A DNA stretch of 64,000 bases from positions 682,001 through 746,000 of the forward strand of contig NZ_CP008743.1 of assembly GCF_002117145.1 (NCBI RefSeq). The letters are read 5' to 3'. The notes beneath the pieces were generated by a model. That model did no database searches, had not been told where the DNA came from, and saw only the letters and a program-made list of their open reading frames with translations. The position numbers and the translations under genes are program-made. Shown piece after piece: positions 1-64,000 of this stretch (positions within the stretch are counted from its first letter, which is position 1; every line of letters begins with the position of its first letter). This DNA comes from Candidatus Nucleicultrix amoebiphila FS5. Its GTDB lineage: Bacteria; Pseudomonadota; Alphaproteobacteria; Caedimonadales; Nucleicultricaceae.

Positions 1-2
1 TT

Positions 3-1064
3 AAAGATATTGTAAATTTTGAAGGTATTAGAGAGAACCAACTTGTAGGTTATGGTTTAGTTGTCGGTCTCAATGGGACAGGAGATGATCCCAAGTCTTC
101 TCCATTCACAAGTGAAACCTTAACCAGCATGTTAGAGCGCCTTGGGGTTAATATCCGCAATAAAGACATTAAAGGTAAAAACGTAGCTGCAGTGATGGTT
201 ACAGGCAGTCTTCCAGCCTTTGCACGACATGGTGGTAAAATTGATATTTCAGTTTCTGCTCTCGGTAACGCTAAAAGTCTTGCCGGAGGAATGCTCCTTG
301 TAACCCCATTAGTTGGTGCTGATGGGAACGTCTATGCTGTTGCTCAAGGAGCAGTAGCAATAGGAGGATATTCTGCAGAAGGAGCTAAATCAAGCGTTGG
401 AGGAGGTGACGCTGCTGGATCTTCAGTTACAAAGGGAGTACCAACAAGTGGACGCATCGCAAATGGAGCAATTGTCGAAAGAGAGATTGGATTTTCCTTA
501 GCAAGCCTTAAATCCATGAATATATCTCTCAAGAATCCTGATCTCGCAACGGCTAAAAGAATAGCACGTGAAATTAATCGCGTTATGGGAAATTCTGTAG
601 CCAAAGCAGCCGATCCAAATACAATAGAACTTTCTATTCCTACAAATTATCAAAACAACGTTCTTGATTTTTTATCTGAAATTGAGCAACTCAAAGTTAA
701 AACAGATCAACCTGCAAAAATTGTGATAGATGAGCAAAATGGTGTGATCGTCATTGGTGAAAATGTAACTATATCAACGGTAGCCATCGCTCAAGGAAAC
801 TTAACAATTAAAATTACCGAAACTCCTCAAGTATCTCAACCTAATCCTTTTTCAAGTGCAGGATCAACGCAAGTTGTACCAAGAACCAAAATAGAAGTGG
901 ACGAAGGAAAAGGCAACAAAATCGCAATTGTTAAAGAAAGTATTAGTCTACAAAATCTTGTAGATGGCCTAAATGCTCTCGGGGTAAGCCCTCGAGATCT
1001 TATTACCATTCTACGAGCTATTAAAGCAGCTGGAGCCCTTCAAGCAGAAATAGAGGTTATGTAA
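3..1064 (+). CDS. flgI: flagellar P-ring protein FlgI (5' end cut by window)
   Basis: FlgI builds the periplasmic P-ring around the flagellar rod. The reading frame is open from the window edge, and the first visible residues (KDIVNFEGIRENQLVGYGL) match the conserved FlgI N-terminus. GLVVGLNGTGDD and the MLVTPL-type segment follow, and the C-terminus ends in the usual region of alternating helices (DLITILRAIKAAGALQAEIEVM). About 353 residues are present against a family length near 370, so only the signal peptide and a few residues are missing. The internal ATG at 129 is not the true start. The flgJ-like gene begins 1 base after the stop, so the two are cotranscribed. Confidence 0.95.
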   Translation, partial: KDIVNFEGIRENQLVGYGLVVGLNGTGDDPKSSPFTSETLTSMLERLGVNIRNKDIKGKNVAAVMVTGSLPAFARHGGKIDISVSALGNAKSLAGGMLLVTPLVGADGNVYAVAQGAVAIGGYSAEGAKSSVGGGDAAGSSVTKGVPTSGRIANGAIVEREIGFSLASLKSMNISLKNPDLATAKRIAREINRVMGNSVAKAADPNTIELSIPTNYQNNVLDFLSEIEQLKVKTDQPAKIVIDEQNGVIVIGENVTISTVAIAQGNLTIKITETPQVSQPNPFSSAGSTQVVPRTKIEVDEGKGNKIAIVKESISLQNLVDGLNALGVSPRDLITILRAIKAAGALQAEIEVM

Positions 1065-1065
1065 A

Positions 1066-1392
1066 ATGGTAGCAATGGTTAACACAGATTTTAAAAATAA
1101 TCCCATCCCTCTTTTAGCAATGGGAGGCAACTCAGCACAAGCAAAACAAACAGCTGAAAAACTGGCTGGGGTGTTCTTTTCTCAAGTTGTGAATGAATGT
1201 CTCAAAGAGGATGAACCTTTGGGAGGATTTGGTGAGCAAATGGTACGTTCTTTCTTTAATGAAATCCTGGGAGAAAAGCTTGCTGAATCTGGTGCTGCAC
1301 GTGACCTAACCGGTGCCATTGAACGACAAATTTTACACCTACAAGAAACTTCTTCCCCTTTGAATCTAATGGAGAAAAGATATGAATCTTGA
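1066..1392 (+). CDS. flgJ: FlgJ-type rod-binding protein (rod domain only)
   Basis: This 108-residue protein corresponds to the N-terminal rod-binding domain of FlgJ (AEKLAGVFFSQVVNECL, then GFGEQMVRSFFNEILGEKLAESGAARDLTGAI). It lacks the C-terminal muramidase domain found in enterobacterial FlgJ, as is usual in alphaproteobacteria. It probably caps or scaffolds rod assembly in the periplasm; another enzyme would have to open peptidoglycan. It starts one base after flgI, with GAGG about 9 bases upstream of ATG, and overlaps the next gene by 11 bases, so translational coupling is likely. A second in-frame ATG lies at 1075. Confidence 0.8.
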   Translation: MVAMVNTDFKNNPIPLLAMGGNSAQAKQTAEKLAGVFFSQVVNECLKEDEPLGGFGEQMVRSFFNEILGEKLAESGAARDLTGAIERQILHLQETSSPLNLMEKRYES

Positions 1393-1816
1393 AATGTTTC
1401 ATGAAGTTACAGACCAGCTTATTGATTTTTTAACATTAGAAAATCAACTTTTAAAGGATTTTCAAGGGCCTGAAGTATCTAAATTGAGTATTCAAAAAGA
1501 AGACCTTGTCTATCGCTATATAAGATTAAAAACTTGGATCGTCGATAATCGGCGTTTTATCCAAGCATTACCACCTATGGAAAAAGATAACCTTCACAAA
1601 AAAACACTCAGTCTCACACTCTTGGCTGAAGAAAATGAAATCAGACTTGAACGTCTTAATATCACGAGTCAAAAGTTCTTAAAAAAACTTCATGAAGCAA
1701 TGAATCGTTCTGCTCGATTAACAAATAGTTACACAGCTCGTGGAACAAAAGCTGACAGAACAGTTCCATTGATGGCTACGATTACATCATCATTAACGTT
1801 TGATCAGTCTTTGTAA
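1382..1816 (+). CDS. flgN: FlgN-like flagellar export chaperone
   Basis: A 144-residue, almost wholly helical, charged protein without signal peptide or membrane segment. Its position directly before flgK-flgL, its size and its heptad-like leucines (LIDFLTLENQLLKDF, LTLLAEENEIRLERLNI) fit FlgN, the cytosolic chaperone that keeps the hook-associated proteins FlgK and FlgL unfolded for export. FlgN proteins are poorly conserved, so the call rests mostly on gene order. The SD GGAGAAAAG lies inside the end of the preceding gene, and the 11-base overlap suggests coupled translation. Confidence 0.6.
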   Translation: MNLEMFHEVTDQLIDFLTLENQLLKDFQGPEVSKLSIQKEDLVYRYIRLKTWIVDNRRFIQALPPMEKDNLHKKTLSLTLLAEENEIRLERLNITSQKFLKKLHEAMNRSARLTNSYTARGTKADRTVPLMATITSSLTFDQSL

Positions 1817-1834
1817 AAACTAAGTCGAGGAATT

Positions 1835-3685
1835 ATGGTAGACGTCATTACAGGTTCAGGCATAACATCAGCACTCCGCAGAGGGTTAGAAGGTATCATT
1901 GCTTCTGGTGCAAGAAACAGCATCACAGCTAAAAATATTGCTAATGCGAATACAGAAGGTTATACCCGTAAAATTTCAACTCTTGTCACTACAGAAGGCG
2001 GTGGCGTTATTGCTGGTGCTCCACAACGTATGGTTGATGAAGTTCGCGTGGCGAACCTACAAAGCCAAACAAGCGATGTAGAATATTTGAATGTTAAATC
2101 GTCTTACTTAAAAAACATTGAGCAGCAAATCGGACAGCCAGGCACAGGAGGATCACTTGGCGAATACATGTCCCAGCTTAGCCAAAGTATGTCAACTTTA
2201 GCTACGAGCCCTAACTCTCCCTCAAAAGCTATTGATACTATTAACAATGCAACGTTAGTTGCGGGAAAAATAAACCAATTTGCAAATTTTATTCAAGCTA
2301 ATCGCAGTCAAGCTGATCAACAAATTGCTTTTTCGATTAATGAAGCAAATGCAGCCATTTCAGAAATTCATCAACTCAACCATCGTATTGTTCAAGATAA
2401 AGTAAACAAACTTGACTGCACAGACCTTGAAGATAAAAGGCAAGTTGCTATTAACGCTCTTGCGGAAAAACTTAATATTATCAGCGCTGAACAAGACAAT
2501 GGAGCAATCTTTATTTACACAGAAAACATGCGCACGATAGTTGACAGCGCAGCAACAGCCCGTACATTCACCTACGTTCCTACAGGAGCTATCACTGCAT
2601 CAACTGTATATCCTGGAGGTATTCCTCCTATTCAATTTAATGGTGCTGATGTTACTATGGAAATCACGAGTGGAGAGCTTGCTGGTCTTATTTCTCTTCG
2701 AGATGTTGACTTGCCAAATCTACAAGCAAATCTAGATACACTCACAGTGAATCTAAGAGATCAGATGAATGCACTCCACAATCGCGGTACTGGCATAACC
2801 GGCCAACGAGTCATGCAAGGTAACAGAGCTATTCCCACTCCGCTTACAACAAATTTTCAAGGAACAGGCCAACTGAGAATTGCCGTCATTGATAATACGA
2901 ACGGAAGTTTTGTAGAGCAACAAGTCATAGATCTAACAGCTATGGGAGTCGTGACTATGGATAACTTTAGGACTGCACTTGTTGCAGGTTTAAATAACGT
3001 TGATGCTACATGGCAGCCTGATGGCGCAGGTAATTCCTTGCTCAATTTAGCCATTAATAATAACTCTCCCAATAATGGTAATTATGGGATTGCTCTTGTT
3101 TCAATTCCACGAGTTAATGAAGCAGACGCTATTGAAAATACTACCGGACAACATATTAGTGATTTCTTTGATTTAAATGCATTCTTTAAAACAGGAACCC
3201 GCGTTACAAACGATGGTAACCCTAGCATTACTGGTCTGTCTCAATTGCTTCAAGTGCGCTCTGATCTTTTGACTAATAATGGACTGTTAGCACGCGGCAA
3301 ATTAAATCAGAGCATTGCAATCCCCCTCCCTACTGAAGCAATTAAGGCTGGTGATGGTGAAATTATTTCTGCTATGTCTTTAAAGCTTAATCAGAGTATT
3401 CCAATCAACGCTAGTCCAAACATTCCTGCCAGAACGCAATCTCTAATTGATTTTGCAGGCTCTATCATTGCAACAAATTCTCAAATTGCAAAAAATACTT
3501 ATGACGATCTTGAAATGCAAAATGGAATTAAACAACAAATGATGGGAGAGATTGGCGCTCAAAGTGGCGTTAACTTCTCTGAAGAAATTACTGATATGTT
3601 GCAAAACCAATTTCTTTACAGCATGTCCACACAAATCGTCAAAACGGCGCGTGAAATGATGAGCGCTCTTTTAGATATTAAATAG
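1835..3685 (+). CDS. flgK: flagellar hook-associated protein 1, FlgK
   Basis: FlgK (HAP1) joins the hook to the filament. The 616-residue protein starts with the flagellar rod/hook N-terminal helix and signature NIANANTEGYTR (about residues 36-47). It has a long variable middle and ends with the conserved C-terminal helix (GVNFSEEITDMLQNQFLYS, about 577-595, then the STQIVKTAREMMSALLDIK tail), which pairs with the N-terminus in the filament-like core. Length is normal. It is exported by the flagellar type III system, so it lacks a cleavable signal. flgL follows after 16 bases with SD AGGAGG at 3686-3691. Confidence 0.95.
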   Translation: MVDVITGSGITSALRRGLEGIIASGARNSITAKNIANANTEGYTRKISTLVTTEGGGVIAGAPQRMVDEVRVANLQSQTSDVEYLNVKSSYLKNIEQQIGQPGTGGSLGEYMSQLSQSMSTLATSPNSPSKAIDTINNATLVAGKINQFANFIQANRSQADQQIAFSINEANAAISEIHQLNHRIVQDKVNKLDCTDLEDKRQVAINALAEKLNIISAEQDNGAIFIYTENMRTIVDSAATARTFTYVPTGAITASTVYPGGIPPIQFNGADVTMEITSGELAGLISLRDVDLPNLQANLDTLTVNLRDQMNALHNRGTGITGQRVMQGNRAIPTPLTTNFQGTGQLRIAVIDNTNGSFVEQQVIDLTAMGVVTMDNFRTALVAGLNNVDATWQPDGAGNSLLNLAINNNSPNNGNYGIALVSIPRVNEADAIENTTGQHISDFFDLNAFFKTGTRVTNDGNPSITGLSQLLQVRSDLLTNNGLLARGKLNQSIAIPLPTEAIKAGDGEIISAMSLKLNQSIPINASPNIPARTQSLIDFAGSIIATNSQIAKNTYDDLEMQNGIKQQMMGEIGAQSGVNFSEEITDMLQNQFLYSMSTQIVKTAREMMSALLDIK

Positions 3686-3701
3686 GAGGATCAGAAGCAA
3701 A

Positions 3702-4646
3702 ATGACCGCAAGCCTAAACATCTATCGTGTTTCAGAACAATCAAACCTTAGCAATACTCAAACACTTATTGCAAAAAATCAAAAGGATGTGACACAAGCC
3801 TTAAATAAAATGTCTTCAGGAAGAAAAGCTGAGTTATACAGCGATATATCTTCACAAGCACAAGCATTGCAGAATCTTCTCAATCAACAAGTTAAAGATA
3901 ATAGTTATATTTCGTCGATTTCAACAGTCGACGGCCGATTAGAGATGGTCGAATCACGAATTAATCAAGTAATAGATTTAATAACAGAGGTACGCACACG
4001 TATCACTGGGGCTCTCAATCCAACAGCTATTGATAAAGGGCTTAATGATTATGCAAAAAATTGTTTGGCTGAGATGCAAAATATCTTAAACGCCAAAGAT
4101 TCCGAAAATTTATATCTCTTCGGTGGAGAGAGGACTGATAAGCAACCTGTAGATGTAAGTCTAATAGGTCCCTACTCTCTCGGTGCCCCTTCGAGTAAGA
4201 TATATACACAGCCAGATCTAATTTCACGATCTGTACCTTTATCAGATAGCACAGAACTTTCTTATGATGTTCTCGCTAGTGAAGACGCTTTTGCTGATAT
4301 CCTTCATGCTTTAAAAATTTGCTCTACAGCACAACCCACCCCAGACCCAAATTCAAACGACTATAAACTTTTACAAGAAGCTCTTACATATGCCGGTCAA
4401 TCCATGAAGGAGGCTTCTGGACTTTTGGATCAAGTAGGAACTAAACGTCTCACACTAAATACAACCACAAAGGAATATCAAGATAGTCAAAAATATTTAA
4501 AGAGCTCTATCGCAAATATTGCCGAGGCAGATCCTTATGAAAGCTATGTGAAGTTAATTGAAAATCAAACACGCTTTTCATGTTCTTTGTATGCAGCCAA
4601 ACAAATTCTTTCTGCAGATAAAATTTTATCGATTTTTTCAAGATGA
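3702..4646 (+). CDS. flgL: flagellar hook-associated protein 3, FlgL
   Basis: FlgL (HAP3) is the second hook-filament junction protein and belongs to the flagellin fold. The N-terminal helix (NTQTLIAKNQKDVTQALNKM, then SSGRKAELYSDISSQAQAL) and the C-terminal helix ending LYAAKQILSADKILSIFSR pair in a coiled core. The 314-residue length is typical. Its last bases (ATGA at 4643-4646) overlap a possible ATG for the next gene, but that gene more probably starts 15 bases later. No flagellin gene is in the window. Confidence 0.9.
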   Translation: MTASLNIYRVSEQSNLSNTQTLIAKNQKDVTQALNKMSSGRKAELYSDISSQAQALQNLLNQQVKDNSYISSISTVDGRLEMVESRINQVIDLITEVRTRITGALNPTAIDKGLNDYAKNCLAEMQNILNAKDSENLYLFGGERTDKQPVDVSLIGPYSLGAPSSKIYTQPDLISRSVPLSDSTELSYDVLASEDAFADILHALKICSTAQPTPDPNSNDYKLLQEALTYAGQSMKEASGLLDQVGTKRLTLNTTTKEYQDSQKYLKSSIANIAEADPYESYVKLIENQTRFSCSLYAAKQILSADKILSIFSR

Positions 4647-4657
4647 GGGGGACTAAA

Positions 4658-5167
4658 ATGAAAGTAACACTAAAAAATGAACTCACCACAAGAAATAAAA
4701 AAATCCTTAACAATTTTAATATTGAGGTTAGTAGCCATAAGAATGATATTTCTGTAAAACTTCCAAAGGGTTTATTTGGTTTTAGCCAAGAACAAAACTT
4801 TCTTTTAAAAAATTTTCCTCAAGATAAATTTTCTCCATTTCGCGTATTATATAATCCTGAAGCTCCTGATTACTCTTTTATAGTGTTACCTGCAGAGTCT
4901 CTCAACGGATTCGCTCTTAGTGATCAAGAAAAAAATAAAACAGCTTCATTTTATGGAATCGCTGAAAAATCTGTCAAAATTTTATATATTGTTACTATTC
5001 AGAATAGTGGCAATTCTTATGAGATTACGGCTAATTTAAAAGCTCCGATCGTTTTAGATAAAGATAATAACTTGGCGTGGCAACATATTTTAGATAACCC
5101 TGACTATCAAGTTGATTACTCTCTTACTGCCATTTCGGAAACAATCAAGCTACATAAAGATAATTGA
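4658..5167 (+). CDS. fliW: flagellar assembly factor FliW
   Basis: About 169 residues matching FliW: LPKGLFGFSQEQNFLL near the start, the SPFRVLYNPEAPDYSFIVLP segment, and the very characteristic NLKAPIVLD followed by a Y-x-V-D ending. In Bacillus and Campylobacter FliW binds flagellin and antagonises the RNA-binding repressor CsrA. Here it directly follows flgL, as in Firmicutes (flgK-flgL-fliW-csrA), but no csrA follows. I prefer ATG 4658 because GAGGGGG (4646-4651) is well spaced before it; ATG 4643 has no SD. The gene ends the flagellar run. Confidence 0.8.
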   Translation: MKVTLKNELTTRNKKILNNFNIEVSSHKNDISVKLPKGLFGFSQEQNFLLKNFPQDKFSPFRVLYNPEAPDYSFIVLPAESLNGFALSDQEKNKTASFYGIAEKSVKILYIVTIQNSGNSYEITANLKAPIVLDKDNNLAWQHILDNPDYQVDYSLTAISETIKLHKDN

Positions 5168-5175
5168 GTCTTTAA

Positions 5176-5225
5176 AAGAACAATGTCATGATAACTAAAA
5201 GTTCTTCATAAGGAAGTTATCATGA
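5176..5225 (+). promoter_or_regulatory. inverted repeat enclosing RBS and start codon of the L,D-transpeptidase gene
   Basis: TCATGATAACT at 5186-5196 is exactly complementary to AGTTATCATGA at 5215-5225, an 11-bp perfect stem. The right arm contains the ATG (5222-5224), and the Shine-Dalgarno AAGGA lies at the loop edge. A second 6-bp pairing, AAGAAC 5176-5181 with GTTCTT 5201-5206, has one arm inside the loop of the first, so both together would form an H-type pseudoknot. Such a structure in the mRNA should block ribosome entry; alternatively the DNA dyad is a protein operator. Function is inferred; the pairing is seen directly. Confidence 0.55.
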
Positions 5226-6889
5226 AAAAATTATCAATACTGCATTTACTAGTGATTGTTTTCAGTTTGAACGTTTCCATCAACATGGGGCAAGCAAGAG
5301 CGGAAGAGTTTACAACTCCTGTTGAGTTAGTGCAAACAACTGAGTCCTTCAGTCATGATATAAAACATTTCTTGCATAAGCTCATTAAGGAAAAAAAAGT
5401 TTTATCTTCTCAAGAGAAATTTCTTGTTGATCTCTATACAGCACGAGAATTTGAACCCTTGTGGCTCGATGATTCAGGAAACCTAAAAGATAGCACCTAT
5501 TATGCTATAGAAACATTACTAAATGCAGCTAATGAAGGAGTAGATCCTGAAGACTATGCTCAAACTGTCGAAACATTTAAGGGTTTCTATAATGATCCTA
5601 ATCAGCGCCTTAAGGCCGAATTTACTCTTAGCAAGGCCATTGATAGCTATATCGATGATTTAACAGGGTCAAGGTTAAGTCCTAAAAAAATTGATAAAAG
5701 ATTATACTTGAATCCAGATCCTGTCGAATCAGCACACGTTGTTCTCCATGGATTTCAAAATGATCCTTCGGGATTATGGCTCAAAACATTCACTCTCGAA
5801 AGTCCAGAGTATCAAACATTAAAAGGTATTCTTGCAAAATATCGATCAATCGAATCTCGAGGAGGATGGCCCTCTTTACCCACGGGGCCAGCTCTTAAGA
5901 AAGGAATGAAAGAGCATCGAGTTTCGGTCTTACGTCAAATACTCTTTATGCAAGGAGATTTAGAAGATGAAACGCAATCACCAAATTTTGATGATGCTGT
6001 AGAACAAGCTGTGAAACGCTTTCAAAATCGTCATGGTATTGAACCAGATGGAATTGTTGGCAACGGAACCGTGACAGCGCTTAATATTCCGGTAAATCAA
6101 AAAATCAAACAAATTCTCATTTCAATGGAACGGTGGCGTTGGTTGCCGCAAAATTTAGGAGAGCGCTATGTTATGGTGAATATTGCTGGCATGGAGCTTA
6201 AAGCTGTCGAAAAAGGTAAAAGTCCTTTATCCATGAAAGTTATCGTGGGCATGAATTATAGGCAAACTCCTGTTTTTTCATCTTCAATCTACTCAATTCG
6301 TTTTAATCCAGTATGGAACGTTCCGCGTCTCATTGCAGTTCAGGACAAGTTAAAACTTATTCATAAAGACCCAGGATATCTAAGAAAAAAGGGCTTTGTA
6401 GTTTATGATGGATCAGGCAGTCAAATTAATCCAGATGATGTTGATTGGTCTAACGTAACAGCCGAAAATTTCGACTATCATTTTAAACAATTACCTGGCT
6501 CCATGAATGCTTTAGGCAAGATAAGATTTTCTATTCGAAGTCCCTTTGATGTTTATCTTCACTCAACTTCAGACCCTCAGTTATTTAATAAAAGCTCACG
6601 ATATTTGAGTTCAGGATGTATTCGCGTTGAAAAACCTGTTGAGTTAGCTATGTTTGTCTTTAATAATCCACAACAATGGCCCAGAGAAAAAATTGAAAGT
6701 TCTATGGAAGGCAATATTACTAATAATGTAGACTTAAAAAACCCCGTCCCCGTTCACATAACTTATTTTACTGTATGGGAGGATTCCGACGGTCTTGTAC
6801 ATTTTGCCAATGATATTTATGGACAAGATCAACGCATTTGGCTTTCTCTTGAAGAGCAGCGAAAGGGTCGTTTTAGTCAAAAAGCTTAA
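5222..6889 (+). CDS. ldtD: L,D-transpeptidase, YcbB/LdtD-like
   Basis: A periplasmic enzyme that would form 3-3 (mDap-mDap) peptidoglycan crosslinks. Order of parts in 555 residues: Sec signal peptide (1-27, cleavage after QARA), the Ldt scaffold domain (about 50-230), a PG_binding_1 domain (about 235-285, with AVKRFQNRHGIEPDG), then the YkuD catalytic domain (about 315-480). The catalytic motif is H-S-T ... SSGCIR with the nucleophile at Cys466. This arrangement is that of E. coli LdtD (YcbB), and the MepK-like gene follows as it does in E. coli (ycbB-ycbK). The start codon sits in a strong inverted repeat. Length is close to the family norm. Confidence 0.9.
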   Translation: MKKLSILHLLVIVFSLNVSINMGQARAEEFTTPVELVQTTESFSHDIKHFLHKLIKEKKVLSSQEKFLVDLYTAREFEPLWLDDSGNLKDSTYYAIETLLNAANEGVDPEDYAQTVETFKGFYNDPNQRLKAEFTLSKAIDSYIDDLTGSRLSPKKIDKRLYLNPDPVESAHVVLHGFQNDPSGLWLKTFTLESPEYQTLKGILAKYRSIESRGGWPSLPTGPALKKGMKEHRVSVLRQILFMQGDLEDETQSPNFDDAVEQAVKRFQNRHGIEPDGIVGNGTVTALNIPVNQKIKQILISMERWRWLPQNLGERYVMVNIAGMELKAVEKGKSPLSMKVIVGMNYRQTPVFSSSIYSIRFNPVWNVPRLIAVQDKLKLIHKDPGYLRKKGFVVYDGSGSQINPDDVDWSNVTAENFDYHFKQLPGSMNALGKIRFSIRSPFDVYLHSTSDPQLFNKSSRYLSSGCIRVEKPVELAMFVFNNPQQWPREKIESSMEGNITNNVDLKNPVPVHITYFTVWEDSDGLVHFANDIYGQDQRIWLSLEEQRKGRFSQKA

Positions 6890-6910
6890 AAACAAAAAGT
6901 TTTTTAGCTT
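6882..6910 (+). terminator. AT-rich hairpin at the end of the L,D-transpeptidase gene
   Basis: AAGCTTAAAAAC (6882-6893) pairs with GTTTTTTAGCTT (6899-6910) with one T-T mismatch and a five-A loop; the stop codon lies in the left arm. There is no U-run after the stem, so it is only a weak candidate for a terminator. It could instead protect the 3' end of the mRNA. Confidence 0.3.
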
Positions 6911-6978
6911 GATTCATTTGGCAGTTTTTAATAACACCGAATGAGTATATAATTACATTGTGAAGCATAGGGGATCTT

Positions 6979-7545
6979 ATGAACAACGGCTTTAAATTGA
7001 CTAGACGACAGTTCTTGGTTGGAACAAGCGCCACTATGGCAACTTCTCTTGTCACCCCATCTATTGCAAAAGCACAAACTCCTGTTAAAGCTCTCAGCTT
7101 ATATAATACACATACAGGAGAATTTTTCAAAGAAGCCTATTGCGAACATGGTTGCTACATCAAAGAATCGATCGCAAAAATTAATCATATTATGCGTGAT
7201 TGGCGCACAAATGAAATAACACAAATGGACGTTAAGCTCATTGATCTGTTACATCATCTTCATCAGAAAATAGGCAATAACAAGCCTTTTGAGATTATTT
7301 CAGCCTATCGTTGTCCTCGCACAAACTCAATGTTAAGAGAAGCTGGCAATCATGTGGCAAAAAATAGCTTTCATTTAAAAGGGCAGGCTATTGATATTCA
7401 AATGTCTGGTTTTAATCTTCAATACTTAAGAGATGCAGCCTATCAAACAAATGCAAAAGGGGTTGGGTATTATCCTAGTTCTGGCTTTATTCACGTTGAT
7501 GTTGGTCATAGAGCTCATAAAAAGAATCTTCAGGCTCGTTGGTAA
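6979..7545 (+). CDS. mepK: MepK/YcbK-like murein endopeptidase (DUF882, M15 type), Tat signal
   Basis: 188 residues. The N-terminus carries a twin-arginine signal (LTRRQFLVGTSATMATS) ending near AKA at about residue 33. The catalytic part has ISAYRCPRTNSMLR, then FHLKGQAIDI, with His132 and Asp139, and FIHVDVGHRA with His172, the zinc ligands of the M15/LAS fold. E. coli MepK cleaves the mDap-mDap crosslinks made by L,D-transpeptidases, and the gene is next to ldtD there as well as here. So this protein probably removes or edits crosslinks made by its neighbour. GGGGATC about 6 bases before ATG is the likely RBS; a TATAAT at about 6946 could serve as its own -10 box. Confidence 0.85.
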   Translation: MNNGFKLTRRQFLVGTSATMATSLVTPSIAKAQTPVKALSLYNTHTGEFFKEAYCEHGCYIKESIAKINHIMRDWRTNEITQMDVKLIDLLHHLHQKIGNNKPFEIISAYRCPRTNSMLREAGNHVAKNSFHLKGQAIDIQMSGFNLQYLRDAAYQTNAKGVGYYPSSGFIHVDVGHRAHKKNLQARW

Positions 7546-7615
7546 ATCAATTATTATTGGTTTATTAACCTAATCCTCTTAAAATACTTGCAAAATAATT
7601 CAGGAGGATACTCGT

Positions 7616-8974
7616 TTGTCAACACAACAAAAATCTAGCTTAAAAAAAGGCCAAAAGATCACTTTTACAAAAGCCTTTACACCAAGAGAGCTTCAGATCT
7701 GTTCAATTTTTGGCACAAACGGAGATGAGGAAACACTCCTTAAAACTCATGGCCCCTGTCACTTAACTCTCTCAGGTCAAGGTTGGCTTGAGAATCTCAT
7801 ACTCTTAACTTTAAGCAAATATACATCCAAAATTGTCCCCCTCATTCGTGAACAAAATTTAAGTTTCGTACGTCCACCAAACTTAGGAGAAACAATCACT
7901 CTAGAGTTAGACGTAAAGGAAAAAGATGAGGGCAATGAAGCATCTCTTTCTTGTGAATTTAAAACGTCGCTCGGTGAAGTAATTGGAAGTGGAGCTCTTA
8001 TTGTTTCATTAAGCCCTGAAGAGTCTTCAACTGAATCTTTGACTTTTCAATGCCCAGGACATCATCACCAACATCTTGTTAATAGAGCAAAAAAAAATCC
8101 TCCAATGAAAGTTGGAATAGTGCATCCTATGGACGCGATATCTTTATTAGCAGCGATTGAAGCTCATAAACAAGGGTTTATTGAAGCAGTTCTTATTGGC
8201 CCTGAGGCACGCTTACAAAGACTAGCCAATGACCTAAATGTGGATTTAAGTCCTTATAAAATTTTTTCTACCCATCACAGTCATGAATCCGCAGCCACAG
8301 GCGTCAAATTGGCTAAAGATGGAGAAGTCAATACACTCATGAAGGGGGCCATTCATACAAATGAATTCTTATCCTTTATCATCGCAAAAGATTCAGGCCT
8401 ACGTACAGATAGAAGGATGAGTCATATCATGATCAATGATTTACCAAATTATCCCAAACTTCTACTTGTGACTGATGCTGCTATCAACATTTTGCCTGAC
8501 TTAGAATGCAAAGTAGATATTATCCAAAATGCAATAGATCTAGCTCATTCTTTTGGAATTGAAAAACCAAAAGTAGCACTTCTTTCTGCTATAGAAACCG
8601 TCAATCCGAAAATTCAATCCACTGTAGATGCTGCAGCTCTTTCTAAAATGGCTGAACGTGGACAAATAATGGGCGGTATTATTGATGGACCGTTAGCGTT
8701 TGATAATGCTATTTCAAAAGAATCTGCTGAAATAAAACATATTCACTCTCCTGTTGCTGGAGATCCTGACATTCTCGTATGTCCAGACCTTGAATCAGGT
8801 AATATTTTAGTTAAACAATTTAAATATCTTGCAGGTGCTCAAGAGGCTGGAATCGTTATGGGTGCTAAAGTTCCATTTATTCTCACAAGTAGATCGGAAG
8901 ACATCAACAGTAGGGTTGTCTCTGCTGCCATTGCAAATTTACTTTTTCACCATCGTCATGGAACGCATAGATAG
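7616..8974 (+). CDS. bifunctional MaoC-type enoyl-CoA hydratase / phosphate acetyltransferase
   Basis: 452 residues with two parts. Residues 1 to about 145 form a MaoC-like hot-dog domain (FVRPPNLGETITLELDVKEK). Residues about 160-450 form a phosphate acetyl/butyryl transferase domain (MKVGIVHPMDAISLLAA ... VMGAKVPFILTSRSEDINSR). It should interconvert acetyl-CoA and acetyl phosphate, feeding ackA which begins 2 bases later. This fusion beside ackA is common in alphaproteobacteria. The start is TTG at 7616, supported by a perfect AGGAGG at 7602-7607 with 8-base spacing; no suitable ATG is nearby. The role of the MaoC half is not clear from the sequence. Confidence 0.88.
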   Translation: MSTQQKSSLKKGQKITFTKAFTPRELQICSIFGTNGDEETLLKTHGPCHLTLSGQGWLENLILLTLSKYTSKIVPLIREQNLSFVRPPNLGETITLELDVKEKDEGNEASLSCEFKTSLGEVIGSGALIVSLSPEESSTESLTFQCPGHHHQHLVNRAKKNPPMKVGIVHPMDAISLLAAIEAHKQGFIEAVLIGPEARLQRLANDLNVDLSPYKIFSTHHSHESAATGVKLAKDGEVNTLMKGAIHTNEFLSFIIAKDSGLRTDRRMSHIMINDLPNYPKLLLVTDAAINILPDLECKVDIIQNAIDLAHSFGIEKPKVALLSAIETVNPKIQSTVDAAALSKMAERGQIMGGIIDGPLAFDNAISKESAEIKHIHSPVAGDPDILVCPDLESGNILVKQFKYLAGAQEAGIVMGAKVPFILTSRSEDINSRVVSAAIANLLFHHRHGTHR

Positions 8975-8976
8975 AA

Positions 8977-10140
8977 ATGAATACCAATGATGCTATTCTA
9001 ACGATCAATTACGGCTCATCCAGTCTAAAAATAGCTTTGTTTGACATGACTGTAGAACCCTTAAAAAAAATCCTCACATTTTCTGTTATTAATGATGTCT
9101 TAATTGTAAAAAATGAAGACCATAAAGTCCTTGATGAACAAAAGAATTTGCCTCAGTCCCTGGCTAAAACCATCAAAAAGATCCTTGATTGGATTAACAA
9201 AAATAATAGCAGTTACAGTCTAAGAGCAGTGGGGCATCGTATTGTTCATGGAGGCAATCGATACTTAAAAACAACGTTACTGCATGATGTAGTGGTGAGA
9301 GATTTGGAGAATTTTATTCCTCTTGCTCCTCTTCACCAAGGTTATAATTTAATGCCTATAAGCATCATTAAAACTCTTTATCCTCAACTCCCTCAATTTG
9401 CATGCTTTGATACTTCATTCCATGTCACTCAATCAAAAGAACTCAAAATCTTTGGTCTTCCTCGACGTTACTATGATCAAGGCATTTATCGATACGGATT
9501 TCATGGTTTATCCTTTGCTGCAGTTTTAGAAAAACTACCAGTCGATTTAAAAAATAAACGTGTCATTATTGCTCATTTAGGAAGTGGTGCCAGTCTTGCT
9601 GCTATTAAAGACAGTCAAAGCGTCTATACCACTACCGGATTCTCTGCACTTGAGGGACTATTAATGGGGACACGTTGTGGAACAGTGGATCCAGGAGTAT
9701 TACTTTACTTGCTTGAAGAAAAAAAAATGTCATTAAAAGATCTGAAACACTTACTCTATGAAGAATCAGGACTTCTTGGACTTTCTGGAATAAGTTCAGA
9801 TATGAAAGTTCTTTTAGAATCAGTCTCACCCGATGCAAATGAAGCCATTCAGGTTTATGTCCATAGAATTCTCCAATATATCGGTAGTATGATGGTATTC
9901 CTCAAAGGGCTCGACGTTATTGTCTTTACGGCTGGTGTTGGTGAAAATGCACCTCAAATTAGAAAAAAAATCATCCAAGGGCTTAGTTGGTATGGCGTTT
10001 CTCTTGATGATGAGACGAATGATAAGAATCAAGAAATGCTCATATCTGACAAAAAAAGCACAGTAAAAATAATGATAATAAAAACTGATGAAGAAAAAAT
10101 TATTGCCGAAGAGGTTTTGCAATCTCTTGCTCTAGTGTAA
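8977..10140 (+). CDS. ackA: acetate kinase
   Basis: 387 residues of the acetokinase family: phosphate-binding NYGSSSLK at the N-terminus, GHRIVHGG, ACFDTSFH, YRYGFHGLSF, the glycine-rich AHLGSGASLAAI, the GTVDPG segment and FTAGVGENAP. It makes ATP from acetyl phosphate and ADP in the cytosol (or the reverse) and works with the preceding phosphotransacetylase. The second residue of the usual N-A-G-S motif is Tyr here (N-Y-G-S), a small deviation. It is followed by an AT-rich terminator hairpin, so the pta-ackA pair is probably a two-gene operon. Confidence 0.95.
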   Translation: MNTNDAILTINYGSSSLKIALFDMTVEPLKKILTFSVINDVLIVKNEDHKVLDEQKNLPQSLAKTIKKILDWINKNNSSYSLRAVGHRIVHGGNRYLKTTLLHDVVVRDLENFIPLAPLHQGYNLMPISIIKTLYPQLPQFACFDTSFHVTQSKELKIFGLPRRYYDQGIYRYGFHGLSFAAVLEKLPVDLKNKRVIIAHLGSGASLAAIKDSQSVYTTTGFSALEGLLMGTRCGTVDPGVLLYLLEEKKMSLKDLKHLLYEESGLLGLSGISSDMKVLLESVSPDANEAIQVYVHRILQYIGSMMVFLKGLDVIVFTAGVGENAPQIRKKIIQGLSWYGVSLDDETNDKNQEMLISDKKSTVKIMIIKTDEEKIIAEEVLQSLALV

Positions 10141-10156
10141 AATTATATAAAAATTG

Positions 10157-10185
10157 TCATAAATTATTTTTATGATTTTATATTT
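10157..10185 (+). terminator. rho-independent-type terminator after ackA
   Basis: TCATAAA (10157-10163) pairs perfectly with TTTATGA (10169-10175) across a five-base loop, followed at once by TTTTATATTT. The stem is AT-rich and so only moderately stable, but placement 17 bases after the ackA stop fits. Confidence 0.5.
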
Positions 10186-10291
10186 AGAGAGCTAACGCGC
10201 GGATTTTTTTCCAAAAACAATATCTATCTTGCCCTCAAGGGCATTTTGCTTTAACGCTTCATATAGCATACAAGAATTGAGGAGTTTTTGA

Positions 10292-11581
10292 ATGGAACAA
10301 GCCGTTTCCAGAAATCGAGAATTGGGCGGACTGATTGCTTGGTTAACAATTGGATGCGGTGCGCTTTTTTACAGCTATCAATTTATCGTACGAGTATTTC
10401 CTAATGTCATGCGCGATGAACTTATTCACGCATTCAAAATCGATGCAGAAGATTTTGGCGCTATTATTAGTTGTTATGACTGGGCTTACTTTTCTCTACA
10501 AATTCCTTTGGGGCTTATTATGGATCGTTTTGGCCCTAAAAAGCTTATTGGTATAGCTGCATTAACCTGTTCCATTGGATGTTTTCTTTTTGCTACAACA
10601 ACCAATGTCTACATAGCTGCTCTTGCTCGATTTTTTATGGGTATGGGGTCTGCCTGTGGATTTATCGGTACACTGAAGCTTGGTACTTTATGGTTTGCTC
10701 CCAATAAATTAGGACAAGTTATTGCTCTGACACTGGCTTTTGGCACCCTTGGCGCATCTCTCGGCGGCCGTCCCCTAAGCATGCTTATCAATAACGTCGG
10801 ATGGAATAATACGTTGCTGATTATGGGTATGGGTGGAATTGCGATTAGCGGACTCATTTTCTTTTATGTCGAAAATTCCCCAACGGGAGATATTAGCCAT
10901 GAAATTGCCCCAGAACACAAACAATTATTTAAAGGTCTCCGTGAAGTTATTGTTTCAAAGCAAGCCTGGGTGCTCTCCCTTTTCAGTATGTTAATGTATG
11001 TGCCCCTCACAGTATGGGGGGTTGCTTGGGGAGTCGTCTTCGTCGAGCAAGCCTGTAGTGTCAGCCAAGAGAGTGCCGCTGATGTCGTCATGTGGACCAT
11101 GTTCATTGGAGCAGCTCTTGGTGGACCAGCTTTTGTCGCTCTTTCAGATTTCTTGAAAAGACGCAAAACTCCCATGTATATTGGCTGTTTTGTTGCCTTT
11201 ATTGTTCATCTTTTTATTGTATTTTATCAGGGTATTCCTTTAGCAATAATGCATGTCTTATTCTTTTTGGTTGGCTTCACGTACACCTCAAAGGGTCTTT
11301 CCTTTGCATCAATTTGTGAAATCATGCCAAAAGAAAGAAGTGGGGTTGCTCTTGGATTTATGAACTCAATCGTGATGTTGAATGGTGTAATTTTACACCC
11401 TCTGATTGGTAAACTCTTAGTCTTGTACTGGGATGGTTCTAAAAATTCTGTCGGCGACCCAATCTATGCAATAAGTGACTATCGCTTAGCCTTAAGTGTT
11501 GTTCCTATTTGTTTAGTTATGTCTATCGTTTTAATGTTCCTTATGAAAGAAACTCATCCTGGGAAACCTCAAAACTTATAA
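10292..11581 (+). CDS. MFS transporter, substrate unknown
   Basis: 429 residues with about 12 hydrophobic segments and major facilitator signatures: GLIMDRFGPKKLIG in the loop between helices 2 and 3, and ARFFMGMGSACGFIGTLKL in helix 4. The N-terminal pattern (FYSYQFIVRVFPNVMRDEL) is of a kind common in intracellular bacteria, where such carriers often take up host metabolites; that role is inference. GAGGAG lies 8 bases before ATG. An exported protein of unknown function follows after 12 bases and is probably cotranscribed. The 150-base leader holds a small GCCC-TCAA-GGGC hairpin near 10231. Confidence 0.85.
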   Translation: MEQAVSRNRELGGLIAWLTIGCGALFYSYQFIVRVFPNVMRDELIHAFKIDAEDFGAIISCYDWAYFSLQIPLGLIMDRFGPKKLIGIAALTCSIGCFLFATTTNVYIAALARFFMGMGSACGFIGTLKLGTLWFAPNKLGQVIALTLAFGTLGASLGGRPLSMLINNVGWNNTLLIMGMGGIAISGLIFFYVENSPTGDISHEIAPEHKQLFKGLREVIVSKQAWVLSLFSMLMYVPLTVWGVAWGVVFVEQACSVSQESAADVVMWTMFIGAALGGPAFVALSDFLKRRKTPMYIGCFVAFIVHLFIVFYQGIPLAIMHVLFFLVGFTYTSKGLSFASICEIMPKERSGVALGFMNSIVMLNGVILHPLIGKLLVLYWDGSKNSVGDPIYAISDYRLALSVVPICLVMSIVLMFLMKETHPGKPQNL

Positions 11582-11593
11582 TAGGAGCGCAAA

Positions 11594-12187
11594 ATGTCCC
11601 GAATGATAAAGATTTCCGGTCTTTTATTCCTTAGTTTCTTTTTAATATCCCCCCTCTTTGCTTCAGCCGATGGGTTCGATGATGATACTTTATCAAAAAA
11701 GACTAAACACAATAGGATCCCGATCACGCTAGATATGAGCGCCTCCAAATTTTATATTCAATTTAGAGGCATGGATACAATTGAAAGCATCATCATTAAT
11801 AGTGATCTTTTAAAGAGACGTTTGCAGGGAGTTTGTCCAATAGATGATTCAGAAGAAGATAAAGTTTCTTTTACAGCATTTTTAGAATTTGCGGCTTCTC
11901 TGAACATCAGAACAAACTGTAGTGTTTCCTTAATCGCAACTGATTATTTTAAAGATCAAGCTAGCATGATTTATAGGAATCGAAAAACTGAACTAGCCTT
12001 ATTAAAATCTCTTAATTTAAAGAGTTCAAAAATCTCTGTTGCAAAAGCAAATGAAATTAGAGCTATTGTTTCTAGATTAGAAAGACAGTATACAGATTTT
12101 TTTATAGCTTTTGCAACAAATACAGAACAAATTGATGAAATGCGTAATTATACAATGTTCGCTTTAAGCTCTAATGCCTCAAGGTAA
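11594..12187 (+). CDS. exported protein of unknown function
   Basis: 197 residues with a clear Sec signal (RMIKISGLLFLSFFLISPLF, cleavage near ASA-DG at about residue 26). The mature part is mixed helix and strand with two Cys (in GVCPIDD and IRTNCSVS) that could form a disulfide, and charged helices toward the C-terminus. I do not recognise a family. AGGAGCGC precedes ATG, and it sits 12 bases after the MFS gene, so a joint operon is likely. It would act in the periplasm or be secreted. Confidence 0.65.
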   Translation: MSRMIKISGLLFLSFFLISPLFASADGFDDDTLSKKTKHNRIPITLDMSASKFYIQFRGMDTIESIIINSDLLKRRLQGVCPIDDSEEDKVSFTAFLEFAASLNIRTNCSVSLIATDYFKDQASMIYRNRKTELALLKSLNLKSSKISVAKANEIRAIVSRLERQYTDFFIAFATNTEQIDEMRNYTMFALSSNASR

Positions 12188-12234
12188 CTGCAAAGTACCA
12201 ATATGATTGATGCAAATCTTATAGGGAGGCCTTC

Positions 12235-13212
12235 TTGAACAATTGGGATTTAGTGATATTCAACTTCACGTCACCTATTATTTTATGCTTTTTTCTTGGA
12301 TTAGTTGCAGGTTTTCTAAAATCTGATCTGAAATTTCCCGAAGGTTTTTCAAAAATTCTTGCAATATACCTCATGTTTTCCATTGGTTTAAAGGGAGGGC
12401 ATAACCTTTCTAATACTTCAATTGATATAAGCCTTCTTGTTCAAATAGTTTTTGCTCTTATAGCAAGTTTTGGCATTCCTTTAATTGCCTATAGTCTGTT
12501 GAAATTTTTTAAAATTGTGGACAATGAGAATGCTGCAGTTATTGCTGCTCATTATGGCTCTGTCAGCATTGTGACTTTTGCGGTTGCCAGTCAAATCCTT
12601 GAAATTAACAACGTTCTTTATGGTCCTCAGATGATTGTTTTAGCTGCACTAATGGAAACCCCCGCTATTGTGAGTGGACTTTATTTGCTCAATCAGAACA
12701 ATGGTGTGTCCTCAAAATTGTTTCATCCACGACTAAGTAGAGAGATATTTTTAAATGGCTCTGTTGTGCTGTTAGTTGGCGGCTTTATGGTTGGATATCT
12801 TTCTAATATCAATGCTTTTGAACAAGTTAAACCCTTGTTTTTTGATCCGTTCAAAGGGATTTTGTGTTTATTTCTACTTGAAATGGGGCTTTATACATCT
12901 AAGAGAATTAGCATCAGTAATAGACTAAATTTCAAAATTACTTTATTTGGATTATTTATGCCCATACTAAGTGCTCTTTTAGGTCTTGGAATTTCTGCGT
13001 TCCTCCATTTTTCAATCGGGAATGCCTTTCTGTTTATTGTGTTAAGCGCCAGCGCTTCTTACATTGCTGTTCCCGCAGCCATGCGCATTGCAGCTCCCAG
13101 AGCTGACGCTGCGCTTGCAATAGCTCTGGCGTTAGGCATTACATTTCCATTTAACATTGTGCTGGGAATTCCTTTATACTTAAAAATATTACAAATATTG
13201 GGATGGCAATAG
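12235..13212 (+). CDS. sbtA: SbtA-family sodium-dependent bicarbonate permease
   Basis: 325 residues with about ten membrane segments. The sequence fits the SbtA/DUF897 family: PIILCFFLGLVAGFLKSDL, IYLMFSIGLKGG, AAHYGSVSIVTFAVA, ALMETPAIVSGLYLL and a repeat-like second half (SYIAVPAAMRIAAPRADAA). SbtA of cyanobacteria imports bicarbonate with Na+; in a heterotroph the substrate could be bicarbonate for carboxylases or another small anion. The start is TTG at 12235, with GGGAGG ending 5 bases before it. The PII-like sbtB gene follows after 9 bases, which supports the family call. Confidence 0.85.
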   Translation: MNNWDLVIFNFTSPIILCFFLGLVAGFLKSDLKFPEGFSKILAIYLMFSIGLKGGHNLSNTSIDISLLVQIVFALIASFGIPLIAYSLLKFFKIVDNENAAVIAAHYGSVSIVTFAVASQILEINNVLYGPQMIVLAALMETPAIVSGLYLLNQNNGVSSKLFHPRLSREIFLNGSVVLLVGGFMVGYLSNINAFEQVKPLFFDPFKGILCLFLLEMGLYTSKRISISNRLNFKITLFGLFMPILSALLGLGISAFLHFSIGNAFLFIVLSASASYIAVPAAMRIAAPRADAALAIALALGITFPFNIVLGIPLYLKILQILGWQ

Positions 13213-13221
13213 GTAGGACAC

Positions 13222-13530
13222 ATGCAAACACATAAAAAAAAGAAATTGGAACTTATAATTGAAGTCGCCTATGTGGAGCAGATTCTCCAGCTTGTTCAAA
13301 AATCTGGCGCACAAGGATACACGATGATTCCTCATGTTTCTGGTCAAGGTCATCACGGCACAAGAGGTGCTGAAGATGGTATTACTATTTTTGAAAATGT
13401 GATGATTATTGTCGTCACTGATGAAAGTCGTGCCAAAAGAATTTTAGAGGATGCGCTTAAAATCGTTGATGATGGCGTTGGCATTGGTTATCTTTGTGAT
13501 GTGGAAGTGATGCGAAGCGCTCATTTTTAA
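13222..13530 (+). CDS. sbtB: SbtB-like PII-type regulator
   Basis: 102 residues with the ferredoxin-like PII pattern: KLELIIEVAYVEQILQLVQ, a T-loop region (IPHVSGQGHHGTRGAEDG), and MIIVVTDESRAKRILEDAL. SbtB binds adenine nucleotides including cAMP and AMP and plugs the SbtA permease. The C-terminus ends in GYLCDVEVMRSAHF and lacks the CGPxGC redox loop of some cyanobacterial SbtB, so control by thiol oxidation is not expected. It is encoded right after sbtA, as is usual. It is probably cytosolic and trimeric. Confidence 0.85.
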   Translation: MQTHKKKKLELIIEVAYVEQILQLVQKSGAQGYTMIPHVSGQGHHGTRGAEDGITIFENVMIIVVTDESRAKRILEDALKIVDDGVGIGYLCDVEVMRSAHF

Positions 13531-13550
13531 TCTAAACAACAGGGGAAATA

Positions 13551-14480
13551 ATGATATCTCATGGACCTTTAGCCTGGAGCGCTTTTTTTCTGTGCATTTT
13601 TATTCTTCTATTTCTTGATTTAAAAGTTCTCCATCGTAACATTCATGAAATTTCTTATAAAGAGGCGCTCTTAACCAGTTTAGGATATGTCGTTATATCC
13701 TTTCTATTTAATATTGGTATTTTTTATACCTTGGGTCATCAACAGGGGTTTGAATTTTTCACCGGCTATTTCATCGAAAAAAGCTTAAGTCTCGATAATA
13801 TATTTATTTTCTCTGTTATTTTTACGCAGTTTAGAATCCCTCTTATTTATCAACATCGTGTTTTGTATTGGGGAGTCTTAGGAGCAATTGTTATGCGTGG
13901 TGTGCTTATTTTCCTTGGAGCTAAGTTAATCACGCAATTCCATTTTATGATGGCACTCTTTAGCTTATTTTTGATTTTTACTGGCTTTAAAATGTTATTT
14001 TTAAAAGAAAAAGATAAGGAATTCAAAAATCATTGGCTTGTCCTCTTTCTAGAAAAATATCTTCCTTTCACTAGAAATATTGAGAATGAAAAGTTCATTG
14101 TGAAAAGATCTGGAAAATTCTATATGACGCCCCTCTTGATGGTGCTGATATTAGTGGAGTTGACTGACGTCATTTTTGCACTTGATTCTATCCCAGCGAT
14201 TTTTGCAGTTACTACCGATCCCTTCATCGTTTATACAACCAATATCTTTGCAATTTTAGGCTTACGTTCTCTCTATTTTGCTTTAGCCAAAATGGTAAAG
14301 AACTTTCATTATCTGAAATATGGATTAGCACTTGTTATGCTACTAGTAGGGTTTAAAATGCTTGTGAACTGGTATTTTGATAAAGACTTTATACCCATTG
14401 AACTAACGCTCATATTGACGATTTTTCTTATCATGGGTTCCGCTCTTTTATCCTATCTCAAACCGCTTAAAAGAAGTTAA
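13551..14480 (+). CDS. TerC/Alx-family membrane protein
   Basis: 309 residues, seven to nine hydrophobic segments, with the two acidic signature stretches of TerC proteins: [14 protein letters not shown] and [14 protein letters not shown]. Alx/TerC proteins are linked with manganese export and with metal loading of secreted enzymes. It lies 20 bases after sbtB and may belong to the same transcript, but a functional link is not evident. Its 3' end overlaps the end of fumC on the other strand by 4 bases. Confidence 0.88.
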
Positions 14481-15874
14481 ATTTTTGGTCCAATCATTTT
14501 TTGTGGATCAACCCATTGATCAAACTGGTCAGCTGTCAAATAACCTAAAGACAAAGCAGCTTCTTTTAAAGTTGTTCCCTCCTTGTGAGCTTTTTTCGCA
14601 ATTGAAGCGGCCTTATCATAACCAATGTGCGGATTCAACGAGGTGACTAACATCAAAGATTCATTCAAATGCTTTTGAATGCGCTCAGTGTTCGCCTTTA
14701 GATCCTTGAGACATCGCTCTGTAAAACTGTCCACTGCATCACTCAGCAATTTGATGGATTGAAGTAAATTGTAGATAATTACGGGCTTAAACACATTCAA
14801 TTCAAAATGTCCATTGGATCCCGCAATAGTAATAGTTACATGATTTCCCATTACTTGAGTAGCAACCATGGTTAAAGCCTCAGACTGGGTTGGATTCACT
14901 TTACCTGGCATAATTGATGAACCGGGCTCATTTTCAGGTAAACTTAACTCTCCAATACCAGAACGAGGACCAGAGCCTAAAAGGCGAATATCATTCGCAA
15001 TCTTCATCAATGAAACAGCTAAAACATTTAATGCACCTGACATTTCCACAAGGGCATCATGGCTAGCCAAAGCTTCAAATTTATTTGAAGCAGTCCTAAA
15101 GGGTAGTCCTGTTAATACAGAAACTTCAGCCGCAAATTTAATTGCAAAATCCTTATGTGTATTGAGTCCTGTACCAACGGCCGTCCCACCTTGAGCTAGC
15201 TCATAAAGATAATCAAGAGCATTTTCAACTCTCTTTAAGCCATGCTTAATTTGTGTTTTATACCCGCTAAATTCCTGACCAAGGGTTAAAGGTGTTGCAT
15301 CCTGAAGATGCGTGCGCCCTATTTTAATGATCGACGCAAAATCTTTTTCCTTCGCCTCTAACTCTTTCAACATCTTTTTTAGTGCAGGCATTAAGGAATT
15401 GTGAACTTCACGCACTGCAGCAATATGCATAGCTGTTGGAAAACTATCGTTTGAAGATTGTCCCATATTGACATGATCATTAGGATGAACGGGGTCTTTA
15501 CTTCCACGCTTTCCCCCTAAAATCTCGATGGCACGATTTGAAATTACCTCGTTAGCATTCATGTTGCTTTGTGTACCTGACCCCGTCTGCCAAACAACCA
15601 AAGGAAACTGCATGTCATGCTGTCCTGCCATCACTTCACTGGCAGCTTGAATAATTGCTTGTCCACGTTTATCGTCCAAAAGACCTAAGGTCATATTAAC
15701 CTTGGCTGCTGAAGCCTTTAATACTCCCATAGCTCTGATCAAGGGCACAGGCATTTTCTCTCCACCAATGGGAAAATTTTTAATTGATCGTTGAGTTTGA
15801 GCCCCCCAATAGCAATCCTCTGGGACCGCAATATCACCAAATGAATCCTTTTCCATACGAACTTTTTCTTGCAT
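14477..15874 (-). CDS. fumC: class II fumarate hydratase
   Basis: 465 residues of the fumarase/aspartase superfamily. Visible motifs are the [17 protein letters not shown] region, [37 protein letters not shown], and the signature [16 protein letters not shown] at about residues 317-332. It interconverts fumarate and malate in the TCA cycle without an iron-sulfur cluster. Met7 (MEKDSFG) is another possible start and closer to the usual N-terminus. Convergent with the TerC gene; upstream is the divergently oriented tadA. Confidence 0.95.
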
Positions 15875-15939
15875 TCCGTGTTCCTTATCGTTTTTCTAGA
15901 GTATATTTTAAAGATATTTAATATCGAGTAAATCCTTGG

Positions 15940-16395
15940 ATGAAAATGACGCACAATTTTTTTATGGATGAGGCCTTAAAGATAGCATCTCAAGCAAAAA
16001 ATTCGGGGGATGTTCCTGTAGGCGCAGTAATTGTTATGGACAACAAAATCATCGCCAAGGCTGGCAATCGTGTAGAAATTGACCATGATCCAACAGCCCA
16101 TGCAGAGATGCTAGTGATTAAAGAAGCTGGGAAAATTTTAAAATCTACTATTTTGAACCAATGCAGTCTTTACGTCACTTTAGAGCCTTGTTCCATGTGT
16201 GCTCAGGCTATTGCATTTGCTCGTATCAAGCATCTTTATTTTGGGGCTTATGATCCAAAGGGAGGGGGAGTACTTCATGGCCCCCGTATTTTTAATCAAC
16301 CCACCTGCCACCATAAACCTGAAGTGTATGGGGGTATTATGGAAAGTAGAGCATCTGACCTTTTAAAGGATTTTTTTCGAAACTTAAGGCCTTAG
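15940..16395 (+). CDS. tadA: tRNA-specific adenosine deaminase TadA
   Basis: 151-residue zinc deaminase. His54 and Glu56 lie in the HAEM motif, and Cys84 and Cys87 in EPCSMC complete the zinc site; the tail has YFGAYDPKGGGVLHG, the usual TadA substrate-loop region. It converts A34 to inosine in tRNA-Arg(ACG). ATG 15940 or ATG 15946 could be the start. A tRNA-Arg gene (CCT anticodon, not a TadA substrate) follows 55 bases downstream. Confidence 0.92.
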   Translation: MKMTHNFFMDEALKIASQAKNSGDVPVGAVIVMDNKIIAKAGNRVEIDHDPTAHAEMLVIKEAGKILKSTILNQCSLYVTLEPCSMCAQAIAFARIKHLYFGAYDPKGGGVLHGPRIFNQPTCHHKPEVYGGIMESRASDLLKDFFRNLRP

Positions 16396-16402
16396 AAGAA
16401 CC

Positions 16403-16431
16403 TTGGCAGGGCTGATGATCTATATTAGAGT
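16403..16431 (+). promoter_or_regulatory. candidate sigma-70-type promoter of tRNA-Arg
   Basis: TTGGCA (16403-16408) and TAGAGT (16426-16431) are separated by 17 bases and lie about 20 bases before the mature tRNA 5' end. The -10 box is a weak match. Confidence 0.4.
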
Positions 16432-16450
16432 GTCGACAATTTTAATGAGA

Positions 16451-16527
16451 GCGCTCGTAGCTCAGTAGGATAGAGCACAGGATTCCTAATCCTGGGGTCG
16501 GAGGTTCGAATCCTCTCGGGCGCACCA
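16451..16527 (+). tRNA. tRNA-Arg (anticodon CCT)
   Basis: A full cloverleaf of 77 bases including an encoded CCA. The acceptor GCGCTCG pairs with CGGGCGC, the D stem is GCTC/GAGC, the anticodon stem CAGGA/TCCTG holds loop TTCCTAA (anticodon CCT), and the T arm is GGAGG-TTCGAAT-CCTCT. It reads AGG codons. Confidence 0.97.
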
Positions 16528-16626
16528 GACACATAAAGACTTCTGTATTTTTTCTCTTAATGCTCCAAACACGCAACAATAAATTCTAAGATACTGTTCA
16601 ATAATACGTAATTTATATTGAATGCC

Positions 16627-16995
16627 CTATTTTGTAGTGTTAGTTGACTCTTTCCTGAAATAAATTCTTAAAATAATACTAAGAAAGAAAAGCACAATAA
16701 AAACACCAAAATAGATGTCTCGAGAAGACAGATCTGTCTCATATTCCTTGATATGTTTCTTAAGTTCGATTGAATTATGAAATTGACTTAAATAAAATTT
16801 TGTAGGTTCAGAAATGTTTTCTGGAGGGGCATTTAAAAGATTTTTCTCTTCTAAATTTTCTATTTCTTCTAACGCAAGATCTAGCTCATTCAAAACACCC
16901 CCAGCTCCTAGAAACGACATCAAGTCAACAAAAATTATAAATCCCAAAAACGCTATAAGGACAGTTAATATCTTTCGTATGCGATTATAACTCAT
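16627..16995 (-). CDS. small two-helix membrane protein of unknown function
   Basis: 122 residues with a hydrophobic segment near each end (about 9-30 and 94-112) and a charged, helical middle (ELDLALEEIENLEEKNLL) that could form a coiled coil. Both termini probably face the cytosol with the middle outside, or the reverse. I know no family. It lies between a tRNA gene and the diguanylate cyclase gene, on the opposite strand. AATTCT-CTA-AGAATT (17001-17015), 5 bases before its start codon, is a perfect dyad that covers the RBS region. Confidence 0.5.
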   Translation of the reverse strand: MSYNRIRKILTVLIAFLGFIIFVDLMSFLGAGGVLNELDLALEEIENLEEKNLLNAPPENISEPTKFYLSQFHNSIELKKHIKEYETDLSSRDIYFGVFIVLFFLSIILRIYFRKESTNTTK

Positions 16996-17000
16996 GATTA

Positions 17001-17015
17001 AATTCTCTAAGAATT
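17001..17015 (-). promoter_or_regulatory. short dyad over the RBS of the orphan membrane gene
   Basis: AATTCT (17001-17006) and AGAATT (17010-17015) form a perfect 6-bp inverted repeat with a three-base centre just upstream of the minus-strand ATG at 16995. It could be an operator or a small RBS hairpin; chance is also possible in such AT-rich DNA. Confidence 0.25.
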
Positions 17016-17145
17016 CTGCTTAAATTTGACATCTGTGGTTACTTTAAACCTCTGATTTTTCATTAAGTTACATTTCTTAGGCTTAATATACTTGGAATAT
17101 GATCAGAGAATAGTCAAAAAATTAATGATTTCATTCCATCTGCGT

Positions 17146-17183
17146 CTTTTTTTATTTTTTTCTTTTTCTTTTTCTTTTTCTTT
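17146..17183 (+). repeat. T-rich tract with CTTTTT hexamer repeat
   Basis: A 38-base pyrimidine tract broken by one A. Its second half is CTTTTT three times plus CTTT (17162-17183). It lies about 65 bases before the likely start of the diguanylate cyclase gene. Tracts of this kind can change length by slippage and so change promoter spacing. Confidence 0.6.
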
Positions 17184-17246
17184 AAAAGAAAAGTTAGATT
17201 GATATTTACATCTTTTCTCAGTTATATTTTTATTAAGATAAATAAA

Positions 17247-18170
17247 ATGCTTGGAAGTGCAATGACAGCTATAAGTCTCAACTTTACGCGTGAAGAGTTA
17301 CAAAATATCCTTACTCACTTAGATCAGGCTCTCTTCAATCACATCCAATGGCACAAAAGGATTATTCGAGACCTTATTTGTCGATTGCCAGTAAATAAAG
17401 GCGACATTGAACAAAAAGCTCACCAGGAATGTCTCTTTGGACAATGGTACACCCAAGATTCTCCTAAAAAACTGCAAAAACATCCTGGGTTTGTTGCTAT
17501 AGGTGAAGCACACAAACAAATGCATCAAGTAGCCGCAAGGTTACTTATGTCTATGAACACAAAGGGGGGTGTTGAATCTCAAGATTACGATATTTTTGCC
17601 AATGTCATTGAACGTTTACAGCTTGAAATAGCGTCCTTGAAGCGTGAGCTAGAATTTTCTCTTCATACGCGCGATCCGCTTACTGAAGCAACGAATCGAA
17701 TTGATATGCTTCCAATGTTACGCGAAATTCATGCTTTAGTGAAACGAAGTGCTCAATCTTGTTGCCTTATTATGATGGATTTAGATTTTTTTAAAAAAAT
17801 TAATGATAAGTATGGCCATAATGCGGGCGATAAAGTGCTCATTGGCTTAGTCCATTTCGTTAGTAAACACCTTAGATCTTACGATAAATTGTTTCGTTAT
17901 GGAGGAGAAGAATTTTTACTTTGTATGCAGCATATAGATCTGCAAGAGTGTTATTCACGCGTAGATCAATTACGTAAAGATATTTCCACATTAGAAATTG
18001 ACATAGGACGTAAAACTCCTGCAACCATCACTGCTTCTTTTGGTATTACTTTACTTGATCCGCACGTTTCTATTGAAGAATGCATCGATCGTGCTGACAA
18101 AGCAATGTACGCAGCTAAATCCGCTGGACGCAATAATACCAAAACCTGGGACCCTTCTATGCAAGCTTAA
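17247..18170 (+). CDS. diguanylate cyclase with N-terminal CZB zinc-binding domain (DgcZ-like)
   Basis: 307 residues. The N-terminal half fits the chemoreceptor zinc-binding (CZB) domain: FNHIQWHKRI, then HQECLFGQWY and GEAHKQMH, which supply three His and one Cys. The C-terminal half is a GGDEF domain with GGEEF at 219-223 and an RxxD inhibitory site (R210, D213) five residues upstream, so it should make c-di-GMP and be product-inhibited. E. coli DgcZ has this architecture and is inhibited by zinc. No membrane helix, so cytosolic. ATG 17262 (after GGAAG) and TTG 17199 are other possible starts. Confidence 0.88.
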   Translation: MLGSAMTAISLNFTREELQNILTHLDQALFNHIQWHKRIIRDLICRLPVNKGDIEQKAHQECLFGQWYTQDSPKKLQKHPGFVAIGEAHKQMHQVAARLLMSMNTKGGVESQDYDIFANVIERLQLEIASLKRELEFSLHTRDPLTEATNRIDMLPMLREIHALVKRSAQSCCLIMMDLDFFKKINDKYGHNAGDKVLIGLVHFVSKHLRSYDKLFRYGGEEFLLCMQHIDLQECYSRVDQLRKDISTLEIDIGRKTPATITASFGITLLDPHVSIEECIDRADKAMYAAKSAGRNNTKTWDPSMQA

Positions 18171-18297
18171 GGGGCAGCCTTGCACAAAAAAGACTTCAAG
18201 ATAAATTAAATTTTAATGCAGAAAGTCTCGTCTGAGAACGAGTGTTTCAGAAGCTTATCCCTGCGCGCTAACTTTTTCATGATGGCTAGGGTTTATT

Positions 18298-18654
18298 TTA
18301 TGAAGAACTTTCTTTTCTCTTAATAGTGAAAGAAAATAGTTTGTCTCCTCCACACCTTCTATCATTGAAAGACCATATTAAAGTACAAGAGTTATCATCA
18401 GAACGTGCCTTCTTAAAACCTATAAGACACCCTGATGGCAGGTTTTTGAGATTTACACCTTCTGGAGGAGTTATAGTGACTTCGTAAAGTGCCTTATCGC
18501 TATTTTCATAATTCAGAATTTCAAAAAACCTATTTTCTACAGTTCTTCTTTCTAGGGTTTCGGTTGCAAAAAGGTCCTCAAAGTCTTCACTCGATGCTTC
18601 AACTTTAAAGATAGAAATGAGCGTTAAAAGGACTATGAATAATATTATTCGCAT
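18298..18654 (-). CDS. small exported protein of unknown function
   Basis: 118 residues with a Sec signal peptide (MRIILFIVLLTLISIFKVEA, cleavage near residue 20). The mature 98 residues contain three Cys (SGCLIG, DNSCTLI, RRCGG) and a beta-rich pattern. No family recognised. GGGAGC lies 7-9 bases upstream of the start. It is convergent with the diguanylate cyclase gene. A long inverted repeat at 18682-18712 is just upstream and probably belongs to its promoter. Confidence 0.55.
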   Translation of the reverse strand: MRIILFIVLLTLISIFKVEASSEDFEDLFATETLERRTVENRFFEILNYENSDKALYEVTITPPEGVNLKNLPSGCLIGFKKARSDDNSCTLIWSFNDRRCGGDKLFSFTIKRKESSS

Positions 18655-18681
18655 GATTGGGCTCCCTAGTTTTCTAAAATG

Positions 18682-18712
18682 AAATGAAACTTTGATACAA
18701 TCAATTTCATTT
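18682..18712 (-). promoter_or_regulatory. bulged inverted repeat upstream of the small exported protein gene
   Basis: AAATGAAA (18682-18689) pairs with TTTCATTT (18705-18712), and inside it TTGAT (18692-18696) pairs with ATCAA (18700-18704), leaving a two-base bulge and an ACA centre: 13 bp in all. It starts 27 bases before the gene's ATG, a place for an operator or a 5' UTR hairpin. Confidence 0.4.
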
Positions 18713-18830
18713 AAACTCTACCCATATAAAATGTCACTTGCAAGAACGCTTATTGACAAATTCTCCCAACAATTAGGTATCTAGATTATCGACTTAATTT
18801 TCAATAAACGGTCAAAGTTCAACATTTTTC

Positions 18831-18846
18831 TTTACTTATAAGTAAA
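18831..18846 (+). promoter_or_regulatory. 16-bp perfect palindrome upstream of the LysR gene
   Basis: TTTACTTATAAGTAAA is a perfect palindrome 100 bases before the LysR start codon in the 291-base gap 18655-18945. It contains the T-N11-A spacing of LysR-type binding sites, so autoregulation is plausible. Apart from this and the dyad at 18682-18712 I see nothing else in the gap. Confidence 0.35.
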
Positions 18847-18945
18847 TTATATTTATGACTATTGGGAAAGTGAAACAAAAACTTTTACTAATAATCCTCA
18901 ACGACAATAACTTTTTGAGTCTTTGGAATTTTTGAAATTTACACA

Positions 18946-19896
18946 ATGGATTGGGATAAACTTAAACAATTTTATTACGTTGCAAAAGCTGCAAATTTTA
19001 CACGTGCAGGTGAGCGGCTAAATATAAGTCAATCAGCTTTAAGTCGAAGCGTCAGGCATCTTGAAGAACATTTGGGAACCAAGTTGTTTCAGCGTAATAC
19101 TCGCGGAGTTGTCTTGACTAAACAGGGTGAAATCTTGTTTGAACAAGTTTCACACATGATGACTGCTATCCAAAAAGCTCAAACGACGATTCGTGAAGAA
19201 GAGAGTGAACCGTCAGGTAGCTTAAAAGTGGCTTCCACTTATGGAGTTGCCGCCCTCTACATCTCCCCTCACCTGCCTAAATTTATCAAGCAGTATCCTA
19301 AAATTCATGTCACTCTTTTTGGTAATGATATTGCCCCTGACTTAGATCTGTGCGAGGCGGATGTTATTATCCACCCTCATATTCCTAATCAAACCAATTA
19401 TATTCAGAGACCTCTTCTAACAGTGCATATGGGGCTTTTTGCTAGCCCTCAGTACCTGGAAACTCACGGAACACCCAAAAGTCTAGAGGATCTAAGTAAT
19501 CACCATCTTATTGGTTATGGATATCACCTCAATCATCCTTTTCAAAGTTCAAATTGGCTTTTAAAGGCTGGAATGCCAGTGGGAGAAATGCGTGAACCCA
19601 TCGCTCAAGCAAACTCAACAATTACTCGTTGCCTTTTGGCAGAAGAAGGAATTGGTATTATCACTATTCCAAAAGAGCATCCTGGATTGGACAAACTAAA
19701 CTTAGTTCCCGTCTTACCCGAGGCAGAAGGTCCAACCATTGAACTTTTTTACATTTATTCAAAACAACTAAAGAATTCAAAACGGGTCCTGTTTTTCCGT
19801 GATTATCTGGAAGGTATCTTAGGAAGAAATTCAAATTCTTCTCAACCTCAAGTTAATAATGGCCCCCTTAATGAAAAAATTAATATTTTTGCATAG
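18946..19896 (+). CDS. LysR-family transcriptional regulator
   Basis: 316 residues. The N-terminal winged helix-turn-helix is clear (LKQFYYVAKAANFTRAGERL, then NISQSALSRSVRHLEEHLG and LFQRNTRGVVLTKQG, residues 4-64). The rest is a two-lobed effector-binding domain. The ligand cannot be told. No good Shine-Dalgarno precedes ATG 18946. A methyltransferase gene starts about 50 bases after its stop and is probably cotranscribed; no divergent target gene adjoins, so the target is not obvious. Confidence 0.88.
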   Translation: MDWDKLKQFYYVAKAANFTRAGERLNISQSALSRSVRHLEEHLGTKLFQRNTRGVVLTKQGEILFEQVSHMMTAIQKAQTTIREEESEPSGSLKVASTYGVAALYISPHLPKFIKQYPKIHVTLFGNDIAPDLDLCEADVIIHPHIPNQTNYIQRPLLTVHMGLFASPQYLETHGTPKSLEDLSNHHLIGYGYHLNHPFQSSNWLLKAGMPVGEMREPIAQANSTITRCLLAEEGIGIITIPKEHPGLDKLNLVPVLPEAEGPTIELFYIYSKQLKNSKRVLFFRDYLEGILGRNSNSSQPQVNNGPLNEKINIFA

Positions 19897-19944
19897 GCTA
19901 TGACAGTTGGAATTTTTCCATTTTTATGGCTGCTCGGAGAATAC

Positions 19945-20691
19945 ATGGTTAATTTAAGAGAACTTGAGTCTCAAGGAAAGTTGATTAAAACTGTGAATAG
20001 AATGGGGCATTCTATTGCTGACTTAACTGATTTTAGTAAATCTTTTATCGAGTTTTCAGGCACTTGTATCGCACCCGTTCTTGACATTGGCGCTGCTTTT
20101 GGTGTTGCTAGCATCCCTGCCCTTGAGGCTGGAGCAACGGTTATCGCCAACGATATGGCTCAAGAACATCTTACCGCTATCAAAGAGAGAACACCTCAAA
20201 AGCACCAAAATCGTCTGCAATTACGTTGTGCGAAGATTCCCTACGGACTAGACTTTCCTGCCGAAAGTCTTGGCGCTATTCATGCATCTCAAGTTTTACA
20301 TTTTCTAACAGGCAGTGAAATTGCGCAATCTTTTGATAATTTTTATCGATGGCTGGTTCCAGGGGGCAAAGTTTTTATCATCGCTAGCAGCCCCTATATT
20401 AATATCCTCAAAGCATTCTTACCTGAATATGAAAAGAAAAAGCAGTCAGGGACTCCTTGGCCTGGTGAAATAGAGAATCTCAGTCTTCATACAACTCACG
20501 CTGTTGTTGCAGATAATCCTCCATTTTTCAATTTTCTTGACACGGATGTACTTTCTCAAGCACTGATTGAAAGAGGGTTCAAAATAGAGAAAAGCCTTCT
20601 TTTTGATCGCGGCACTAATCTACCAGATCACATTAAACTTGATGGACGTGAGAATGTAGGAATTATTGCGCAGAAACCAATTGCTCTCTAA
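19945..20691 (+). CDS. class I SAM-dependent methyltransferase
   Basis: About 248 residues with a Rossmann-like methyltransferase core: VLDIGAAFGVASIPALEAGA is motif I (SAM glycine loop), VIANDMAQEHL motif II, and LGAIHASQVLHFL the motif IV region. The substrate is unknown. I chose ATG 19945 because GGAGA (19936-19940) precedes it; ATG 19900 is in frame but gives a hydrophobic extension without RBS. The last 29 bases overlap the end of the convergent MHS transporter gene. Confidence 0.8.
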   Translation: MVNLRELESQGKLIKTVNRMGHSIADLTDFSKSFIEFSGTCIAPVLDIGAAFGVASIPALEAGATVIANDMAQEHLTAIKERTPQKHQNRLQLRCAKIPYGLDFPAESLGAIHASQVLHFLTGSEIAQSFDNFYRWLVPGGKVFIIASSPYINILKAFLPEYEKKKQSGTPWPGEIENLSLHTTHAVVADNPPFFNFLDTDVLSQALIERGFKIEKSLLFDRGTNLPDHIKLDGRENVGIIAQKPIAL

Positions 20692-21943
20692 ATTCTAGCT
20701 TTTTTTGAGGTTCTGTGATTTTTGAACCAACAAAAATAATCAACAACCCCAAAGCTCCTAAACTCATCAGATAAAAAGCTGGTGCCATTGAAAGTCCAGT
20801 CTTATCAATCAGCCAAGTCATAATGATGGGCGTTGTGCCACCTAACGTAGCCATCCCCACACCATAACCAAAAGCAATTCCACTATAACGACTGTTAGCC
20901 GGAAACAATCGATTCATAAAAGCATTGAGAGGCGCTATAAACCCTACAGCAAAAGCACACAAAAGAAAGTTAGCAAGTAGAATATTTAAAGTCAGTCCAG
21001 TACTTGCCAAATTGAAAATCCCATAAATACTCATCATCAATCCAAGAGTTGAAATTGTCATAACACGTGCTAACCCAAAACGATCCGCTAACATTCCAGC
21101 TAAAGGAGCACAAGAAACAAACACTATCAACCCAAAGGTGTTAAGTGACAAAGCACTTCCAAGCTCAAGTCCCACAACTTTTGTAAGATAGACATTCATG
21201 TAAGCCGCGAATGTTGACGAAAGTGCACCTGAAAAAGCAGCTCCCCCTATGCAACACAAAACAGCGATAGGAAACTTTGAAAGCGCTTGAGATAAGGGGA
21301 TATTCAAAGGTTTTTTAGCTACATCTTTTTTAAATTGAGGACTCTCGTGAACCTGACGTCGTATATAAAATCCAACACCACCAAGCAAAGCCCCTAGTAA
21401 AAATGGAATTCGCCAAGACCAATGAGGCATCGTAGATTGCATAAAAAAGGCACCAATGAACGTTGCTAATAATGCTCCCCCTCCTCCAGAAACAGACATA
21501 AGAGACCCTGCAAAACCTTCCTTTCCTTTGCCTATATGTTCGATTGCAAAAATCGCCGCGCCGTTATATTCACCTCCAGCACATATACTTTGTAACAATC
21601 GGCAGAGTACTAAAACAATTGGTGCAGCAATACCAACTGCATCATAAGTTGGTAAAAAGCCAATAAGACTCGTTGGGATAGCCATTAAGAAAATTGAGAG
21701 AGTTAATGCTTGCTTGCGCCCTAATCGATCGCCTAAGTGACCAAAAAGGATGGCTCCTAAAGGTCGCATGAAATATCCAGCCGCAAAGGTCATAAGACTG
21801 GCCATAAGCGCTGCTGTAGAATCATATGTAGGAAAGAATATCTTTGCTAAAAGAGGCGCAAATGTGCCATACAAATAAAAATCATAGAATTCAAGGGTAT
21901 TACCAGCCATACTTGAAAGAATAGCTTTAGTTTGCGGCTTCAT
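20663..21943 (-). CDS. MFS transporter, metabolite:H+ symporter (MHS/ProP-like) family
   Basis: 426 residues with 12 predicted helices. MHS-type features are the NTLEFYDFYLYGTFAPLLAK start, FMRPLGAILFGHLGDRLGRK in loop 2-3, and the LLQSICAGGEYNGAAIFAIE helix. Members import osmolytes, organic acids or amino acids with protons; related rickettsial genes are often called proline/betaine carriers. GGGAGG lies before ATG 21943. A pair of overlapping dyads (22023-22046) sits about 80 bases upstream. Confidence 0.88.
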   Translation of the reverse strand: MKPQTKAILSSMAGNTLEFYDFYLYGTFAPLLAKIFFPTYDSTAALMASLMTFAAGYFMRPLGAILFGHLGDRLGRKQALTLSIFLMAIPTSLIGFLPTYDAVGIAAPIVLVLCRLLQSICAGGEYNGAAIFAIEHIGKGKEGFAGSLMSVSGGGGALLATFIGAFFMQSTMPHWSWRIPFLLGALLGGVGFYIRRQVHESPQFKKDVAKKPLNIPLSQALSKFPIAVLCCIGGAAFSGALSSTFAAYMNVYLTKVVGLELGSALSLNTFGLIVFVSCAPLAGMLADRFGLARVMTISTLGLMMSIYGIFNLASTGLTLNILLANFLLCAFAVGFIAPLNAFMNRLFPANSRYSGIAFGYGVGMATLGGTTPIIMTWLIDKTGLSMAPAFYLMSLGALGLLIIFVGSKITEPQKKLEFREQLVSAQ

Positions 21944-22022
21944 TTTTACCTCCCAGGCATTTTAGATACAGTATTATAATTAAAAGGTTTTTCTTCCAAG
22001 TACAAGAAAATTATTAATATTC

Positions 22023-22046
22023 AATGATTAACAGTAATCAATCATT
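22023..22046. promoter_or_regulatory. overlapping small inverted repeats between the MHS carrier and lolA
   Basis: AATGATT (22023-22029) and AATCATT (22040-22046) are complementary, and TGATTA (22025-22030) with TAATCA (22035-22040) forms a second, partly exclusive pairing. The site is upstream of the MHS carrier and downstream of lolA, so an operator for the carrier is the best guess. Confidence 0.25.
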
Positions 22047-22071
22047 AAAAAGGCACCGTCAACCAGGTGAT

Positions 22072-22103
22072 ATTTTAGAATTCCAACCCAGTCGTTCTAA
22101 AAT
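22072..22103 (-). terminator. hairpin over the stop codon of lolA
   Basis: ATTTTAGAA (22072-22080) and TTCTAAAAT (22095-22103) form a perfect 9-bp stem with a 14-base loop; the lolA TAG (22097-22099) lies in one arm. No U-run follows at once, so it may stabilise the mRNA end rather than stop transcription. Confidence 0.3.
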
Positions 22104-22705
22104 CTCAGACGATCAAATCTAAAGAGTTCAGGAGGGAGTTGTTTGTCAGATGTCTTAACACTGCTAATCTTTACAACAGTGTCCCCCCCTTGAGGATTAT
22201 GAACAATCCACTGCAACAAGGTAAGAGGCTCTCGTTTAAAGGTCAACGTTAGACTTCCCATTCCAGGTTCATCGTTTCTTGTAAGCGTAACCTCAACGGT
22301 ATCTTTGTCTTCGTCAGAAAAATCAAGGACTGTTACTCCTTCACTAAAGGATACATGGTTCTTTAAAATAATATTTGCTGGAGACGACTCCAAAGGAATA
22401 CGTGTTGTCTCTTCCATAACGGGATCATGATAAATAAACCACTGGCCATCGGCGACAATAAGTTTTTGATCAGGGCGAATATATTCAATTCTCATTCTTC
22501 CTGGACGTTGTAAAAAGAACCTTCCTTCACTGAGAGAACCATTTATGTCTGTTTGATGAAAGACTGCTTTCAAAGATTTCATCTTATTAAAATAATCTTC
22601 CAATTTTTTTATCTTGACCATATCTTCTACAGAAACGATAGCAAGAGCTGCATCCATATTGAATACAAGAAAAACAAACATAATAAGACAATAAAAAATG
22701 CGCAT
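22097..22705 (-). CDS. lolA: outer-membrane lipoprotein carrier LolA
   Basis: 202 residues. Sec signal peptide at 1-22 (FYCLIMFVFLVFNMDAALA), then the LolA half-barrel pattern: LEDYFNKMKSLKAVFHQTD, SEGRFFLQRPGRMRIEYIRP, DGQWFIYHDPVMEETTRIP and a C-terminal LLQWIVHNPQGGDTVVKIS. It carries lipoproteins across the periplasm from LolCDE to the outer membrane. The order ftsK-lolA is also found in gamma- and other proteobacteria. It starts 19 bases after ftsK and is probably read from the same transcript. Confidence 0.92.
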   Translation of the reverse strand: MRIFYCLIMFVFLVFNMDAALAIVSVEDMVKIKKLEDYFNKMKSLKAVFHQTDINGSLSEGRFFLQRPGRMRIEYIRPDQKLIVADGQWFIYHDPVMEETTRIPLESSPANIILKNHVSFSEGVTVLDFSDEDKDTVEVTLTRNDEPGMGSLTLTFKREPLTLLQWIVHNPQGGDTVVKISSVKTSDKQLPPELFRFDRLRF

Positions 22706-22724
22706 TAGATTAAGTCTCCTCTAA

Positions 22725-25106
22725 TTAACTTATTCTTTTCAAAACTTCCCGCTTTCCAACATGGTTAGCAGTTGAAACAACTCCTTCAGCTTCCATCTGC
22801 TCCATAATACGAGCAGCCCTATTGTAGCCAATTTTCAGATGACGTTGGATAAAGCTGGTTGAAGCTTTCCCTTCTCTTTGTATGATTTCAAGAGCCTGGG
22901 CATACATTCCATCAACTGCTTCTCCCTGTTCACCAAAAAGAGAAAGAGCCATATCGCTCGTCTCTTCAGTTATGTGATCAATATAATTTGGAGTCCCTTG
23001 ACTCTTCAAAAATTTTACAACACGCTCAACTTCTTCATCGCTCACAAAAGGTCCATGGACACGAACAATTTTACCCCCTGTTTCCATGTAAAGTAAGTCA
23101 CCGCGGCCTAGAAGCTGCTCAGCCCCTTGTTCATTTAAAATGGTACGACTATCAAATTTAGAAGCCACCTGAAAGCTAATACGCGTAGGGAAGTTAGCCT
23201 TAATAGTCCCCGTGATGACATCTACAGAAGGACGTTGGGTCGCCATGATTAAATGAATACCAGCCGCACGCGCCATCTGTGCTAAACGTTGAACTGCGGC
23301 TTCAATTTCTTTTCCTGCAACCATCATTAAGTCTGCCATCTCATCGACTATCACAACGATATATGGCAAAAGAGTCATATCTAGAAACTCTGTTTCAAAA
23401 ATCGGTTTTCCTGTCTCTGGATCAAAACCCGTTTGAATTTTACGCGAAAGAGTTTCACCTTTTTCTTGTGCTTGTTTTAACCGTTGATTATACCCCTCAA
23501 CGTTACGAACCCCTAATCGCGACATCGCACGATAACGATCTTCCATTTCCCGCACTGCCCATTTTAAAGCAAATACCGCTTTCTTAGGATCGGTAACCAC
23601 GGGTGTTAAAAGATGAGGAATACCATCATAAACAGACAGTTCAAGCATTTTTGGATCAATCATAATGAAACGACAGCGATCAGCAGGCAAACGATAAAGA
23701 AGAGATAGAATCATCGTATTAATTCCCACAGATTTACCTGAACCCGTGGTTCCTGCCACTAAAAGGTGCGGCATACGAGCAAGATCAGCAATGACCGGAT
23801 CTCCTCCAATATTTTTCCCCAATGAAAGTCCAAGAATAGCGCCCGTATGTTCAAAATCTTTATGGGATAATAAATCATAAAGATATACAGTTTGACGAAC
23901 ATCATTAGGTAATTCAATACCCAATGCATTACGGCCTGGTATCACAGCAATACGAGCCGAAATAGCGCTCATTGAACGAGCAATATCGTCAGACAGTCCT
24001 ATTATTCTAGAAGCTTTAACTCCAGCTGCAGGAACAAGTTCATAAAGTGTTACAACTGGTCCAGGATGAACTTTTACAATTTGTCCCTTGACTCCAAATT
24101 CCTCTAAAACACGCTTTAAATGTTCCGCCTTTTGAGCAATTTCTTCGTGAGAGAGCTTTTCAGAAAGTGTTATTTTTTCAGAGGATTGGTTGAGAAGCTT
24201 TAGAGAAGGAAGCTGCGTGCTTGGCACTTCAACAAGATCAAGAGGAACTTTGCCAGATTTTGTTTTTGGCAGAGTTTCAATAATTTTTGGCTGCACAATT
24301 TCAAGCGAAAGTGGCTCCTCAACAGTTTTATGATCAGGTTTTACAAGAGCATGCTCAACATGAATTTGTGGCTCCCGTGCACGGTCTATAAAAGGTGTTT
24401 TTCTTTCACTTGATTTTTTCAAACTAACTTTGACGTTATTTACGCTCCAGTGTTTAAAGATCAAATGAATAAAATACTTCAAAAGACCTTCAATAAAGAA
24501 CAAAATCTTTAAAAGAATGCGTCCAAATATCTGCCACTCTCCCTTGGTTAATCCTAAGGAAAAGAAAATAAACACGCCAGTTATAATCGTTAGAAAAAGC
24601 TGAGGGACAATAGGGGGGAACTGAGTCACAAACTTATTCAAAAATAATTCGATATAATACCACCCAATAATACCTATAGACCCTGATTCGTCATGGGAAT
24701 CACCACCAAAAAACCCAGAAAGAGTTAAGGAAAACAATCCTAGCGTAATCGGATAAAAACTAATTCGAATTAGACTCCCCTTAACCGCTTGGCTCCGGAA
24801 AATAGTATATCCCCACAACACAAGACATACGGGGGTTAAAAAGCTTGCGACCCCAAAAAATTGTAGGAAAAAATCGCTCAAATAAGCGCCTTTTTCTCCA
24901 CAAAGATTTTGGATTGGTCCATTTAAGGAAACATTAGAAGAGGGATCAAAAGGATCATGAGAAATCAATGCCAAAAAAAGATAAATCCCAGATAAGGCCA
25001 TTAAAGTTCCGAAAAACTGGTATGTTTTCTTTTTGAAAAACAGACGCACGGTTTCTGGAAAAATTGTCATTTTGGAGGGCTGCTGTCTTCGCATCGATGT
25101 CATCAC
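22725..25106 (-). CDS. ftsK: DNA translocase FtsK
   Basis: 793 residues. Four membrane helices lie within the first 200 residues, followed by a linker (about 215-310) and the motor: alpha/beta domains with Walker A AGTTGSGKSVGIN, Walker B region YIVVIVDEMADLMM, and ATQRPSVDVITG. The C-terminal gamma winged helix that reads KOPS sites is complete (ASTSFIQRHLKIGYNRAARI ... ANHVGKREVL). It couples chromosome dimer resolution to division at the septum. The linker is short compared with E. coli FtsK, as usual in alphaproteobacteria. Several Met codons in the first 13 residues leave the exact start open. Confidence 0.95.
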   Translation of the reverse strand: MMTSMRRQQPSKMTIFPETVRLFFKKKTYQFFGTLMALSGIYLFLALISHDPFDPSSNVSLNGPIQNLCGEKGAYLSDFFLQFFGVASFLTPVCLVLWGYTIFRSQAVKGSLIRISFYPITLGLFSLTLSGFFGGDSHDESGSIGIIGWYYIELFLNKFVTQFPPIVPQLFLTIITGVFIFFSLGLTKGEWQIFGRILLKILFFIEGLLKYFIHLIFKHWSVNNVKVSLKKSSERKTPFIDRAREPQIHVEHALVKPDHKTVEEPLSLEIVQPKIIETLPKTKSGKVPLDLVEVPSTQLPSLKLLNQSSEKITLSEKLSHEEIAQKAEHLKRVLEEFGVKGQIVKVHPGPVVTLYELVPAAGVKASRIIGLSDDIARSMSAISARIAVIPGRNALGIELPNDVRQTVYLYDLLSHKDFEHTGAILGLSLGKNIGGDPVIADLARMPHLLVAGTTGSGKSVGINTMILSLLYRLPADRCRFIMIDPKMLELSVYDGIPHLLTPVVTDPKKAVFALKWAVREMEDRYRAMSRLGVRNVEGYNQRLKQAQEKGETLSRKIQTGFDPETGKPIFETEFLDMTLLPYIVVIVDEMADLMMVAGKEIEAAVQRLAQMARAAGIHLIMATQRPSVDVITGTIKANFPTRISFQVASKFDSRTILNEQGAEQLLGRGDLLYMETGGKIVRVHGPFVSDEEVERVVKFLKSQGTPNYIDHITEETSDMALSLFGEQGEAVDGMYAQALEIIQREGKASTSFIQRHLKIGYNRAARIMEQMEAEGVVSTANHVGKREVLKRIS

Positions 25107-25169
25107 TAATCTATCCTTTGCGTCTTTACTCTAGCCCTAAGAAATAGACGAATCAAATAGGATTGTCAT

Positions 25170-27401
25170 CTAAGATTGTATAAAACGGTTTGAACGTGGG
25201 AAGCCAGAAGGAACAAGACGTCCTGCTTGACCTCGTTTACCTAGCCAAAGCTTCCAATCACTAGGTTTTTGTGTAACGCCGGCTTTAATCCAAGTTAATC
25301 CTTGCTCAGCACTAAAAACTTTAATATCTGAAAGCTTCCCCTCTTTAATTTTTTGCAAAATAACGCCGCGTCCTTTCACCATAATCGGTAACTCTTTCAG
25401 AGGAAAAATCAATAATTTTCGGTTAATACCAACAGTTACGAGATGATCTCCTGTCACTGGTAAGCAAGCCTGAACAAAAGCTCCTTCTGCAACCGTCATC
25501 ACTTGCTTTCCATTTTTTGTTTGAGCTAGCGTATCTTTTGCATTCAACATAAAGCCTCGACTATCGCTAGAAACCAAAACAAGCTTTAAGTCGGGTTTAT
25601 CGAACTTATAAGCTATGATACTAACGATATCTTGTTCATTAGGCAGATCAATCATAAGACGTAATGCCTCGCCATGTCCTCTTGCACCCGGTAATTTATC
25701 AACTCCAATGGTATAAAATCGACCATCACTAGCAACAATTATGAGCTTATCCGTCGTTTCGGCAGGCAAAATATAGCTTTCTTTGTCACCTTCTTTGTAT
25801 TTAATCTCACTCGCTTCTGGTGCAATACCTTTAAATACCCGAACCCACCCCTTCTCTGAAATCACAACAGTGACGGCTTCCTTTTCGACCATAGCCTCAA
25901 TCGGAACCTCGTCTAATACTGGCACACGATCAAATGTTGTACGTCTCTTGCCTAAAGGATATTTAGCTCCAAAAAGCTTCTGCATTTCTTTCAGTTTGGA
26001 AGAAACATTTTGCCATTGATTACGTTCATCTCTCAGAAGCTTTTCAAGATCAAGTTTTTCTCCTTCCAAGCCCTTAATTTCTTCAACAATTTTGATTTCT
26101 TCAAGTTTTCGTAAGGCCCGCAAACGCATATTCAATATTGACTCAGCCTGCAAATCCGTAAGTCGCCAACGCTTAATCATCTCTATTTTTGGCTCTTCTG
26201 ACTCACGGATCACTTTAATAACAGCATCTAGATTAAGATGGGCGATTTGATATCCCTTTAAGATTTCAAGCCTTTCTTCTATCCTGGCGAGACGATGACG
26301 ACTTCGTCTAATCAAAACGTCTTGGCAGTGATTTAAAAATGCTTGAAGAACTTCTTTTAGATTCATCACCTTTGGAACACGCCCGCCATCAAGGACATTC
26401 ATATTCAAATTAAAACGTGTTTCCAAATCAGTCGTCCGAAAAAGAGATTCCATAAGAACTTTAGGATCAACATTACGATTACGAGGGATGAGAATAATTC
26501 TAACTTCTGTTGTTGATTCATCGCGTACATCAGCTAAGAGGGGCAGTTTTTTATCAAGTAACAGAGTTGCAATTTTTTCAATCAAACGCGCTTTTTGTAT
26601 TTGGTAAGGAATCTCGTTAACAACAATCTGATAGAGCCCACCTTTCAGATTTTCAACTTCATAACGAGCCCTAAGACGCAGACCACCTCTACCAGTTTCG
26701 TACATATCTTTTAAAACTGATTCATCCTCAACAATGACTCCCCCGGTTGGAAAATCAGGTCCTGGAATAATTTTAAGCAATTGTGATACCGTCATCTGTG
26801 GACGTTCAATCAAATTGACTAACGCTTCGATAATTTCTCCTACATTATGAGGAGGAATATTAGTCGCCATACCTACGGCAATACCAGTCGTACCGTTAGC
26901 TAAAAGATTTGGGAAATAAGTTGGTAAAACAAGAGGTTCTTGACTTTCACCATTATAGGTTGCTTGAAAATCAACTGCTTCTTCTTCAATCCCTTCTAAA
27001 AGCTTTACACCCACTTTTGAAAGACGAGCCTCAGTGTAACGCATAGCAGCCGCATTATCACCATCAAGACTTCCGAAATTTCCTTGCCCTTCAATCAATG
27101 GATAACGTGTACTAAAGTCTTGTGACAGTCTTACCATCGCCTCATAAATAGGATCGTTACCATGAGGATGATACTTCATCATGACAAAACCAACGGCGCT
27201 TGCTGATTTACGAAAAGGTTTTTCGTAAGTATTGCCAGAATCATACATCGCATAAAGAATACGTCTTTGGACAGGTTTAAGTCCATCTCTCACATCGGGC
27301 AAGGAACGTGACATAATAGTTGATAAAGCATAGCTAAGGTAACGCTCTCCCAAAGCTTTATCAAATGTCGCATCAATGATCGTCCCTTTTGTTTTACTCA
27401 T
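25170..27401 (-). CDS. parC: DNA topoisomerase IV subunit A
   Basis: 743 residues. The N-terminal breakage-reunion domain has [39 protein letters not shown] (the Tyr is catalytic) and the [20 protein letters not shown] stretch; a coiled coil sits at about 380-470 and a beta-pinwheel C-terminal domain follows. It has no GyrA box, which points to ParC rather than GyrA. It decatenates daughter chromosomes with ParE (not in window). The quinolone pocket reads [11 protein letters not shown], with Asp where E. coli ParC has Ser80. The start codon overlaps the recO stop by 4 bases. Confidence 0.93.
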
Positions 27402-28141
27402 GCTAACCTTTGATGCTCAACCCTTTCTGCTAAGACTTTTTTTAGTCTCTGACGTGCCATAGGCATCTTAAGACCATGTATTTCGAGTGCATATCTCTCT
27501 AGAAAATACTCTATCAGCTCCAGAGCTTCAACAAGTTCAAGGATTGATAAAGCATTTTGTACTGTTTTAGACTTTAAAAAGTAGACAGGCAATCTTAAAA
27601 GCTTTTTTTCATAGGGCTTTCCAGCCTCAAAAGAAACCGCCCGACCTGATTTTGGTGACACATAAGCCAGATCATCTTTCTGACCTGTCGCAGCGCAATG
27701 CTTTAAATCTAGCTTAAATCCAGCTGCTTCCAATAAAGCTCTCTCAAATTCGATGTAAGCTCCATGCCAGTTGCGCTCTTTAAACCCTAAGTGTAATTTT
27801 AAAAAAGCAGAAAAAAGCTGTTCGTGACTCTCGTTTAAGGGCATCAAAACATCTAAAAGAGATGTTGATGCCGTAAGAGCGCACAAAGCCTCTGAATCAT
27901 TAATAATCGCAGCAAGGGGACTTGAAATACGCTCCAAAGCCCAATAACCTAAATGCTGCTCTAAGCGCGCATGCCATTGACAACGAACATATGTGCCAAT
28001 CTCATAATCTCCTTGATTCTTGCGACTGGGCTTTATAACACCACTGTGACGGCCATGATTCTCGGTAAAAAGATTTAAAATTAAAGCTTTTTCGCCGTGG
28101 CGGCGCATACTTAAGATAATACCTTTATCATGCCATTGCAT
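27398..28141 (-). CDS. recO: DNA repair protein RecO
   Basis: 247 residues: N-terminal OB fold ([20 protein letters not shown], then [12 protein letters not shown]) and a helical C-terminal part with the [18 protein letters not shown] segment typical of RecO. It loads RecA onto SSB-coated gaps together with RecR. It lies between era and parC in the order lepB-rnc-era-recO seen across alphaproteobacteria, 5 bases after era. Of the usual RecO zinc Cys set only one (KHCA) is visible, so zinc binding is unlikely. Confidence 0.9.
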
Positions 28142-28146
28142 GGAAT

Positions 28147-29037
28147 TTAACGCTCAAAATCGAGTCCTTGGCTCTTATAAAAATAAGGATCATCCATCCA
28201 TCGTTCTGAAACGCGTGCAAAAAGAAATAAATGAATCTTGCATTCAAAAATTTTAGACAATTCATTTCTGGCTTCAGAGCTAATAATTTTAATCATACTT
28301 CCTCCCTTCCCAAGAACAATAGCTTTTTGTCCCGGTCGACGCACATGAATGATTTGACTTATTTTCAAATCTCCATTTTTAAATTCTTCCCAACCTTCTG
28401 TCTCCACGATGATATCATAAGGCAGTTCTTGATGAAGATGATCTAATACTTTCTCACGCGTTATTTCAGCCGCCAAAAGACGCATGGGCAAATCTGTAAT
28501 TTGATCTTCTGGAAATAACCACGGCCCTTCAGGTAAACGCTGCAGCAAGGCCAATAGCATTTCTTCAACCCCTTCGCCTGTAATAGCTGAAATAGTAAAA
28601 ATTTGTTCAGGATTAAACTCATTTTTCAAACTCAAATGTATGGCTGAAACTTTATCTTTGTGCACAGAATCTAGCTTATTCAACGCGATAAAAAGAGGCT
28701 GCTTATTTTTACTCAATTCCTTTAAAAGCGCCCTGGTTTTTTCATCATTTTCCATCGTTAAATCAACAAGTACGAGATTTAAATCAGCATCTGTCGCTGC
28801 CGACCATGCCGCTTTGATCATTGCACGATCTAAACGTTTTTTAGGTTCAAAAATACCTGGGGTGTCAACAAAAATGACTTGTGCATCATTCTTGAGTGTT
28901 ATTCCTAAAATGCGGCGACGGGTTGTCTGCACTTTATGAGAAACGATGCTAACCTTTGATCCAACAAGACGATTGAGCAGTGTTGACTTACCAGCGTTTG
29001 TCTCACCCAAAATTGCAATAAATCCACAACGCTTCAC
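28147..29037 (-). CDS. era: GTPase Era
   Basis: 296 residues. G1 is GETNAGKST, G2/G3 follow (TTRRRILG, DTPGI), G4 is NKLD, and SAITGEG is the G5 region. The C-terminal KH domain has the VLGKGGSMIKIISSEARNEL motif. Era binds the 3' end of 16S rRNA and helps 30S maturation. G1 shows Glu-Thr in place of the common Arg/Lys-Pro before NAGKS, a small change outside the phosphate loop proper. Its ATG overlaps the rnc stop by 4 bases. Confidence 0.95.
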   Translation of the reverse strand: MKRCGFIAILGETNAGKSTLLNRLVGSKVSIVSHKVQTTRRRILGITLKNDAQVIFVDTPGIFEPKKRLDRAMIKAAWSAATDADLNLVLVDLTMENDEKTRALLKELSKNKQPLFIALNKLDSVHKDKVSAIHLSLKNEFNPEQIFTISAITGEGVEEMLLALLQRLPEGPWLFPEDQITDLPMRLLAAEITREKVLDHLHQELPYDIIVETEGWEEFKNGDLKISQIIHVRRPGQKAIVLGKGGSMIKIISSEARNELSKIFECKIHLFLFARVSERWMDDPYFYKSQGLDFER

Positions 29038-29735
29038 AAAAGTCCCTCGCTGTTCAAGAAATTCAACATATTTCTTGCTGCATCTTGTTCAGCGTGACGC
29101 TTTGAAAGGCCTTCCCCTTGAACGTTATTATACCCTTTAATAATAACGTCCACTTGAAATCTAGGCGCATGATCTGGACCTTCTTGACTTTTCAATTGAT
29201 AGGTTGGTGTCCCCAACCCTCGACCTTGCGCCCATTCTTGCAAAAGAGATTTATCATCCTTGGGTGCATCTCTCATATTCAAAATCATCTCACGCCAGTA
29301 AAACTCAATAAAAGATTCTGCGGCTTCATAGCCACCATCTAGATAAAGCGCAGCAATTAAAGCTTCACAAGCATTAGCCAAAACTGAGGGTTTCATCTGA
29401 CCACCTGAACTTTTCTCACTTCTGGCCAAAATCACATGATTTTGCAGCTCTATTTTTAAGGCTACCTCTGCTAAGGTATCTCTACTCACAAGATGCGCAT
29501 GACGTCTCGCTAAAAGACCCTCCACATCCTTTGGAAAATCCTTAAAAAGTTTAGTCGCGATCACCAATCCAAGAACTCGGTCACCAAGAAATTCTAACCG
29601 TTCATTGCTATAACCTTTTCCTTTGTCTCTGGAAACATGACTCGAATGAGTTAATGATTCCTCCAATAGGTTAACGTTCTTAAACTGGTAAGAAATTTTA
29701 TCGCATAGTCCTTGTAAATCAGTCACTACAGTCAT
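29034..29735 (-). CDS. rnc: ribonuclease III
   Basis: About 233 residues: endonuclease domain with the signature NERLEFLGDRVLGLVIA and second catalytic acid region ANACEALIAALYLDGG, then a C-terminal double-stranded RNA-binding domain (DKSLLQEWAQGRGLGTPTYQ ... GEGLSKRHAEQDAARNMLN). It processes rRNA precursors and cuts dsRNA. I chose ATG at 29735 because it overlaps the lepB stop as TGATG, a coupling signal; the in-frame ATG at 29801 lies inside lepB and adds an unlike extension. Confidence 0.94.
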   Translation of the reverse strand: MTVVTDLQGLCDKISYQFKNVNLLEESLTHSSHVSRDKGKGYSNERLEFLGDRVLGLVIATKLFKDFPKDVEGLLARRHAHLVSRDTLAEVALKIELQNHVILARSEKSSGGQMKPSVLANACEALIAALYLDGGYEAAESFIEFYWREMILNMRDAPKDDKSLLQEWAQGRGLGTPTYQLKSQEGPDHAPRFQVDVIIKGYNNVQGEGLSKRHAEQDAARNMLNFLNSEGLL

Positions 29736-30514
29736 CACTTTATTAAGTTTAAAAACCTCGTGTAGCGTGCTCCAGTAGGCCACTTCCATATCTCCCACCA
29801 ACGTGCTGACGTAGAGAAGAATAATATTTCAGCACGGCCAATAATGTATTCTTCTGGAATGTAGCCAATCCCTCTCAAAATACGCGAGTCTCCTGAACGA
29901 TCACGATTATCTCCCATACCGAAATAATGACCTTGCGGCACTTCATAAACCTGCGTGTTATCAAGGCGACCTTCACCAAAACGTTCGTATTTGATAATAC
30001 GGTGTTTAACACCATTTGGAAGAGTTTCAATATATTGAGGCACCTTCACGGGTAATCCGCTATCTTCATCAATATCCTCAAAATCTTCAATTTGTTCGAG
30101 GGTGCAAGGTTTATCGTTTATATATAAAATTCCTTCACGCATCTGAACACGGTCACCAGGCAACCCTACAACACGTTTAATGTAGTCTGTATTTGGATCA
30201 TGAGGACCTCTAAAAACAAACACTTCTCCTATTTTGGGCTTGTTAGAAGCAAAAATTCTCCCCGAAAATAAAGGCGGACTAAAAGGAAGAGAGAAATGGC
30301 TATATCCATAAGTAAACTTTGAAACAAAAAGAAAATCTCCGATTAAAAGATTGGGCTTCATTGAGCCTGAAGGGATGTGAAAAGGCTTATAAGCAACTGT
30401 ATGCACTAAGGTTGCTAGGACAACTGCAAAAACCAAAGATTTTAAGAGTTCAGCAAAACTCTCAGGCTTTTCATTTTTCGGTGACGCTTGAGAAGAAGCT
30501 TCTAATTCGGCCAT
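29735..30514 (-). CDS. lepB: signal peptidase I
   Basis: 259 residues with one membrane helix (about 23-42) and the S26 boxes: HIPSGSMKPNLLIGD (catalytic Ser), YIKRVVGLPGDRV (catalytic Lys), and GDNRDRSGDSR. It cleaves Sec and Tat signal peptides on the periplasmic side. It heads the lepB-rnc-era-recO-parC run. The divergent 180-base gap to the AmpG-like gene must hold promoters for both directions; I see no clear boxes. Confidence 0.95.
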   Translation of the reverse strand: MAELEASSQASPKNEKPESFAELLKSLVFAVVLATLVHTVAYKPFHIPSGSMKPNLLIGDFLFVSKFTYGYSHFSLPFSPPLFSGRIFASNKPKIGEVFVFRGPHDPNTDYIKRVVGLPGDRVQMREGILYINDKPCTLEQIEDFEDIDEDSGLPVKVPQYIETLPNGVKHRIIKYERFGEGRLDNTQVYEVPQGHYFGMGDNRDRSGDSRILRGIGYIPEEYIIGRAEILFFSTSARWWEIWKWPTGARYTRFLNLIK

Positions 30515-30696
30515 TTTAACTTTCTTTCTTGTTAATTAAGTATTTTGTGTCTGCCTCATCATTCCAGACAAGGAAGATCAACAAGTACACAAAAATAGAA
30601 ATTTTCAAGGATAAACTCAACATTAATGTTTATATTATAGACAGGAAGGATAATTTTCTAGGATACTATTGTAAAAATAAACGATAAGGCTGTTTG

Positions 30697-32031
30697 ATGA
30701 ACCGTTGGCAAAAGACGAGAGAACTTTTTAGAGATCCCCGTATCTCAGCCATTTTCCTCTTGAGCATTTCAAGCGGTTTACCATTCTTTTTGACTTTATC
30801 CACGCTTCATGCACGCTTAAGTGAATCTGGAATTAGTAAAACGAATATCGGACTTTTTGTGCTGCTAACCCTTCCCTATAGTTTTAAATTTCTATGGGCT
30901 CCTATCATTGATGCTATACGTTTGCCTATTCTAAGCGATCTCTTTGGACATAGAAAAAGCTGGTTATTTCTCTCGCAAGTTGCGCTCATTGTTTCATTAA
31001 TCAGCTTAGGAACCGTTAATCCAGCTGAAAGCATCGTCTTGACGGCTCTTTTCACTTTTCTGGCAGCCTTTTGTTCCGCAAGTCAAGACATTGTTATTGA
31101 AGCGTATCGTGTTGAAATAGCGCATGATCACTTAGCAGGCCCTGCAGCGAGTGCCTCTGTGTTAGGATATCGTTTAGGACTTTGGGCTTCTGGAGCGGGG
31201 GCACTGTATGTAGCAGCGCACTATAATTGGTTAACTGCATACGGATTTATGGCTTGTGCTATTGGAATTGGGATAGTTGCAAATATCCTTTCTCCTGAAC
31301 CTATACAGAACAAAATTGAACATCGTTCTTCAAGAAAAGTAATTCCCTTATCTTTTTATCGCCAAAAATCAAAAAATATATGGCAACGCTCTTTTGAGTT
31401 ATTTATTAATGCTTTCGTCTCTCTCAAAGATCGCCAAAACTGGGTTGTTCTGGTCCTCTTTATCCTGTTTTACAAAATGAGTGATACGCTCTTAAACGTA
31501 ATGAGTGTGCCATTCTTACTCGAACTGGGTTTTAGTAAGCTTGAAATTGCACATGTGGCTAAGTCGTTTGGTATAGGTGCAATGATTCTAGGAGGAGTTG
31601 TCGGTGGTTTTATGCTAAGCCGACATCCAATTTTCAATACTTTAGTTTTCTGTGGAATCTTACAGATTTTGTCTAGTCTCATGTTTATGGTTCAAGCATA
31701 TCTTGGGTATAATCTAGGTGTTCTCTTTATGACAATTGGTTTAGAAAATCTAGCCTGTGGAATAGGAACAGCCGCTTTTATAACGTATCTTTCTGGGTTA
31801 TGTTCAGCTCCTTTTACTGCCAGCCAATATGCATTGTTATCTTCTTTTGCATCATTTGCGCGTGTTTTGTTTTCTTCTGGGTGTGGATGGCTTGCAGATC
31901 AAACGTCATGGCCAGTATTCTACGGGTTTGGTATTTTTGCTTGCTTACCATTCTTTATCCTTATCCTCTCACAAAAAAGCGCTTTTAAAGAACAAATTGA
32001 TATCCCTCAATCACTTCAAAAAGCTTCTTAA
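30697..32031 (+). CDS. ampG: AmpG-like MFS permease
   Basis: About 444 residues, 12 or more helices. The N-terminal pattern (ISSGLPFFLTLSTLHARLSE, TNIGLFVLLTLPYSFKFLWA, DLFGHRKSWL) and SASQDIVIEAYRVE are those of AmpG, the inner-membrane importer of anhydromuropeptides released by lytic transglycosylases. Several AmpG-like carriers exist in Rickettsiales-type genomes and may serve other substrates, so the exact cargo is inferred. ATG 30697 directly follows a TTG; AAGG lies upstream. The gene fits with other peptidoglycan-turnover genes in the window. Confidence 0.8.
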   Translation: MNRWQKTRELFRDPRISAIFLLSISSGLPFFLTLSTLHARLSESGISKTNIGLFVLLTLPYSFKFLWAPIIDAIRLPILSDLFGHRKSWLFLSQVALIVSLISLGTVNPAESIVLTALFTFLAAFCSASQDIVIEAYRVEIAHDHLAGPAASASVLGYRLGLWASGAGALYVAAHYNWLTAYGFMACAIGIGIVANILSPEPIQNKIEHRSSRKVIPLSFYRQKSKNIWQRSFELFINAFVSLKDRQNWVVLVLFILFYKMSDTLLNVMSVPFLLELGFSKLEIAHVAKSFGIGAMILGGVVGGFMLSRHPIFNTLVFCGILQILSSLMFMVQAYLGYNLGVLFMTIGLENLACGIGTAAFITYLSGLCSAPFTASQYALLSSFASFARVLFSSGCGWLADQTSWPVFYGFGIFACLPFFILILSQKSAFKEQIDIPQSLQKAS

Positions 32032-32092
32032 AATTTTCTTATCGAGAAGGTTCTTGATGAAGCATCGATAATAGTGTATCAGATCATCTGTT

Positions 32093-32169
32093 CGGGGTGT
32101 AGCGCAGTCCGGTAGCGCGCCTGCTTTGGGAGCAGGATGTCGGGGGTTCGAATCCCTCCACCCCGACCA
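32093..32169 (+). tRNA. tRNA-Pro (anticodon TGG)
   Basis: A complete 77-base cloverleaf including CCA. The acceptor CGGGGTG pairs with CACCCCG, the anticodon stem CCTGC/GCAGG holds loop TTTGGGA (anticodon TGG), and the T arm is GGGGG-TTCGAAT-CCCTC. The 3' CCA ends only 20 bases before the start of the following dehydrogenase gene. Confidence 0.97.
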
Positions 32170-32189
32170 GTCAATCGGGGAGACTGTTC

Positions 32190-32933
32190 ATTCAAACAAT
32201 ACTGATAACTGGTGCAAGCAGTGGTATAGGTGCTGAACTATCAATAGTTTATGCTGCCCCACAAACGCATCTTATCCTTCTAGGACGTGATCAAAGCAGA
32301 CTTGAAAAAATAGCTCTACAGTGTAAAGACCGAGGAGCAAAAATTACCCTTGGTCTCCTTGATATCCGTCATCGTGATGATTTTAAGTCATGGTTTAAGA
32401 GACTTACACAAAAACATTCGATTGATATTGCTATTTTGAATGCAGGTGTTGGTAACTTTGGACGTCAAGAAAATCCTATTGTCATTCAAGAGATATTTGA
32501 CGTTAACCTTCAAGGATTATTGAATACTCTTTTGCCTATCATCGAACACATGCAAAAAAACAAGCATGGTCAAATTGCGCTCATGAGCTCTCTTGCGTCA
32601 TTCAAAGGTTATCGCGGGAAAGGAGCCTACTGTGCCAGCAAAGCTGCAGTAAGAGTCCTTGGAGAAGGACTAAGAGAATCTTTAAGCGCCGCAAACATAA
32701 AAGTTTCGGTCATTTGCCCAGGGTTTGTTGTGACTCCTTTAACTTCACACAATACCTTCCCTATGCCTTTTTTGATGTCCGCTCAAAAGGCTGCAAGGAT
32801 CATCAGAAAGGGATTAGAGAAAAACAAACCACGCATTGCTTTTCCATGGATAACTTATATGTTTTCTCTTTTAATGGCTATATTGCCCCCTACGCTCACA
32901 GAGAAGATTTCGAGACTTCTTCCCTATCGTTAA
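32190..32933 (+). CDS. short-chain dehydrogenase/reductase, apparent ATT start
   Basis: About 247 residues. The NAD(P)-binding TGASSGIG is at residues 7-14, NAG follows at about 86, and the catalytic triad is Ser134-Tyr147-Lys151 (AYCASK). All SDR parts are complete only if translation begins near 32190, where the frame has no ATG, GTG or TTG. ATT at 32190 is preceded by GGGGAG (32177-32182) with 7-base spacing and gives the normal start (M)QTILITGASSGIG. The first ATG in frame, 32436, would lose the cofactor site. The gene begins 20 bases after tRNA-Pro and is probably cotranscribed with it. The substrate is unknown. The 3' end overlaps the convergent symporter gene by 38 bases. Confidence 0.75.
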   Translation: MQTILITGASSGIGAELSIVYAAPQTHLILLGRDQSRLEKIALQCKDRGAKITLGLLDIRHRDDFKSWFKRLTQKHSIDIAILNAGVGNFGRQENPIVIQEIFDVNLQGLLNTLLPIIEHMQKNKHGQIALMSSLASFKGYRGKGAYCASKAAVRVLGEGLRESLSAANIKVSVICPGFVVTPLTSHNTFPMPFLMSAQKAARIIRKGLEKNKPRIAFPWITYMFSLLMAILPPTLTEKISRLLPYR

Positions 32934-34281
32934 GATGAGGCATAAGACCTTTTCTTGCTTTTGTTTTAAAGAAAAATGCATTGGTTTCATGAATAACGAG
33001 TTTTGATAAGCCTAGGATGCCAATCATGTTGATTACCATCATCAAGTTTACAGAAATATCTGCAACTGCCCAAACAAGATTAACGTGGGCCATAGCACCG
33101 ATGGGGATTAAAAACACAAAAATCCACTGGAAAACTTTTATAGCCTTCTCACCAAATAGATATTCAACAGCTCGGTCAGCACAATAAGACCAAGTCGTTA
33201 TTGTTGTCATTGCAAAGAAAAATAATGTAACTGTCACAATGTGACCTGCTAAATATGAATCAAAGCCAATCCGATAGGCTTCAACGCACATATTGGTACT
33301 CTGTAAGCCTGGGGTCTGCCAGGCACCAGTCACAATCAATACAACTCCCGTTAAGCTACAAACAATCATAACAACAATGGGAGACAACATGCTAATCACC
33401 CCTTGTGCAATTGCAATATCAACGCCAGGGGTCGTATAGGTCACTGGTGCATGTAAAATTGGCGCTAAACCAACTCCCGTATCCGTAGCAAAAAGACCCC
33501 GCGCAAAACCGTCACGCACTGCAGTCAATAACGAATATGTCGCAACACCTGTAAACATCGATTTAAAGTCAAAAGCAGAAGTTATGATAAGTTTAAGGGC
33601 CGGAAGAATAGCATCATGGAATGAAATCAAGATAAACACACTCGTGGCGATATATCCAACAGCCTTCAATGGCACAATAATCATGGAAGCTTTAGCAAAA
33701 CGTGATAGACCGCCAAAGATAACGTATCCTACAATTAGGGCCATAAACGCACCCAAAATGAAGGGATGAATACCAAACTCGGTCAGAGGTAAGGCTACTG
33801 AGTTAATTTGCACAAAGTTCCCAACGGTAATGGCAGAAATCATTGTAAAAATGCAAAATACTTTAGCAAGCAACGGCATCTTAAGAGCCTTCTCAAGATA
33901 ATACATTGGACCGCCGACATATCCTCCACGCGAACTTAATTCACGATATCTAACGCCCAAAAATGTTCCCGAGTATTTGATAATAGCCCCTAGAAGCGCC
34001 ATCACCCACATCCAAAACAGTGATCCTGGCCCCCCCATACTCAAAGCCATAGCGATGCCAGAGATATTACCAGTACCTAAATTACCTCCTAAAACTGCTG
34101 CAACAGCTCCAAAAGAAGAAAGAGATTCTTGTCCTTTTGATTTTCGGGTTAATAACCGAAAAGCCATTGGGATTTTAAGAAACTGCAGTCCACGCATTCG
34201 CAAGGTTAAGTAAAGACCTGCTCCTCCAAGAAACGGCAATACTAGAAAAAAGGCAAAATAGTTTTTGAGCATTGCTAGCAT
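32896..34281 (-). CDS. sodium:alanine/glycine symporter (AGCS family)
   Basis: 461 residues, about 11 helices, with AGCS features: LGGNLGTGNISGIAMALSMG, WMWVMALLGAIIKYSGTFLG, GGPMYYLEKAL, and the SALLTAVRDG-like segment followed by ARGLFATDTGVGLAPILHA. It imports small neutral amino acids with Na+. Met4 (MLKNYF) is another start; AGGAAG lies upstream. The C-terminal end overlaps the short-chain dehydrogenase end on the other strand. Confidence 0.9.
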   Translation of the reverse strand: MLAMLKNYFAFFLVLPFLGGAGLYLTLRMRGLQFLKIPMAFRLLTRKSKGQESLSSFGAVAAVLGGNLGTGNISGIAMALSMGGPGSLFWMWVMALLGAIIKYSGTFLGVRYRELSSRGGYVGGPMYYLEKALKMPLLAKVFCIFTMISAITVGNFVQINSVALPLTEFGIHPFILGAFMALIVGYVIFGGLSRFAKASMIIVPLKAVGYIATSVFILISFHDAILPALKLIITSAFDFKSMFTGVATYSLLTAVRDGFARGLFATDTGVGLAPILHAPVTYTTPGVDIAIAQGVISMLSPIVVMIVCSLTGVVLIVTGAWQTPGLQSTNMCVEAYRIGFDSYLAGHIVTVTLFFFAMTTITTWSYCADRAVEYLFGEKAIKVFQWIFVFLIPIGAMAHVNLVWAVADISVNLMMVINMIGILGLSKLVIHETNAFFFKTKARKGLMPHLNDREEVSKSSL

Positions 34282-34468
34282 GTCATAATACTTCCTGGAA
34301 AAATGCCATTAAAAAAGCTATCGAAACCTTCGACAAATCAACTATTTGACGTGACATAAAGATGTTTTGAAAGAACTGTAAATCCCCACTCTCTTAAAAA
34401 GTGAGATTACTATAAAAGAACATTTTAAAAGATCAAGGGAAGAATGAAACTGTTCACTCTCTATAATC

Positions 34469-34486
34469 AACGTATTTGGTTACGTT
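34469..34486 (-). terminator. small hairpin directly after the first Flp pilin gene
   Basis: AACGTA (34469-34474) and TACGTT (34481-34486) form a perfect 6-bp stem with a 6-base loop touching the stop codon. It is not followed by a U-run, so it may protect an abundant pilin mRNA rather than terminate. Confidence 0.3.
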
Positions 34487-34714
34487 CTATGATGACGCTA
34501 TTGTTTGAAGAGATGAAGTCAAACTCGTAAAAACTGCCGTCAACTGTACTCCCATCGTTGTCAAGGAGCCAATAAGGACAAGTGAAATAAACCCAATGAT
34601 GAGACCATATTCTAAGGCCGTAGCCCCATCGTTATTCAAAAAAAATGATGAAAGAAGATCAGCAAGTGATTTGTTTTTAACAAAAGACTTACCTTTGAAA
34701 ATGCCAGAGAACAT
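34487..34714 (-). CDS. flp: Flp-type IVb pilin (longer copy)
   Basis: 75 residues. An N-terminal leader of about 29 residues ends at the prepilin site DG/ATALEYGLI; the hydrophobic helix IIGFISLVLIGSLTTMG follows. Cleavage after Gly by the CpaA peptidase and the Glu-Tyr pair are standard for Flp pilins. The leader is longer than in the neighbouring copy and contains SLADLLSSFFL. RBS TAGGAG lies before ATG. This copy is farthest from the tad operon. Confidence 0.9.
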   Translation of the reverse strand: MFSGIFKGKSFVKNKSLADLLSSFFLNNDGATALEYGLIIGFISLVLIGSLTTMGVQLTAVFTSLTSSLQTIASS

Positions 34715-34804
34715 AGGAAACTCCTAATCCCCTCACAACCTAAGGTAGCGTGGTAATTACCACGCACCTAAAATTACTCTTGAGCTCAACTCTAAAGTAC
34801 TAAT

Positions 34805-34978
34805 TTAAGCCGCCGCTGTAGTAAGAGCGTCTCTGATCCTTTCAAAAATAGTTCTTAATTGTTGACCAGCAGTCGTTAAGGCGGCAATGATCACTATGGC
34901 AATCAACGCAGCGATCAGGCCGTACTCGATGGCTGTTGCTCCATCTTCATTCCTTACAAAGGTTTTTAAAGCTTTCAT
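34805..34978 (-). CDS. flp: Flp-type IVb pilin (short copy)
   Basis: 57 residues: leader MKALKTFVRNEDG, cleavage before ATAIEYGLI, hydrophobic helix AALIAIVIIAALTTAG, and a short charged tail (QQLRTIFERIRDALTTAAA). This is the classic Flp major pilin layout. A strong AGGAGAG stands 7 bases before ATG 34978. It lies 116 bases after tadC and 90 bases before the second copy; AT-rich DNA upstream (34980-35090) has several TATAAT-like boxes on the minus strand, so separate transcription is likely. Confidence 0.93.
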   Translation of the reverse strand: MKALKTFVRNEDGATAIEYGLIAALIAIVIIAALTTAGQQLRTIFERIRDALTTAAA

Positions 34979-35094
34979 ATTCGTCTCTCCTGTTATAATA
35001 CTTAATTTTCCTCTAATTTCGTTAATAAAGTATAAAAAAATTAATTTATTAACAACTCTTTACTCTTATTATACCCTATAATTAAAATTATATC

Positions 35095-36057
35095 CTAGAA
35101 ATTAAAATTTTCAACGAGTTCAATAATAACAGGGCCTAGAATCACGATAAATAAACTAGGTAAAATTAAACTCACCAAAGGTATAGCGAGTAAAGCCGGT
35201 AACCGTGCAGCTTTCGTCTCTATTTCAAGAACCTTTTTCTTTTGAAACTCCCCAGAAAGAATTTTCAAAGATTGCGCAACGGCCGTTCCTTGTTCTTCTG
35301 CTTGAATCAGAGTTGTGACCATATCTTGAACCAAAGGCAATTCTATCCTTGAAGAAAGATTTTTTAAGGCCTGACGTCGATCAGGAAGGATTGATAATTC
35401 AATAGCCGTTAAAGCAAATTCTCGCCCCAACTCCACATTACTGTAACCGATTTCAATCGCAACACTCTCAAAAGATCGTTCTAAACTTAAACCAGAATTA
35501 GTACAGATAACCAACAAATCTAACGCAGAGGTAAGATCACGTTTTAGCATTTTATAACGGATTTTAGTGTGCCACTTGAGATAAACATCTGCCCCCCGCA
35601 ATCCAGCTAAGATACACGCTATCAAAACAGCCAATTTAAATACAAAAGACAGATTTGAAAGAGCAGGGATGCTATTCATTAAAATTATATATAGGATCAT
35701 AAATCCCATAAGAAAACCAACTTTCAAAACAGAATAAAGTGCTCCGGGACTAGAGGTTCGAATACCGGCTCGATCAAAAATCTCCTTATAGTTTACCCCC
35801 AGTTGTTTTTGCGCAATATTCTGAAAAGATTTAAAAATTTGCTCTCTTAGGTTTTTCTGAGAAGCATTTACTGCACTTCCATTCGTGTTATTGAGGGCTG
35901 TCTTACCTTGTAATGTTCTTAAACGCTCATCAAGAGCCTTACCTTCTTTAAATTTCAGCTGCCACAGCAAAAACATGAGCAAAACTAAAAAACTGATGAT
36001 AAAAATTAATAAATCTTCCATATGAAATGTAGTCATAAAATCCCTACTGAATATCAA
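35095..36057 (-). CDS. tadC: Tad pilus inner-membrane protein TadC
   Basis: 320 residues with the type II secretion F domain. A first helix is at about 12-33, a pair in the middle (about 110-155), and two at the C-terminus (LLAIPLVSLILPSLFIVILG). The cytosolic helical bundle has DLLVICTNSGLSLERSFESV and the ALTAIELSILPDRRQALKNL region. With TadB it forms the membrane platform on which CpaF acts. The start overlaps the end of tadB by 14 bases. Confidence 0.92.
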   Translation of the reverse strand: MIFSRDFMTTFHMEDLLIFIISFLVLLMFLLWQLKFKEGKALDERLRTLQGKTALNNTNGSAVNASQKNLREQIFKSFQNIAQKQLGVNYKEIFDRAGIRTSSPGALYSVLKVGFLMGFMILYIILMNSIPALSNLSFVFKLAVLIACILAGLRGADVYLKWHTKIRYKMLKRDLTSALDLLVICTNSGLSLERSFESVAIEIGYSNVELGREFALTAIELSILPDRRQALKNLSSRIELPLVQDMVTTLIQAEEQGTAVAQSLKILSGEFQKKKVLEIETKAARLPALLAIPLVSLILPSLFIVILGPVIIELVENFNF

Positions 36058-37021
36058 TTTTTACCAGTCTATTGACTGCAATTCCTGAAGCAATAATTAG
36101 GCTAATCGCTAGTAACATAAGCTTGCGTCCCAAAGGATCATGTTGGAATACATATAAATGTTCAGGTTTTAAAAAAGTAATCCCAAAAAGTGTAATAAAA
36201 GGCAATATTCCAATAATAAGTCCTGTTGTTTTGGCTTCCGCTGAAACAGCTTTTATTTTCAAACGAAGTTCTTCACGTTTACGAATAATAGAAGAAAGAT
36301 TATCAATAAATTCAGCAATACTTCCACCTACAATTCTTTGAATGCTTAATGCTCCAGTAAAAAAATCATAATCTATAATTCGCACACGTTTAGCTGAGTT
36401 CAGTAAAGCCTCTCTATAAGGAATACCTATCCTCATTTCATCACCAATCATTTGAAACTCATGTCCAACCTCGCCTTCAATTTCGCGAGAAATTGTATCA
36501 AAAGCTTTTTCAATAGAAAGACCCGCTCTTAATCCTCTAGCCATAATATCTAGAGCTCCTGGAAAAGTTTTGAGAAAACGATCAATACGTCTCTGTTCTA
36601 AAACACCGTAAATAAAAACCGTCAAAAGCCCTGTAATCAAAGAAGCTAGTAAAAAATTAACTTCAAAAGTCTGTTTCAGAAATGATTGCACTCCAAAATA
36701 AGAAGCAAAGAAAGATGGAACTGCGATTAATAAAAGTTTAGGTAAGTGCGGATTTGAAGCGATCCAAGTCATAAAAGCAGGACGCTTTGAGTCTTGGGTA
36801 CCTTTAATATATGCATCAAATTTCTTTTTGATCATGCTATCTTTGGATTCTCTAAAAAGGCTTTCTTTTTCCTTCTCAATCGTCTCCAAAAGTTCAATTT
36901 TTAAACGACCAAAACGCTCATGTAACTTCTTTGCCTCTTCCCTCTTTAACAGAAAGAGATATACCAACAAAAAAATTAAAAAAGAGGCTCCAGCAATGAG
37001 AACTGCTACCCACCAATCCAA
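36044..37021 (-). CDS. tadB: Tad pilus inner-membrane protein TadB
   Basis: 325 residues, type II secretion F domain, with helices near 5-24, 92-108, 114-132, 265-285 and 300-318. The core has FPGALDIMARGLRAGLSIEK and FFTGALSIQRIVGGSIAEFI, typical of TadB. It pairs with TadC as the membrane platform. It lies 16 bases after cpaF and overlaps tadC. Confidence 0.92.
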   Translation of the reverse strand: MDWWVAVLIAGASFLIFLLVYLFLLKREEAKKLHERFGRLKIELLETIEKEKESLFRESKDSMIKKKFDAYIKGTQDSKRPAFMTWIASNPHLPKLLLIAVPSFFASYFGVQSFLKQTFEVNFLLASLITGLLTVFIYGVLEQRRIDRFLKTFPGALDIMARGLRAGLSIEKAFDTISREIEGEVGHEFQMIGDEMRIGIPYREALLNSAKRVRIIDYDFFTGALSIQRIVGGSIAEFIDNLSSIIRKREELRLKIKAVSAEAKTTGLIIGILPFITLFGITFLKPEHLYVFQHDPLGRKLMLLAISLIIASGIAVNRLVKIDIQ

Positions 37022-37037
37022 AGTACGGTCCTCCTTG

Positions 37038-38438
37038 TTATTTTAGACATTGCATCATTTTTTCTTTAAGACCATAGTATTCAATCTTAGGCATAAACTC
37101 AGGCATTTGCCCAGAGAATTCAAACATACCGACAACTTTTCCATTTTCGTCTTCACCTGTTGGTTTAAAAAGAAACAGGGGACGCGTAATAATATTTTTG
37201 CCATCATAGCCAATGATCTCAATGACTTCGATAACACGTCTTATTCCATCACGCATACGCGCTATTTGAACTATGATATTAATTGCCCCAGCAATATATT
37301 GTTCAATCACTTGAATAGGTAATTCAAACCCTGCCATTAGCACCATGTTTTCAAGTCTGTTCAGAGCTTCAGCTGCATTGTTCGCATGCAAAGTCGACAT
37401 AGACCCATCGTGACCCGTATTCATTGCTTGCAACATATCAAACGCTTCTGAACCGCGGCACTCACCAACGATAATACGATCTGGACGCATACGAAGCGCA
37501 TTTTTAACCAGATCACGAATGGTAATTTCTCCCTCTCCCTCAATGTTTTGAGGACGGCTTTCCAGTCTCACTACATGGGGTTGATAGAGACGCAGTTCAG
37601 CTGAATCTTCAATGGTAACAATACGTTCTTGAGGATCTATCAATTGAGAAAGCGCGTTTAAAAGTGTCGTTTTTCCAGCTCCAGTTCCCCCTGAAACAAT
37701 TATGTTCATACGACAATGCGCAATGATTTTAAAGAATTCCATCATATTAGGTGAGATATTGCCTTTCTCTGCCATCACGCTTAAAGAAATTCCTTTTTCT
37801 GAAAATCGTCGAATCGAAATAGAAACGCCATCAAGAGCTACGGGAGGAACAGCAATGTTAACGCGGCTACCATCTTTAAGACGTGTATCAACAATAGGAC
37901 TCGATTCGTCAATTCTTCGTCCGGCTTGACTTGAAATCCTCTGTGCAATCTGAAAAACATGACGATTGTTACGAAACTTTACGTTTGTTTTTTCTAACTT
38001 ACCATATCGCTCTACATAAACTGAGGCAGGACCGTTTACCATAATATCAGTAATGGCGGGGTCTTGAAATAAAGGATCCAAAGGGCCCAGCCCAACCATA
38101 TCACTCACAATTTGCACAGCTATTTTATGCTGTTCGGAATAAGTGACTTGCATCATGTTTTCTTCAGCATATTTCGCAATAAAGTTTTCAACTTCAACGC
38201 GCAATTCTTCTCGTGACATTTGGGCAGCGCGTCTCAAATCAATCTCAATAACTAAACGATCAAAAATTTTATCACGATACTCTTGAAGAGCTGGAGATAA
38301 GTCACTCTCTCCCTTATTTGGCTGACTAGATTGACTAGGTTTATGAGAGCTTGCTGAAAGATTCTTTTCAGGCAGGTCTTTTGTAGCTCCTGGTTCTTCA
38401 GTTTTTTCACCGTCATCACGTTTACCAAAGTGAACCAT
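37038..38438 (-). CDS. cpaF: Tad pilus ATPase CpaF/TadA
   Basis: 466 residues. After a charged low-complexity stretch of about 50 residues comes the N-terminal domain ([19 protein letters not shown]) and the secretion ATPase core: Walker [16 protein letters not shown], Asp box [10 protein letters not shown], Walker [14 protein letters not shown] and [14 protein letters not shown]. It powers both extension and retraction in the Tad system. Its start lies 21 bases after the cpaE stop. Confidence 0.95.
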
Positions 38439-38459
38439 CTATCAATACCTACGCATTTC

Positions 38460-39674
38460 TCATTTTGACTTAAACAAACGAGAAAAGAAGTTTTCGTTTT
38501 CAACGTTTTTAGCGGACATTTCTTTGCCAATAATAACATCTGTCAAAGATTGAATTTCCTTTACAAAAAGGCTATCTGCATCAGCCAGCAAATCTCCTTT
38601 ATTCATATTAGAAAGCATATTTTTATGATCAAAAGTGATAACGCAATCCAAAGGAACATGTAAGGTCTTTTGAATTGCATCAGCATTCATTTCACCTTCA
38701 CGATAAACTTTAACTTTGTTCAGAACAATAACAATACGTTGCTTTGGGTGCATCACCTTTTTAAAATAATTAAGGAGTCTCACCCCATCCCTAACAGATA
38801 AAATTGACGGATCTAACACCAGAACTAATGTATTGAGTTGACGAATTAAAGGACCTAGGTGAAAAAATTCTGCACGCGTTGGAATATCTATAATCACATA
38901 TTGAAATTTATTCTTAACCAACCGATTGAGTTCCTCTAAAGATTTATCTTGAATCTCAACTGTTTGCTCTAAATTTTCATCCCCCCCAAGAATATGAAGA
39001 AATTCACTCTCTTGAATATAACATCTTTCAATAAAGAGCTCATCAACTCTTTCAGGGTTTTCAAGCATCTCACGAAAGCCCTGCTTTAATGAAAAATCAA
39101 AAAACTGTGCAGCACCTGAAAAATGTAAATCCAAGTCCATAAGAAGAGTGCGTTTCCTATGCGTATGAGAAAGCAATAGAGCGCAACTTGCAGAAAGAAC
39201 CGATGCTCCTACTCCTCCGCGTACTCCTAAGAACCCCACACTTTGTCCTAGCCCTTGGAATCTAGCGTGACCTGCTTTTTTATCAATTGAAGGCTTAAGA
39301 CTATCTAAACATCTTCCCAGTAAGGCCGGTGTAATAGGCTTAGATATATAATCTTTTACGCCTAACTCAATAAGATCGCGATAAATGCCCACATCATTGC
39401 GGACACCAACAGCAATCACATTGACACCTGGCTCACATACTTCTGCTAAACGTTGCATATCTGTGAGGGGCAGTTCAGAGTCACTTAAATCGATTATCAG
39501 TATTTTTGGAGAACGATTGGTTTGTATATATTTGATAGCCTCTTTGATGCCACCTTTATGTATTTCAGCCTTTATGGCATACGTAGTCCATGAAAATTCT
39601 TTTAAAAAAGTTTCTGATTCTTGATCTTCAACAAAAGCTAAAGCAATTTCTTGCTTTTCAAAATTCTCAACCAT
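38460..39674 (-). CDS. cpaE: Tad pilus localisation protein CpaE/TadZ
   Basis: 404 residues. Residues about 8-130 form an atypical receiver-like domain (KILIIDLSDSELPLTDMQRL), and about 145-390 a ParA/MinD-type ATPase. The Walker A reads GVRGGVGASVLS: the usual first Lys is Arg and the second is Ala, so ATP binding may be weak, as in other TadZ proteins. The Walker B-like LLMDLDLHF and DIPTRAEF are present. It places the pilus machinery at the cell pole. It follows cpaD after 67 bases. Confidence 0.9.
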   Translation of the reverse strand: MVENFEKQEIALAFVEDQESETFLKEFSWTTYAIKAEIHKGGIKEAIKYIQTNRSPKILIIDLSDSELPLTDMQRLAEVCEPGVNVIAVGVRNDVGIYRDLIELGVKDYISKPITPALLGRCLDSLKPSIDKKAGHARFQGLGQSVGFLGVRGGVGASVLSASCALLLSHTHRKRTLLMDLDLHFSGAAQFFDFSLKQGFREMLENPERVDELFIERCYIQESEFLHILGGDENLEQTVEIQDKSLEELNRLVKNKFQYVIIDIPTRAEFFHLGPLIRQLNTLVLVLDPSILSVRDGVRLLNYFKKVMHPKQRIVIVLNKVKVYREGEMNADAIQKTLHVPLDCVITFDHKNMLSNMNKGDLLADADSLFVKEIQSLTDVIIGKEMSAKNVENENFFSRLFKSK

Positions 39675-39741
39675 ACCTGCATCCGTTATTAGTTTTCTTT
39701 ATGATAAGACGCAAATTATTAAAAAATCTACCTATTAAAAA

Positions 39742-40422
39742 TTATTGACCAGCTGAGGATTGAACCCTCTCGCTTTTCAACGCTTTAATTTTGTCAGTTC
39801 TATATCTCTCTATAGCTAAAGCTTGATAAGCACTATCCACACCATCAGAAGTCTTCCCTTTATAAAGATCTCTGGGATCAGCAATCATTTTACCAAAATT
39901 ATAAGCTGTAGCACACCCAAATGGCTCATCTCCATTGCGTCCTGAGTTTGTAGTGATCTCTCCCCAAGAAGGGCATTGAGGAAGAGTCAAACGATACTGA
40001 TCAATAACGACTATCGCTGAACACCCTGATTTTTCTATCTTCTCTCCTTGAGAAGAACTAGTATTCAGGTATGTCACGTCAATTTTATCACTCGTTATGC
40101 CATAGCCCATGAGCACATGCTTCAAATTGGATACTCTACCCTCAGAAAAATGCTTAGCCACTTGAATACGTGCATAAAGTGGTAATTTTGGTTCAGTTTT
40201 TTGAACCAAAGATTTTATTTTGCGCTTTTCAGAGTTTTTAATGGATGAAGAACCCTTTTTGAAGTGGATTTCATCATGCCAAGAAAGTCTTTCAATTTTT
40301 GGCTTCCAACCATTATGAAGAGTAACTTCCTTACGATCTTCATAGCAACCAGTAAGAGAGATGCTCAGTGTCACCAAAGATAAATTACATAGAAGAACTG
40401 ATAATATTTTTGCTTTATTCAT
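39742..40422 (-). CDS. cpaD: Tad pilus lipoprotein CpaD
   Basis: About 226 residues starting at ATG 40422, which gives MNKAKILSVLLCNLSLVTLS then ISLTGC, a lipoprotein signal with the lipid-bearing Cys at about residue 26. The OmpA-like/CpaD part has the ARIQVAKHFSEGRVSNLKHV segment, and the ending FGCATAYNFGKMIADPRDLYKG is the CpaD signature. It supports the outer-membrane secretin. The start overlaps the cpaC stop by 8 bases with AGGA upstream. Confidence 0.88.
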   Translation of the reverse strand: MNKAKILSVLLCNLSLVTLSISLTGCYEDRKEVTLHNGWKPKIERLSWHDEIHFKKGSSSIKNSEKRKIKSLVQKTEPKLPLYARIQVAKHFSEGRVSNLKHVLMGYGITSDKIDVTYLNTSSSQGEKIEKSGCSAIVVIDQYRLTLPQCPSWGEITTNSGRNGDEPFGCATAYNFGKMIADPRDLYKGKTSDGVDSAYQALAIERYRTDKIKALKSERVQSSAGQ

Positions 40423-41878
40423 AGTAAAATCCTGCTGATCCAATAAGGTGCATGTCTTGATCAAGAAGGCTGTTATCGCCTTTCACCTCGGCGCTCCCTT
40501 CTAAACTATCAGTTGTTTTCTCAAGAGGCGTTTTTTCACGTGTCAAACGTCCATAGAAAAACGTATCAAGTTGAGATGTGTAAACAAGACCATCTGAAGG
40601 CAACGCAAAATCTTCTTTGGAAGAAGGCTGAATAATATAAGGCGTCACAATGACAACCAGCTCGGATTCATTCCTGGAAAAACTCGCTGAACGAAATAAT
40701 GCTCCCAATACAGGGATATCGGCCAACCCAGGAACTTCTCTCAAAGCATTATTAATGTTGTTTGAAAATAATCCGGCAATCGCCAAGCTCTCGCCACTGC
40801 CAAGCTCTACAGATGTCTCAACACGCCTTGTCTTAATTCCCGGCACCTGCACTCTTGTTCCAACTGTAAATGAAAAATCTAACTGATTCACACGATCTAG
40901 TTCACTCACCTCTGGCCGTACGCGTAAATTAATTTTATTGGACGAAAGAACTGTAGGCGTAAAAGCAAGCTTAATACCAAACTCTTTAAAATCGATTGTG
41001 ATGTTTCGTTGCTGTGGAACAGGAAAAGGAAATTCTCCGCCCGCTAAAAAGCTGGCTGTTTCACCAGACATAGCAACCAAGTTTGGCTCTGCCAAGACCG
41101 TTGCTAGACTTTCACTGTCTAAGATATCTATGAGTCCAGCAATGTTTGTTTTTCCATCATTAAAATGTACGCCCAAACTGTTAAAGGGAGGATTTATAAG
41201 ATTTACACCACTGCTAAATGCTCCAGTGGTCGCATCAATAGGTGCGCGTCCTTGCAAAACACCAAAAGCAAAGTGATTTGGTTGGATTGCTGATCCCCAG
41301 TTGATATCTAGCTTATTCAAAACTGTACGATTAATTTCCGCAACCTTAACTTTCAAATAAACCTGCGTGGGAGCCACAATTTTTATGTTATTAACAATCT
41401 CCTCAGCATCCCCGATAAAACGCTTCACTATATCATTAATATCTTTAGACGCTTGAGGAGACGTAACAGAACCTTCTAAAATAATTCCCTTCGGTGAAGA
41501 AATGGCTTTTACAGTTTCCCCAGGCTTTACGGATTTTAACATTTGATTGAGCTGCTTAAGATTGTGGGTTACGTTAATCTCATAGCTTTGTAAAACTCCA
41601 CCATCTTTATCCGATACAATTAAGGTAGTGGTCCCTGGCTTCTTTGCAAAAACATAAGCTGAATTAGGATTACTGACTTGCACGTCTGCAATATCTGGAT
41701 TTGCAACAAAAACCTCAGAGACATTTTTAGAAAATTTTAAAATTTCTGCTGTATTGACTGACAAAAATAAACTCCGCTCCGGCTTTGTAGCAAGCGCATT
41801 GCCGACTCCCATCAAAAGCATCATCAAGACTAAAAAATATCTCGGCCATAAAAATTTACTTAACAAAACTTGTACCAT
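40415..41878 (-). CDS. cpaC: Tad pilus secretin CpaC/RcpA
   Basis: 487 residues: signal peptide (to about 31, VGNALA), N-terminal pilus domain (VSEVFVANPDIADVQVSNPN), a BON-like segment (GIILEGSVTSPQASKDINDI), and the secretin domain with AEPNLVAMSGETASFLAGGE, LRVRPEVSELD and ESLAIAGLFSNNINN. It forms the outer-membrane channel for the Flp pilus. It follows cpaB by 7 bases. Confidence 0.94.
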   Translation of the reverse strand: MVQVLLSKFLWPRYFLVLMMLLMGVGNALATKPERSLFLSVNTAEILKFSKNVSEVFVANPDIADVQVSNPNSAYVFAKKPGTTTLIVSDKDGGVLQSYEINVTHNLKQLNQMLKSVKPGETVKAISSPKGIILEGSVTSPQASKDINDIVKRFIGDAEEIVNNIKIVAPTQVYLKVKVAEINRTVLNKLDINWGSAIQPNHFAFGVLQGRAPIDATTGAFSSGVNLINPPFNSLGVHFNDGKTNIAGLIDILDSESLATVLAEPNLVAMSGETASFLAGGEFPFPVPQQRNITIDFKEFGIKLAFTPTVLSSNKINLRVRPEVSELDRVNQLDFSFTVGTRVQVPGIKTRRVETSVELGSGESLAIAGLFSNNINNALREVPGLADIPVLGALFRSASFSRNESELVVIVTPYIIQPSSKEDFALPSDGLVYTSQLDTFFYGRLTREKTPLEKTTDSLEGSAEVKGDNSLLDQDMHLIGSAGFYYE

Positions 41879-41885
41879 ACTAACC

Positions 41886-42683
41886 TTACCTCTTGAATGT
41901 TACGTCGCTTTTATTGACGCCGCGAATAACAGAAATCGTGACTGATTCTTCTTCATTTGAATCCGCTTGTCCCGCAATCCCTAATCTCTCTTTTTCTTGT
42001 TCTTTCTTATCTTTAGTCGCTGAGTGCAAGCTAATTGTGGCCTCCCCCTCTTTAAGTTCCGCCGCTAAGATTTCATCCTTTTTTGAGTCTACTTCAACAG
42101 TAATATAACGAGGTAACTTACCTGACCCCTTCTGCGTCCTCTCAAAACTTCCATCCACCTCGAGAACACGCACATTCTCGGCAACCATTTTGCCAACGTA
42201 GCCCTTACCATCTGCCGATCTTGTAGCCACGATAATATCTACATAATCCCCTGCAGAAATCAGGCTCGTTACACTTGAACCATGACCGCCTGAGATAGGC
42301 ACTGTAAAAGCTCTCATACCTGGAGTAATAAGAGATGTCAAAATTCCCTTATCATTCCCTAAGATCAACTTAGTACGCATGATAGGCTCGCCCGCCTCTG
42401 TTTCTACACGCAACGTGGCGCCCATAATTTTTTGAGCTTCATTTTTATTAGTAATAAACTCCGCCCCTACAGCTGTTTTAGGCCACAACTGCCATTTGGT
42501 GGTTGCAGGTGCCAAAACATCCCCTAATTGTAGCTTTGATGTAGCTACTAAAATCTCAATTTCGTCAGATTTCACCGGCTTAGCAACTTTAGAAGGCAAC
42601 ACTATGAATCGCGTAACCAGAGCTACTAAAATTGCTATTAAAAGCGCTATTAAAATAATTTTTACTTCTTTAAATGTAATCAT
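41886..42683 (-). CDS. cpaB: Tad pilus assembly protein CpaB/RcpC
   Basis: 265 residues. One membrane helix (8-30), an SAF-type domain (EIEILVATSKLQLGDVLAPA), then the RcpC part (RAFTVPISGGHGSSVTSLIS, AGDYVDIIVATR). CpaB is thought to touch the secretin or peptidoglycan in the periplasm. The last 60 residues are charged and contain EQEKERLG. The start codon overlaps the cpaA stop by 4 bases. Confidence 0.92.
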   Translation of the reverse strand: MITFKEVKIILIALLIAILVALVTRFIVLPSKVAKPVKSDEIEILVATSKLQLGDVLAPATTKWQLWPKTAVGAEFITNKNEAQKIMGATLRVETEAGEPIMRTKLILGNDKGILTSLITPGMRAFTVPISGGHGSSVTSLISAGDYVDIIVATRSADGKGYVGKMVAENVRVLEVDGSFERTQKGSGKLPRYITVEVDSKKDEILAAELKEGEATISLHSATKDKKEQEKERLGIAGQADSNEEESVTISVIRGVNKSDVTFKR

Positions 42684-43267
42684 AGGCTGTTTGCCATCAT
42701 TCTTATTATTACCATTACTATGCAGGCCATCCCTACTGCAGTGCCATAGGGTACTATTTTTTTGTGCTTTTTCAAAGTTGCAATTTCAGGTTCATAATTC
42801 ACCCAAGCCTCTAAGTGTGCCCAAGGCATTATTTTGACCACCCTATTGGCCAATGCTAACCTCAATATTTCTATATGTGTCCCCAGAAATAGATAGAAAA
42901 GAGCCAAAAGACCACCAACCAAGCTAGTCAACAACAAAAAGCCGGCGATATCACCAAGAAGCATAAACCATGCGGAGGCCGTAGCAATAAACTTCACATC
43001 TCCCGCCCCAATCATCTGATAATTGAACAAAATGAAACCAACCCCCATCACAACAATGAAAGCAATCCCTGGAAATAAAAAATCTATGGGTTCTTTAAAA
43101 ATTAATACCATCGCTACAAAAAGAGCGAGCTGTAAGGCTATTATGAGGTTTGAAATTCTAAAAAAAAGAAAATCCTCAATGGCCAATACAAACGCTGATA
43201 AGGCAAAAAGTATATAAAAAAAGGTCAAATACCACCCCTGCTTTTTGTTATTTAAAAACATTGCCAC
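42680..43267 (-). CDS. cpaA: prepilin peptidase CpaA/TadV
   Basis: 195 residues, about five to six helices, with the aspartyl protease motif GAGDVKF in QMIGAGDVKFIATASAWFML; the first Asp partner lies in the N-terminal helix region (AIEDFLFFRISN). It lacks the methylase domain of PilD, as usual for TadV. It would cleave the two Flp pilins after Gly. It is the first gene of the minus-strand tad operon; the 180-base divergent gap to tadD must contain its promoter. Confidence 0.9.
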   Translation of the reverse strand: MAMFLNNKKQGWYLTFFYILFALSAFVLAIEDFLFFRISNLIIALQLALFVAMVLIFKEPIDFLFPGIAFIVVMGVGFILFNYQMIGAGDVKFIATASAWFMLLGDIAGFLLLTSLVGGLLALFYLFLGTHIEILRLALANRVVKIMPWAHLEAWVNYEPEIATLKKHKKIVPYGTAVGMACIVMVIIRMMANSL

Positions 43268-43394
43268 AAAACCACCATTTTCTCAAACAGCTGTCTTAAA
43301 ACAAAACACTATTGTTGCATTCTTGCACTTATGAGTCTTGTGATAAAGTGATATCCGTTTCATACACTCAATTAATAAATTTTCTTTCATGAGG

Positions 43395-43423
43395 AGCTTT
43401 AGTTTGATAAAAAGCTTTAGTTT
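43395..43423 (+). repeat. direct repeat in the leader of the tadD-like gene
   Basis: AGCTTTAGTTT occurs at 43395-43405 and again at 43413-43423. It lies in the divergent cpaA/tadD gap and covers a possible TTG start (43404). It may be a regulator site or chance. Confidence 0.35.
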
Positions 43424-43448
43424 AACAGGAATAAAAAGGCTTAAGTTT

Positions 43449-44495
43449 ATGAAACTAAATTTCAAGAGTTTAGTGTTAGTTGGTGCAACATCAATCCTTT
43501 TTGGTTGTGCAGGAACCGATCAAAATGATGATTCTACTTTTATGAAAGATGAATCAAAGTCTTTAAATCTTGCTGAAAAAATGCGAACAGGTGGTCAGCA
43601 ATCAACTGCTATCGGGCTTTACAGAAAAATCTTGGATGAAACCCCAAATAATGTTCCAGCAACTTTAGGATTAGCTAAATCTCTAAATGCACTCAAACGT
43701 TATCGCGAAGCACAAGAGTGTTTAAAGAAATCATTGGTGGAGAATCCTAATCAAATCTCATTAGAAGAAGAGTTAGGAAAAACGTATATCAGCAGTCATC
43801 AACCAAAAGAAGGAATGGCAGTTTTTGAATCCATACTCAAAAAGGATCCTCAAAATCAAATAGCCCTTAATGGTCTTGGTATTTGTCATGATTTAAATTA
43901 CAACCATGCGACTGCTCAAGATTATTATTTAAAGGCTCTTGCTCTCTATCCCAACGCTAAAATAACTAAATCTAACTTAGGACTTTCTTATGCTTTGTCT
44001 GGCAATTACACGAAAGGCCTATCAATTCTTGAAAAGATTTCAAAATCAACAAATGCGGGTGTTCGCGATAGACAAAATTTAGCTTTAGCCTATGGATTAT
44101 CTGGTCAGATTGATAAAGCAGGACAATTATACAGCATCGATCTTTCAGAAGATGCTGTACGCAATAACCTTGCCTATATTCATATCCTACAACATCCACA
44201 ATCCCAAACGTTGCCAATTCAAGAGGCAAAACCCATTCTTTTAGAACCGTTAACCTCTTCAGAAGAAAAATTGTCAGTCACAAAAGAAGATCCCTTAAAG
44301 ATCGTCAAAGAAACAAAAAACGTCCAGCCGCCAAAAACACAAGAGAACATACAACCTTCGCTTCAGACTACTCCTAAAAAGAAAATTGAGGCTCCGCAGA
44401 TTCAAGCTGAGTCCCCCCAAAAGCAACGTACGTTAACACATTCGGACTTAACAGAGGACGACGAATTAGAAACGGCTCTCATGTTAATGCAGTAA
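43449..44495 (+). CDS. tadD: TadD-like TPR lipoprotein
   Basis: About 348 residues. ATG 43449 gives a lipoprotein signal (KLNFKSLVLVGATSILFGCA, lipid Cys at residue 20). Tetratricopeptide repeats follow (about 50-220: GLYRKILDETPNNVPATLGL, AQECLKKSLVENPNQ, FESILKKDPQNQIALNGLG, YYLKALALYPNAKITKSNLG). The tail (about 235-348) is Pro/Lys/Gln-rich and low complexity. TadD is a Tad pilus pilotin-like factor. A TTG at 43404 with GAGGAG in front would add 15 residues and is a real alternative start. Transcribed away from the tad operon. Confidence 0.85.
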   Translation: MKLNFKSLVLVGATSILFGCAGTDQNDDSTFMKDESKSLNLAEKMRTGGQQSTAIGLYRKILDETPNNVPATLGLAKSLNALKRYREAQECLKKSLVENPNQISLEEELGKTYISSHQPKEGMAVFESILKKDPQNQIALNGLGICHDLNYNHATAQDYYLKALALYPNAKITKSNLGLSYALSGNYTKGLSILEKISKSTNAGVRDRQNLALAYGLSGQIDKAGQLYSIDLSEDAVRNNLAYIHILQHPQSQTLPIQEAKPILLEPLTSSEEKLSVTKEDPLKIVKETKNVQPPKTQENIQPSLQTTPKKKIEAPQIQAESPQKQRTLTHSDLTEDDELETALMLMQ

Positions 44496-44624
44496 GTGTG
44501 ATGTTCACGCTTGACGGACGAATAGTCCTCGCTTTATCATGTTGTTTATTTTATAAATAACTTTTATTAAAATCTGAAGAAAGTTTAAAATAACTTTTTT
44601 CTAAATAGTGGGTTTGGCCTTTCA

Positions 44625-44957
44625 ATGAAAAAAACAACAATATCGCTGGTAGTTTTTTTTCTCCTCTTTATACAAACCAAGAGTGCTTTGTCCCAAGCAG
44701 ACGATACTCTTGCTACAAAAGACCCTGCTCAAAATATTCTACTCGATACCGCTAAAGGGAACTATGAAGGCCTAACCCTAGAAGAAACTCAAAAAGTCTT
44801 ACAGAAAAAAGATAAATTATCCAAATATCTTGAAACTCAAGTCTCAATTAAACAAAAGAGAGATGAGGAAAAACGGCAACTGCTCTCCCAAATTCGAGAA
44901 CAGGATCAAAGAAATGCTGAACTTCTCAGAGCACTTCGTGAGCCTTTTAAACCATAA
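44625..44957 (+). CDS. small exported coiled-coil protein of unknown function
   Basis: 110 residues: Sec signal (MKKTTISLVVFFLLFIQTKS, cleavage near ALSQ-A at about residue 24), then a helical part with many Lys/Glu/Gln (LEETQKVLQKKDKLSKYLET, KRQLLSQIREQDQRNAELL) likely to form a coiled coil. No family recognised. Its position 129 bases after tadD on the same strand suggests a pilus-linked periplasmic role, by context only. Confidence 0.55.
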   Translation: MKKTTISLVVFFLLFIQTKSALSQADDTLATKDPAQNILLDTAKGNYEGLTLEETQKVLQKKDKLSKYLETQVSIKQKRDEEKRQLLSQIREQDQRNAELLRALREPFKP

Positions 44958-45018
44958 CCTCTTGCTTTTCATCACGCATAAAGTTAGAACTTGAATAAAT
45001 TCATTCATTTAAAATAAA

Positions 45019-46437
45019 TTGAGACCTATGCTTGCGACAAACGCCTACGATAATCCAGCGGAATACAATGCTTGGCGCAAAAAAAATGCCTATTTTCACG
45101 ATGAAGATTTACGTTATCTAAAGTTCCTTATTCCTGAAGGCTCCCGTGTTCTCGATTTAGGTTGTGGAAATGGTGATTTACTAAAAGGACTAAATCCAAG
45201 TCATGGCGTTGGGATTGATCTCTCTAAGAACCTAATCAAATACGCTAAGAAAACCTATCCAGATCTGACATTTTACAATGCCGATATCGAACAACCTTTG
45301 GATAAAATCCTTAAAGGTCAGGAATTTGACGTCATTCTTATTTCAGACACTGTTGGTTCTATAAAAGACATTCAAAAATTTTTCAAAAACATCCATGGTC
45401 TTTGTTCTGAAAAAACGCGCATTATCGTCTCTTATTATTCAAAATACTGGGAGCCCGTTCTAAAAACAGCTGAGTTATTCAAACAAAAAATGCCTAGTCT
45501 TCACCAAAACTATCTTTCAACAGATGACATTATTGAATTTATGAAGTTGGAGGATTTTGTACCTTTAAAATACGAATATCGACAGCTTTTGCCAAAAAAA
45601 ATGTTTGGCTTAGGAACTCTCATAAATAGATTCATTGCAACGATGCCAGGTATTAGACGATTATGCCTTAGAACGTATGTAGTGGCACGAATAGAAACAA
45701 AAGAACTACCCAAAAAACTCCCGTCGATTACAGTGGTGGTCCCGTGCAAAAACGAAAAAGGCAACATTGAACCAGCTGTAAAGCGGCTTCCTCGGTTTGC
45801 TTCTAAAATGGAAATTATTTTTGTTGATGGTCACAGTAGTGACGGCACTTTTGATGAGATAAAACGTGTCATTAAAGCTTATCCTCAATACGATATAAAA
45901 GGCTTTATTCAGCCAAAACGAGGGAAAGGCGATGCTGTCCGCTTTGCTTTTGATAAGGCGAAGGGGGACATTTTAATGATTTTAGATGCCGATTTGACAA
46001 CGCCTCCTGAAGAAATGCCAAAATTTTATGATGCTCTCGTTCGTGGCAAAGGTGAATTTATCAATGGGACACGTCTCATTTACCCCATGGAAAATGAAGC
46101 GATGCAATTTTTGAATTTCCTTGCTAATAAGGCCTTTTCATGGATTTTTACGTATCTTTTAAATCAAAGATTAACTGACACTCTCTGTGGAACAAAAGTT
46201 TTATGGCGTGATGACTATAAACGATTGATCAAAAACCGAACATATTTTGGAGATTTTGATCCCTTCGGCGATTTTGATTTAATTTTTGGCGCTAGCAAAT
46301 TGAATCTACAAATTACCGAAATTCCCGTTCGTTACGCAGCTAGGTCTTATGGTGTGACACAAATTTCACGCTTTCGTCATGGATTCTTACTTTTGCAAAT
46401 GACTCTTTTGGCATTCAGAAAGTTAAAGGCTTTTTGA
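45019..46437 (+). CDS. fused SAM methyltransferase and family 2 glycosyltransferase
   Basis: 472 residues. Residues about 30-200 are a class I methyltransferase (SRVLDLGCGNGDLLKGL, FYNADIEQPL, FDVILISDTVGSI); residues about 235-470 are a GT-A glycosyltransferase similar to dolichol-phosphate-mannose synthase types (ITVVVPCKNEKGNIEPAVKR, IIFVDGHSSDGTFDEIKRVI, DILMILDADLTTPPEEMPKF with the DAD motif). It would both methylate and transfer sugar, or transfer to a carrier lipid, in glycan assembly. The C-terminus is soluble. ATGA overlap with the next gene. It starts the glycan cluster. Confidence 0.85.
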   Translation: MRPMLATNAYDNPAEYNAWRKKNAYFHDEDLRYLKFLIPEGSRVLDLGCGNGDLLKGLNPSHGVGIDLSKNLIKYAKKTYPDLTFYNADIEQPLDKILKGQEFDVILISDTVGSIKDIQKFFKNIHGLCSEKTRIIVSYYSKYWEPVLKTAELFKQKMPSLHQNYLSTDDIIEFMKLEDFVPLKYEYRQLLPKKMFGLGTLINRFIATMPGIRRLCLRTYVVARIETKELPKKLPSITVVVPCKNEKGNIEPAVKRLPRFASKMEIIFVDGHSSDGTFDEIKRVIKAYPQYDIKGFIQPKRGKGDAVRFAFDKAKGDILMILDADLTTPPEEMPKFYDALVRGKGEFINGTRLIYPMENEAMQFLNFLANKAFSWIFTYLLNQRLTDTLCGTKVLWRDDYKRLIKNRTYFGDFDPFGDFDLIFGASKLNLQITEIPVRYAARSYGVTQISRFRHGFLLLQMTLLAFRKLKAF

Positions 46438-47207
46438 TGAGCCAAGAAATTACCCTTTCCCATCGAGAAATATGGAATAATAAACCCGTTCTAAGAGCTG
46501 TTTACCATAATTACTATGACCTCATTTTATCTCAAACGATACCAGGAACATTACTAGAAGTAGGCGGTGGGTCCGGCAATTTCGCATCATATTTAAATAA
46601 ATTATCATCTTCAAAGCATACACTGTATTCAACAGACATTACTAAAGCGCCTGACACACACGTTGTAAGTGACGCTCATTTTCTGCCTTTTGCTAATAAC
46701 TCATTTGATAATATAGTCATGATGGATACTCTTCATCACCTTGAAAGACCATTAAAGTTCCTCAATGAATCTTATAGGGTTTTAAAAAACAAGGGACGAC
46801 TCATACTCTTAGAGCCTGGAATGACACCTTTGAGTATTTTATTTTTCAAACTGTTCCATGATGAACCTATTCATATGAATGTAAATCCACTGGAAGATGG
46901 ACCTTTATCAAACGATCGAAAGCCTTTTGATGCAAATCAAGCAATACCAGACCTCATCTTTAATAAATTTCAAGCGCAGTTTTTATCATTATTCCCTAAT
47001 TTTGTAATTTGTAAAATTCAAAGGAAAAGTGTGTTTGCCTATCCTCTTTCAGGAGGATTTAAAAAGTGGTCTTTGATTCCAAATCGTTGCATTCAACACG
47101 CTTTAAAACTCGATGAGAAACTAGAGTTTTTATCGTCCTTGTTAAGTTTTAGATTATTTATTGTTATAGAAAAAGTTATGCCTCATGAACACAAAATTAA
47201 AAATTAA
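46434..47207 (+). CDS. class I SAM-dependent methyltransferase (glycan cluster)
   Basis: 257 residues. SAM motif I is LLEVGGGSGNFASYL, then the DAHFLPFANNSFDNIVMMDT segment and LHHLERPLKFLNESYRVLKN, the Methyltransf_11 layout. The substrate is unknown; the context suggests O-methylation of a sugar or a lipid carrier. It overlaps the preceding gene by 4 bases and the following gene by 23 bases, so the three are translated from one transcript. Confidence 0.85.
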   Translation: MMSQEITLSHREIWNNKPVLRAVYHNYYDLILSQTIPGTLLEVGGGSGNFASYLNKLSSSKHTLYSTDITKAPDTHVVSDAHFLPFANNSFDNIVMMDTLHHLERPLKFLNESYRVLKNKGRLILLEPGMTPLSILFFKLFHDEPIHMNVNPLEDGPLSNDRKPFDANQAIPDLIFNKFQAQFLSLFPNFVICKIQRKSVFAYPLSGGFKKWSLIPNRCIQHALKLDEKLEFLSSLLSFRLFIVIEKVMPHEHKIKN

Positions 47208-48021
47208 TTTAGCAAAATTTTGCTATCAAATAATACATTGGATAAGAGCCATTGTTAATAAAAATGATCAGGTTGTCACAAAACGACAAAACATCATTTG
47301 GGATCTTGATCTTTCAGAAGGAATTGACTTTTCGATCTATATCCTTGGGGCTTTTGAAAAAGCAACTGTAAATCGTTATACTGACATTGTTAAAGAAGGA
47401 GATATCGTTTTTGATATTGGGGCTAATTGTGGATCACATACTTTACCTCTGGCAAAACTTGTCGGATCAAAAGGAAAAGTTTTTGCTTTTGAGCCAACGG
47501 ATTATGCTTATAAAAAATTAAGAAGAAATATTGAATTAAATGAGGAGTTGAAATCAAGGATAAACCCTCTACAGGTAATGATTGCAGACCATACAATGAC
47601 TCATTTAGTTCCTGAAATTTATTCTAGCTGGCCGTTAAAAAACAAGGATGCTTTGCATCCAGATCACTTTGGAGCACTAAAAACTACAAAAGGTTCATCT
47701 ATAGAAACAGTGGATGGTTTTGTAAAAAAACATAAACTCAAAAAATTAGATTTTATCAAGCTCGACGTTGACGGTAATGAGTTTTCCGTTCTTTCAGGCA
47801 GTCAAGATACTTTAGCGAGATTTAAACCAAAAATCCTCCTTGAAATTGCCCCTTCGTGTCATTCTAAAGAACAATTCAAAGGTTTTCTTCAAATTTTGCA
47901 GAATAATAAGTACGAGGGGCTCTCTATAAAAACTTTAAAACCTTTAAGTCTAGATTATGCAACACTTACTCAGAACATAAAATTTGGTTCTTCGATCAAT
48001 GTACTTCTCCAAATCCCTTGA
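47185..48021 (+). CDS. FkbM-family methyltransferase
   Basis: 278 residues. VFDIGANCGSHTLPLAKLVG is motif I, GKVFAFEPTDYAYKKLRRNI motif II, and LDFIKLDVDGNEFSVLSGSQ the FkbM signature region. Members methylate sugar hydroxyls in many surface glycans. It overlaps the previous gene by 23 bases and the next by about 23 bases. Confidence 0.88.
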   Translation: MNTKLKINLAKFCYQIIHWIRAIVNKNDQVVTKRQNIIWDLDLSEGIDFSIYILGAFEKATVNRYTDIVKEGDIVFDIGANCGSHTLPLAKLVGSKGKVFAFEPTDYAYKKLRRNIELNEELKSRINPLQVMIADHTMTHLVPEIYSSWPLKNKDALHPDHFGALKTTKGSSIETVDGFVKKHKLKKLDFIKLDVDGNEFSVLSGSQDTLARFKPKILLEIAPSCHSKEQFKGFLQILQNNKYEGLSIKTLKPLSLDYATLTQNIKFGSSINVLLQIP

Positions 48022-49750
48022 TTTTTTTAATGCGCAAAAGAATTTTTTGATCATTCTCTTTCTATGCTTTGCTGTTTCATTGCTTATTGTTCTTAATGCT
48101 TGGTCTGGATTTTACGTTTTTAGTAGCTTCAACAGTTATTCAACGTTAGGAGGATTAATCCCTCATAGCGATGCCTTGATGTATTATTGGGGCGCTGAAA
48201 ATATTTTAAACGGTGGACTCTTAGATAGTTGGAATCTTCGTCGCCCCATCAACGCCCTCTTCTTAAGTGTTCGCTTATGGATGACTGGAGACAGTTATAT
48301 AGGAGCTTTGCTTATCCAAACGGCTCTCTTTTCTTTTTGTCTCAGTCTCGTCATTTATGAGTTTATTCGAACCATTAGCTGGGTAAGTGTTGTTTTTTTT
48401 GGCGCGTTCTTTCTAGGGATAGGATTTTTTGTTTTATATACACCACTTTCTGAATCCCTCGGGATGAGCCTTGGACTCCTCGCTTTTCTTCTCTTATGGA
48501 CAGGACAGCGCGATCAAAACATTTTTTTGTTTTCTTTTGGTATGTTCTTGCTAACCGCAGCTTTAAATGCTCGCTCTGGTGCTTTTTTTGTTTTGCCCAT
48601 GATCTTTTTGTGGATTCTCTTCCAAGATTTTACTTTCAAAAAAAAGTGGGTTTTTGGGGCTTTAACTGGCGTTCTAGGCGCTTTTTTTTACAATAAGCTC
48701 CTCCTGTGGCTATATTCGGATCACAGCACATTAGCAAACCTACACAGTAATTTTTCTTACATCATTTATGGATTAGCAGCAGGTGGTAAAGGCTGGCAAC
48801 ATTCGTACACTATTCCAGGCATCCATTCATTGTCAGAAGCAGAACAGGCAAAATTAGTTTACCAAGAAACGATAAAGCTTATTATGAATTCTCCTGTGGA
48901 TCTCATAAAAGGTTTAATCAAAAACTTCGTGATTTTTGTTCGCACTCATCTTTATCCTTTTGAATCTATCGCTCCAAATATCAGCTTTCTTGAGTTATTC
49001 ACACTTCCTAAAAATCTCTCATGGATAAAAGCTATTTTTTCCATGCTGATTCTCTCGAGTGGTTTTTTTATTATTAAGAGATTCCTTGCGTATTTAAGAA
49101 ACTATCCTCAAAGTGGTTGGTTTGTTTTTTGTGCAGTCCTCGGTAATATTTTTTCCGTTTTTGTTATTTGGGTTGATGGAAAATGGCGGGTTTTTTCTGC
49201 AACCATGGTCTTTTTCCCTGCATTATTGAGCCTGGCATTCGCCAAGATCCCTTTAAAAATGAACACTTCAGAACACAACGCCATTCCAATTACCAAAATT
49301 GCTGTCGGTTTATCATGTCTAATGCTTTTAAGCACAGCCTTTTTGCCAAAAATATTTTTCAAAGCTAACTCTATAGAAAACATAAAAAGCTCCTTTAAAT
49401 GTCAAAAAGATGAGCAATTAATTATTGCGCACTCTCTCCATAAGGCGCCCCACGTCAACTTATCCAATGATTACCATCATTCATTTTTATGGAAAGTTTC
49501 ACCTACGCGTTTCAAATTTCTGACAAGCAAAATTACTGAAGTCGATTTTACATTCCCTGCTAGGAACGCTCCGTCTTCCTTCGGACTTGTGTTTGACATG
49601 CTCTCCAAAAGTTTATTTTATGTAACAGGACCTTTGAATACTTTTGATCAAATGGATAATTTTGTAGGGCTTTGTGTTCAACCTCTTTCATCGAACCCTC
49701 AAATCATGACTATTCATTCTCAAATGTCTCTTAAGAATATTCATTCATGA
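47999..49750 (+). CDS. multi-span membrane protein, possible GT-C type glycosyltransferase
   Basis: About 583 residues with an N-terminal helix, a first periplasmic loop containing GGLIPHSDALMYYWGAENIL (acidic, as in GT-C enzymes that use polyprenyl-phosphate sugars), about ten more helices, and a soluble tail of about 150 residues. The segment IWVDGKWRVFSATMVFFPAL is repeated in the damaged copy that follows. No named family can be assigned. ATG 47999 is the likely start; TTG 47984 is possible. The stop overlaps the next start as ATGA. Confidence 0.7.
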   Translation: MYFSKSLDFFNAQKNFLIILFLCFAVSLLIVLNAWSGFYVFSSFNSYSTLGGLIPHSDALMYYWGAENILNGGLLDSWNLRRPINALFLSVRLWMTGDSYIGALLIQTALFSFCLSLVIYEFIRTISWVSVVFFGAFFLGIGFFVLYTPLSESLGMSLGLLAFLLLWTGQRDQNIFLFSFGMFLLTAALNARSGAFFVLPMIFLWILFQDFTFKKKWVFGALTGVLGAFFYNKLLLWLYSDHSTLANLHSNFSYIIYGLAAGGKGWQHSYTIPGIHSLSEAEQAKLVYQETIKLIMNSPVDLIKGLIKNFVIFVRTHLYPFESIAPNISFLELFTLPKNLSWIKAIFSMLILSSGFFIIKRFLAYLRNYPQSGWFVFCAVLGNIFSVFVIWVDGKWRVFSATMVFFPALLSLAFAKIPLKMNTSEHNAIPITKIAVGLSCLMLLSTAFLPKIFFKANSIENIKSSFKCQKDEQLIIAHSLHKAPHVNLSNDYHHSFLWKVSPTRFKFLTSKITEVDFTFPARNAPSSFGLVFDMLSKSLFYVTGPLNTFDQMDNFVGLCVQPLSSNPQIMTIHSQMSLKNIHS

Positions 49751-50969
49751 ATAACAAACCTTTTTCGGCATCTTTAAGAAAGAGCGCTTTAATCCACTTT
49801 ACGATCATACAAGCTTTGTGCTTATTGTTTTCTTGGTTTGTTGTTTTTAATGCCTGGTTAGGTTTTCCGATTATTGGTTCCTTTGGCTCTTCTGTAGCGC
49901 TTGGTGGAACTATTCCTTATAGCGATGCTGGAGGGTACTATGATGGTGCTTACCAACTTTTAATGGCGGGAGAATTAAACGGCTGGAATATGCTCTTAAA
50001 ATTTTTCCCCTTGGTTCTTTGAGCGAATCTGAATGGTCTTCCCATGTTTATAAAGAATCATTGCGATTAATTTTTAAGACCCCCTTGAGTCTAATAAAAG
50101 GGTTGATTCTCTATACCCTTGCTTTCATTAAAAATCTCCTATTTCCTTTCGATTTTTTGGAACCAGAACCTAAGATCAAAAATATTCTCTATCACATTGT
50201 CAATACCCACAAATTCTTGTCCTATGCTCTGCAGATCCTTCAATGTCTCATCATTAGTCTCTTTATGCTTTTTTTATATTGGTTCAGTACAAAAAAATTC
50301 ATCCACTATGTTAAAACCAACCCAATATTAGGTGGGTTTATTTTAAGCGGCCTTATAGGGAATTTTCTTTCCGCAAGCGTTATCTGGGTTGACGGGGGAT
50401 GGCGGGTATTTGCTGCAACGTTCGCTTTTTTTTCTCTATTCTTTGCTGCAGCCTATGCCCGAAAACCTTTATCAATCCACAAAACGCTCTCCACCCAACT
50501 TGGAAAAATCACCCTGTTTTTTTCCATAATCTTGCTTGTAGGAGCGCTCTTTGGCCCAAAGTTGATTTTTAAATTACAAAATAAAGTTATCTTCCCCGCT
50601 ACATCGGCTTGCAATATAGATGAAACTCAAATCTCCACCTATAATTTATCAAAAACTCCTCATGTCAATATTTCAACAAATGTAAGTTTTTCATTAAATC
50701 CAAACTTTAGAACTTCTGATTTTATCTCCGCTCTTTCCCCTAATTTACCAATTTATAAAAACCTCAGACAATTATTAGAATCCCATGACCTAAGTTTAGG
50801 TTTAGTGTTTGATCATCAAAAGAAGAAGTTTTATCTTTTAACTGGCCCTCTTCACAGCTTTGAAGGAAAAGAAAAACTAGTTATTATTTGCGCAAAACCC
50901 ATGAAAGAGTATAAAGATGAATTTTATACTATGGTAAAGATTCAACTTTGGACTGAGACAAGAAAATGA
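49747..50969 (+). pseudogene. decayed tandem copy of the preceding membrane protein gene
   Basis: Frame 1 (49747-50022, 91 residues) matches the N-terminus of the preceding protein: FNAWLGFPIIGSFGSS, GGTIPYSDAGGYYDGAYQLL, NGWN. It then runs into other residues and stops. A different frame opens at about 50004 and continues to 50969, matching from SLSESEWSSHVYKESLRLIF onward (SLSEAEQAKLVYQETIKLI in the intact gene). About 195 codons between the two are absent, and the frame is shifted. So this looks like a tandem duplicate with an internal deletion. Both pieces could still be translated as fragments, the second from TTG 50019. The end overlaps gmd by 4 bases. Confidence 0.8.
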
Positions 50970-52027
50970 AGAGAATTGCATTTGTGACGGGTATTACGGG
51001 ACAAGATGGAGCTTATTTAGCCGATCTTCTCTTGAAAAAAGATTATGTAGTCCATGGGCTGCAACGCCGTTCTTCACTCCCCAACACTGCACGTATTGAG
51101 AATTATTTGGAAAATAAAAATTTTCACCTTCATTATGGGGATATGACTGATTCCACTAATCTTATCCGCCTGATCAAAGAAATTAATCCAACGGAAATTT
51201 ATAACTTAGCTGCTCAGAGTCACGTTGCTGTCAGCTTTGAAACTCCTGAATACACAGCCAATGCTGATGCTGTTGGAGCTCTTCGGCTTCTTGAAGCAAT
51301 TCGTATTTTAGGGATGGAAAAAACTACTAAATTCTATCAAGCTTCTACCTCTGAACTTTATGGATTAGTCCAAGAAACGCCTCAAAAAGAAACAACGCCA
51401 TTTTATCCACGCAGCCCTTACGCAGCAGCCAAACTTTATGCTTACTGGATAACAGTGAATTATAGAGAAGCTTACGACATTTTTTCAGTCAACGGCATTT
51501 TATTTAACCATGAAAGCCCTCTACGAGGAGAAACCTTTGTAACTCGCAAAATCACAAAAGGCATTGCCAGCATTATCAATGGCCGCCAAAAATGTATTAC
51601 TCTCGGAAATCTTGATGCTAAAAGAGATTGGGGTCATGCAAAGGATTTCGTCAAAGGTATGTGGCTCATGATGCAACATAGTACCCCTGAAGACTTTGTC
51701 TTAGCAACGGGAGAAACCTATTCTGTCAGACAGTTTGTCGAAAAAGCCTTTTCTCTGGTAAACATACACATTCGTTGGCAAGGTCAAGGTATCAACGAAG
51801 AGGGCATCAACTCTAAAACAGGAGACGTGCTCGTAAAAATCGATAAAAAATACTATCGTCCCACGGAAGTTGACCTTCTTCTTGGCAACGCTGAAAAAGC
51901 TCAAAAAAAACTGGGTTGGAAACCAACCGTTACTTTTGAAGAGTTAGTAAAAGAAATGATGCACGAAGATTGTCTTGAATGCTCGTTGCAAACTTCATCG
52001 CCCAACACTCAAACATCAATGGCTTGA
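50966..52027 (+). CDS. gmd: GDP-mannose 4,6-dehydratase
   Basis: 353 residues of the extended SDR type. Cofactor motif [29 protein letters not shown], catalytic [10 protein letters not shown] and [12 protein letters not shown] (Tyr and Lys), and the [16 protein letters not shown] segment that contacts NADP and substrate. It turns GDP-D-mannose into GDP-4-keto-6-deoxymannose, which the next gene product uses. The start overlaps the pseudogene end (ATGA). Confidence 0.95.
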
Positions 52028-52029
52028 AT

Positions 52030-52962
52030 ATGTTTACTTTGACTCATAAAAAAGTCTGGGTTGCAGGTCATCGAGGAATGGTTGGGAAAGCCTTAGTCAA
52101 AAGCCTTACCCATGAATCTTGCGAAGTGTTAACTGTTGACAGAACACATCTAGATCTCACTTCACAAATTAAAGTTGATGAATGGATGTCAGCAAACAAA
52201 CCCGACGTGGTCATTATTGCTGCTGCAAAAGTAGGCGGCATTCATGCAAATAATACGTATCCAGCACATTTTCTTTATGAGAACATGATGATTGCTTCAA
52301 ATATCATCCATGCTGCCTATGTTCAAAATGTTCAAAAGCTTTTGTTTTTGGGGTCTTCATGCATCTACCCACGTCTTGCCAAACAACCCATGAACGAAAA
52401 TGAACTCTTAACAGGACCTTTAGAACCTACCAACCAATGGTACGCAATCGCAAAAATCTCTGGTTTAAAAATGGCAGAAGCCTACCGATATCAATACGGT
52501 TGTGACTTCATCAGTGCAATGCCTACAAATCTTTATGGCATAGGTGATACTTATCATCTTGAAAATAGCCACGTTATACCGGCTTTAATCATGAAAATTC
52601 ATGAAGCAAAGCAGAATAACGCTAAATCGGTTACTCTTTGGGGAACAGGCGACGTGTTCCGAGAATTTTTATTTGTAGATGATTTAGCTGATGCTTGTGT
52701 TCACTTACTTAAGAAATATTCGGATTTTTCTCCAGTCAACATTGGAACTGGAGAAGACATGAAAATTTCCCATCTTGCTAATATGATTGCTGACGTCATA
52801 GGGTATAAAGGACAATTTATTTATGATGATTCGAAACCAAACGGCACCCCACGCAAGTTGTTAGATGTGTCCAAAATAAAACAACTGGGTTGGCAAGCAA
52901 AAATGTCGTTAAGAGATGGTTTAAAAATAGCTTACGAGGACTATAAAGGAAGATCTTTATGA
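52030..52962 (+). CDS. fcl: GDP-L-fucose synthase
   Basis: 310 residues starting at ATG 52030, giving [20 protein letters not shown]. Family motifs: [50 protein letters not shown] (Tyr-x3-Lys), and [18 protein letters not shown]. It epimerises and reduces GDP-4-keto-6-deoxymannose to GDP-L-fucose. It begins 2 bases after gmd. An upstream in-frame ATG (51979) lies within gmd and is not needed. Confidence 0.95.
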
Positions 52963-54377
52963 AAGTATCACCAATAATAATCGCTGGCGGTAGTGGTACA
53001 CGTCTTTGGCCACTTTCCCGTTCTAATTACCCGAAGCAATTTTTGACTCTTGAAGGTGAACTCAGTCTGCTACAAAGTCTCGCAAAATCTCTTCAACATA
53101 AACTTTTTAATGCACCACTCTTAATGTGCAATGAAGATCATCGCTTTATTGTTTCTGAGCAACTTCGTTTGATTGATGTAAAACCTCAAGAAATAGTGCT
53201 TGAACCAAGTCTTCGCAACACTGCTCCAGCAATCGCTGTCGCTTGTCTTCTACAAAATGCTAAAGACAATATAGTTCTCATTCTGCCTTCCGATCATGTG
53301 ATTCGCCCCTATGAGAAATTTATCGAAACAGTACAAGATTCTTTAGTGCTTGCTGAATCTGGTCATATTGTTTTGTTTGGTATTACCCCTGATCAACCTT
53401 CTCCTGATTATGGCTATATTCAAGCTAAAAATACGACTGATCTCACCACAGGTTTTAAAATTGAAAAATTTATTGAAAAGCCTACAAAAGACAATGCCGC
53501 TGAATTATTGAAACAAAAAGGAATGTTCTGGAACAGTGGTATCTTTTTAAGTAAGGCTTCCGTTCTTTTAGAAGAACTTAAAAAGTTTTCACCTAACATA
53601 GTCACTCAAACCCAAAAATCCGTAAAAGATAGCAGAAAAGATCTAGATTTTATTCGGTTAGACGCCAGTAGTTATAGCAATGCAGAATGTATTTCTATTG
53701 ATTACGCAGTTATGGAAAAAAGCAACAAAACTTGCGTTGTGCCTGCTGCTTTTGAATGGTCTGATTTGGGCTCATGGAAATCACTCTATGATTTCAAAGC
53801 AAAAAACACCGAAGGGAACGTTATTAAAGGCGACGTAATCACCCATAATGTTAAAAATTCGTTTATAGAAGGTGAAGGTATCCTGGTTTCAGCCATAGGT
53901 ATTGAAAATCTTGTAGTAGTAGCTTGTCCCGATTCAGTCCTAGTAGTCGATCAAGCACATACTCACCAGGTTAAAGAGATTACAACTCAACTTAAAAATA
54001 ATAACCGCTCTCAAGCCGATTCACACTCTAAAGTCTATCGTCCTTGGGGTTTTTACCAAGTTACTGATATGGGTGAACGTTTTCAAGTAAAGCGTCTCAT
54101 GATAAAGCCAGGCCAAGAAACTTCTATCCAAATTCACCACCATCGTTCTGAACATTGGGTTGTCGTCAACGGTGTTGCAAAAGTACTCAAAGGAGAGGAA
54201 ACGCTTCTTGTTCATGAAAATGAATCTGTTTATCTGCCCATGGGGGTCAAACATAGAGTGTCAAACCCTGGCAAAATTGAATTGCATTTAGTCGAAGTCC
54301 AAACAGGCAGTTATTTGGGTGAAGATGATATTGTGCGTCTCGATGACGCTTATGGTCGTCATACTAAAAGCGCCTAG
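52959..54377 (+). CDS. manC: mannose-1-phosphate guanylyltransferase / mannose-6-phosphate isomerase
   Basis: 472 residues. The N-terminal nucleotidyltransferase has [28 protein letters not shown] and FWNSGIFL. The C-terminal type II isomerase cupin (about 345-465) has [20 protein letters not shown] and IHHHRSEHW. Together they supply GDP-mannose for gmd. A phosphomannomutase is not found in the window. Overlaps fcl by 4 bases and ends the plus-strand glycan operon. Confidence 0.95.
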
Positions 54378-54387
54378 AATATTAGAT

Positions 54388-54978
54388 TTATTTTTGACGT
54401 TCTTTTAATTCTTTCATACGAATGGCGCGCATCTCTTCGAAAGGACCATGGCGACATCCTGGTTCAAAAAGATCTATAAAAAGCTGCCCATTGAGATGAC
54501 CAATTTCGTGTTGCAGCAAACGTGCATGAAATCCTTGGGCGATCCCATGAATAAGGTTTCCTTCTGGATCAAACCCTTGATATTCAATTTCAATGAAACG
54601 AGGGACTTCCCCGTATTGCTGACTGACAGAAAAACAGGCTTCCCAATCAATCCTCTTTCCCTTCTCTAGATGTGGCATGTAGCTGGGATTAATAAGAACT
54701 CTGGGTTTTATGACTTCATCAACATCATTACGATAGTTTTTTACTTCCTCGTCAACGCTATAGATTATCATACTTTTACCAATACCAATTTGAGGAGCGG
54801 CCAGCCCTGCACAATTTTCTGTAGCAAAGAATTTAGCCGTTAAAATATCCAAATCTTCTTTATCTTCAGCACTGAGAGGAAAAGTCAAAATTTTAGCAGG
54901 TACTCTTAAAACATGCGCAACAGGACTTTTATCTTCAACCACCACAAAAGACAACTTCTTAATCTGATTCTGGTTCAT
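54388..54978 (-). CDS. def: divergent peptide deformylase
   Basis: 196 residues starting at ATG 54978 (GAAGGA upstream). The metal site is retained: Cys in EACFSV, and the two His plus Glu in LQHEIGHLNG. Three normally fixed positions differ: the first motif reads CAGLAAPQIG instead of GxGLAAPQ, EGCLS is EACFS, and HExDH is HEIGH (Asp changed to Gly). Peptide deformylase removes the formyl group from new proteins. It could be a working variant or a PDF-like protein with another substrate. It overlaps the DUF2155 gene by 20 bases. Whether a canonical def exists elsewhere cannot be seen. Confidence 0.75.
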   Translation of the reverse strand: MNQNQIKKLSFVVVEDKSPVAHVLRVPAKILTFPLSAEDKEDLDILTAKFFATENCAGLAAPQIGIGKSMIIYSVDEEVKNYRNDVDEVIKPRVLINPSYMPHLEKGKRIDWEACFSVSQQYGEVPRFIEIEYQGFDPEGNLIHGIAQGFHARLLQHEIGHLNGQLFIDLFEPGCRHGPFEEMRAIRMKELKERQK

Positions 54979-55519
54979 TGTTCCTTCTCTCAACCAATCC
55001 TTTATAAAGGGCTTCCATACGATCATTCACTGTTTCAGGCTTTGCAATCTCCACATCTTCTCTAAGAAGTTTCTTTGGAGCCGTTTCTGTTACTTCTCCC
55101 GTACATTCTTTAAGCCATACATCATAAACTGGGTGTTCTAAAGCCGACACAGAAGGTGCAGAAGCAAACATCCACCCTGTAAAAAGAGTCACTCTAGAAG
55201 CGCCTGGTTTCTCTTCCATGATTTCAAGAAAAGCTTTCGATTCAGGGGGATCTTCAGGTGATGAACGCCAACATTTCTTGACTAAAATACGCAGATGTCC
55301 AAAATTTATTTCATGGTTGATCTGCACTTTTAGAGTAGAAACTCTGGCCATTACTTTATCGAGGCCTTGCAGAATCGCTATATTGGTAAAAGAACCAACA
55401 CTTTCTTCTTCGAAAGAATTTTTTTCTTCAATTTGTTCCGTGGGGTTACTGCCATAGGCAGAAGTTATAGGGCTCCCCAATAACAAGCAACAAAAAATAA
55501 TAAGGTAAAATTGCATCAT
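54959..55519 (-). CDS. DUF2155 protein, exported
   Basis: 186 residues with a Sec signal (FYLIIFCCLLLGSPITSAYG) and a DUF2155 domain: AILQGLDKVMARVSTLKVQI, INFGHLRILVKKCW, and the diagnostic FTGWMFASAPSVSALEHPVY followed by DVWLKEC. Function is unknown; the domain is typical of alphaproteobacteria and is usually encoded beside NDUFA12 and Mla genes. The two conserved Cys (KKCW and KECT) may form a disulfide. A charged tail of about 45 residues follows. Its start overlaps the mlaD stop by one base (TAATG). Confidence 0.88.
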   Translation of the reverse strand: MMQFYLIIFCCLLLGSPITSAYGSNPTEQIEEKNSFEEESVGSFTNIAILQGLDKVMARVSTLKVQINHEINFGHLRILVKKCWRSSPEDPPESKAFLEIMEEKPGASRVTLFTGWMFASAPSVSALEHPVYDVWLKECTGEVTETAPKKLLREDVEIAKPETVNDRMEALYKGLVERRNNEPESD

Positions 55520-56055
55520 TATGCGTTCGGGCTTGGGCCTGACGCTTCGGTTGTCGGCACTGTTGCACTGGAATGACCGGCCTTTCCTTCTCCTGAATCA
55601 CCTTCCTTCTTGGTCGATTTATTATTGAAGATCAATTGACCAATCATTGCTTCCAAGCTTACAGAAGATTGCGTATAAATAATATCTCCCCCAGGCTTAA
55701 TGTTCTCATCATCTCCACCAGGCACAAGTGCCATATATTTCCCTCCCAAGAAACCATCAGTAACAATCTCAGCCGAAGTATCTTTTGGTAAAGAAATTTG
55801 GGGTTCAACAGATAGCTCAACAAGTGCAAAAAAGTTTTTTGGATCGATTCTGACTTTTTGAACGCTTCCTACTTTGACACCACTCATACGCACATCGCTG
55901 CCAATTTTTAAGCCATCCACACGATCAAAACGAGCATGAAAAATGTTCCCCCCATTTGGTCTTACACGGCTACTCGTATAAGCAAAAACTAGAAAAAATA
56001 CTGCTACAGCCAAAACAACTGCACCCATTATTGTTTCAATAAGATTTGTCCTCAT
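55519..56055 (-). CDS. mlaD: MlaD-like MCE protein
   Basis: 178 residues: one N-terminal membrane helix (8-28) and one MCE domain (about 38-118: IFHARFDRVDGLKIGSDVRM, SGVKVGSVQKVRID, EIVTDGFLGGKYMALVPGG), then a Ser/Gly/Ala-rich tail. MlaD forms a hexameric ring in the Mla lipid transport system between the membranes. The partner genes mlaE and mlaF are not in the window. Overlaps NDUFA12 by 4 bases and DUF2155 by one base. Confidence 0.92.
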   Translation of the reverse strand: MRTNLIETIMGAVVLAVAVFFLVFAYTSSRVRPNGGNIFHARFDRVDGLKIGSDVRMSGVKVGSVQKVRIDPKNFFALVELSVEPQISLPKDTSAEIVTDGFLGGKYMALVPGGDDENIKPGGDIIYTQSSVSLEAMIGQLIFNNKSTKKEGDSGEGKAGHSSATVPTTEASGPSPNA

Positions 56056-56477
56056 TTCTTACCCTTACTTGTCTTCTTTTGTTTTAACGCGCTCTTTACC
56101 TTTGGCTTGGACTTTACAGTCTTTTTAGGCACCCATGCATCATAATTAGAATTCTTGGACTTTTTATCTCCTGATAATTTTAAACTATGTTTAGAAGGTA
56201 AATAAGCCAAGGATGTCCCTGTCAAATTAGGTCGATGGGGCTTTTCCCAAAAATACTTCTGCCGATCACGAATAGGCTCTTCTAAAGAATAATGTAACCA
56301 TCCATACCACTCTGCAGGCACTTTTGAACCTTCAGCAACACCTTTAAAAATCACCCAACGTTTAGGTCTACGGTTAGGTTTCATAAATAAAAAGCGCTCG
56401 CGATAGTACTTATTCCCGTAAGAATCAGTGCCCACGTATCGACCCTTTATCCATGTGAAAACTCTTAAACTAATCAT
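56052..56477 (-). CDS. complex I NDUFA12-like accessory subunit
   Basis: 141 residues. The motif VGTDSYGNKYYRER near the start, RRPKRWVIFKGVAEGSKVPA and EWYGWLHYSLEEPIRDRQKY match the NDUFA12/B17.2 family, an accessory subunit of respiratory complex I shared by mitochondria and alphaproteobacteria. The C-terminal 45 residues are Lys/Ser-rich and low complexity. It is first in the NDUFA12-mlaD-DUF2155-def run and divergent from the MurQ/GCKR-like gene. The gap 56478-56589 has an AGGAT/ATCCT dyad around a T6 loop (56514-56529). Confidence 0.92.
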   Translation of the reverse strand: MISLRVFTWIKGRYVGTDSYGNKYYRERFLFMKPNRRPKRWVIFKGVAEGSKVPAEWYGWLHYSLEEPIRDRQKYFWEKPHRPNLTGTSLAYLPSKHSLKLSGDKKSKNSNYDAWVPKKTVKSKPKVKSALKQKKTSKGKK

Positions 56478-56589
56478 AATATTGTTTTACCATAAAATGC
56501 AGCCAACGAGAGTAGGATTTTTTTATCCTTCATGACGTAAGCCTTTTTTTCATGTTAAGTTATTGAACATAAAAAAAATTGGGGGCGCA

Positions 56590-58485
56590 ATGAATAATTG
56601 GGTATACTTAGCTTTAGCTTTGTTAATAGGATTTTCCATGAACTTTATGAATGCTGCTGCTAAAGCAAGTAAATCTGAACTCAGTTATGAAGATTTTAAA
56701 GCTTCGGTTGATTTTGAAGATACTACAACAGAAAAGCGTCATCCAAAAACCTTTGGTCTTAGTCAAACCATGAAAAAAAATCGACAAGCTGGCTTAGAAC
56801 TTCTCCATAATGTTGATCAAGAAAATATATCCCCTTTAAAAAATGCTTTTGCACAACACCAGTCTCAACTTCTCTCTGAATTATCAAGCTGTTTCAAAAC
56901 TGAAGGACGCTTAATCCTAGTGGGATCGGGAACGAGTGGTCGTATTGCCCTCCAATTAGAAGCTGAATGGCGTCAATATTGGCAAAAACAGTCATCGGAG
57001 CAGAATCTTTTTCATTATGAAAATGCTGTCTGTGCTGTAATTGCAGGTGGTCCACGTGCCTTTGTCCGCGCCAAAGAAGGCTTTGAAGACAGCGTTTCTT
57101 CGGGAAAAGAAGCAATAAAAAATTTAAAGGTGCACCCAAAAGATATTGTTGTATTAATTTCTGCGAGTGGCTCAGCCAAATTCAATATTGGCGCAGGCAT
57201 TGAAGCGCGTAACTCTCACTGCCAAACTTATTATTTTTACAATAGTGAAACGCCTTCAAAAATGACTAAAACCCTTTTTGAAGACTATCAAGTGCAACAC
57301 ATTCGATTAGTCACTGGTCCTCAATCCATTACGGGTTCAACACGTTTGCAAGCTGGAACCATGGGTCTTGCTTTTTGGGGGCATCTTTTAAATCAAGTTG
57401 CCCTCAATATTACTGATGCAGACTCTATAGAAGATGCTGCGACAACTTTCACCGATCAGGTAGCAGTCCTTCACTCGACGCTCAGAAATTTTTTACCCAC
57501 AGTGTCCACTATCATTCAGTTAGAAAAAGATGTTTTATCTGACGAGAATGCTGATTTTTATAAAACAAAAGCGACCAATCAAAAGGGGTATATCACCTTT
57601 ATTGCTCCTCCTAAGACTTTACCCACTGTTAAAATTGATGCCACAGAAACAGCTCCAACATTTTCGACCAATCCACCCAGATCTGTGAAGGATAAAGCAA
57701 AACAATTAAAGGAAGCTGAATTCCGAGCCTATATGCTTGGATCTTCAACTAATAAAAAAGCGTGGCAAGATCTTTTGGGGCGCTCTTTGAATAGCGTTGA
57801 AGCGATAGACGCAGAAGAAATTTTGCTTTCTTCTCAAGCTGATGGCGATTATGGCGCCTTTAAAGATCGTCCAAAAGGTCTGGGAAACCTTGTTATTGGA
57901 GTTGCCAAAAGTCGATTAACTCCAGAACATGCCAGTGAAATGATCACTATCCTCAGCGACGCTAAAGCTAAGGGCGCTCAAACAGCTTTTATTGGAGTTC
58001 TTGAAGAAGATTCAATCGATGATCATGTGACTGCTTTAAAAGCTCTCACCCATGCTCCGCTCATCATTCCTTACAAAGTAGAAAATGATCCTTTAAACAT
58101 TTTGTCAACCATACTTCTCAAACAATGCTTGAATCTCATTTCTAATGGCACAATGATTGAAATGGGGAAAGTATACGATAACTTGATGATCGACGTTTCG
58201 CCTTCCAATGATAAACTTATTGATCGTGTTATACGCCTCGTTCAAACAATTCATTCTATGCATCATGATGAAAGCACTAAACTTGACGAAAAAGACCTCT
58301 ATCACATGGTCTTGGAAACAAAAAAACTCAAAAAATCCTTTGAAGAAGACCAAGGCATCTCAACACCTCCTATTGTAAAAACTATTCTAACGATGATTGA
58401 GAAAAGTGTTGATTTTGTAACAGCCATCACCCTGCTTCAAGAAAATGACCAAGATTTTGAGACTTTGCTATATTCTCAAAAATAG
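56590..58485 (+). CDS. two-SIS-domain MurQ/GCKR-like protein with export-type N-terminus
   Basis: About 631 residues from ATG 56590 (GGGGG upstream); TTG 56563 would add nine residues with two Lys. The N-terminus WVYLALALLIGFSMNFMNAA, ending AAAKA, resembles a signal peptide. Next comes a MurQ-type SIS domain: VGSGTSGRIALQLEAEW, IAGGPRAFVRAKEGFEDSVS, ISASGSAKFNIG, TGSTRLQAGTM. A long middle part follows, and the MurQ-like C-terminal block LNLISNGTMIEMGKVYDNLM is found only at about 515-535. So a second SIS-like unit of about 250 residues is inserted, as in animal glucokinase regulatory protein (GCKR). The usual MurQ Glu in EGFEDS is kept. Activity is unknown; a sugar-phosphate enzyme outside the cytosol would be unexpected. 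Confidence 0.75.
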   Translation: MNNWVYLALALLIGFSMNFMNAAAKASKSELSYEDFKASVDFEDTTTEKRHPKTFGLSQTMKKNRQAGLELLHNVDQENISPLKNAFAQHQSQLLSELSSCFKTEGRLILVGSGTSGRIALQLEAEWRQYWQKQSSEQNLFHYENAVCAVIAGGPRAFVRAKEGFEDSVSSGKEAIKNLKVHPKDIVVLISASGSAKFNIGAGIEARNSHCQTYYFYNSETPSKMTKTLFEDYQVQHIRLVTGPQSITGSTRLQAGTMGLAFWGHLLNQVALNITDADSIEDAATTFTDQVAVLHSTLRNFLPTVSTIIQLEKDVLSDENADFYKTKATNQKGYITFIAPPKTLPTVKIDATETAPTFSTNPPRSVKDKAKQLKEAEFRAYMLGSSTNKKAWQDLLGRSLNSVEAIDAEEILLSSQADGDYGAFKDRPKGLGNLVIGVAKSRLTPEHASEMITILSDAKAKGAQTAFIGVLEEDSIDDHVTALKALTHAPLIIPYKVENDPLNILSTILLKQCLNLISNGTMIEMGKVYDNLMIDVSPSNDKLIDRVIRLVQTIHSMHHDESTKLDEKDLYHMVLETKKLKKSFEEDQGISTPPIVKTILTMIEKSVDFVTAITLLQENDQDFETLLYSQK

Positions 58486-58538
58486 GCTTTCAAGAAGTTA
58501 CTCTAATATTTTGAATGACAAAGTGAGAAATAACACCC

Positions 58539-59531
58539 ATGAAAATATTTGCTGAAAAACTAGCCAAAGGAGATGAGGTCAGGGTCATAGCCCCCTCCCG
58601 AAGTCTTAAAATCATATCTGCGGATAATATTTCTTACGCCGTGAAGGTTCTAGAATCATTAGGACTGAAAGTAACTTTTGGCAAACATGTGAATGAAGAA
58701 GATACGTTTCAATCGTCATCTATATCATCGCGCATAGAAGACCTGCATGATGCCTTCCATGATAAAAACGTCAAAGCCATCCTTGCCGTTATCGGAGGAT
58801 CTAATGCTAATCAGCTTCTCAAATACATCGACTATGATCTCATCAAAAGCAATCCTAAGATCTTTTGTGGATTTTCTGATATTACAGCTTTACAAAATGC
58901 TATCTACCATAAGACCGGTTTAGTTACTTATTCTGGCCCCCAATTCAGCTCTTTTGCAATGAAAAAAGGATTTGAGTATACGCGCGATTTTTTTAAGAAA
59001 ATATTTTTTGATTCTTCGCCAATTCATTTAACCGTATCAGAAACTTGGTCAAACGATGCCTGGTTTTCAGATCAAGAAAATAGGATTTTTCACGTCAACG
59101 AGGGTTATTGGATTATTCATCCCGGTGATGCCACAGGGACAATTGTCGGAGGCAATTTAAGCACAATTCAATTACTTCACGGCACAGCCTACATGCCTTC
59201 CTTTAAAAATACAGTTTTGTTTTTAGAAGCTGACTCTATTACAGAAGGCGCCTGCGTTTTTGAATTCGACCGTGATCTTCAATCCCTCATACATCAACCT
59301 TACTTTGATCAAGTAAAAGCTCTCATTATTGGTCGTTTTGAACAAAAATTCAGCATGGATTTAGAAAAACTCACATTGATCATCAACTCAAAACAAGAGT
59401 TAAATGATATTCCCGTCATTGCCAATGCTGACTTTGGTCATACAACTCCCATATTTACCTTTCCCATAGGGGGCTTATGTGTTCTTAAATCTAATCAGAC
59501 ATCAGTAACGATCAATTTGATAGAGCATTGA
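58539..59531 (+). CDS. S66 family LD-carboxypeptidase (LdcA/MccF type)
   Basis: 330 residues. The nucleophile is Ser in KIFCGFSDITALQNAIY; the acid is in NTVLFLEADS, and the His in NADFGHTTPIFTFPIG completes the S66 triad. AVIGGSNANQLLKYID and TGTIVGGNLSTIQLL are the usual flanking motifs. Its N-terminus is DEVRVIAPSRSLKII. LdcA cuts the terminal D-Ala from recycled muropeptides; MccF members act on peptide-nucleotide antibiotics, and the pattern fits this subgroup. It lies 53 bases after the MurQ/GCKR-like gene; MurQ and LdcA both belong to peptidoglycan recycling. No signal peptide, so cytosolic. Confidence 0.85.
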   Translation: MKIFAEKLAKGDEVRVIAPSRSLKIISADNISYAVKVLESLGLKVTFGKHVNEEDTFQSSSISSRIEDLHDAFHDKNVKAILAVIGGSNANQLLKYIDYDLIKSNPKIFCGFSDITALQNAIYHKTGLVTYSGPQFSSFAMKKGFEYTRDFFKKIFFDSSPIHLTVSETWSNDAWFSDQENRIFHVNEGYWIIHPGDATGTIVGGNLSTIQLLHGTAYMPSFKNTVLFLEADSITEGACVFEFDRDLQSLIHQPYFDQVKALIIGRFEQKFSMDLEKLTLIINSKQELNDIPVIANADFGHTTPIFTFPIGGLCVLKSNQTSVTINLIEH

Positions 59532-59547
59532 TCCAAATAAAAATGTC

Positions 59548-59575
59548 TTGCTTTTGAACTGAAAATTATTATAAT
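59548..59575 (+). promoter_or_regulatory. promoter of the rimP-nusA-infB operon
   Basis: TTGCTT (59548-59553) and a perfect TATAAT (59570-59575) are 16 bases apart; transcription should begin near 59582, about 80 bases before rimP. Confidence 0.65.
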
Positions 59576-59612
59576 CCCTCAGAAATATTAACAGTATCAT
59601 CTCTATAGAAGG

Positions 59613-59643
59613 ATGGGCTACCAACCAGAGCCCATTTTTTTTT
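59613..59643 (+). terminator. intrinsic terminator in the rimP leader (attenuator candidate)
   Basis: ATGGGCT (59613-59619) and AGCCCAT (59629-59635) form a perfect 7-bp stem with a 9-base loop, followed by nine T (59635-59643). This lies between the promoter and rimP, so most transcripts could stop after about 60 bases. GGG directly after the T-run (59644-59646) could pair with CCC of the right arm and offer an alternative fold. Confidence 0.6.
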
Positions 59644-59662
59644 GGGATAAAGGTTTTAAGAT

Positions 59663-60157
59663 ATGGATGTGCTCCAACGCATCGAAAAGATCATCGAACC
59701 AACTTTAAACGCCCTCGGGTATGATTTGGTCTATGTATCTTTAGGCGGAGGTGGAAATAGGCAGACACTTTTAGTGATGATTGAGAACCAAGACCAAACA
59801 ATGGTTTCGATCGATGATTGTGTCAGAGCCAGTCGAGAGTTGTCGGTACTATTAGACATTGAAGACCCTATTAGCACACCCTACAATCTTGAAGTATCGT
59901 CTCCTGGTTTTGACCGACCTTTGGTTAAAATTCAGGATTTTATACGGTTTCAAGGCAATGAGATTAAATTACAAACTCATAATCCTGTTGAGAACCGGAA
60001 AAGGTTTAAAGGAATTTTAGTAAAAGCCTTAGAGGATCATATTATCCTTGAGGTTGAGGGGCAGACCTACGAGATCCCCTACCAAGAAATTCGGATGGCA
60101 CGTTTAGTGCCAAAATTTCAGGAACTTGAGGTTAAACCCCCAGTAAAAAAGAGGTAG
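59663..60157 (+). CDS. rimP: ribosome maturation factor RimP
   Basis: 164 residues: N-terminal domain (IEPTLNALGYDLVYVSLGGG, TLLVMIENQDQTMVSIDDCV, EVSSPGFDRPLVKIQDF) and C-terminal SH3-like domain (RFKGILVKALEDHIILEVEG). RimP helps 30S assembly, at the S12-dependent step. It is the first gene of the rimP-nusA-infB operon, read from the promoter at 59548-59575 past the leader hairpin. AAAGG lies 9 bases upstream. Confidence 0.95.
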   Translation: MDVLQRIEKIIEPTLNALGYDLVYVSLGGGGNRQTLLVMIENQDQTMVSIDDCVRASRELSVLLDIEDPISTPYNLEVSSPGFDRPLVKIQDFIRFQGNEIKLQTHNPVENRKRFKGILVKALEDHIILEVEGQTYEIPYQEIRMARLVPKFQELEVKPPVKKR

Positions 60158-60165
60158 AGAGACAA

Positions 60166-61686
60166 ATGGTTACACAGACAACGGGTATCATCAATACTGA
60201 AATTCTAAGTGTTGCTGACACAGTGGCACGGGAGAAAGGCATTGATAGAGAAGAAGTCATTCTTGCTATGGAAATGGCTATTCAAAAGGCGAGCCGTGCT
60301 AAATACGGTATGGAACGTAATATCCAAGCATCTATTGATCGCAAGACTGGAGAGATATCCCTTGCTTCCATTATAACAGTGGTTGATGAAGTTGTTGATG
60401 AACACACAGAGATTGATTTAAAAGAAGCCCGTAAAATCCACCCAGAGATCAATGTGGGTGAAGAAATTCGCACTCCCCTCCCTCCTATTGATTTAGGGCG
60501 TGTAGCAGCTCAAACAGCAAAGCAAATTATTTTTCAAAAAGTACGCGATGCAGAGCGTCAAAAGCAACATGAAGAATTTAAAGATCGCATAGGCGAAATT
60601 ATCAGCGGTCAAGTCAAACGCGTTGAATTCGGTAATGTCATCGTTGAAATGGGACGCGCTGAAGGATTTTTGGCGCGTGATCAATTGATCCCACGAGAAA
60701 GTTTTCGCCCTGGTGACCGCATTCGTTGCTATATTATGGATGTCCGCCAAGAAGTACGCGGGCCTCAAATATTTCTTTCACGTACGCATCCCCAATTTAT
60801 GGCAGGTCTGTTCAAACAAGAAGTCCCGGAAATTTATGATGGCCTGATCGAGATTAAATCTGTCGCTAGAGATCCTGGAAGTAGAGCTAAGATATCTGTA
60901 ACTTCAGGGGATCGTGGCATTGATCCCGTTGGAGCTTGTGTTGGTCTTCGTGGAAGTCGCGTACAAGCGGTTATTAATGAGCTGCAGGGCGAAAAGATCG
61001 ACATTATTCCTTGGTCAGGCAATCCAGCCGTATTCGTAGTCAACGCTTTGATTCCAGCTGAAGCAACAAAAGTTGTCTTGGATGAAGAAACCAATCGCGT
61101 TGAAGTAATCGTATCCGATGACCAGCTTTCATTAGCTATTGGTCGTCGTGGTCAAAACGTACGTTTAGCCAGTGAATTAACCGGTCTTCATATCGATATC
61201 TTATCTGAATCTGAAGAATCAAATCGTCGCACAACTGAAACAAAAATGCGTTCCGCTCTCTTTGTAGAAGCGTTGGATGTGGATGAAGTTCTTGCTCATC
61301 TTTTGGTCAATGAAGGATTTACGTCCGTTGAAGAAATCGTTATGATCCCCGAACATGACCTTCTTGCTATCGAAGGCTTTGAAAAAGAATTGGTAGACGA
61401 ACTCAAGTCGAGAGCCCAGAATTTTCTTGATCAACAAGATCAAGAAAATCAAAAGAAATACTTAGATCTACAGATCGACAAGTCTCTGATTGAATCTAAG
61501 GGCTTAACACCAAAAATGGTTATTGCTCTCGCCCAAAAAGGCATTAAAAATGGCAATGATCTCGCTGATTTGGCCAGTGATGAGTTAAGAGAAATTCTAC
61601 CTGACATCGCTGAAGATGTTGCCAATCAAATTATTATGAATGCACGTGCTAAATGGTTTAATTCCGAACCAGAGAACCGAGCATAA
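60166..61686 (+). CDS. nusA: transcription termination/antitermination protein NusA
   Basis: 506 residues in the standard order: N-terminal RNA polymerase-binding domain (VILAMEMAIQKASRAKYG), S1 domain (about 135-200, ISGQVKRVEFGNVIVEMGRA), KH1 and KH2 (DPVGACVGLRGSRVQAVINE, LSLAIGRRGQNVRLASELTG), then C-terminal helix-hairpin repeats (DVDEVLAHLLVNEGFTSVEE, DLLAIEGFEKELVDEL). It modulates pausing, termination and rRNA antitermination. It begins 8 bases after rimP. NusA may control its own operon through the leader terminator; that is inference. Confidence 0.96.
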   Translation: MVTQTTGIINTEILSVADTVAREKGIDREEVILAMEMAIQKASRAKYGMERNIQASIDRKTGEISLASIITVVDEVVDEHTEIDLKEARKIHPEINVGEEIRTPLPPIDLGRVAAQTAKQIIFQKVRDAERQKQHEEFKDRIGEIISGQVKRVEFGNVIVEMGRAEGFLARDQLIPRESFRPGDRIRCYIMDVRQEVRGPQIFLSRTHPQFMAGLFKQEVPEIYDGLIEIKSVARDPGSRAKISVTSGDRGIDPVGACVGLRGSRVQAVINELQGEKIDIIPWSGNPAVFVVNALIPAEATKVVLDEETNRVEVIVSDDQLSLAIGRRGQNVRLASELTGLHIDILSESEESNRRTTETKMRSALFVEALDVDEVLAHLLVNEGFTSVEEIVMIPEHDLLAIEGFEKELVDELKSRAQNFLDQQDQENQKKYLDLQIDKSLIESKGLTPKMVIALAQKGIKNGNDLADLASDELREILPDIAEDVANQIIMNARAKWFNSEPENRA

Positions 61687-61711
61687 TTGTGTCGACCTAG
61701 GAAGGTGAGTC

Positions 61712-64000
61712 ATGGCTGAGAAGAAAGACACTCCCGATTCAAAGAAGAAAACTTTGAGCATTAAAAAAAGTTTCGAGATCAATAAGATCGTGGACGCGGG
61801 GCAGATTCGTCAAAGCTTCTCCCACGGACGATCAAAAACGGTTTCTGTTGAAGTCAAACGTAAGCGCACTATTGATACGAACGATCAACAAGGGCAAAAA
61901 TCTCTCTTACAAGGAGAAGAATGGAGCGACCAACAAGAGGGAAAGTTATCTGACGCTGAAATCGAATCACGTCTTAAACTTTTGCAAGACGCCAAACGTC
62001 AAGAAGAAGAGCGTAAGCAGTTAGAGCGCGAAAAATCAGAACAAGAGGTTCCTCAAAAACCTAGTGAGCCTGAACCCATAGAAGAAACTCAGACAGAAGA
62101 AGAGAAAGTTTCTGAACCAGAAATCCCTCTTCCACCTCCTATTGAATCTGAAAAGAAATCTTATGATCCATCTCATCATATTCATCGTCCAACCTTCACA
62201 GGTCGTTTTATTGACCTGGATGAAGAAGGCGAAGAAGAGATTAAGAATCGGCGAGCCAGCCAAGCTGCACGAGAAGCGCATCGTAAAACTCTCTCCGTTC
62301 CTAAACGTGGTGGAAGTGAAACTGATTTTCGCAAACAACTTCATCGTTTAACTGTCGAAGAGGCTATGCAAGACCCTGAGCAAGAAAAAATGCGCAGTCT
62401 TGCTTCTTTGAAGCGTGCCCGAGAAAAGGAAAAACACAAACTTCAAAAATCTTTAGGCCTTACAGAAGAGCAAAAGAAAATTGTCCGTGAAGTTATCGTA
62501 CCTGAAGCAATCACGGTACAAGAACTTTCAAACCGTATGGCCGTTCGTAGCGCCGACGTTATCAAAACACTTATGCGTCTTGGAGTAATGGCCACGATCA
62601 ACCAAGTTTTGGATTCGGATACTGCAGAACTCGTTGTTTCAGAGTTTGGGCATATCATTAAAAAGGTAGCAGAATCAGACGTTGAAACTGGCCTGAAGCT
62701 TGAGGATGATCTCGATCATCTCAAAGTCACACGTCCTCCTGTCGTTACAGTTATGGGACATGTTGACCATGGCAAAACGTCTCTTCTTGATACCATACGT
62801 AAAAGTAGCGTCGCAAATCATGAAGCAGGTGGCATAACACAACATATTGGTGCTTATCAAATAACCATGCCCTCTGGAGGGAAAATTACCTTTATTGACA
62901 CGCCAGGTCACGCTGCTTTTACACAAATGCGCGCACGTGGTGCGAACGTCACTGATATTGTTATTCTAGTTGTGGCGGCTGATGACGGTGTTATGGAACA
63001 AACCATTGAAGCGATCAATCATGCAAAAGCGGCCAATGTTCCAATTATCGTCGCTATCAATAAAATTGATAAGCCAGACGCACGTCCTGAACGTGTAAAG
63101 ACAGAACTATTATCCCATGGCATTGTTGTTGAAGAAATGGGTGGTGATGTTATTGCTGTTGAAGTTTCAGCAAAAAACAACATCAATATTGATAAACTAG
63201 AAGAAATTATTCTTCTACAAGCTGATCTTCTTGGCCTGAAAGCTAACCCTAATCGTTATGCTGAAGGTGTCGTGATCGAATCAAAAGTTGAAGTTGGTAA
63301 AGGTCCAGTTGCAACAATACTCGTACAACGTGGCACCTTAAAAATCGGTGATATTTTTGTTGCTGGTGCTGAATGGGGGCGTGTACGTGCGTTAACTGAT
63401 GAAAACGGAAAAAAGCGTACGGAAGCCGGGCCTTCAACGCCTGTTGAAGTTTTAGGTTTTGACGGATTACCCTCTCCTGGTGATGATTTTCTTGTCGCCG
63501 AAAATGAGGGTAAGGCTAAGGAAGTGGTGGACTATCGTAAACATCGTCAAAAGCAAGCTAAAGTAACAGCGACACCAAAAATTACACTTGATCTGCTTCT
63601 TTCAAAAGCTGCCGAAGGCAAAATGCAAGAGCTGGCATTGATTGTCAAATCTGATGTTCAAGGATCCTTAGAAGCTATTTCTTCAACTCTAAGTAAGCTG
63701 GTTGAAGATAACAAGGAAGTCGCCTTAAGAATTCTCCACACAGGTGTAGGGCCAATTAACGAGAGTGATATTACCTTGGCAAGCTCCACAGGAGCTTTAG
63801 TCATTGGCTTTAATGTACGTGCTAACCCTCAAGCACGAGAGTTAGCTGCTAAAAGTGCTGTTGAGATTCGCTATTATTCCATAATCTACAATATTATTGA
63901 TGATGTGAAAGCTCTTTTAAGTGGTTTGTTAGCTCCAACGTTACAAGAGAAATTCCTTGGCTATGCCGAAATACGTGATGTCTTTAACATCACTAAAGTT
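61712..64000 (+). CDS. infB: translation initiation factor IF-2 (3' end cut by window)
   Basis: 763 codons are open to the window edge. A Lys/Glu/Gln-rich N-terminal part (about 1-230) precedes the IF2_N domain ([20 protein letters not shown]). The GTPase domain has [30 protein letters not shown] and the [11 protein letters not shown] region; then domain 2 and part of domain 3 follow. The domain 4 end is missing. IF-2 brings fMet-tRNA to the 30S subunit. AAGGTGAG precedes ATG 61712. It lies only 25 bases after nusA: the small ylxR gene that usually stands between them in alphaproteobacteria is absent. Confidence 0.96.

Follow-up and report, generated by a model that had tools for sequence, protein, structure and literature searches.

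A predicted hairpin over the start codon of an L,D-transpeptidase gene, and its possible role as a damper of translation, in Candidatus Nucleicultrix amoebiphila FS5

Hairpins over start codons are a known means of restraining translation, and in the RNA thermometers of the ROSE and fourU types it is the Shine-Dalgarno sequence that is paired, with a U-rich strand. Related arrangements respond to ribosomes or to proteins: in the Salmonella mgtQ-mgtB leader an intergenic ORF of eight amino acids controls a stem-loop that occludes the ribosome binding site (PMC8092293), and in E. coli ymdA the protein CsrA opens a hairpin that occludes the Shine-Dalgarno sequence (PMC7492729). The CsrA consensus is given as RUACARGGAUGU in PMC7652899, which also states that base pairing of the GGA weakens CsrA binding. 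A depletion of inverted repeats immediately upstream of start codons is described for E. coli (PMC6060812).

The leader of the L,D-transpeptidase gene ldt analyzed in the present work, which lies in a window of 64,000 nucleotides (the whole stretch of DNA that was analyzed), resembles each of these systems in part. Like the thermometers, it has a U-rich strand opposite its Shine-Dalgarno sequence, but it differs from them in that 11 perfect pairs over the AUG remain unmelted by 55 °C in the model and in that Rfam returns no family. Like mgtQ-mgtB, it is an intergenic leader with a short ORF beside a start-occluding stem-loop, whereas for the Salmonella system alternative stems are described together with an alignment of orthologues and proof from mutants (PMC8092293), and the ldt leader offers one dominant predicted stem that is not conserved in the leaders compared here. 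Like ymdA, it has an occluded initiation region containing GGA, in a genome that encodes both CsrA and FliW; ymdA, however, has two CsrA sites (PMC7492729), while ldt has a single GGA near the start, which is paired in the prediction.

The features of the locus are collected in Table 1. The original prediction described 11-bp perfect arms with the ATG inside the right arm and AAGGA at the edge of the loop, and the coordinates and the sequence bear this out: the arms are perfect reverse complements separated by an 18-base loop, and the AAGGA lies 7 bases upstream of the ldt ATG. There is no other in-frame start between the preceding stop and this ATG, and the N-terminus, judged by eye, resembles a signal peptide, so this start is probably right. 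The genes between 1835 and 7545 run on one strand in the order flgK, a flgL-like gene (so called because of its position and a flagellin domain at its N-terminus), fliW, ldt and a DUF882/M15_2 gene, and the gap between fliW and ldt contains no terminator-like site on the + strand. The repeat itself was considered as a terminator and rejected, since on the + strand no T-run follows the right arm (AAAAATTATC) and on the - strand the T-run is broken.

Table 1. Positions within the window of the genes and leader elements discussed in the text
Feature	Position	Strand	Details
fliW	4643..5167	+	PF02623 9.7e-20; ends 54 bases before the ldt ATG
AAGAAC, upstream strand of the proposed pseudoknot helix S1	5176..5181	+	pairs with GUUCUU 5201-5206; 6 bp, with a stacking energy near -8.1 kcal/mol
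Left arm of the inverted repeat, TCATGATAACT	5186..5196	+	perfect complementarity to the right arm; middle pair predicted with a probability of 0.9999
Hypothetical 7-codon upstream ORF, MITKSSS	5188..5211	+	stop TAA overlaps the Shine-Dalgarno sequence
18-base loop	5197..5214	+	UUCUU (5202-5206) and Shine-Dalgarno AAGGA (5210-5214), mutually pairable
Right arm, AGTTATCATGA	5215..5225	+	ATG 5222-5224 inside; AUG predicted to be unpaired at 37 °C with a probability of 0.001
L,D-transpeptidase gene ldt	5222..6889	+	555 aa; Scaffold + PG_binding_1 + YkuD: PF03734 2.9e-19, PF20142 6.1e-19, PF01471 1.6e-9
M15_2 (DUF882) peptidase-like gene, downstream of ldt	6979..7545	+	PF05951 1.2e-49

Comparison values for the leader were obtained from 409 gene starts, which a simple ORF caller with heuristic start assignment identified in a 464-kb sample of this genome. 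The ldt AUG has the lowest unpaired probability of all 409, the GGA of its Shine-Dalgarno sequence is predicted to be unpaired with a probability of 0.05-0.07 at 37 °C, and opening the region from -15 to +5 would cost 10.7 kcal/mol against a mean of 6.3, which places ldt 33rd among the 409. The 11-bp stem alone is predicted at -11.4 kcal/mol, and at -12.9 kcal/mol with the 5-bp inner helix UUCUU/AAGGA, which adds 1.5, has a pair probability of 0.60 and would partly bury the Shine-Dalgarno sequence. The stem probability is maintained in sequence contexts of up to 501 bases. Stable pairing over both the start codon and the Shine-Dalgarno sequence, which is what a sequestered ribosome binding site consists of, is thus present in the predicted fold, and the claim that the start and Shine-Dalgarno region are locked is borne out by the model, provided that the left arm is included in the mRNA. 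The overall stability is less distinctive: in the fold of 5160-5250 the start is paired, but the z-score is only -1.76, 12 of 200 shuffles equalling or exceeding it in stability, and in total folding energy the leader is unexceptional, at rank 85 of 409.

The reading that we tentatively prefer, on the strength of the modelled fold, is that the hairpin would be a cis-acting fixed damper of ldt translation, and not a sensor, possibly relieved by ribosome traffic. From the observed sequence and gene order, and from the predicted occlusion of the AUG, we infer that the ldt transcript would begin at or before 5186, for instance through read-through from flgK-flgL-fliW, and that this leader would fold into the 11-bp hairpin burying the AUG, with the Shine-Dalgarno sequence partly covered by the inner helix. 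Because both elements would be buried, independent initiation at ldt is proposed to be slow; the damper would keep the L,D-transpeptidase low relative to the upstream flagellar genes, and passing or reinitiating ribosomes could open the stem and permit translation. In favour of this account are the longest start-codon arms and the most occluded AUG of the 409 starts, the arrangement on one strand, and a gap of 54 bases with no terminator-like site on the + strand; against it are the ordinary folding energy, the lack of the pairing in all 12 other leaders described below, a weak promoter match that would start transcription inside the repeat, and the approximately 0.2 repeats of this kind expected by chance in a genome. 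A damper at ldt would be of the known kind, although the hairpin is unusually clean and lies at a lineage-specific junction of a flagellar operon with a cell-wall gene. It would acquire greater significance only if it proved to be a switch.

The main rival to a damper is chance, that is, a repeat which arose from AT-rich sequence and has no regulatory role, either because transcription begins inside it or because its effect on translation is neutral, and we regard this as a serious possibility, though on balance a doubtful one. Perfect arms of at least 11 bp with loops of 3-60 bases number 30 in the 464 kb sampled from the genome, and 4 of at least 11 bp lie within the window; five first-order Markov randomisations gave 2 to 14 such arms, with a mean of 8.8. 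A right arm of 11 bp over the start occurs at one of the 409 called gene starts, that of ldt, which stands 3 bp ahead of the next longest (8), and among 4000 random leaders a single one attained 11 over the start. The analytic expectation of start-codon repeats is 0.0078 for the 60 genes of the window and 0.22 for the 1700 genes of the genome, where both gene numbers are round assumptions. Since about 0.2 are expected per genome, finding one anywhere in a genome of this kind is unremarkable, whereas a case in a given window (about 0.008 expected) is about a 1-in-100 event, but one which was chosen after reading the sequence. The original argument that so exact a placement was unlikely by chance bears on the position over the start, which is rare, and not on the arms themselves, which are common. 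The depletion described for E. coli in PMC6060812 also speaks against chance, and the ordinary folding energy speaks for it.

The point at which transcription begins also matters to an explanation by chance. No strong sigma-70 match was found on the + strand over the fliW-ldt gap, which contains several 8-of-12 promoter matches, one of which, TTGAGT-17-CATGAT, would start transcription near 5199. A start near 5199 would drop the left arm and so leave the AUG largely free, with a modelled unpaired probability of 0.57-0.71.

Further evidence in favour of chance comes from relatives. The order comparison comprised 10 genomes including that of Candidatus Nucleicultrix amoebiphila FS5, the others all lying outside its family and genus, and ldt is present in 8 of the 10, this one counted. 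Leaders were inspected at 13 of 20 loci (the leader itself together with L002-L010, L012, L013 and L016, the start positions of L006 and L012 being uncertain), with L011, L014, L015 and L017-L020 left out because the N-terminal match was incomplete or the homologue distant. A start-codon repeat of at least 9 bp was found in none of the 12 other homologous leaders, 7 from the order and 5 further ones from the class. The comparison with relatives by which the pairing had been proposed to be judged thus gave no conservation at the level of the order, in 7 leaders that all come from outside the family. In one of the 12, L008, from a Caedibacter relative, an unrelated 8-bp perfect repeat, CTCATTTA/TAAATGAG, lies over the start at approximately 1343-1370 of the locus, and its congener L009 is without it.

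The gene order around the leader is equally restricted. Six of the 10 order genomes, including this one, carry fliW, and in all five others fliW and ldt lie on separate contigs (in the best assembled of the five, G004, with 4 contigs, fliW is on C3 and ldt on C1); genes other than fliW sit upstream of ldt in these relatives. The absence of the fliW-ldt junction from all five indicates that the junction and its leader are specific to this lineage, and a young leader is in keeping with chance. Of 385 class genomes, this one alone has the exact repeat pattern, which was also absent from the viral contigs searched; a tblastn search of plasmids gave homologues only, all below 60% identity.

A further account is translational coupling in the manner of Salmonella mgtB, in which a ribosome on the upstream ORF at 5188-5211 would open the left arm and the next ribosome would start at ldt. 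The start codon of this ORF lies in the left arm and its end 10 bases ahead of the ldt ATG, and the eight-amino-acid ORF controlling an RBS-occluding stem-loop, described in PMC8092293, provides a precedent. We consider coupling unlikely, however, because comparable upstream ORFs precede 101 of the 409 sampled genes and this one has no 4-base Shine-Dalgarno core upstream. A further ATG, at 5183, opens an ORF of 2 codons.

It is very unlikely that the repeat acts as a DNA operator whose regulator grips both arms and blocks transcription. The dyad is perfect and each arm contains the palindrome TCATGA, but the genome holds a single site pair, the best other pair in 464 kb carries 4 mismatches, the arm centres lie 29 bases apart, and no strong promoter covers the repeat. 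The suggestion of an operator covering the start accordingly failed for want of a second copy in the genome or in any of the 384 other class genomes. A dispersed repeat was also rejected, the 71-base leader being single-copy in the genome, and so was a recurrent motif. The sequence TCATGATAACT occurs five times in the genome; two of these occurrences are the arms of the repeat, and two others, at 1.723 Mb, lie within an ORF that resembles gyrB (recognised by eye). The sub-motif TGATAACT falls below expectation in the 464 kb (15 against 27). With up to 2 mismatches, TCATGATAACT is found 41 times in the window against 27.3 expected, a number reached by none of 100 shuffles, and TCATGA is found 442 times in the 464 kb against 301 expected.

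It is also conceivable, though highly improbable, that CsrA, under the control of FliW and flagellin, binds the ldt leader and holds or opens the hairpin, so that production of the L,D-transpeptidase would be coordinated with that of flagella. The gene ldt directly follows fliW, and CsrA is encoded in this genome, at 535 kb. The Shine-Dalgarno region of ldt, AUAAGGAAGU, agrees at 9 of 10 positions with ACANGGANGU, a form of the CsrA consensus; 10 other genes among the 409 also score 9, and one more scores 10. The unpaired loop GGA with ACA...GU flanks that marks a CsrA site is lacking, the GGA of ldt being paired in the predicted fold. The helix S1 and the inner Shine-Dalgarno helix need the same loop bases and are mutually exclusive, and there is an equally slight chance that the two alternatives, in which UUCUU pairs either with AAGGA or with the upstream AAGAAC, represent two states under such control. 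If CsrA did act in this way, the hairpin would tie the 3-3 cross-linking of the cell wall to flagellar assembly. FliW and CsrA occur together in the same 6 of the 10 order genomes, and both are undetected in the other 4.

That the leader is an RNA thermometer or a pseudoknot riboregulator is hardly credible: although UUCUU pairs with AAGGA and a crossing 6-bp helix could form, the AUG remains closed in the nearest-neighbour model (0.004-0.005 unpaired even at 55 °C), which argues against a thermometer, and an Rfam search of 4400-7700 matched no described family up to E = 1, so that the proposed thermosensor was rejected. The gene context gave no sign of the envelope-stress response that had been suggested. 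A literature search on thermometers, transpeptidases and Shine-Dalgarno sequences gave no match, and there was no publication on the ldt leader among the matches listed. With regard to the H-type pseudoknot that had been put forward, the crossing geometry and its connectors of 4, 4 and 8 bases (AAUG, AAAA and CAUAAGGA) stand, but the second helix, besides being incompatible with the inner one, may well be due to chance, a 6-bp helix being found in 11% of shuffles on the upstream side alone and in 24% on either side.

Follow-up and report, generated by a model that had tools for sequence, protein, structure and literature searches.

A bacterial MurQ-related protein with the two-SIS architecture of animal GKRP and a candidate single-chain etherase site

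Introduction

What kind of protein carries MurQ motifs in two separate blocks and begins with what looks like a signal peptide? The window analysed here (a stretch of 64,000 nucleotides) encodes such a protein, P0001, on the forward strand as a single open frame of 631 residues (56590..58485, ATG at 56590). An alternative TTG start at 56563 adds MNIKKIGGA. A preliminary description likened P0001 to animal GCKR (GKRP), considered it exported-looking, proposed that it might bind or cleave muramic sugars without phosphorylation or serve as a sensor, and pointed to an S66 LD-carboxypeptidase as its neighbor. Here, we ask whether P0001 is a two-SIS protein, whether it could be catalytically active, and where it might act.

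Results

Two SIS units and a lid in one polypeptide

A profile made from ordinary MurQ proteins scores 105 bits against P0001 at residues 41-257 and 52 bits at residues 511-565. The 253 residues between these matches agree with the extra region of about 250 residues that had been described as framed by MurQ motifs and a C-terminal MurQ block. The first part contains SIS1 (residues 104-258, 56899..57363, forward strand), which is delimited by this profile, the family alignment and Pfam GKRP_SIS_N (residues 103-201, 51.2 bits with a cut-off of 27) and carries GTSGR (residues 114-118, 56929-56943), EGFED (residues 163-167, 57076-57090), ISASGSA (57157-57177) and GPQSITGSTR (residues 243-252, with GSTR at 57334-57345). 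The second part, the MurQ C-terminal block at residues 511-565, contains the lid (residues 511-560, 58120..58269, forward strand) with GKVYDNLMIDV and SNDKLIDR; it scores 20.8 bits against Pfam GKRP-like_C, under the cut-off of 27.7. P0001 scores above the cut-off for PRK05441 (173.6 bits; cut-off 168) and below that for TIGR00274 (142 bits; cut-off 302), and in a PDB search MurQ is at the top (4s12, 2.8e-25), followed by GKRP.

Single-sequence searches detect little in residues 258-510, and a Pfam search gave no match to GKRP_SIS_2. By contrast, a family profile of this middle unit together with the lid aligns end-to-end with MurQ (hhalign probability 99.7, part of which is carried by the lid), placing IDATETAPTF of P0001 on MurQ LDASECPPTF. 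Based on this alignment, the model strands and the family alignment, SIS2 spans about residues 330-500 (57577..58089, forward strand) and includes DATETAPTF with Glu353 (57637-57663). An AlphaFold2 model of P0001 (5 sequences, pLDDT 68, pTM 0.71) contains two five-stranded units, at residues 108-239 and 335-495, rather than a single SIS fold; the loop that holds E353 (residues 349-377) has a pLDDT below 50. The best structural match to the whole model is GKRP (Foldseek 6e-15), and comparison with GKRP 4bba gives a VIA Z of 33.2 with an rmsd of 3.4 over 461 residues, while the next family reaches Z 24.6. Sequence, profile-profile alignment and fold match thus agree on the GCKR-like two-SIS plan. 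The fold and family membership of P0001 are well supported, and we regard its architecture and family as firm. By the profile alignment, the middle unit is a second, decayed MurQ-type SIS domain. A recent tandem duplication as the origin of SIS1 and SIS2 was considered and rejected because the profiles of the two units do not align with each other.

Relatives in Chlamydiota and Dependentiae

No relative was found when genome contigs were scanned with P0001 alone, nor when viral contigs were scanned, and plasmids as well as 783 genomes (385 alphaproteobacterial and 398 Pseudomonadota-wide) gave single-SIS MurQ only. A scan with the residues common to P0001 and GKRP identified four full-length relatives, recorded as one Chlamydiae, two Verrucomicrobia and one Babeliales MAG. 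Full-length relatives with 35-39% identity to P0001 are present in genomes of Chlamydiota and Dependentiae, with phyla assigned according to the genome grouping of the search tool: about 24 of 232 genomes in the Chlamydiota phylum, including two Verrucomicrobia-named MAGs, and 4 of 101 in Dependentiae, the phylum of the Babeliales MAG, encode a two-SIS protein. P0001 aligns with this family over its full length and has the invariant D-x-x-E-x-x-PTF in SIS2. In the two-SIS tree, the phyla interleave on well-supported branches, which implies that transfer happened more than once; the nearest relative of P0001 is placed without good support.

Several relatives depart from the common form. In L095 (G793, 5080-7728), an adenosine-deaminase-like domain (PF00962, 99.8 bits) precedes the fused two-SIS protein, and the matches in L056 and L058 (G804 and G794) contain one in-frame stop codon each, possibly due to decay or assembly error. 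Among the papers searched, none pairs MurQ with GKRP, Holosporales or Chlamydiae, and an earlier report of a bacterial two-SIS protein is possible.

A candidate composite active site

In an alignment of 29 two-SIS proteins including P0001 (28 sequences at some columns), GxxGR and ED in SIS1, D/E/PTF in SIS2 and N/KL/R in the lid are held in common. In P0001 numbering, G117, R118, E166 and D167 of SIS1 are conserved in 28/28 sequences, G249-R252, D350, E353 and P356-F358 in 29/29, and N540 of the lid in 27/28, with K542, L543 and R546 conserved in 28/28. P0001 has the MurQ-type phosphate loop (GTSGR) and glutamates at both catalytic positions, E166 in SIS1 and E353 in SIS2; the corresponding MurQ residues, E89 and E120 in H. 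influenzae, are catalytic. In the 29 proteins, SIS2 has lost the phosphate loop and SIS1 the MurQ glutamate at Ser+10, which is mostly Lys and is kept as Glu126 only in P0001.

In GKRP, the sugar-phosphate site is made up of SIS1, Glu348 and His351 of SIS2, and the lid, with E153 (SIS1), E348 (SIS2), N512/K514/L515/R518 (lid) and G256/S258/R259 as ligand residues (PMC4109836). In PDB alignments, these ligand residues map onto conserved residues of the two-SIS family. In NagS, a MurQ relative, the Ser+10 residue is supplied by the other monomer (PMC12680351). Given these precedents, the retention of the SIS1 phosphate loop and the SIS2 glutamate leads us to expect one complete composite site, as in GKRP. 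NagS is also a MurQ relative with a changed reaction, and P0001 could likewise be a lyase or dehydratase for another substrate such as GlcNAc-6-P. We consider this quite improbable because the trans position is Arg in NagS and Glu in the two-SIS family, as in MurQ. Residue conservation in itself is no proof of catalysis, since GKRP keeps the same two glutamates despite the reported loss of its etherase ancestor's activity (PMC3613411). We regard P0001 as a likely etherase.

A divergent clade of proteins of about 700 residues (L105-L111, in G819, G843, G831, G880, G834, G882 and G817), accounting for 7 of the about 24 two-SIS genomes of the Chlamydiota phylum, has lost the phosphate serines, its phosphate-binding motifs being replaced by GCGATGR and TEGGETSS, but retains DxTExxPTF. 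Its members may have another function.

Linkage to BadF-family kinases

A BadF-family kinase gene (PF01869) directly adjoins the two-SIS gene in L042, L043, L044, L092 and L099, and in L100 and L103 the kinase is fused to the two-SIS protein; no other widely recurring neighbor was found at the loci of the relatives. T. forsythia MurK belongs to the same family and its gene lies beside murQ (PMC5790795). The conserved phosphate-binding loop and this coupling or fusion to BadF/MurK-type kinases speak against the earlier suggestion that P0001 acts on muramic sugars without phosphorylation.

Nearly all of the kinases of these seven relatives have signal-peptide-like N-termini, that of L103 being the weakest. 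Their starts lie 30-38 residues ahead of the xGGG motif and include hydrophobic signal-like segments, and these starts are favored by the arrangement in L092, L099 and L042, where one frame of the gene pair directly adjoins the other or overlaps it. In the kinase-MurQ fusion L034, which lacks a signal, the start is 9 residues ahead of the motif.

Linked kinases also bear on whether P0001 is a non-catalytic phosphosugar sensor or a kinase regulator, with the BadF kinase as a target in the way that glucokinase is a target of GKRP. GKRP as the best fold match, the kinases adjacent or fused in relatives, and the retention of both glutamates in GKRP without etherase activity fit such a role. However, the position of GKRP His351 is Pro in 29/29 proteins, as in MurQ, the genome encoding P0001 lacks the kinase, and the same kinase family is fused to single-SIS MurQ without a signal in L034 (a proteobacterial genome, kinase first) and L112 (a Chlamydiota-phylum genome, etherase first), which points to consecutive enzymes. 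A sensor or regulator is, therefore, unlikely.

The N-terminus and the question of export

The N-terminus of P0001, MNNWVYLALALLIGFSMNFMNAAAKA, contains a putative signal peptide with a hydrophobic segment at residues 5-24 (56602..56661, forward strand) followed by AKA/S, as suggested by hydrophobicity, the AxA motif and the relatives. Its best 11-residue mean hydrophobicity is 2.60, compared to a mean of 1.1 and a maximum of 2.08 for 27 ordinary MurQ proteins. Most two-SIS relatives start with a hydrophobic signal-like segment, while L093, L095, L097, L098 and L102 do not; the exported look of P0001 thus extends to most, but not all, of its family. Export of the family is probable on these grounds, and that of P0001 itself is less sure. 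Signal peptides were predicted for 44% of the proteins of one Dependentiae species (PMC6561590), and export of enzymes may accordingly be general in Dependentiae. In a Dependentiae-phylum genome (L119), a single-SIS MurQ and a flavin-reductase-looking open reading frame (8071-8721 and 5704-6657) both have signal-like N-termini, as does the kinase of this MurQ.

Alternatively, P0001 could be an ordinary cytosolic MurNAc-6-P etherase in which the N-terminal stretch is no working signal and which replaces MurQ after AnmK in peptidoglycan recycling. A search of the 1.84-Mb genome for a normal murQ or a second GKRP_SIS_N/MurQ gene yielded none; P0001 is the only MurQ-like gene and sole GKRP_SIS_N match. 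A cytosolic AnmK without a signal peptide is present, a BadF kinase was not found in this genome, and the ATG form of P0001 has no positive charge in the n-region. Together, cytosolic AnmK and the missing BadF kinase would fit a cytosolic etherase and count against an exported pathway. On the other hand, hydrophobic N-termini recur in the two-SIS family, unlike in ordinary MurQ (p 5e-7, uncorrected for relatedness), P0001 has the AKA cleavage-like site, and the partner kinases of relatives carry signals as well. We consider the cytosolic reading rather doubtful, although it is the more serious of the alternatives.

The S66 LD-carboxypeptidase gene (58539..59531, forward strand, Pfam S66 128 bits) lies downstream of P0001, as had been described, and the lack of a signal-like segment at the N-terminus of its product would also suit a cytosolic etherase. 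However, an S66 gene lies beside the two-SIS gene at 0 of the other 30 loci examined, and a conserved linkage was rejected. Thus, this neighbor says little about P0001 and probably does not form a conserved unit with it. The genome is placed among the Alphaproteobacteria by the kinship groups of the search tool and by gene neighbors such as NDUFA12.

The same genome encodes, just upstream of AnmK (L125 284-1003, near C1:236,300), a uracil phosphoribosyltransferase (TIGR01091, 235 bits), a PRPP-using and normally cytosolic enzyme that is extended at its N-terminus by 30 residues resembling a signal peptide, MRLLKKIIIAGCILFASSSIKAKS. P0001 is, therefore, not the sole signal-like enzyme in its genome. 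The genome also has two full and one partial ATP/ADP translocases, whereas 14 control genomes have none; based on these translocases, the bacterium probably lives intracellularly.

Discussion

We suggest, with moderate confidence, that P0001 is a MurNAc-6-P etherase in a single chain and that it comes from a kinase-etherase pathway whose proteins are exported by intracellular bacteria, where we infer activity, export and place of action. In this model, SIS1, the decayed SIS2 and one lid would fold like a MurQ dimer within one polypeptide, in which only a single active site remains of the dimer's two. SIS1 would supply the phosphate loop and the glutamate of EGFED (E166), and SIS2 the second glutamate (E353), which the partner subunit would provide in a MurQ-type dimer. 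The lid, through N540, K542 and R546, would close the site. In this family of unrelated intracellular lineages (Chlamydiota, Dependentiae and the alphaproteobacterium), the two-SIS protein would follow a MurK/NagK-type kinase, both usually being exported. The kinase would convert MurNAc to MurNAc-6-P with ATP from the host, and the two-SIS protein would convert MurNAc-6-P to GlcNAc-6-P and D-lactate, both steps taking place either in the periplasm or inside the host cell. Exported kinases need ATP, and in energy parasites the periplasm could contain ATP from the host; we infer the link with the translocases. With a cytosolic AnmK and no BadF kinase in its genome, P0001 would either use MurNAc-6-P made elsewhere or be an etherase of the cytosol whose N-terminus is unusual.

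More tentatively, we propose that lateral transfer has given unrelated intracellular bacteria (Chlamydiota, Dependentiae and an alphaproteobacterium) a common exported kinase-etherase pathway for muramic sugars, which would be driven by ATP of the host, either in the periplasm or inside the host cell, and would use an etherase of GKRP architecture. If export is real, energy-parasitic bacteria would here have placed an ATP-using metabolic pathway outside their cytoplasm. Its phosphate would likely come from host ATP, and its substrates would be muramic sugars, which hosts can sense. NAGK phosphorylates muramyl dipeptide (PMC9477735).

The likeness to known systems is partial in each case. MurQ shares with P0001 the phosphate loop, the glutamates at both catalytic positions and the lid, and aligns with SIS2 and the lid as well. 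However, MurQ has one SIS domain in about 300 residues, no signal, and forms a dimer with two sites, whereas P0001 combines two SIS units in one chain of 631 residues, is expected to have a single complete site and starts with a signal-like segment. NagS, the Streptomyces GlcNAc-6-P dehydratase, is likewise a MurQ-related SIS protein and its active site is built from two subunits, but it has one SIS domain and Arg rather than Glu at the trans position. In the MurK-MurQ pathway (T. forsythia MurK, PF01869) and in kinase-MurQ fusions, a BadF-family kinase is encoded beside or fused to the etherase, as in the two-SIS relatives; the known pathway phosphorylates sugars after their import, while kinase and etherase of the two-SIS relatives are usually signal-like at the N-terminus. 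Finally, GKRP/GCKR (4bb9, 4ly9, 3w0l) shares with P0001 the one-chain order SIS1-SIS2-lid, a single composite phosphosugar site and corresponding residues. However, P0001 and GKRP are 18% identical, and P0001 does not match Pfam GKRP_SIS_2, has Pro at the position of His351 and shows no sign of a glucokinase partner. Bacterial proteins that combine the architecture of animal GKRP with a MurQ-type catalytic set bear on the origin of GKRP from an etherase.
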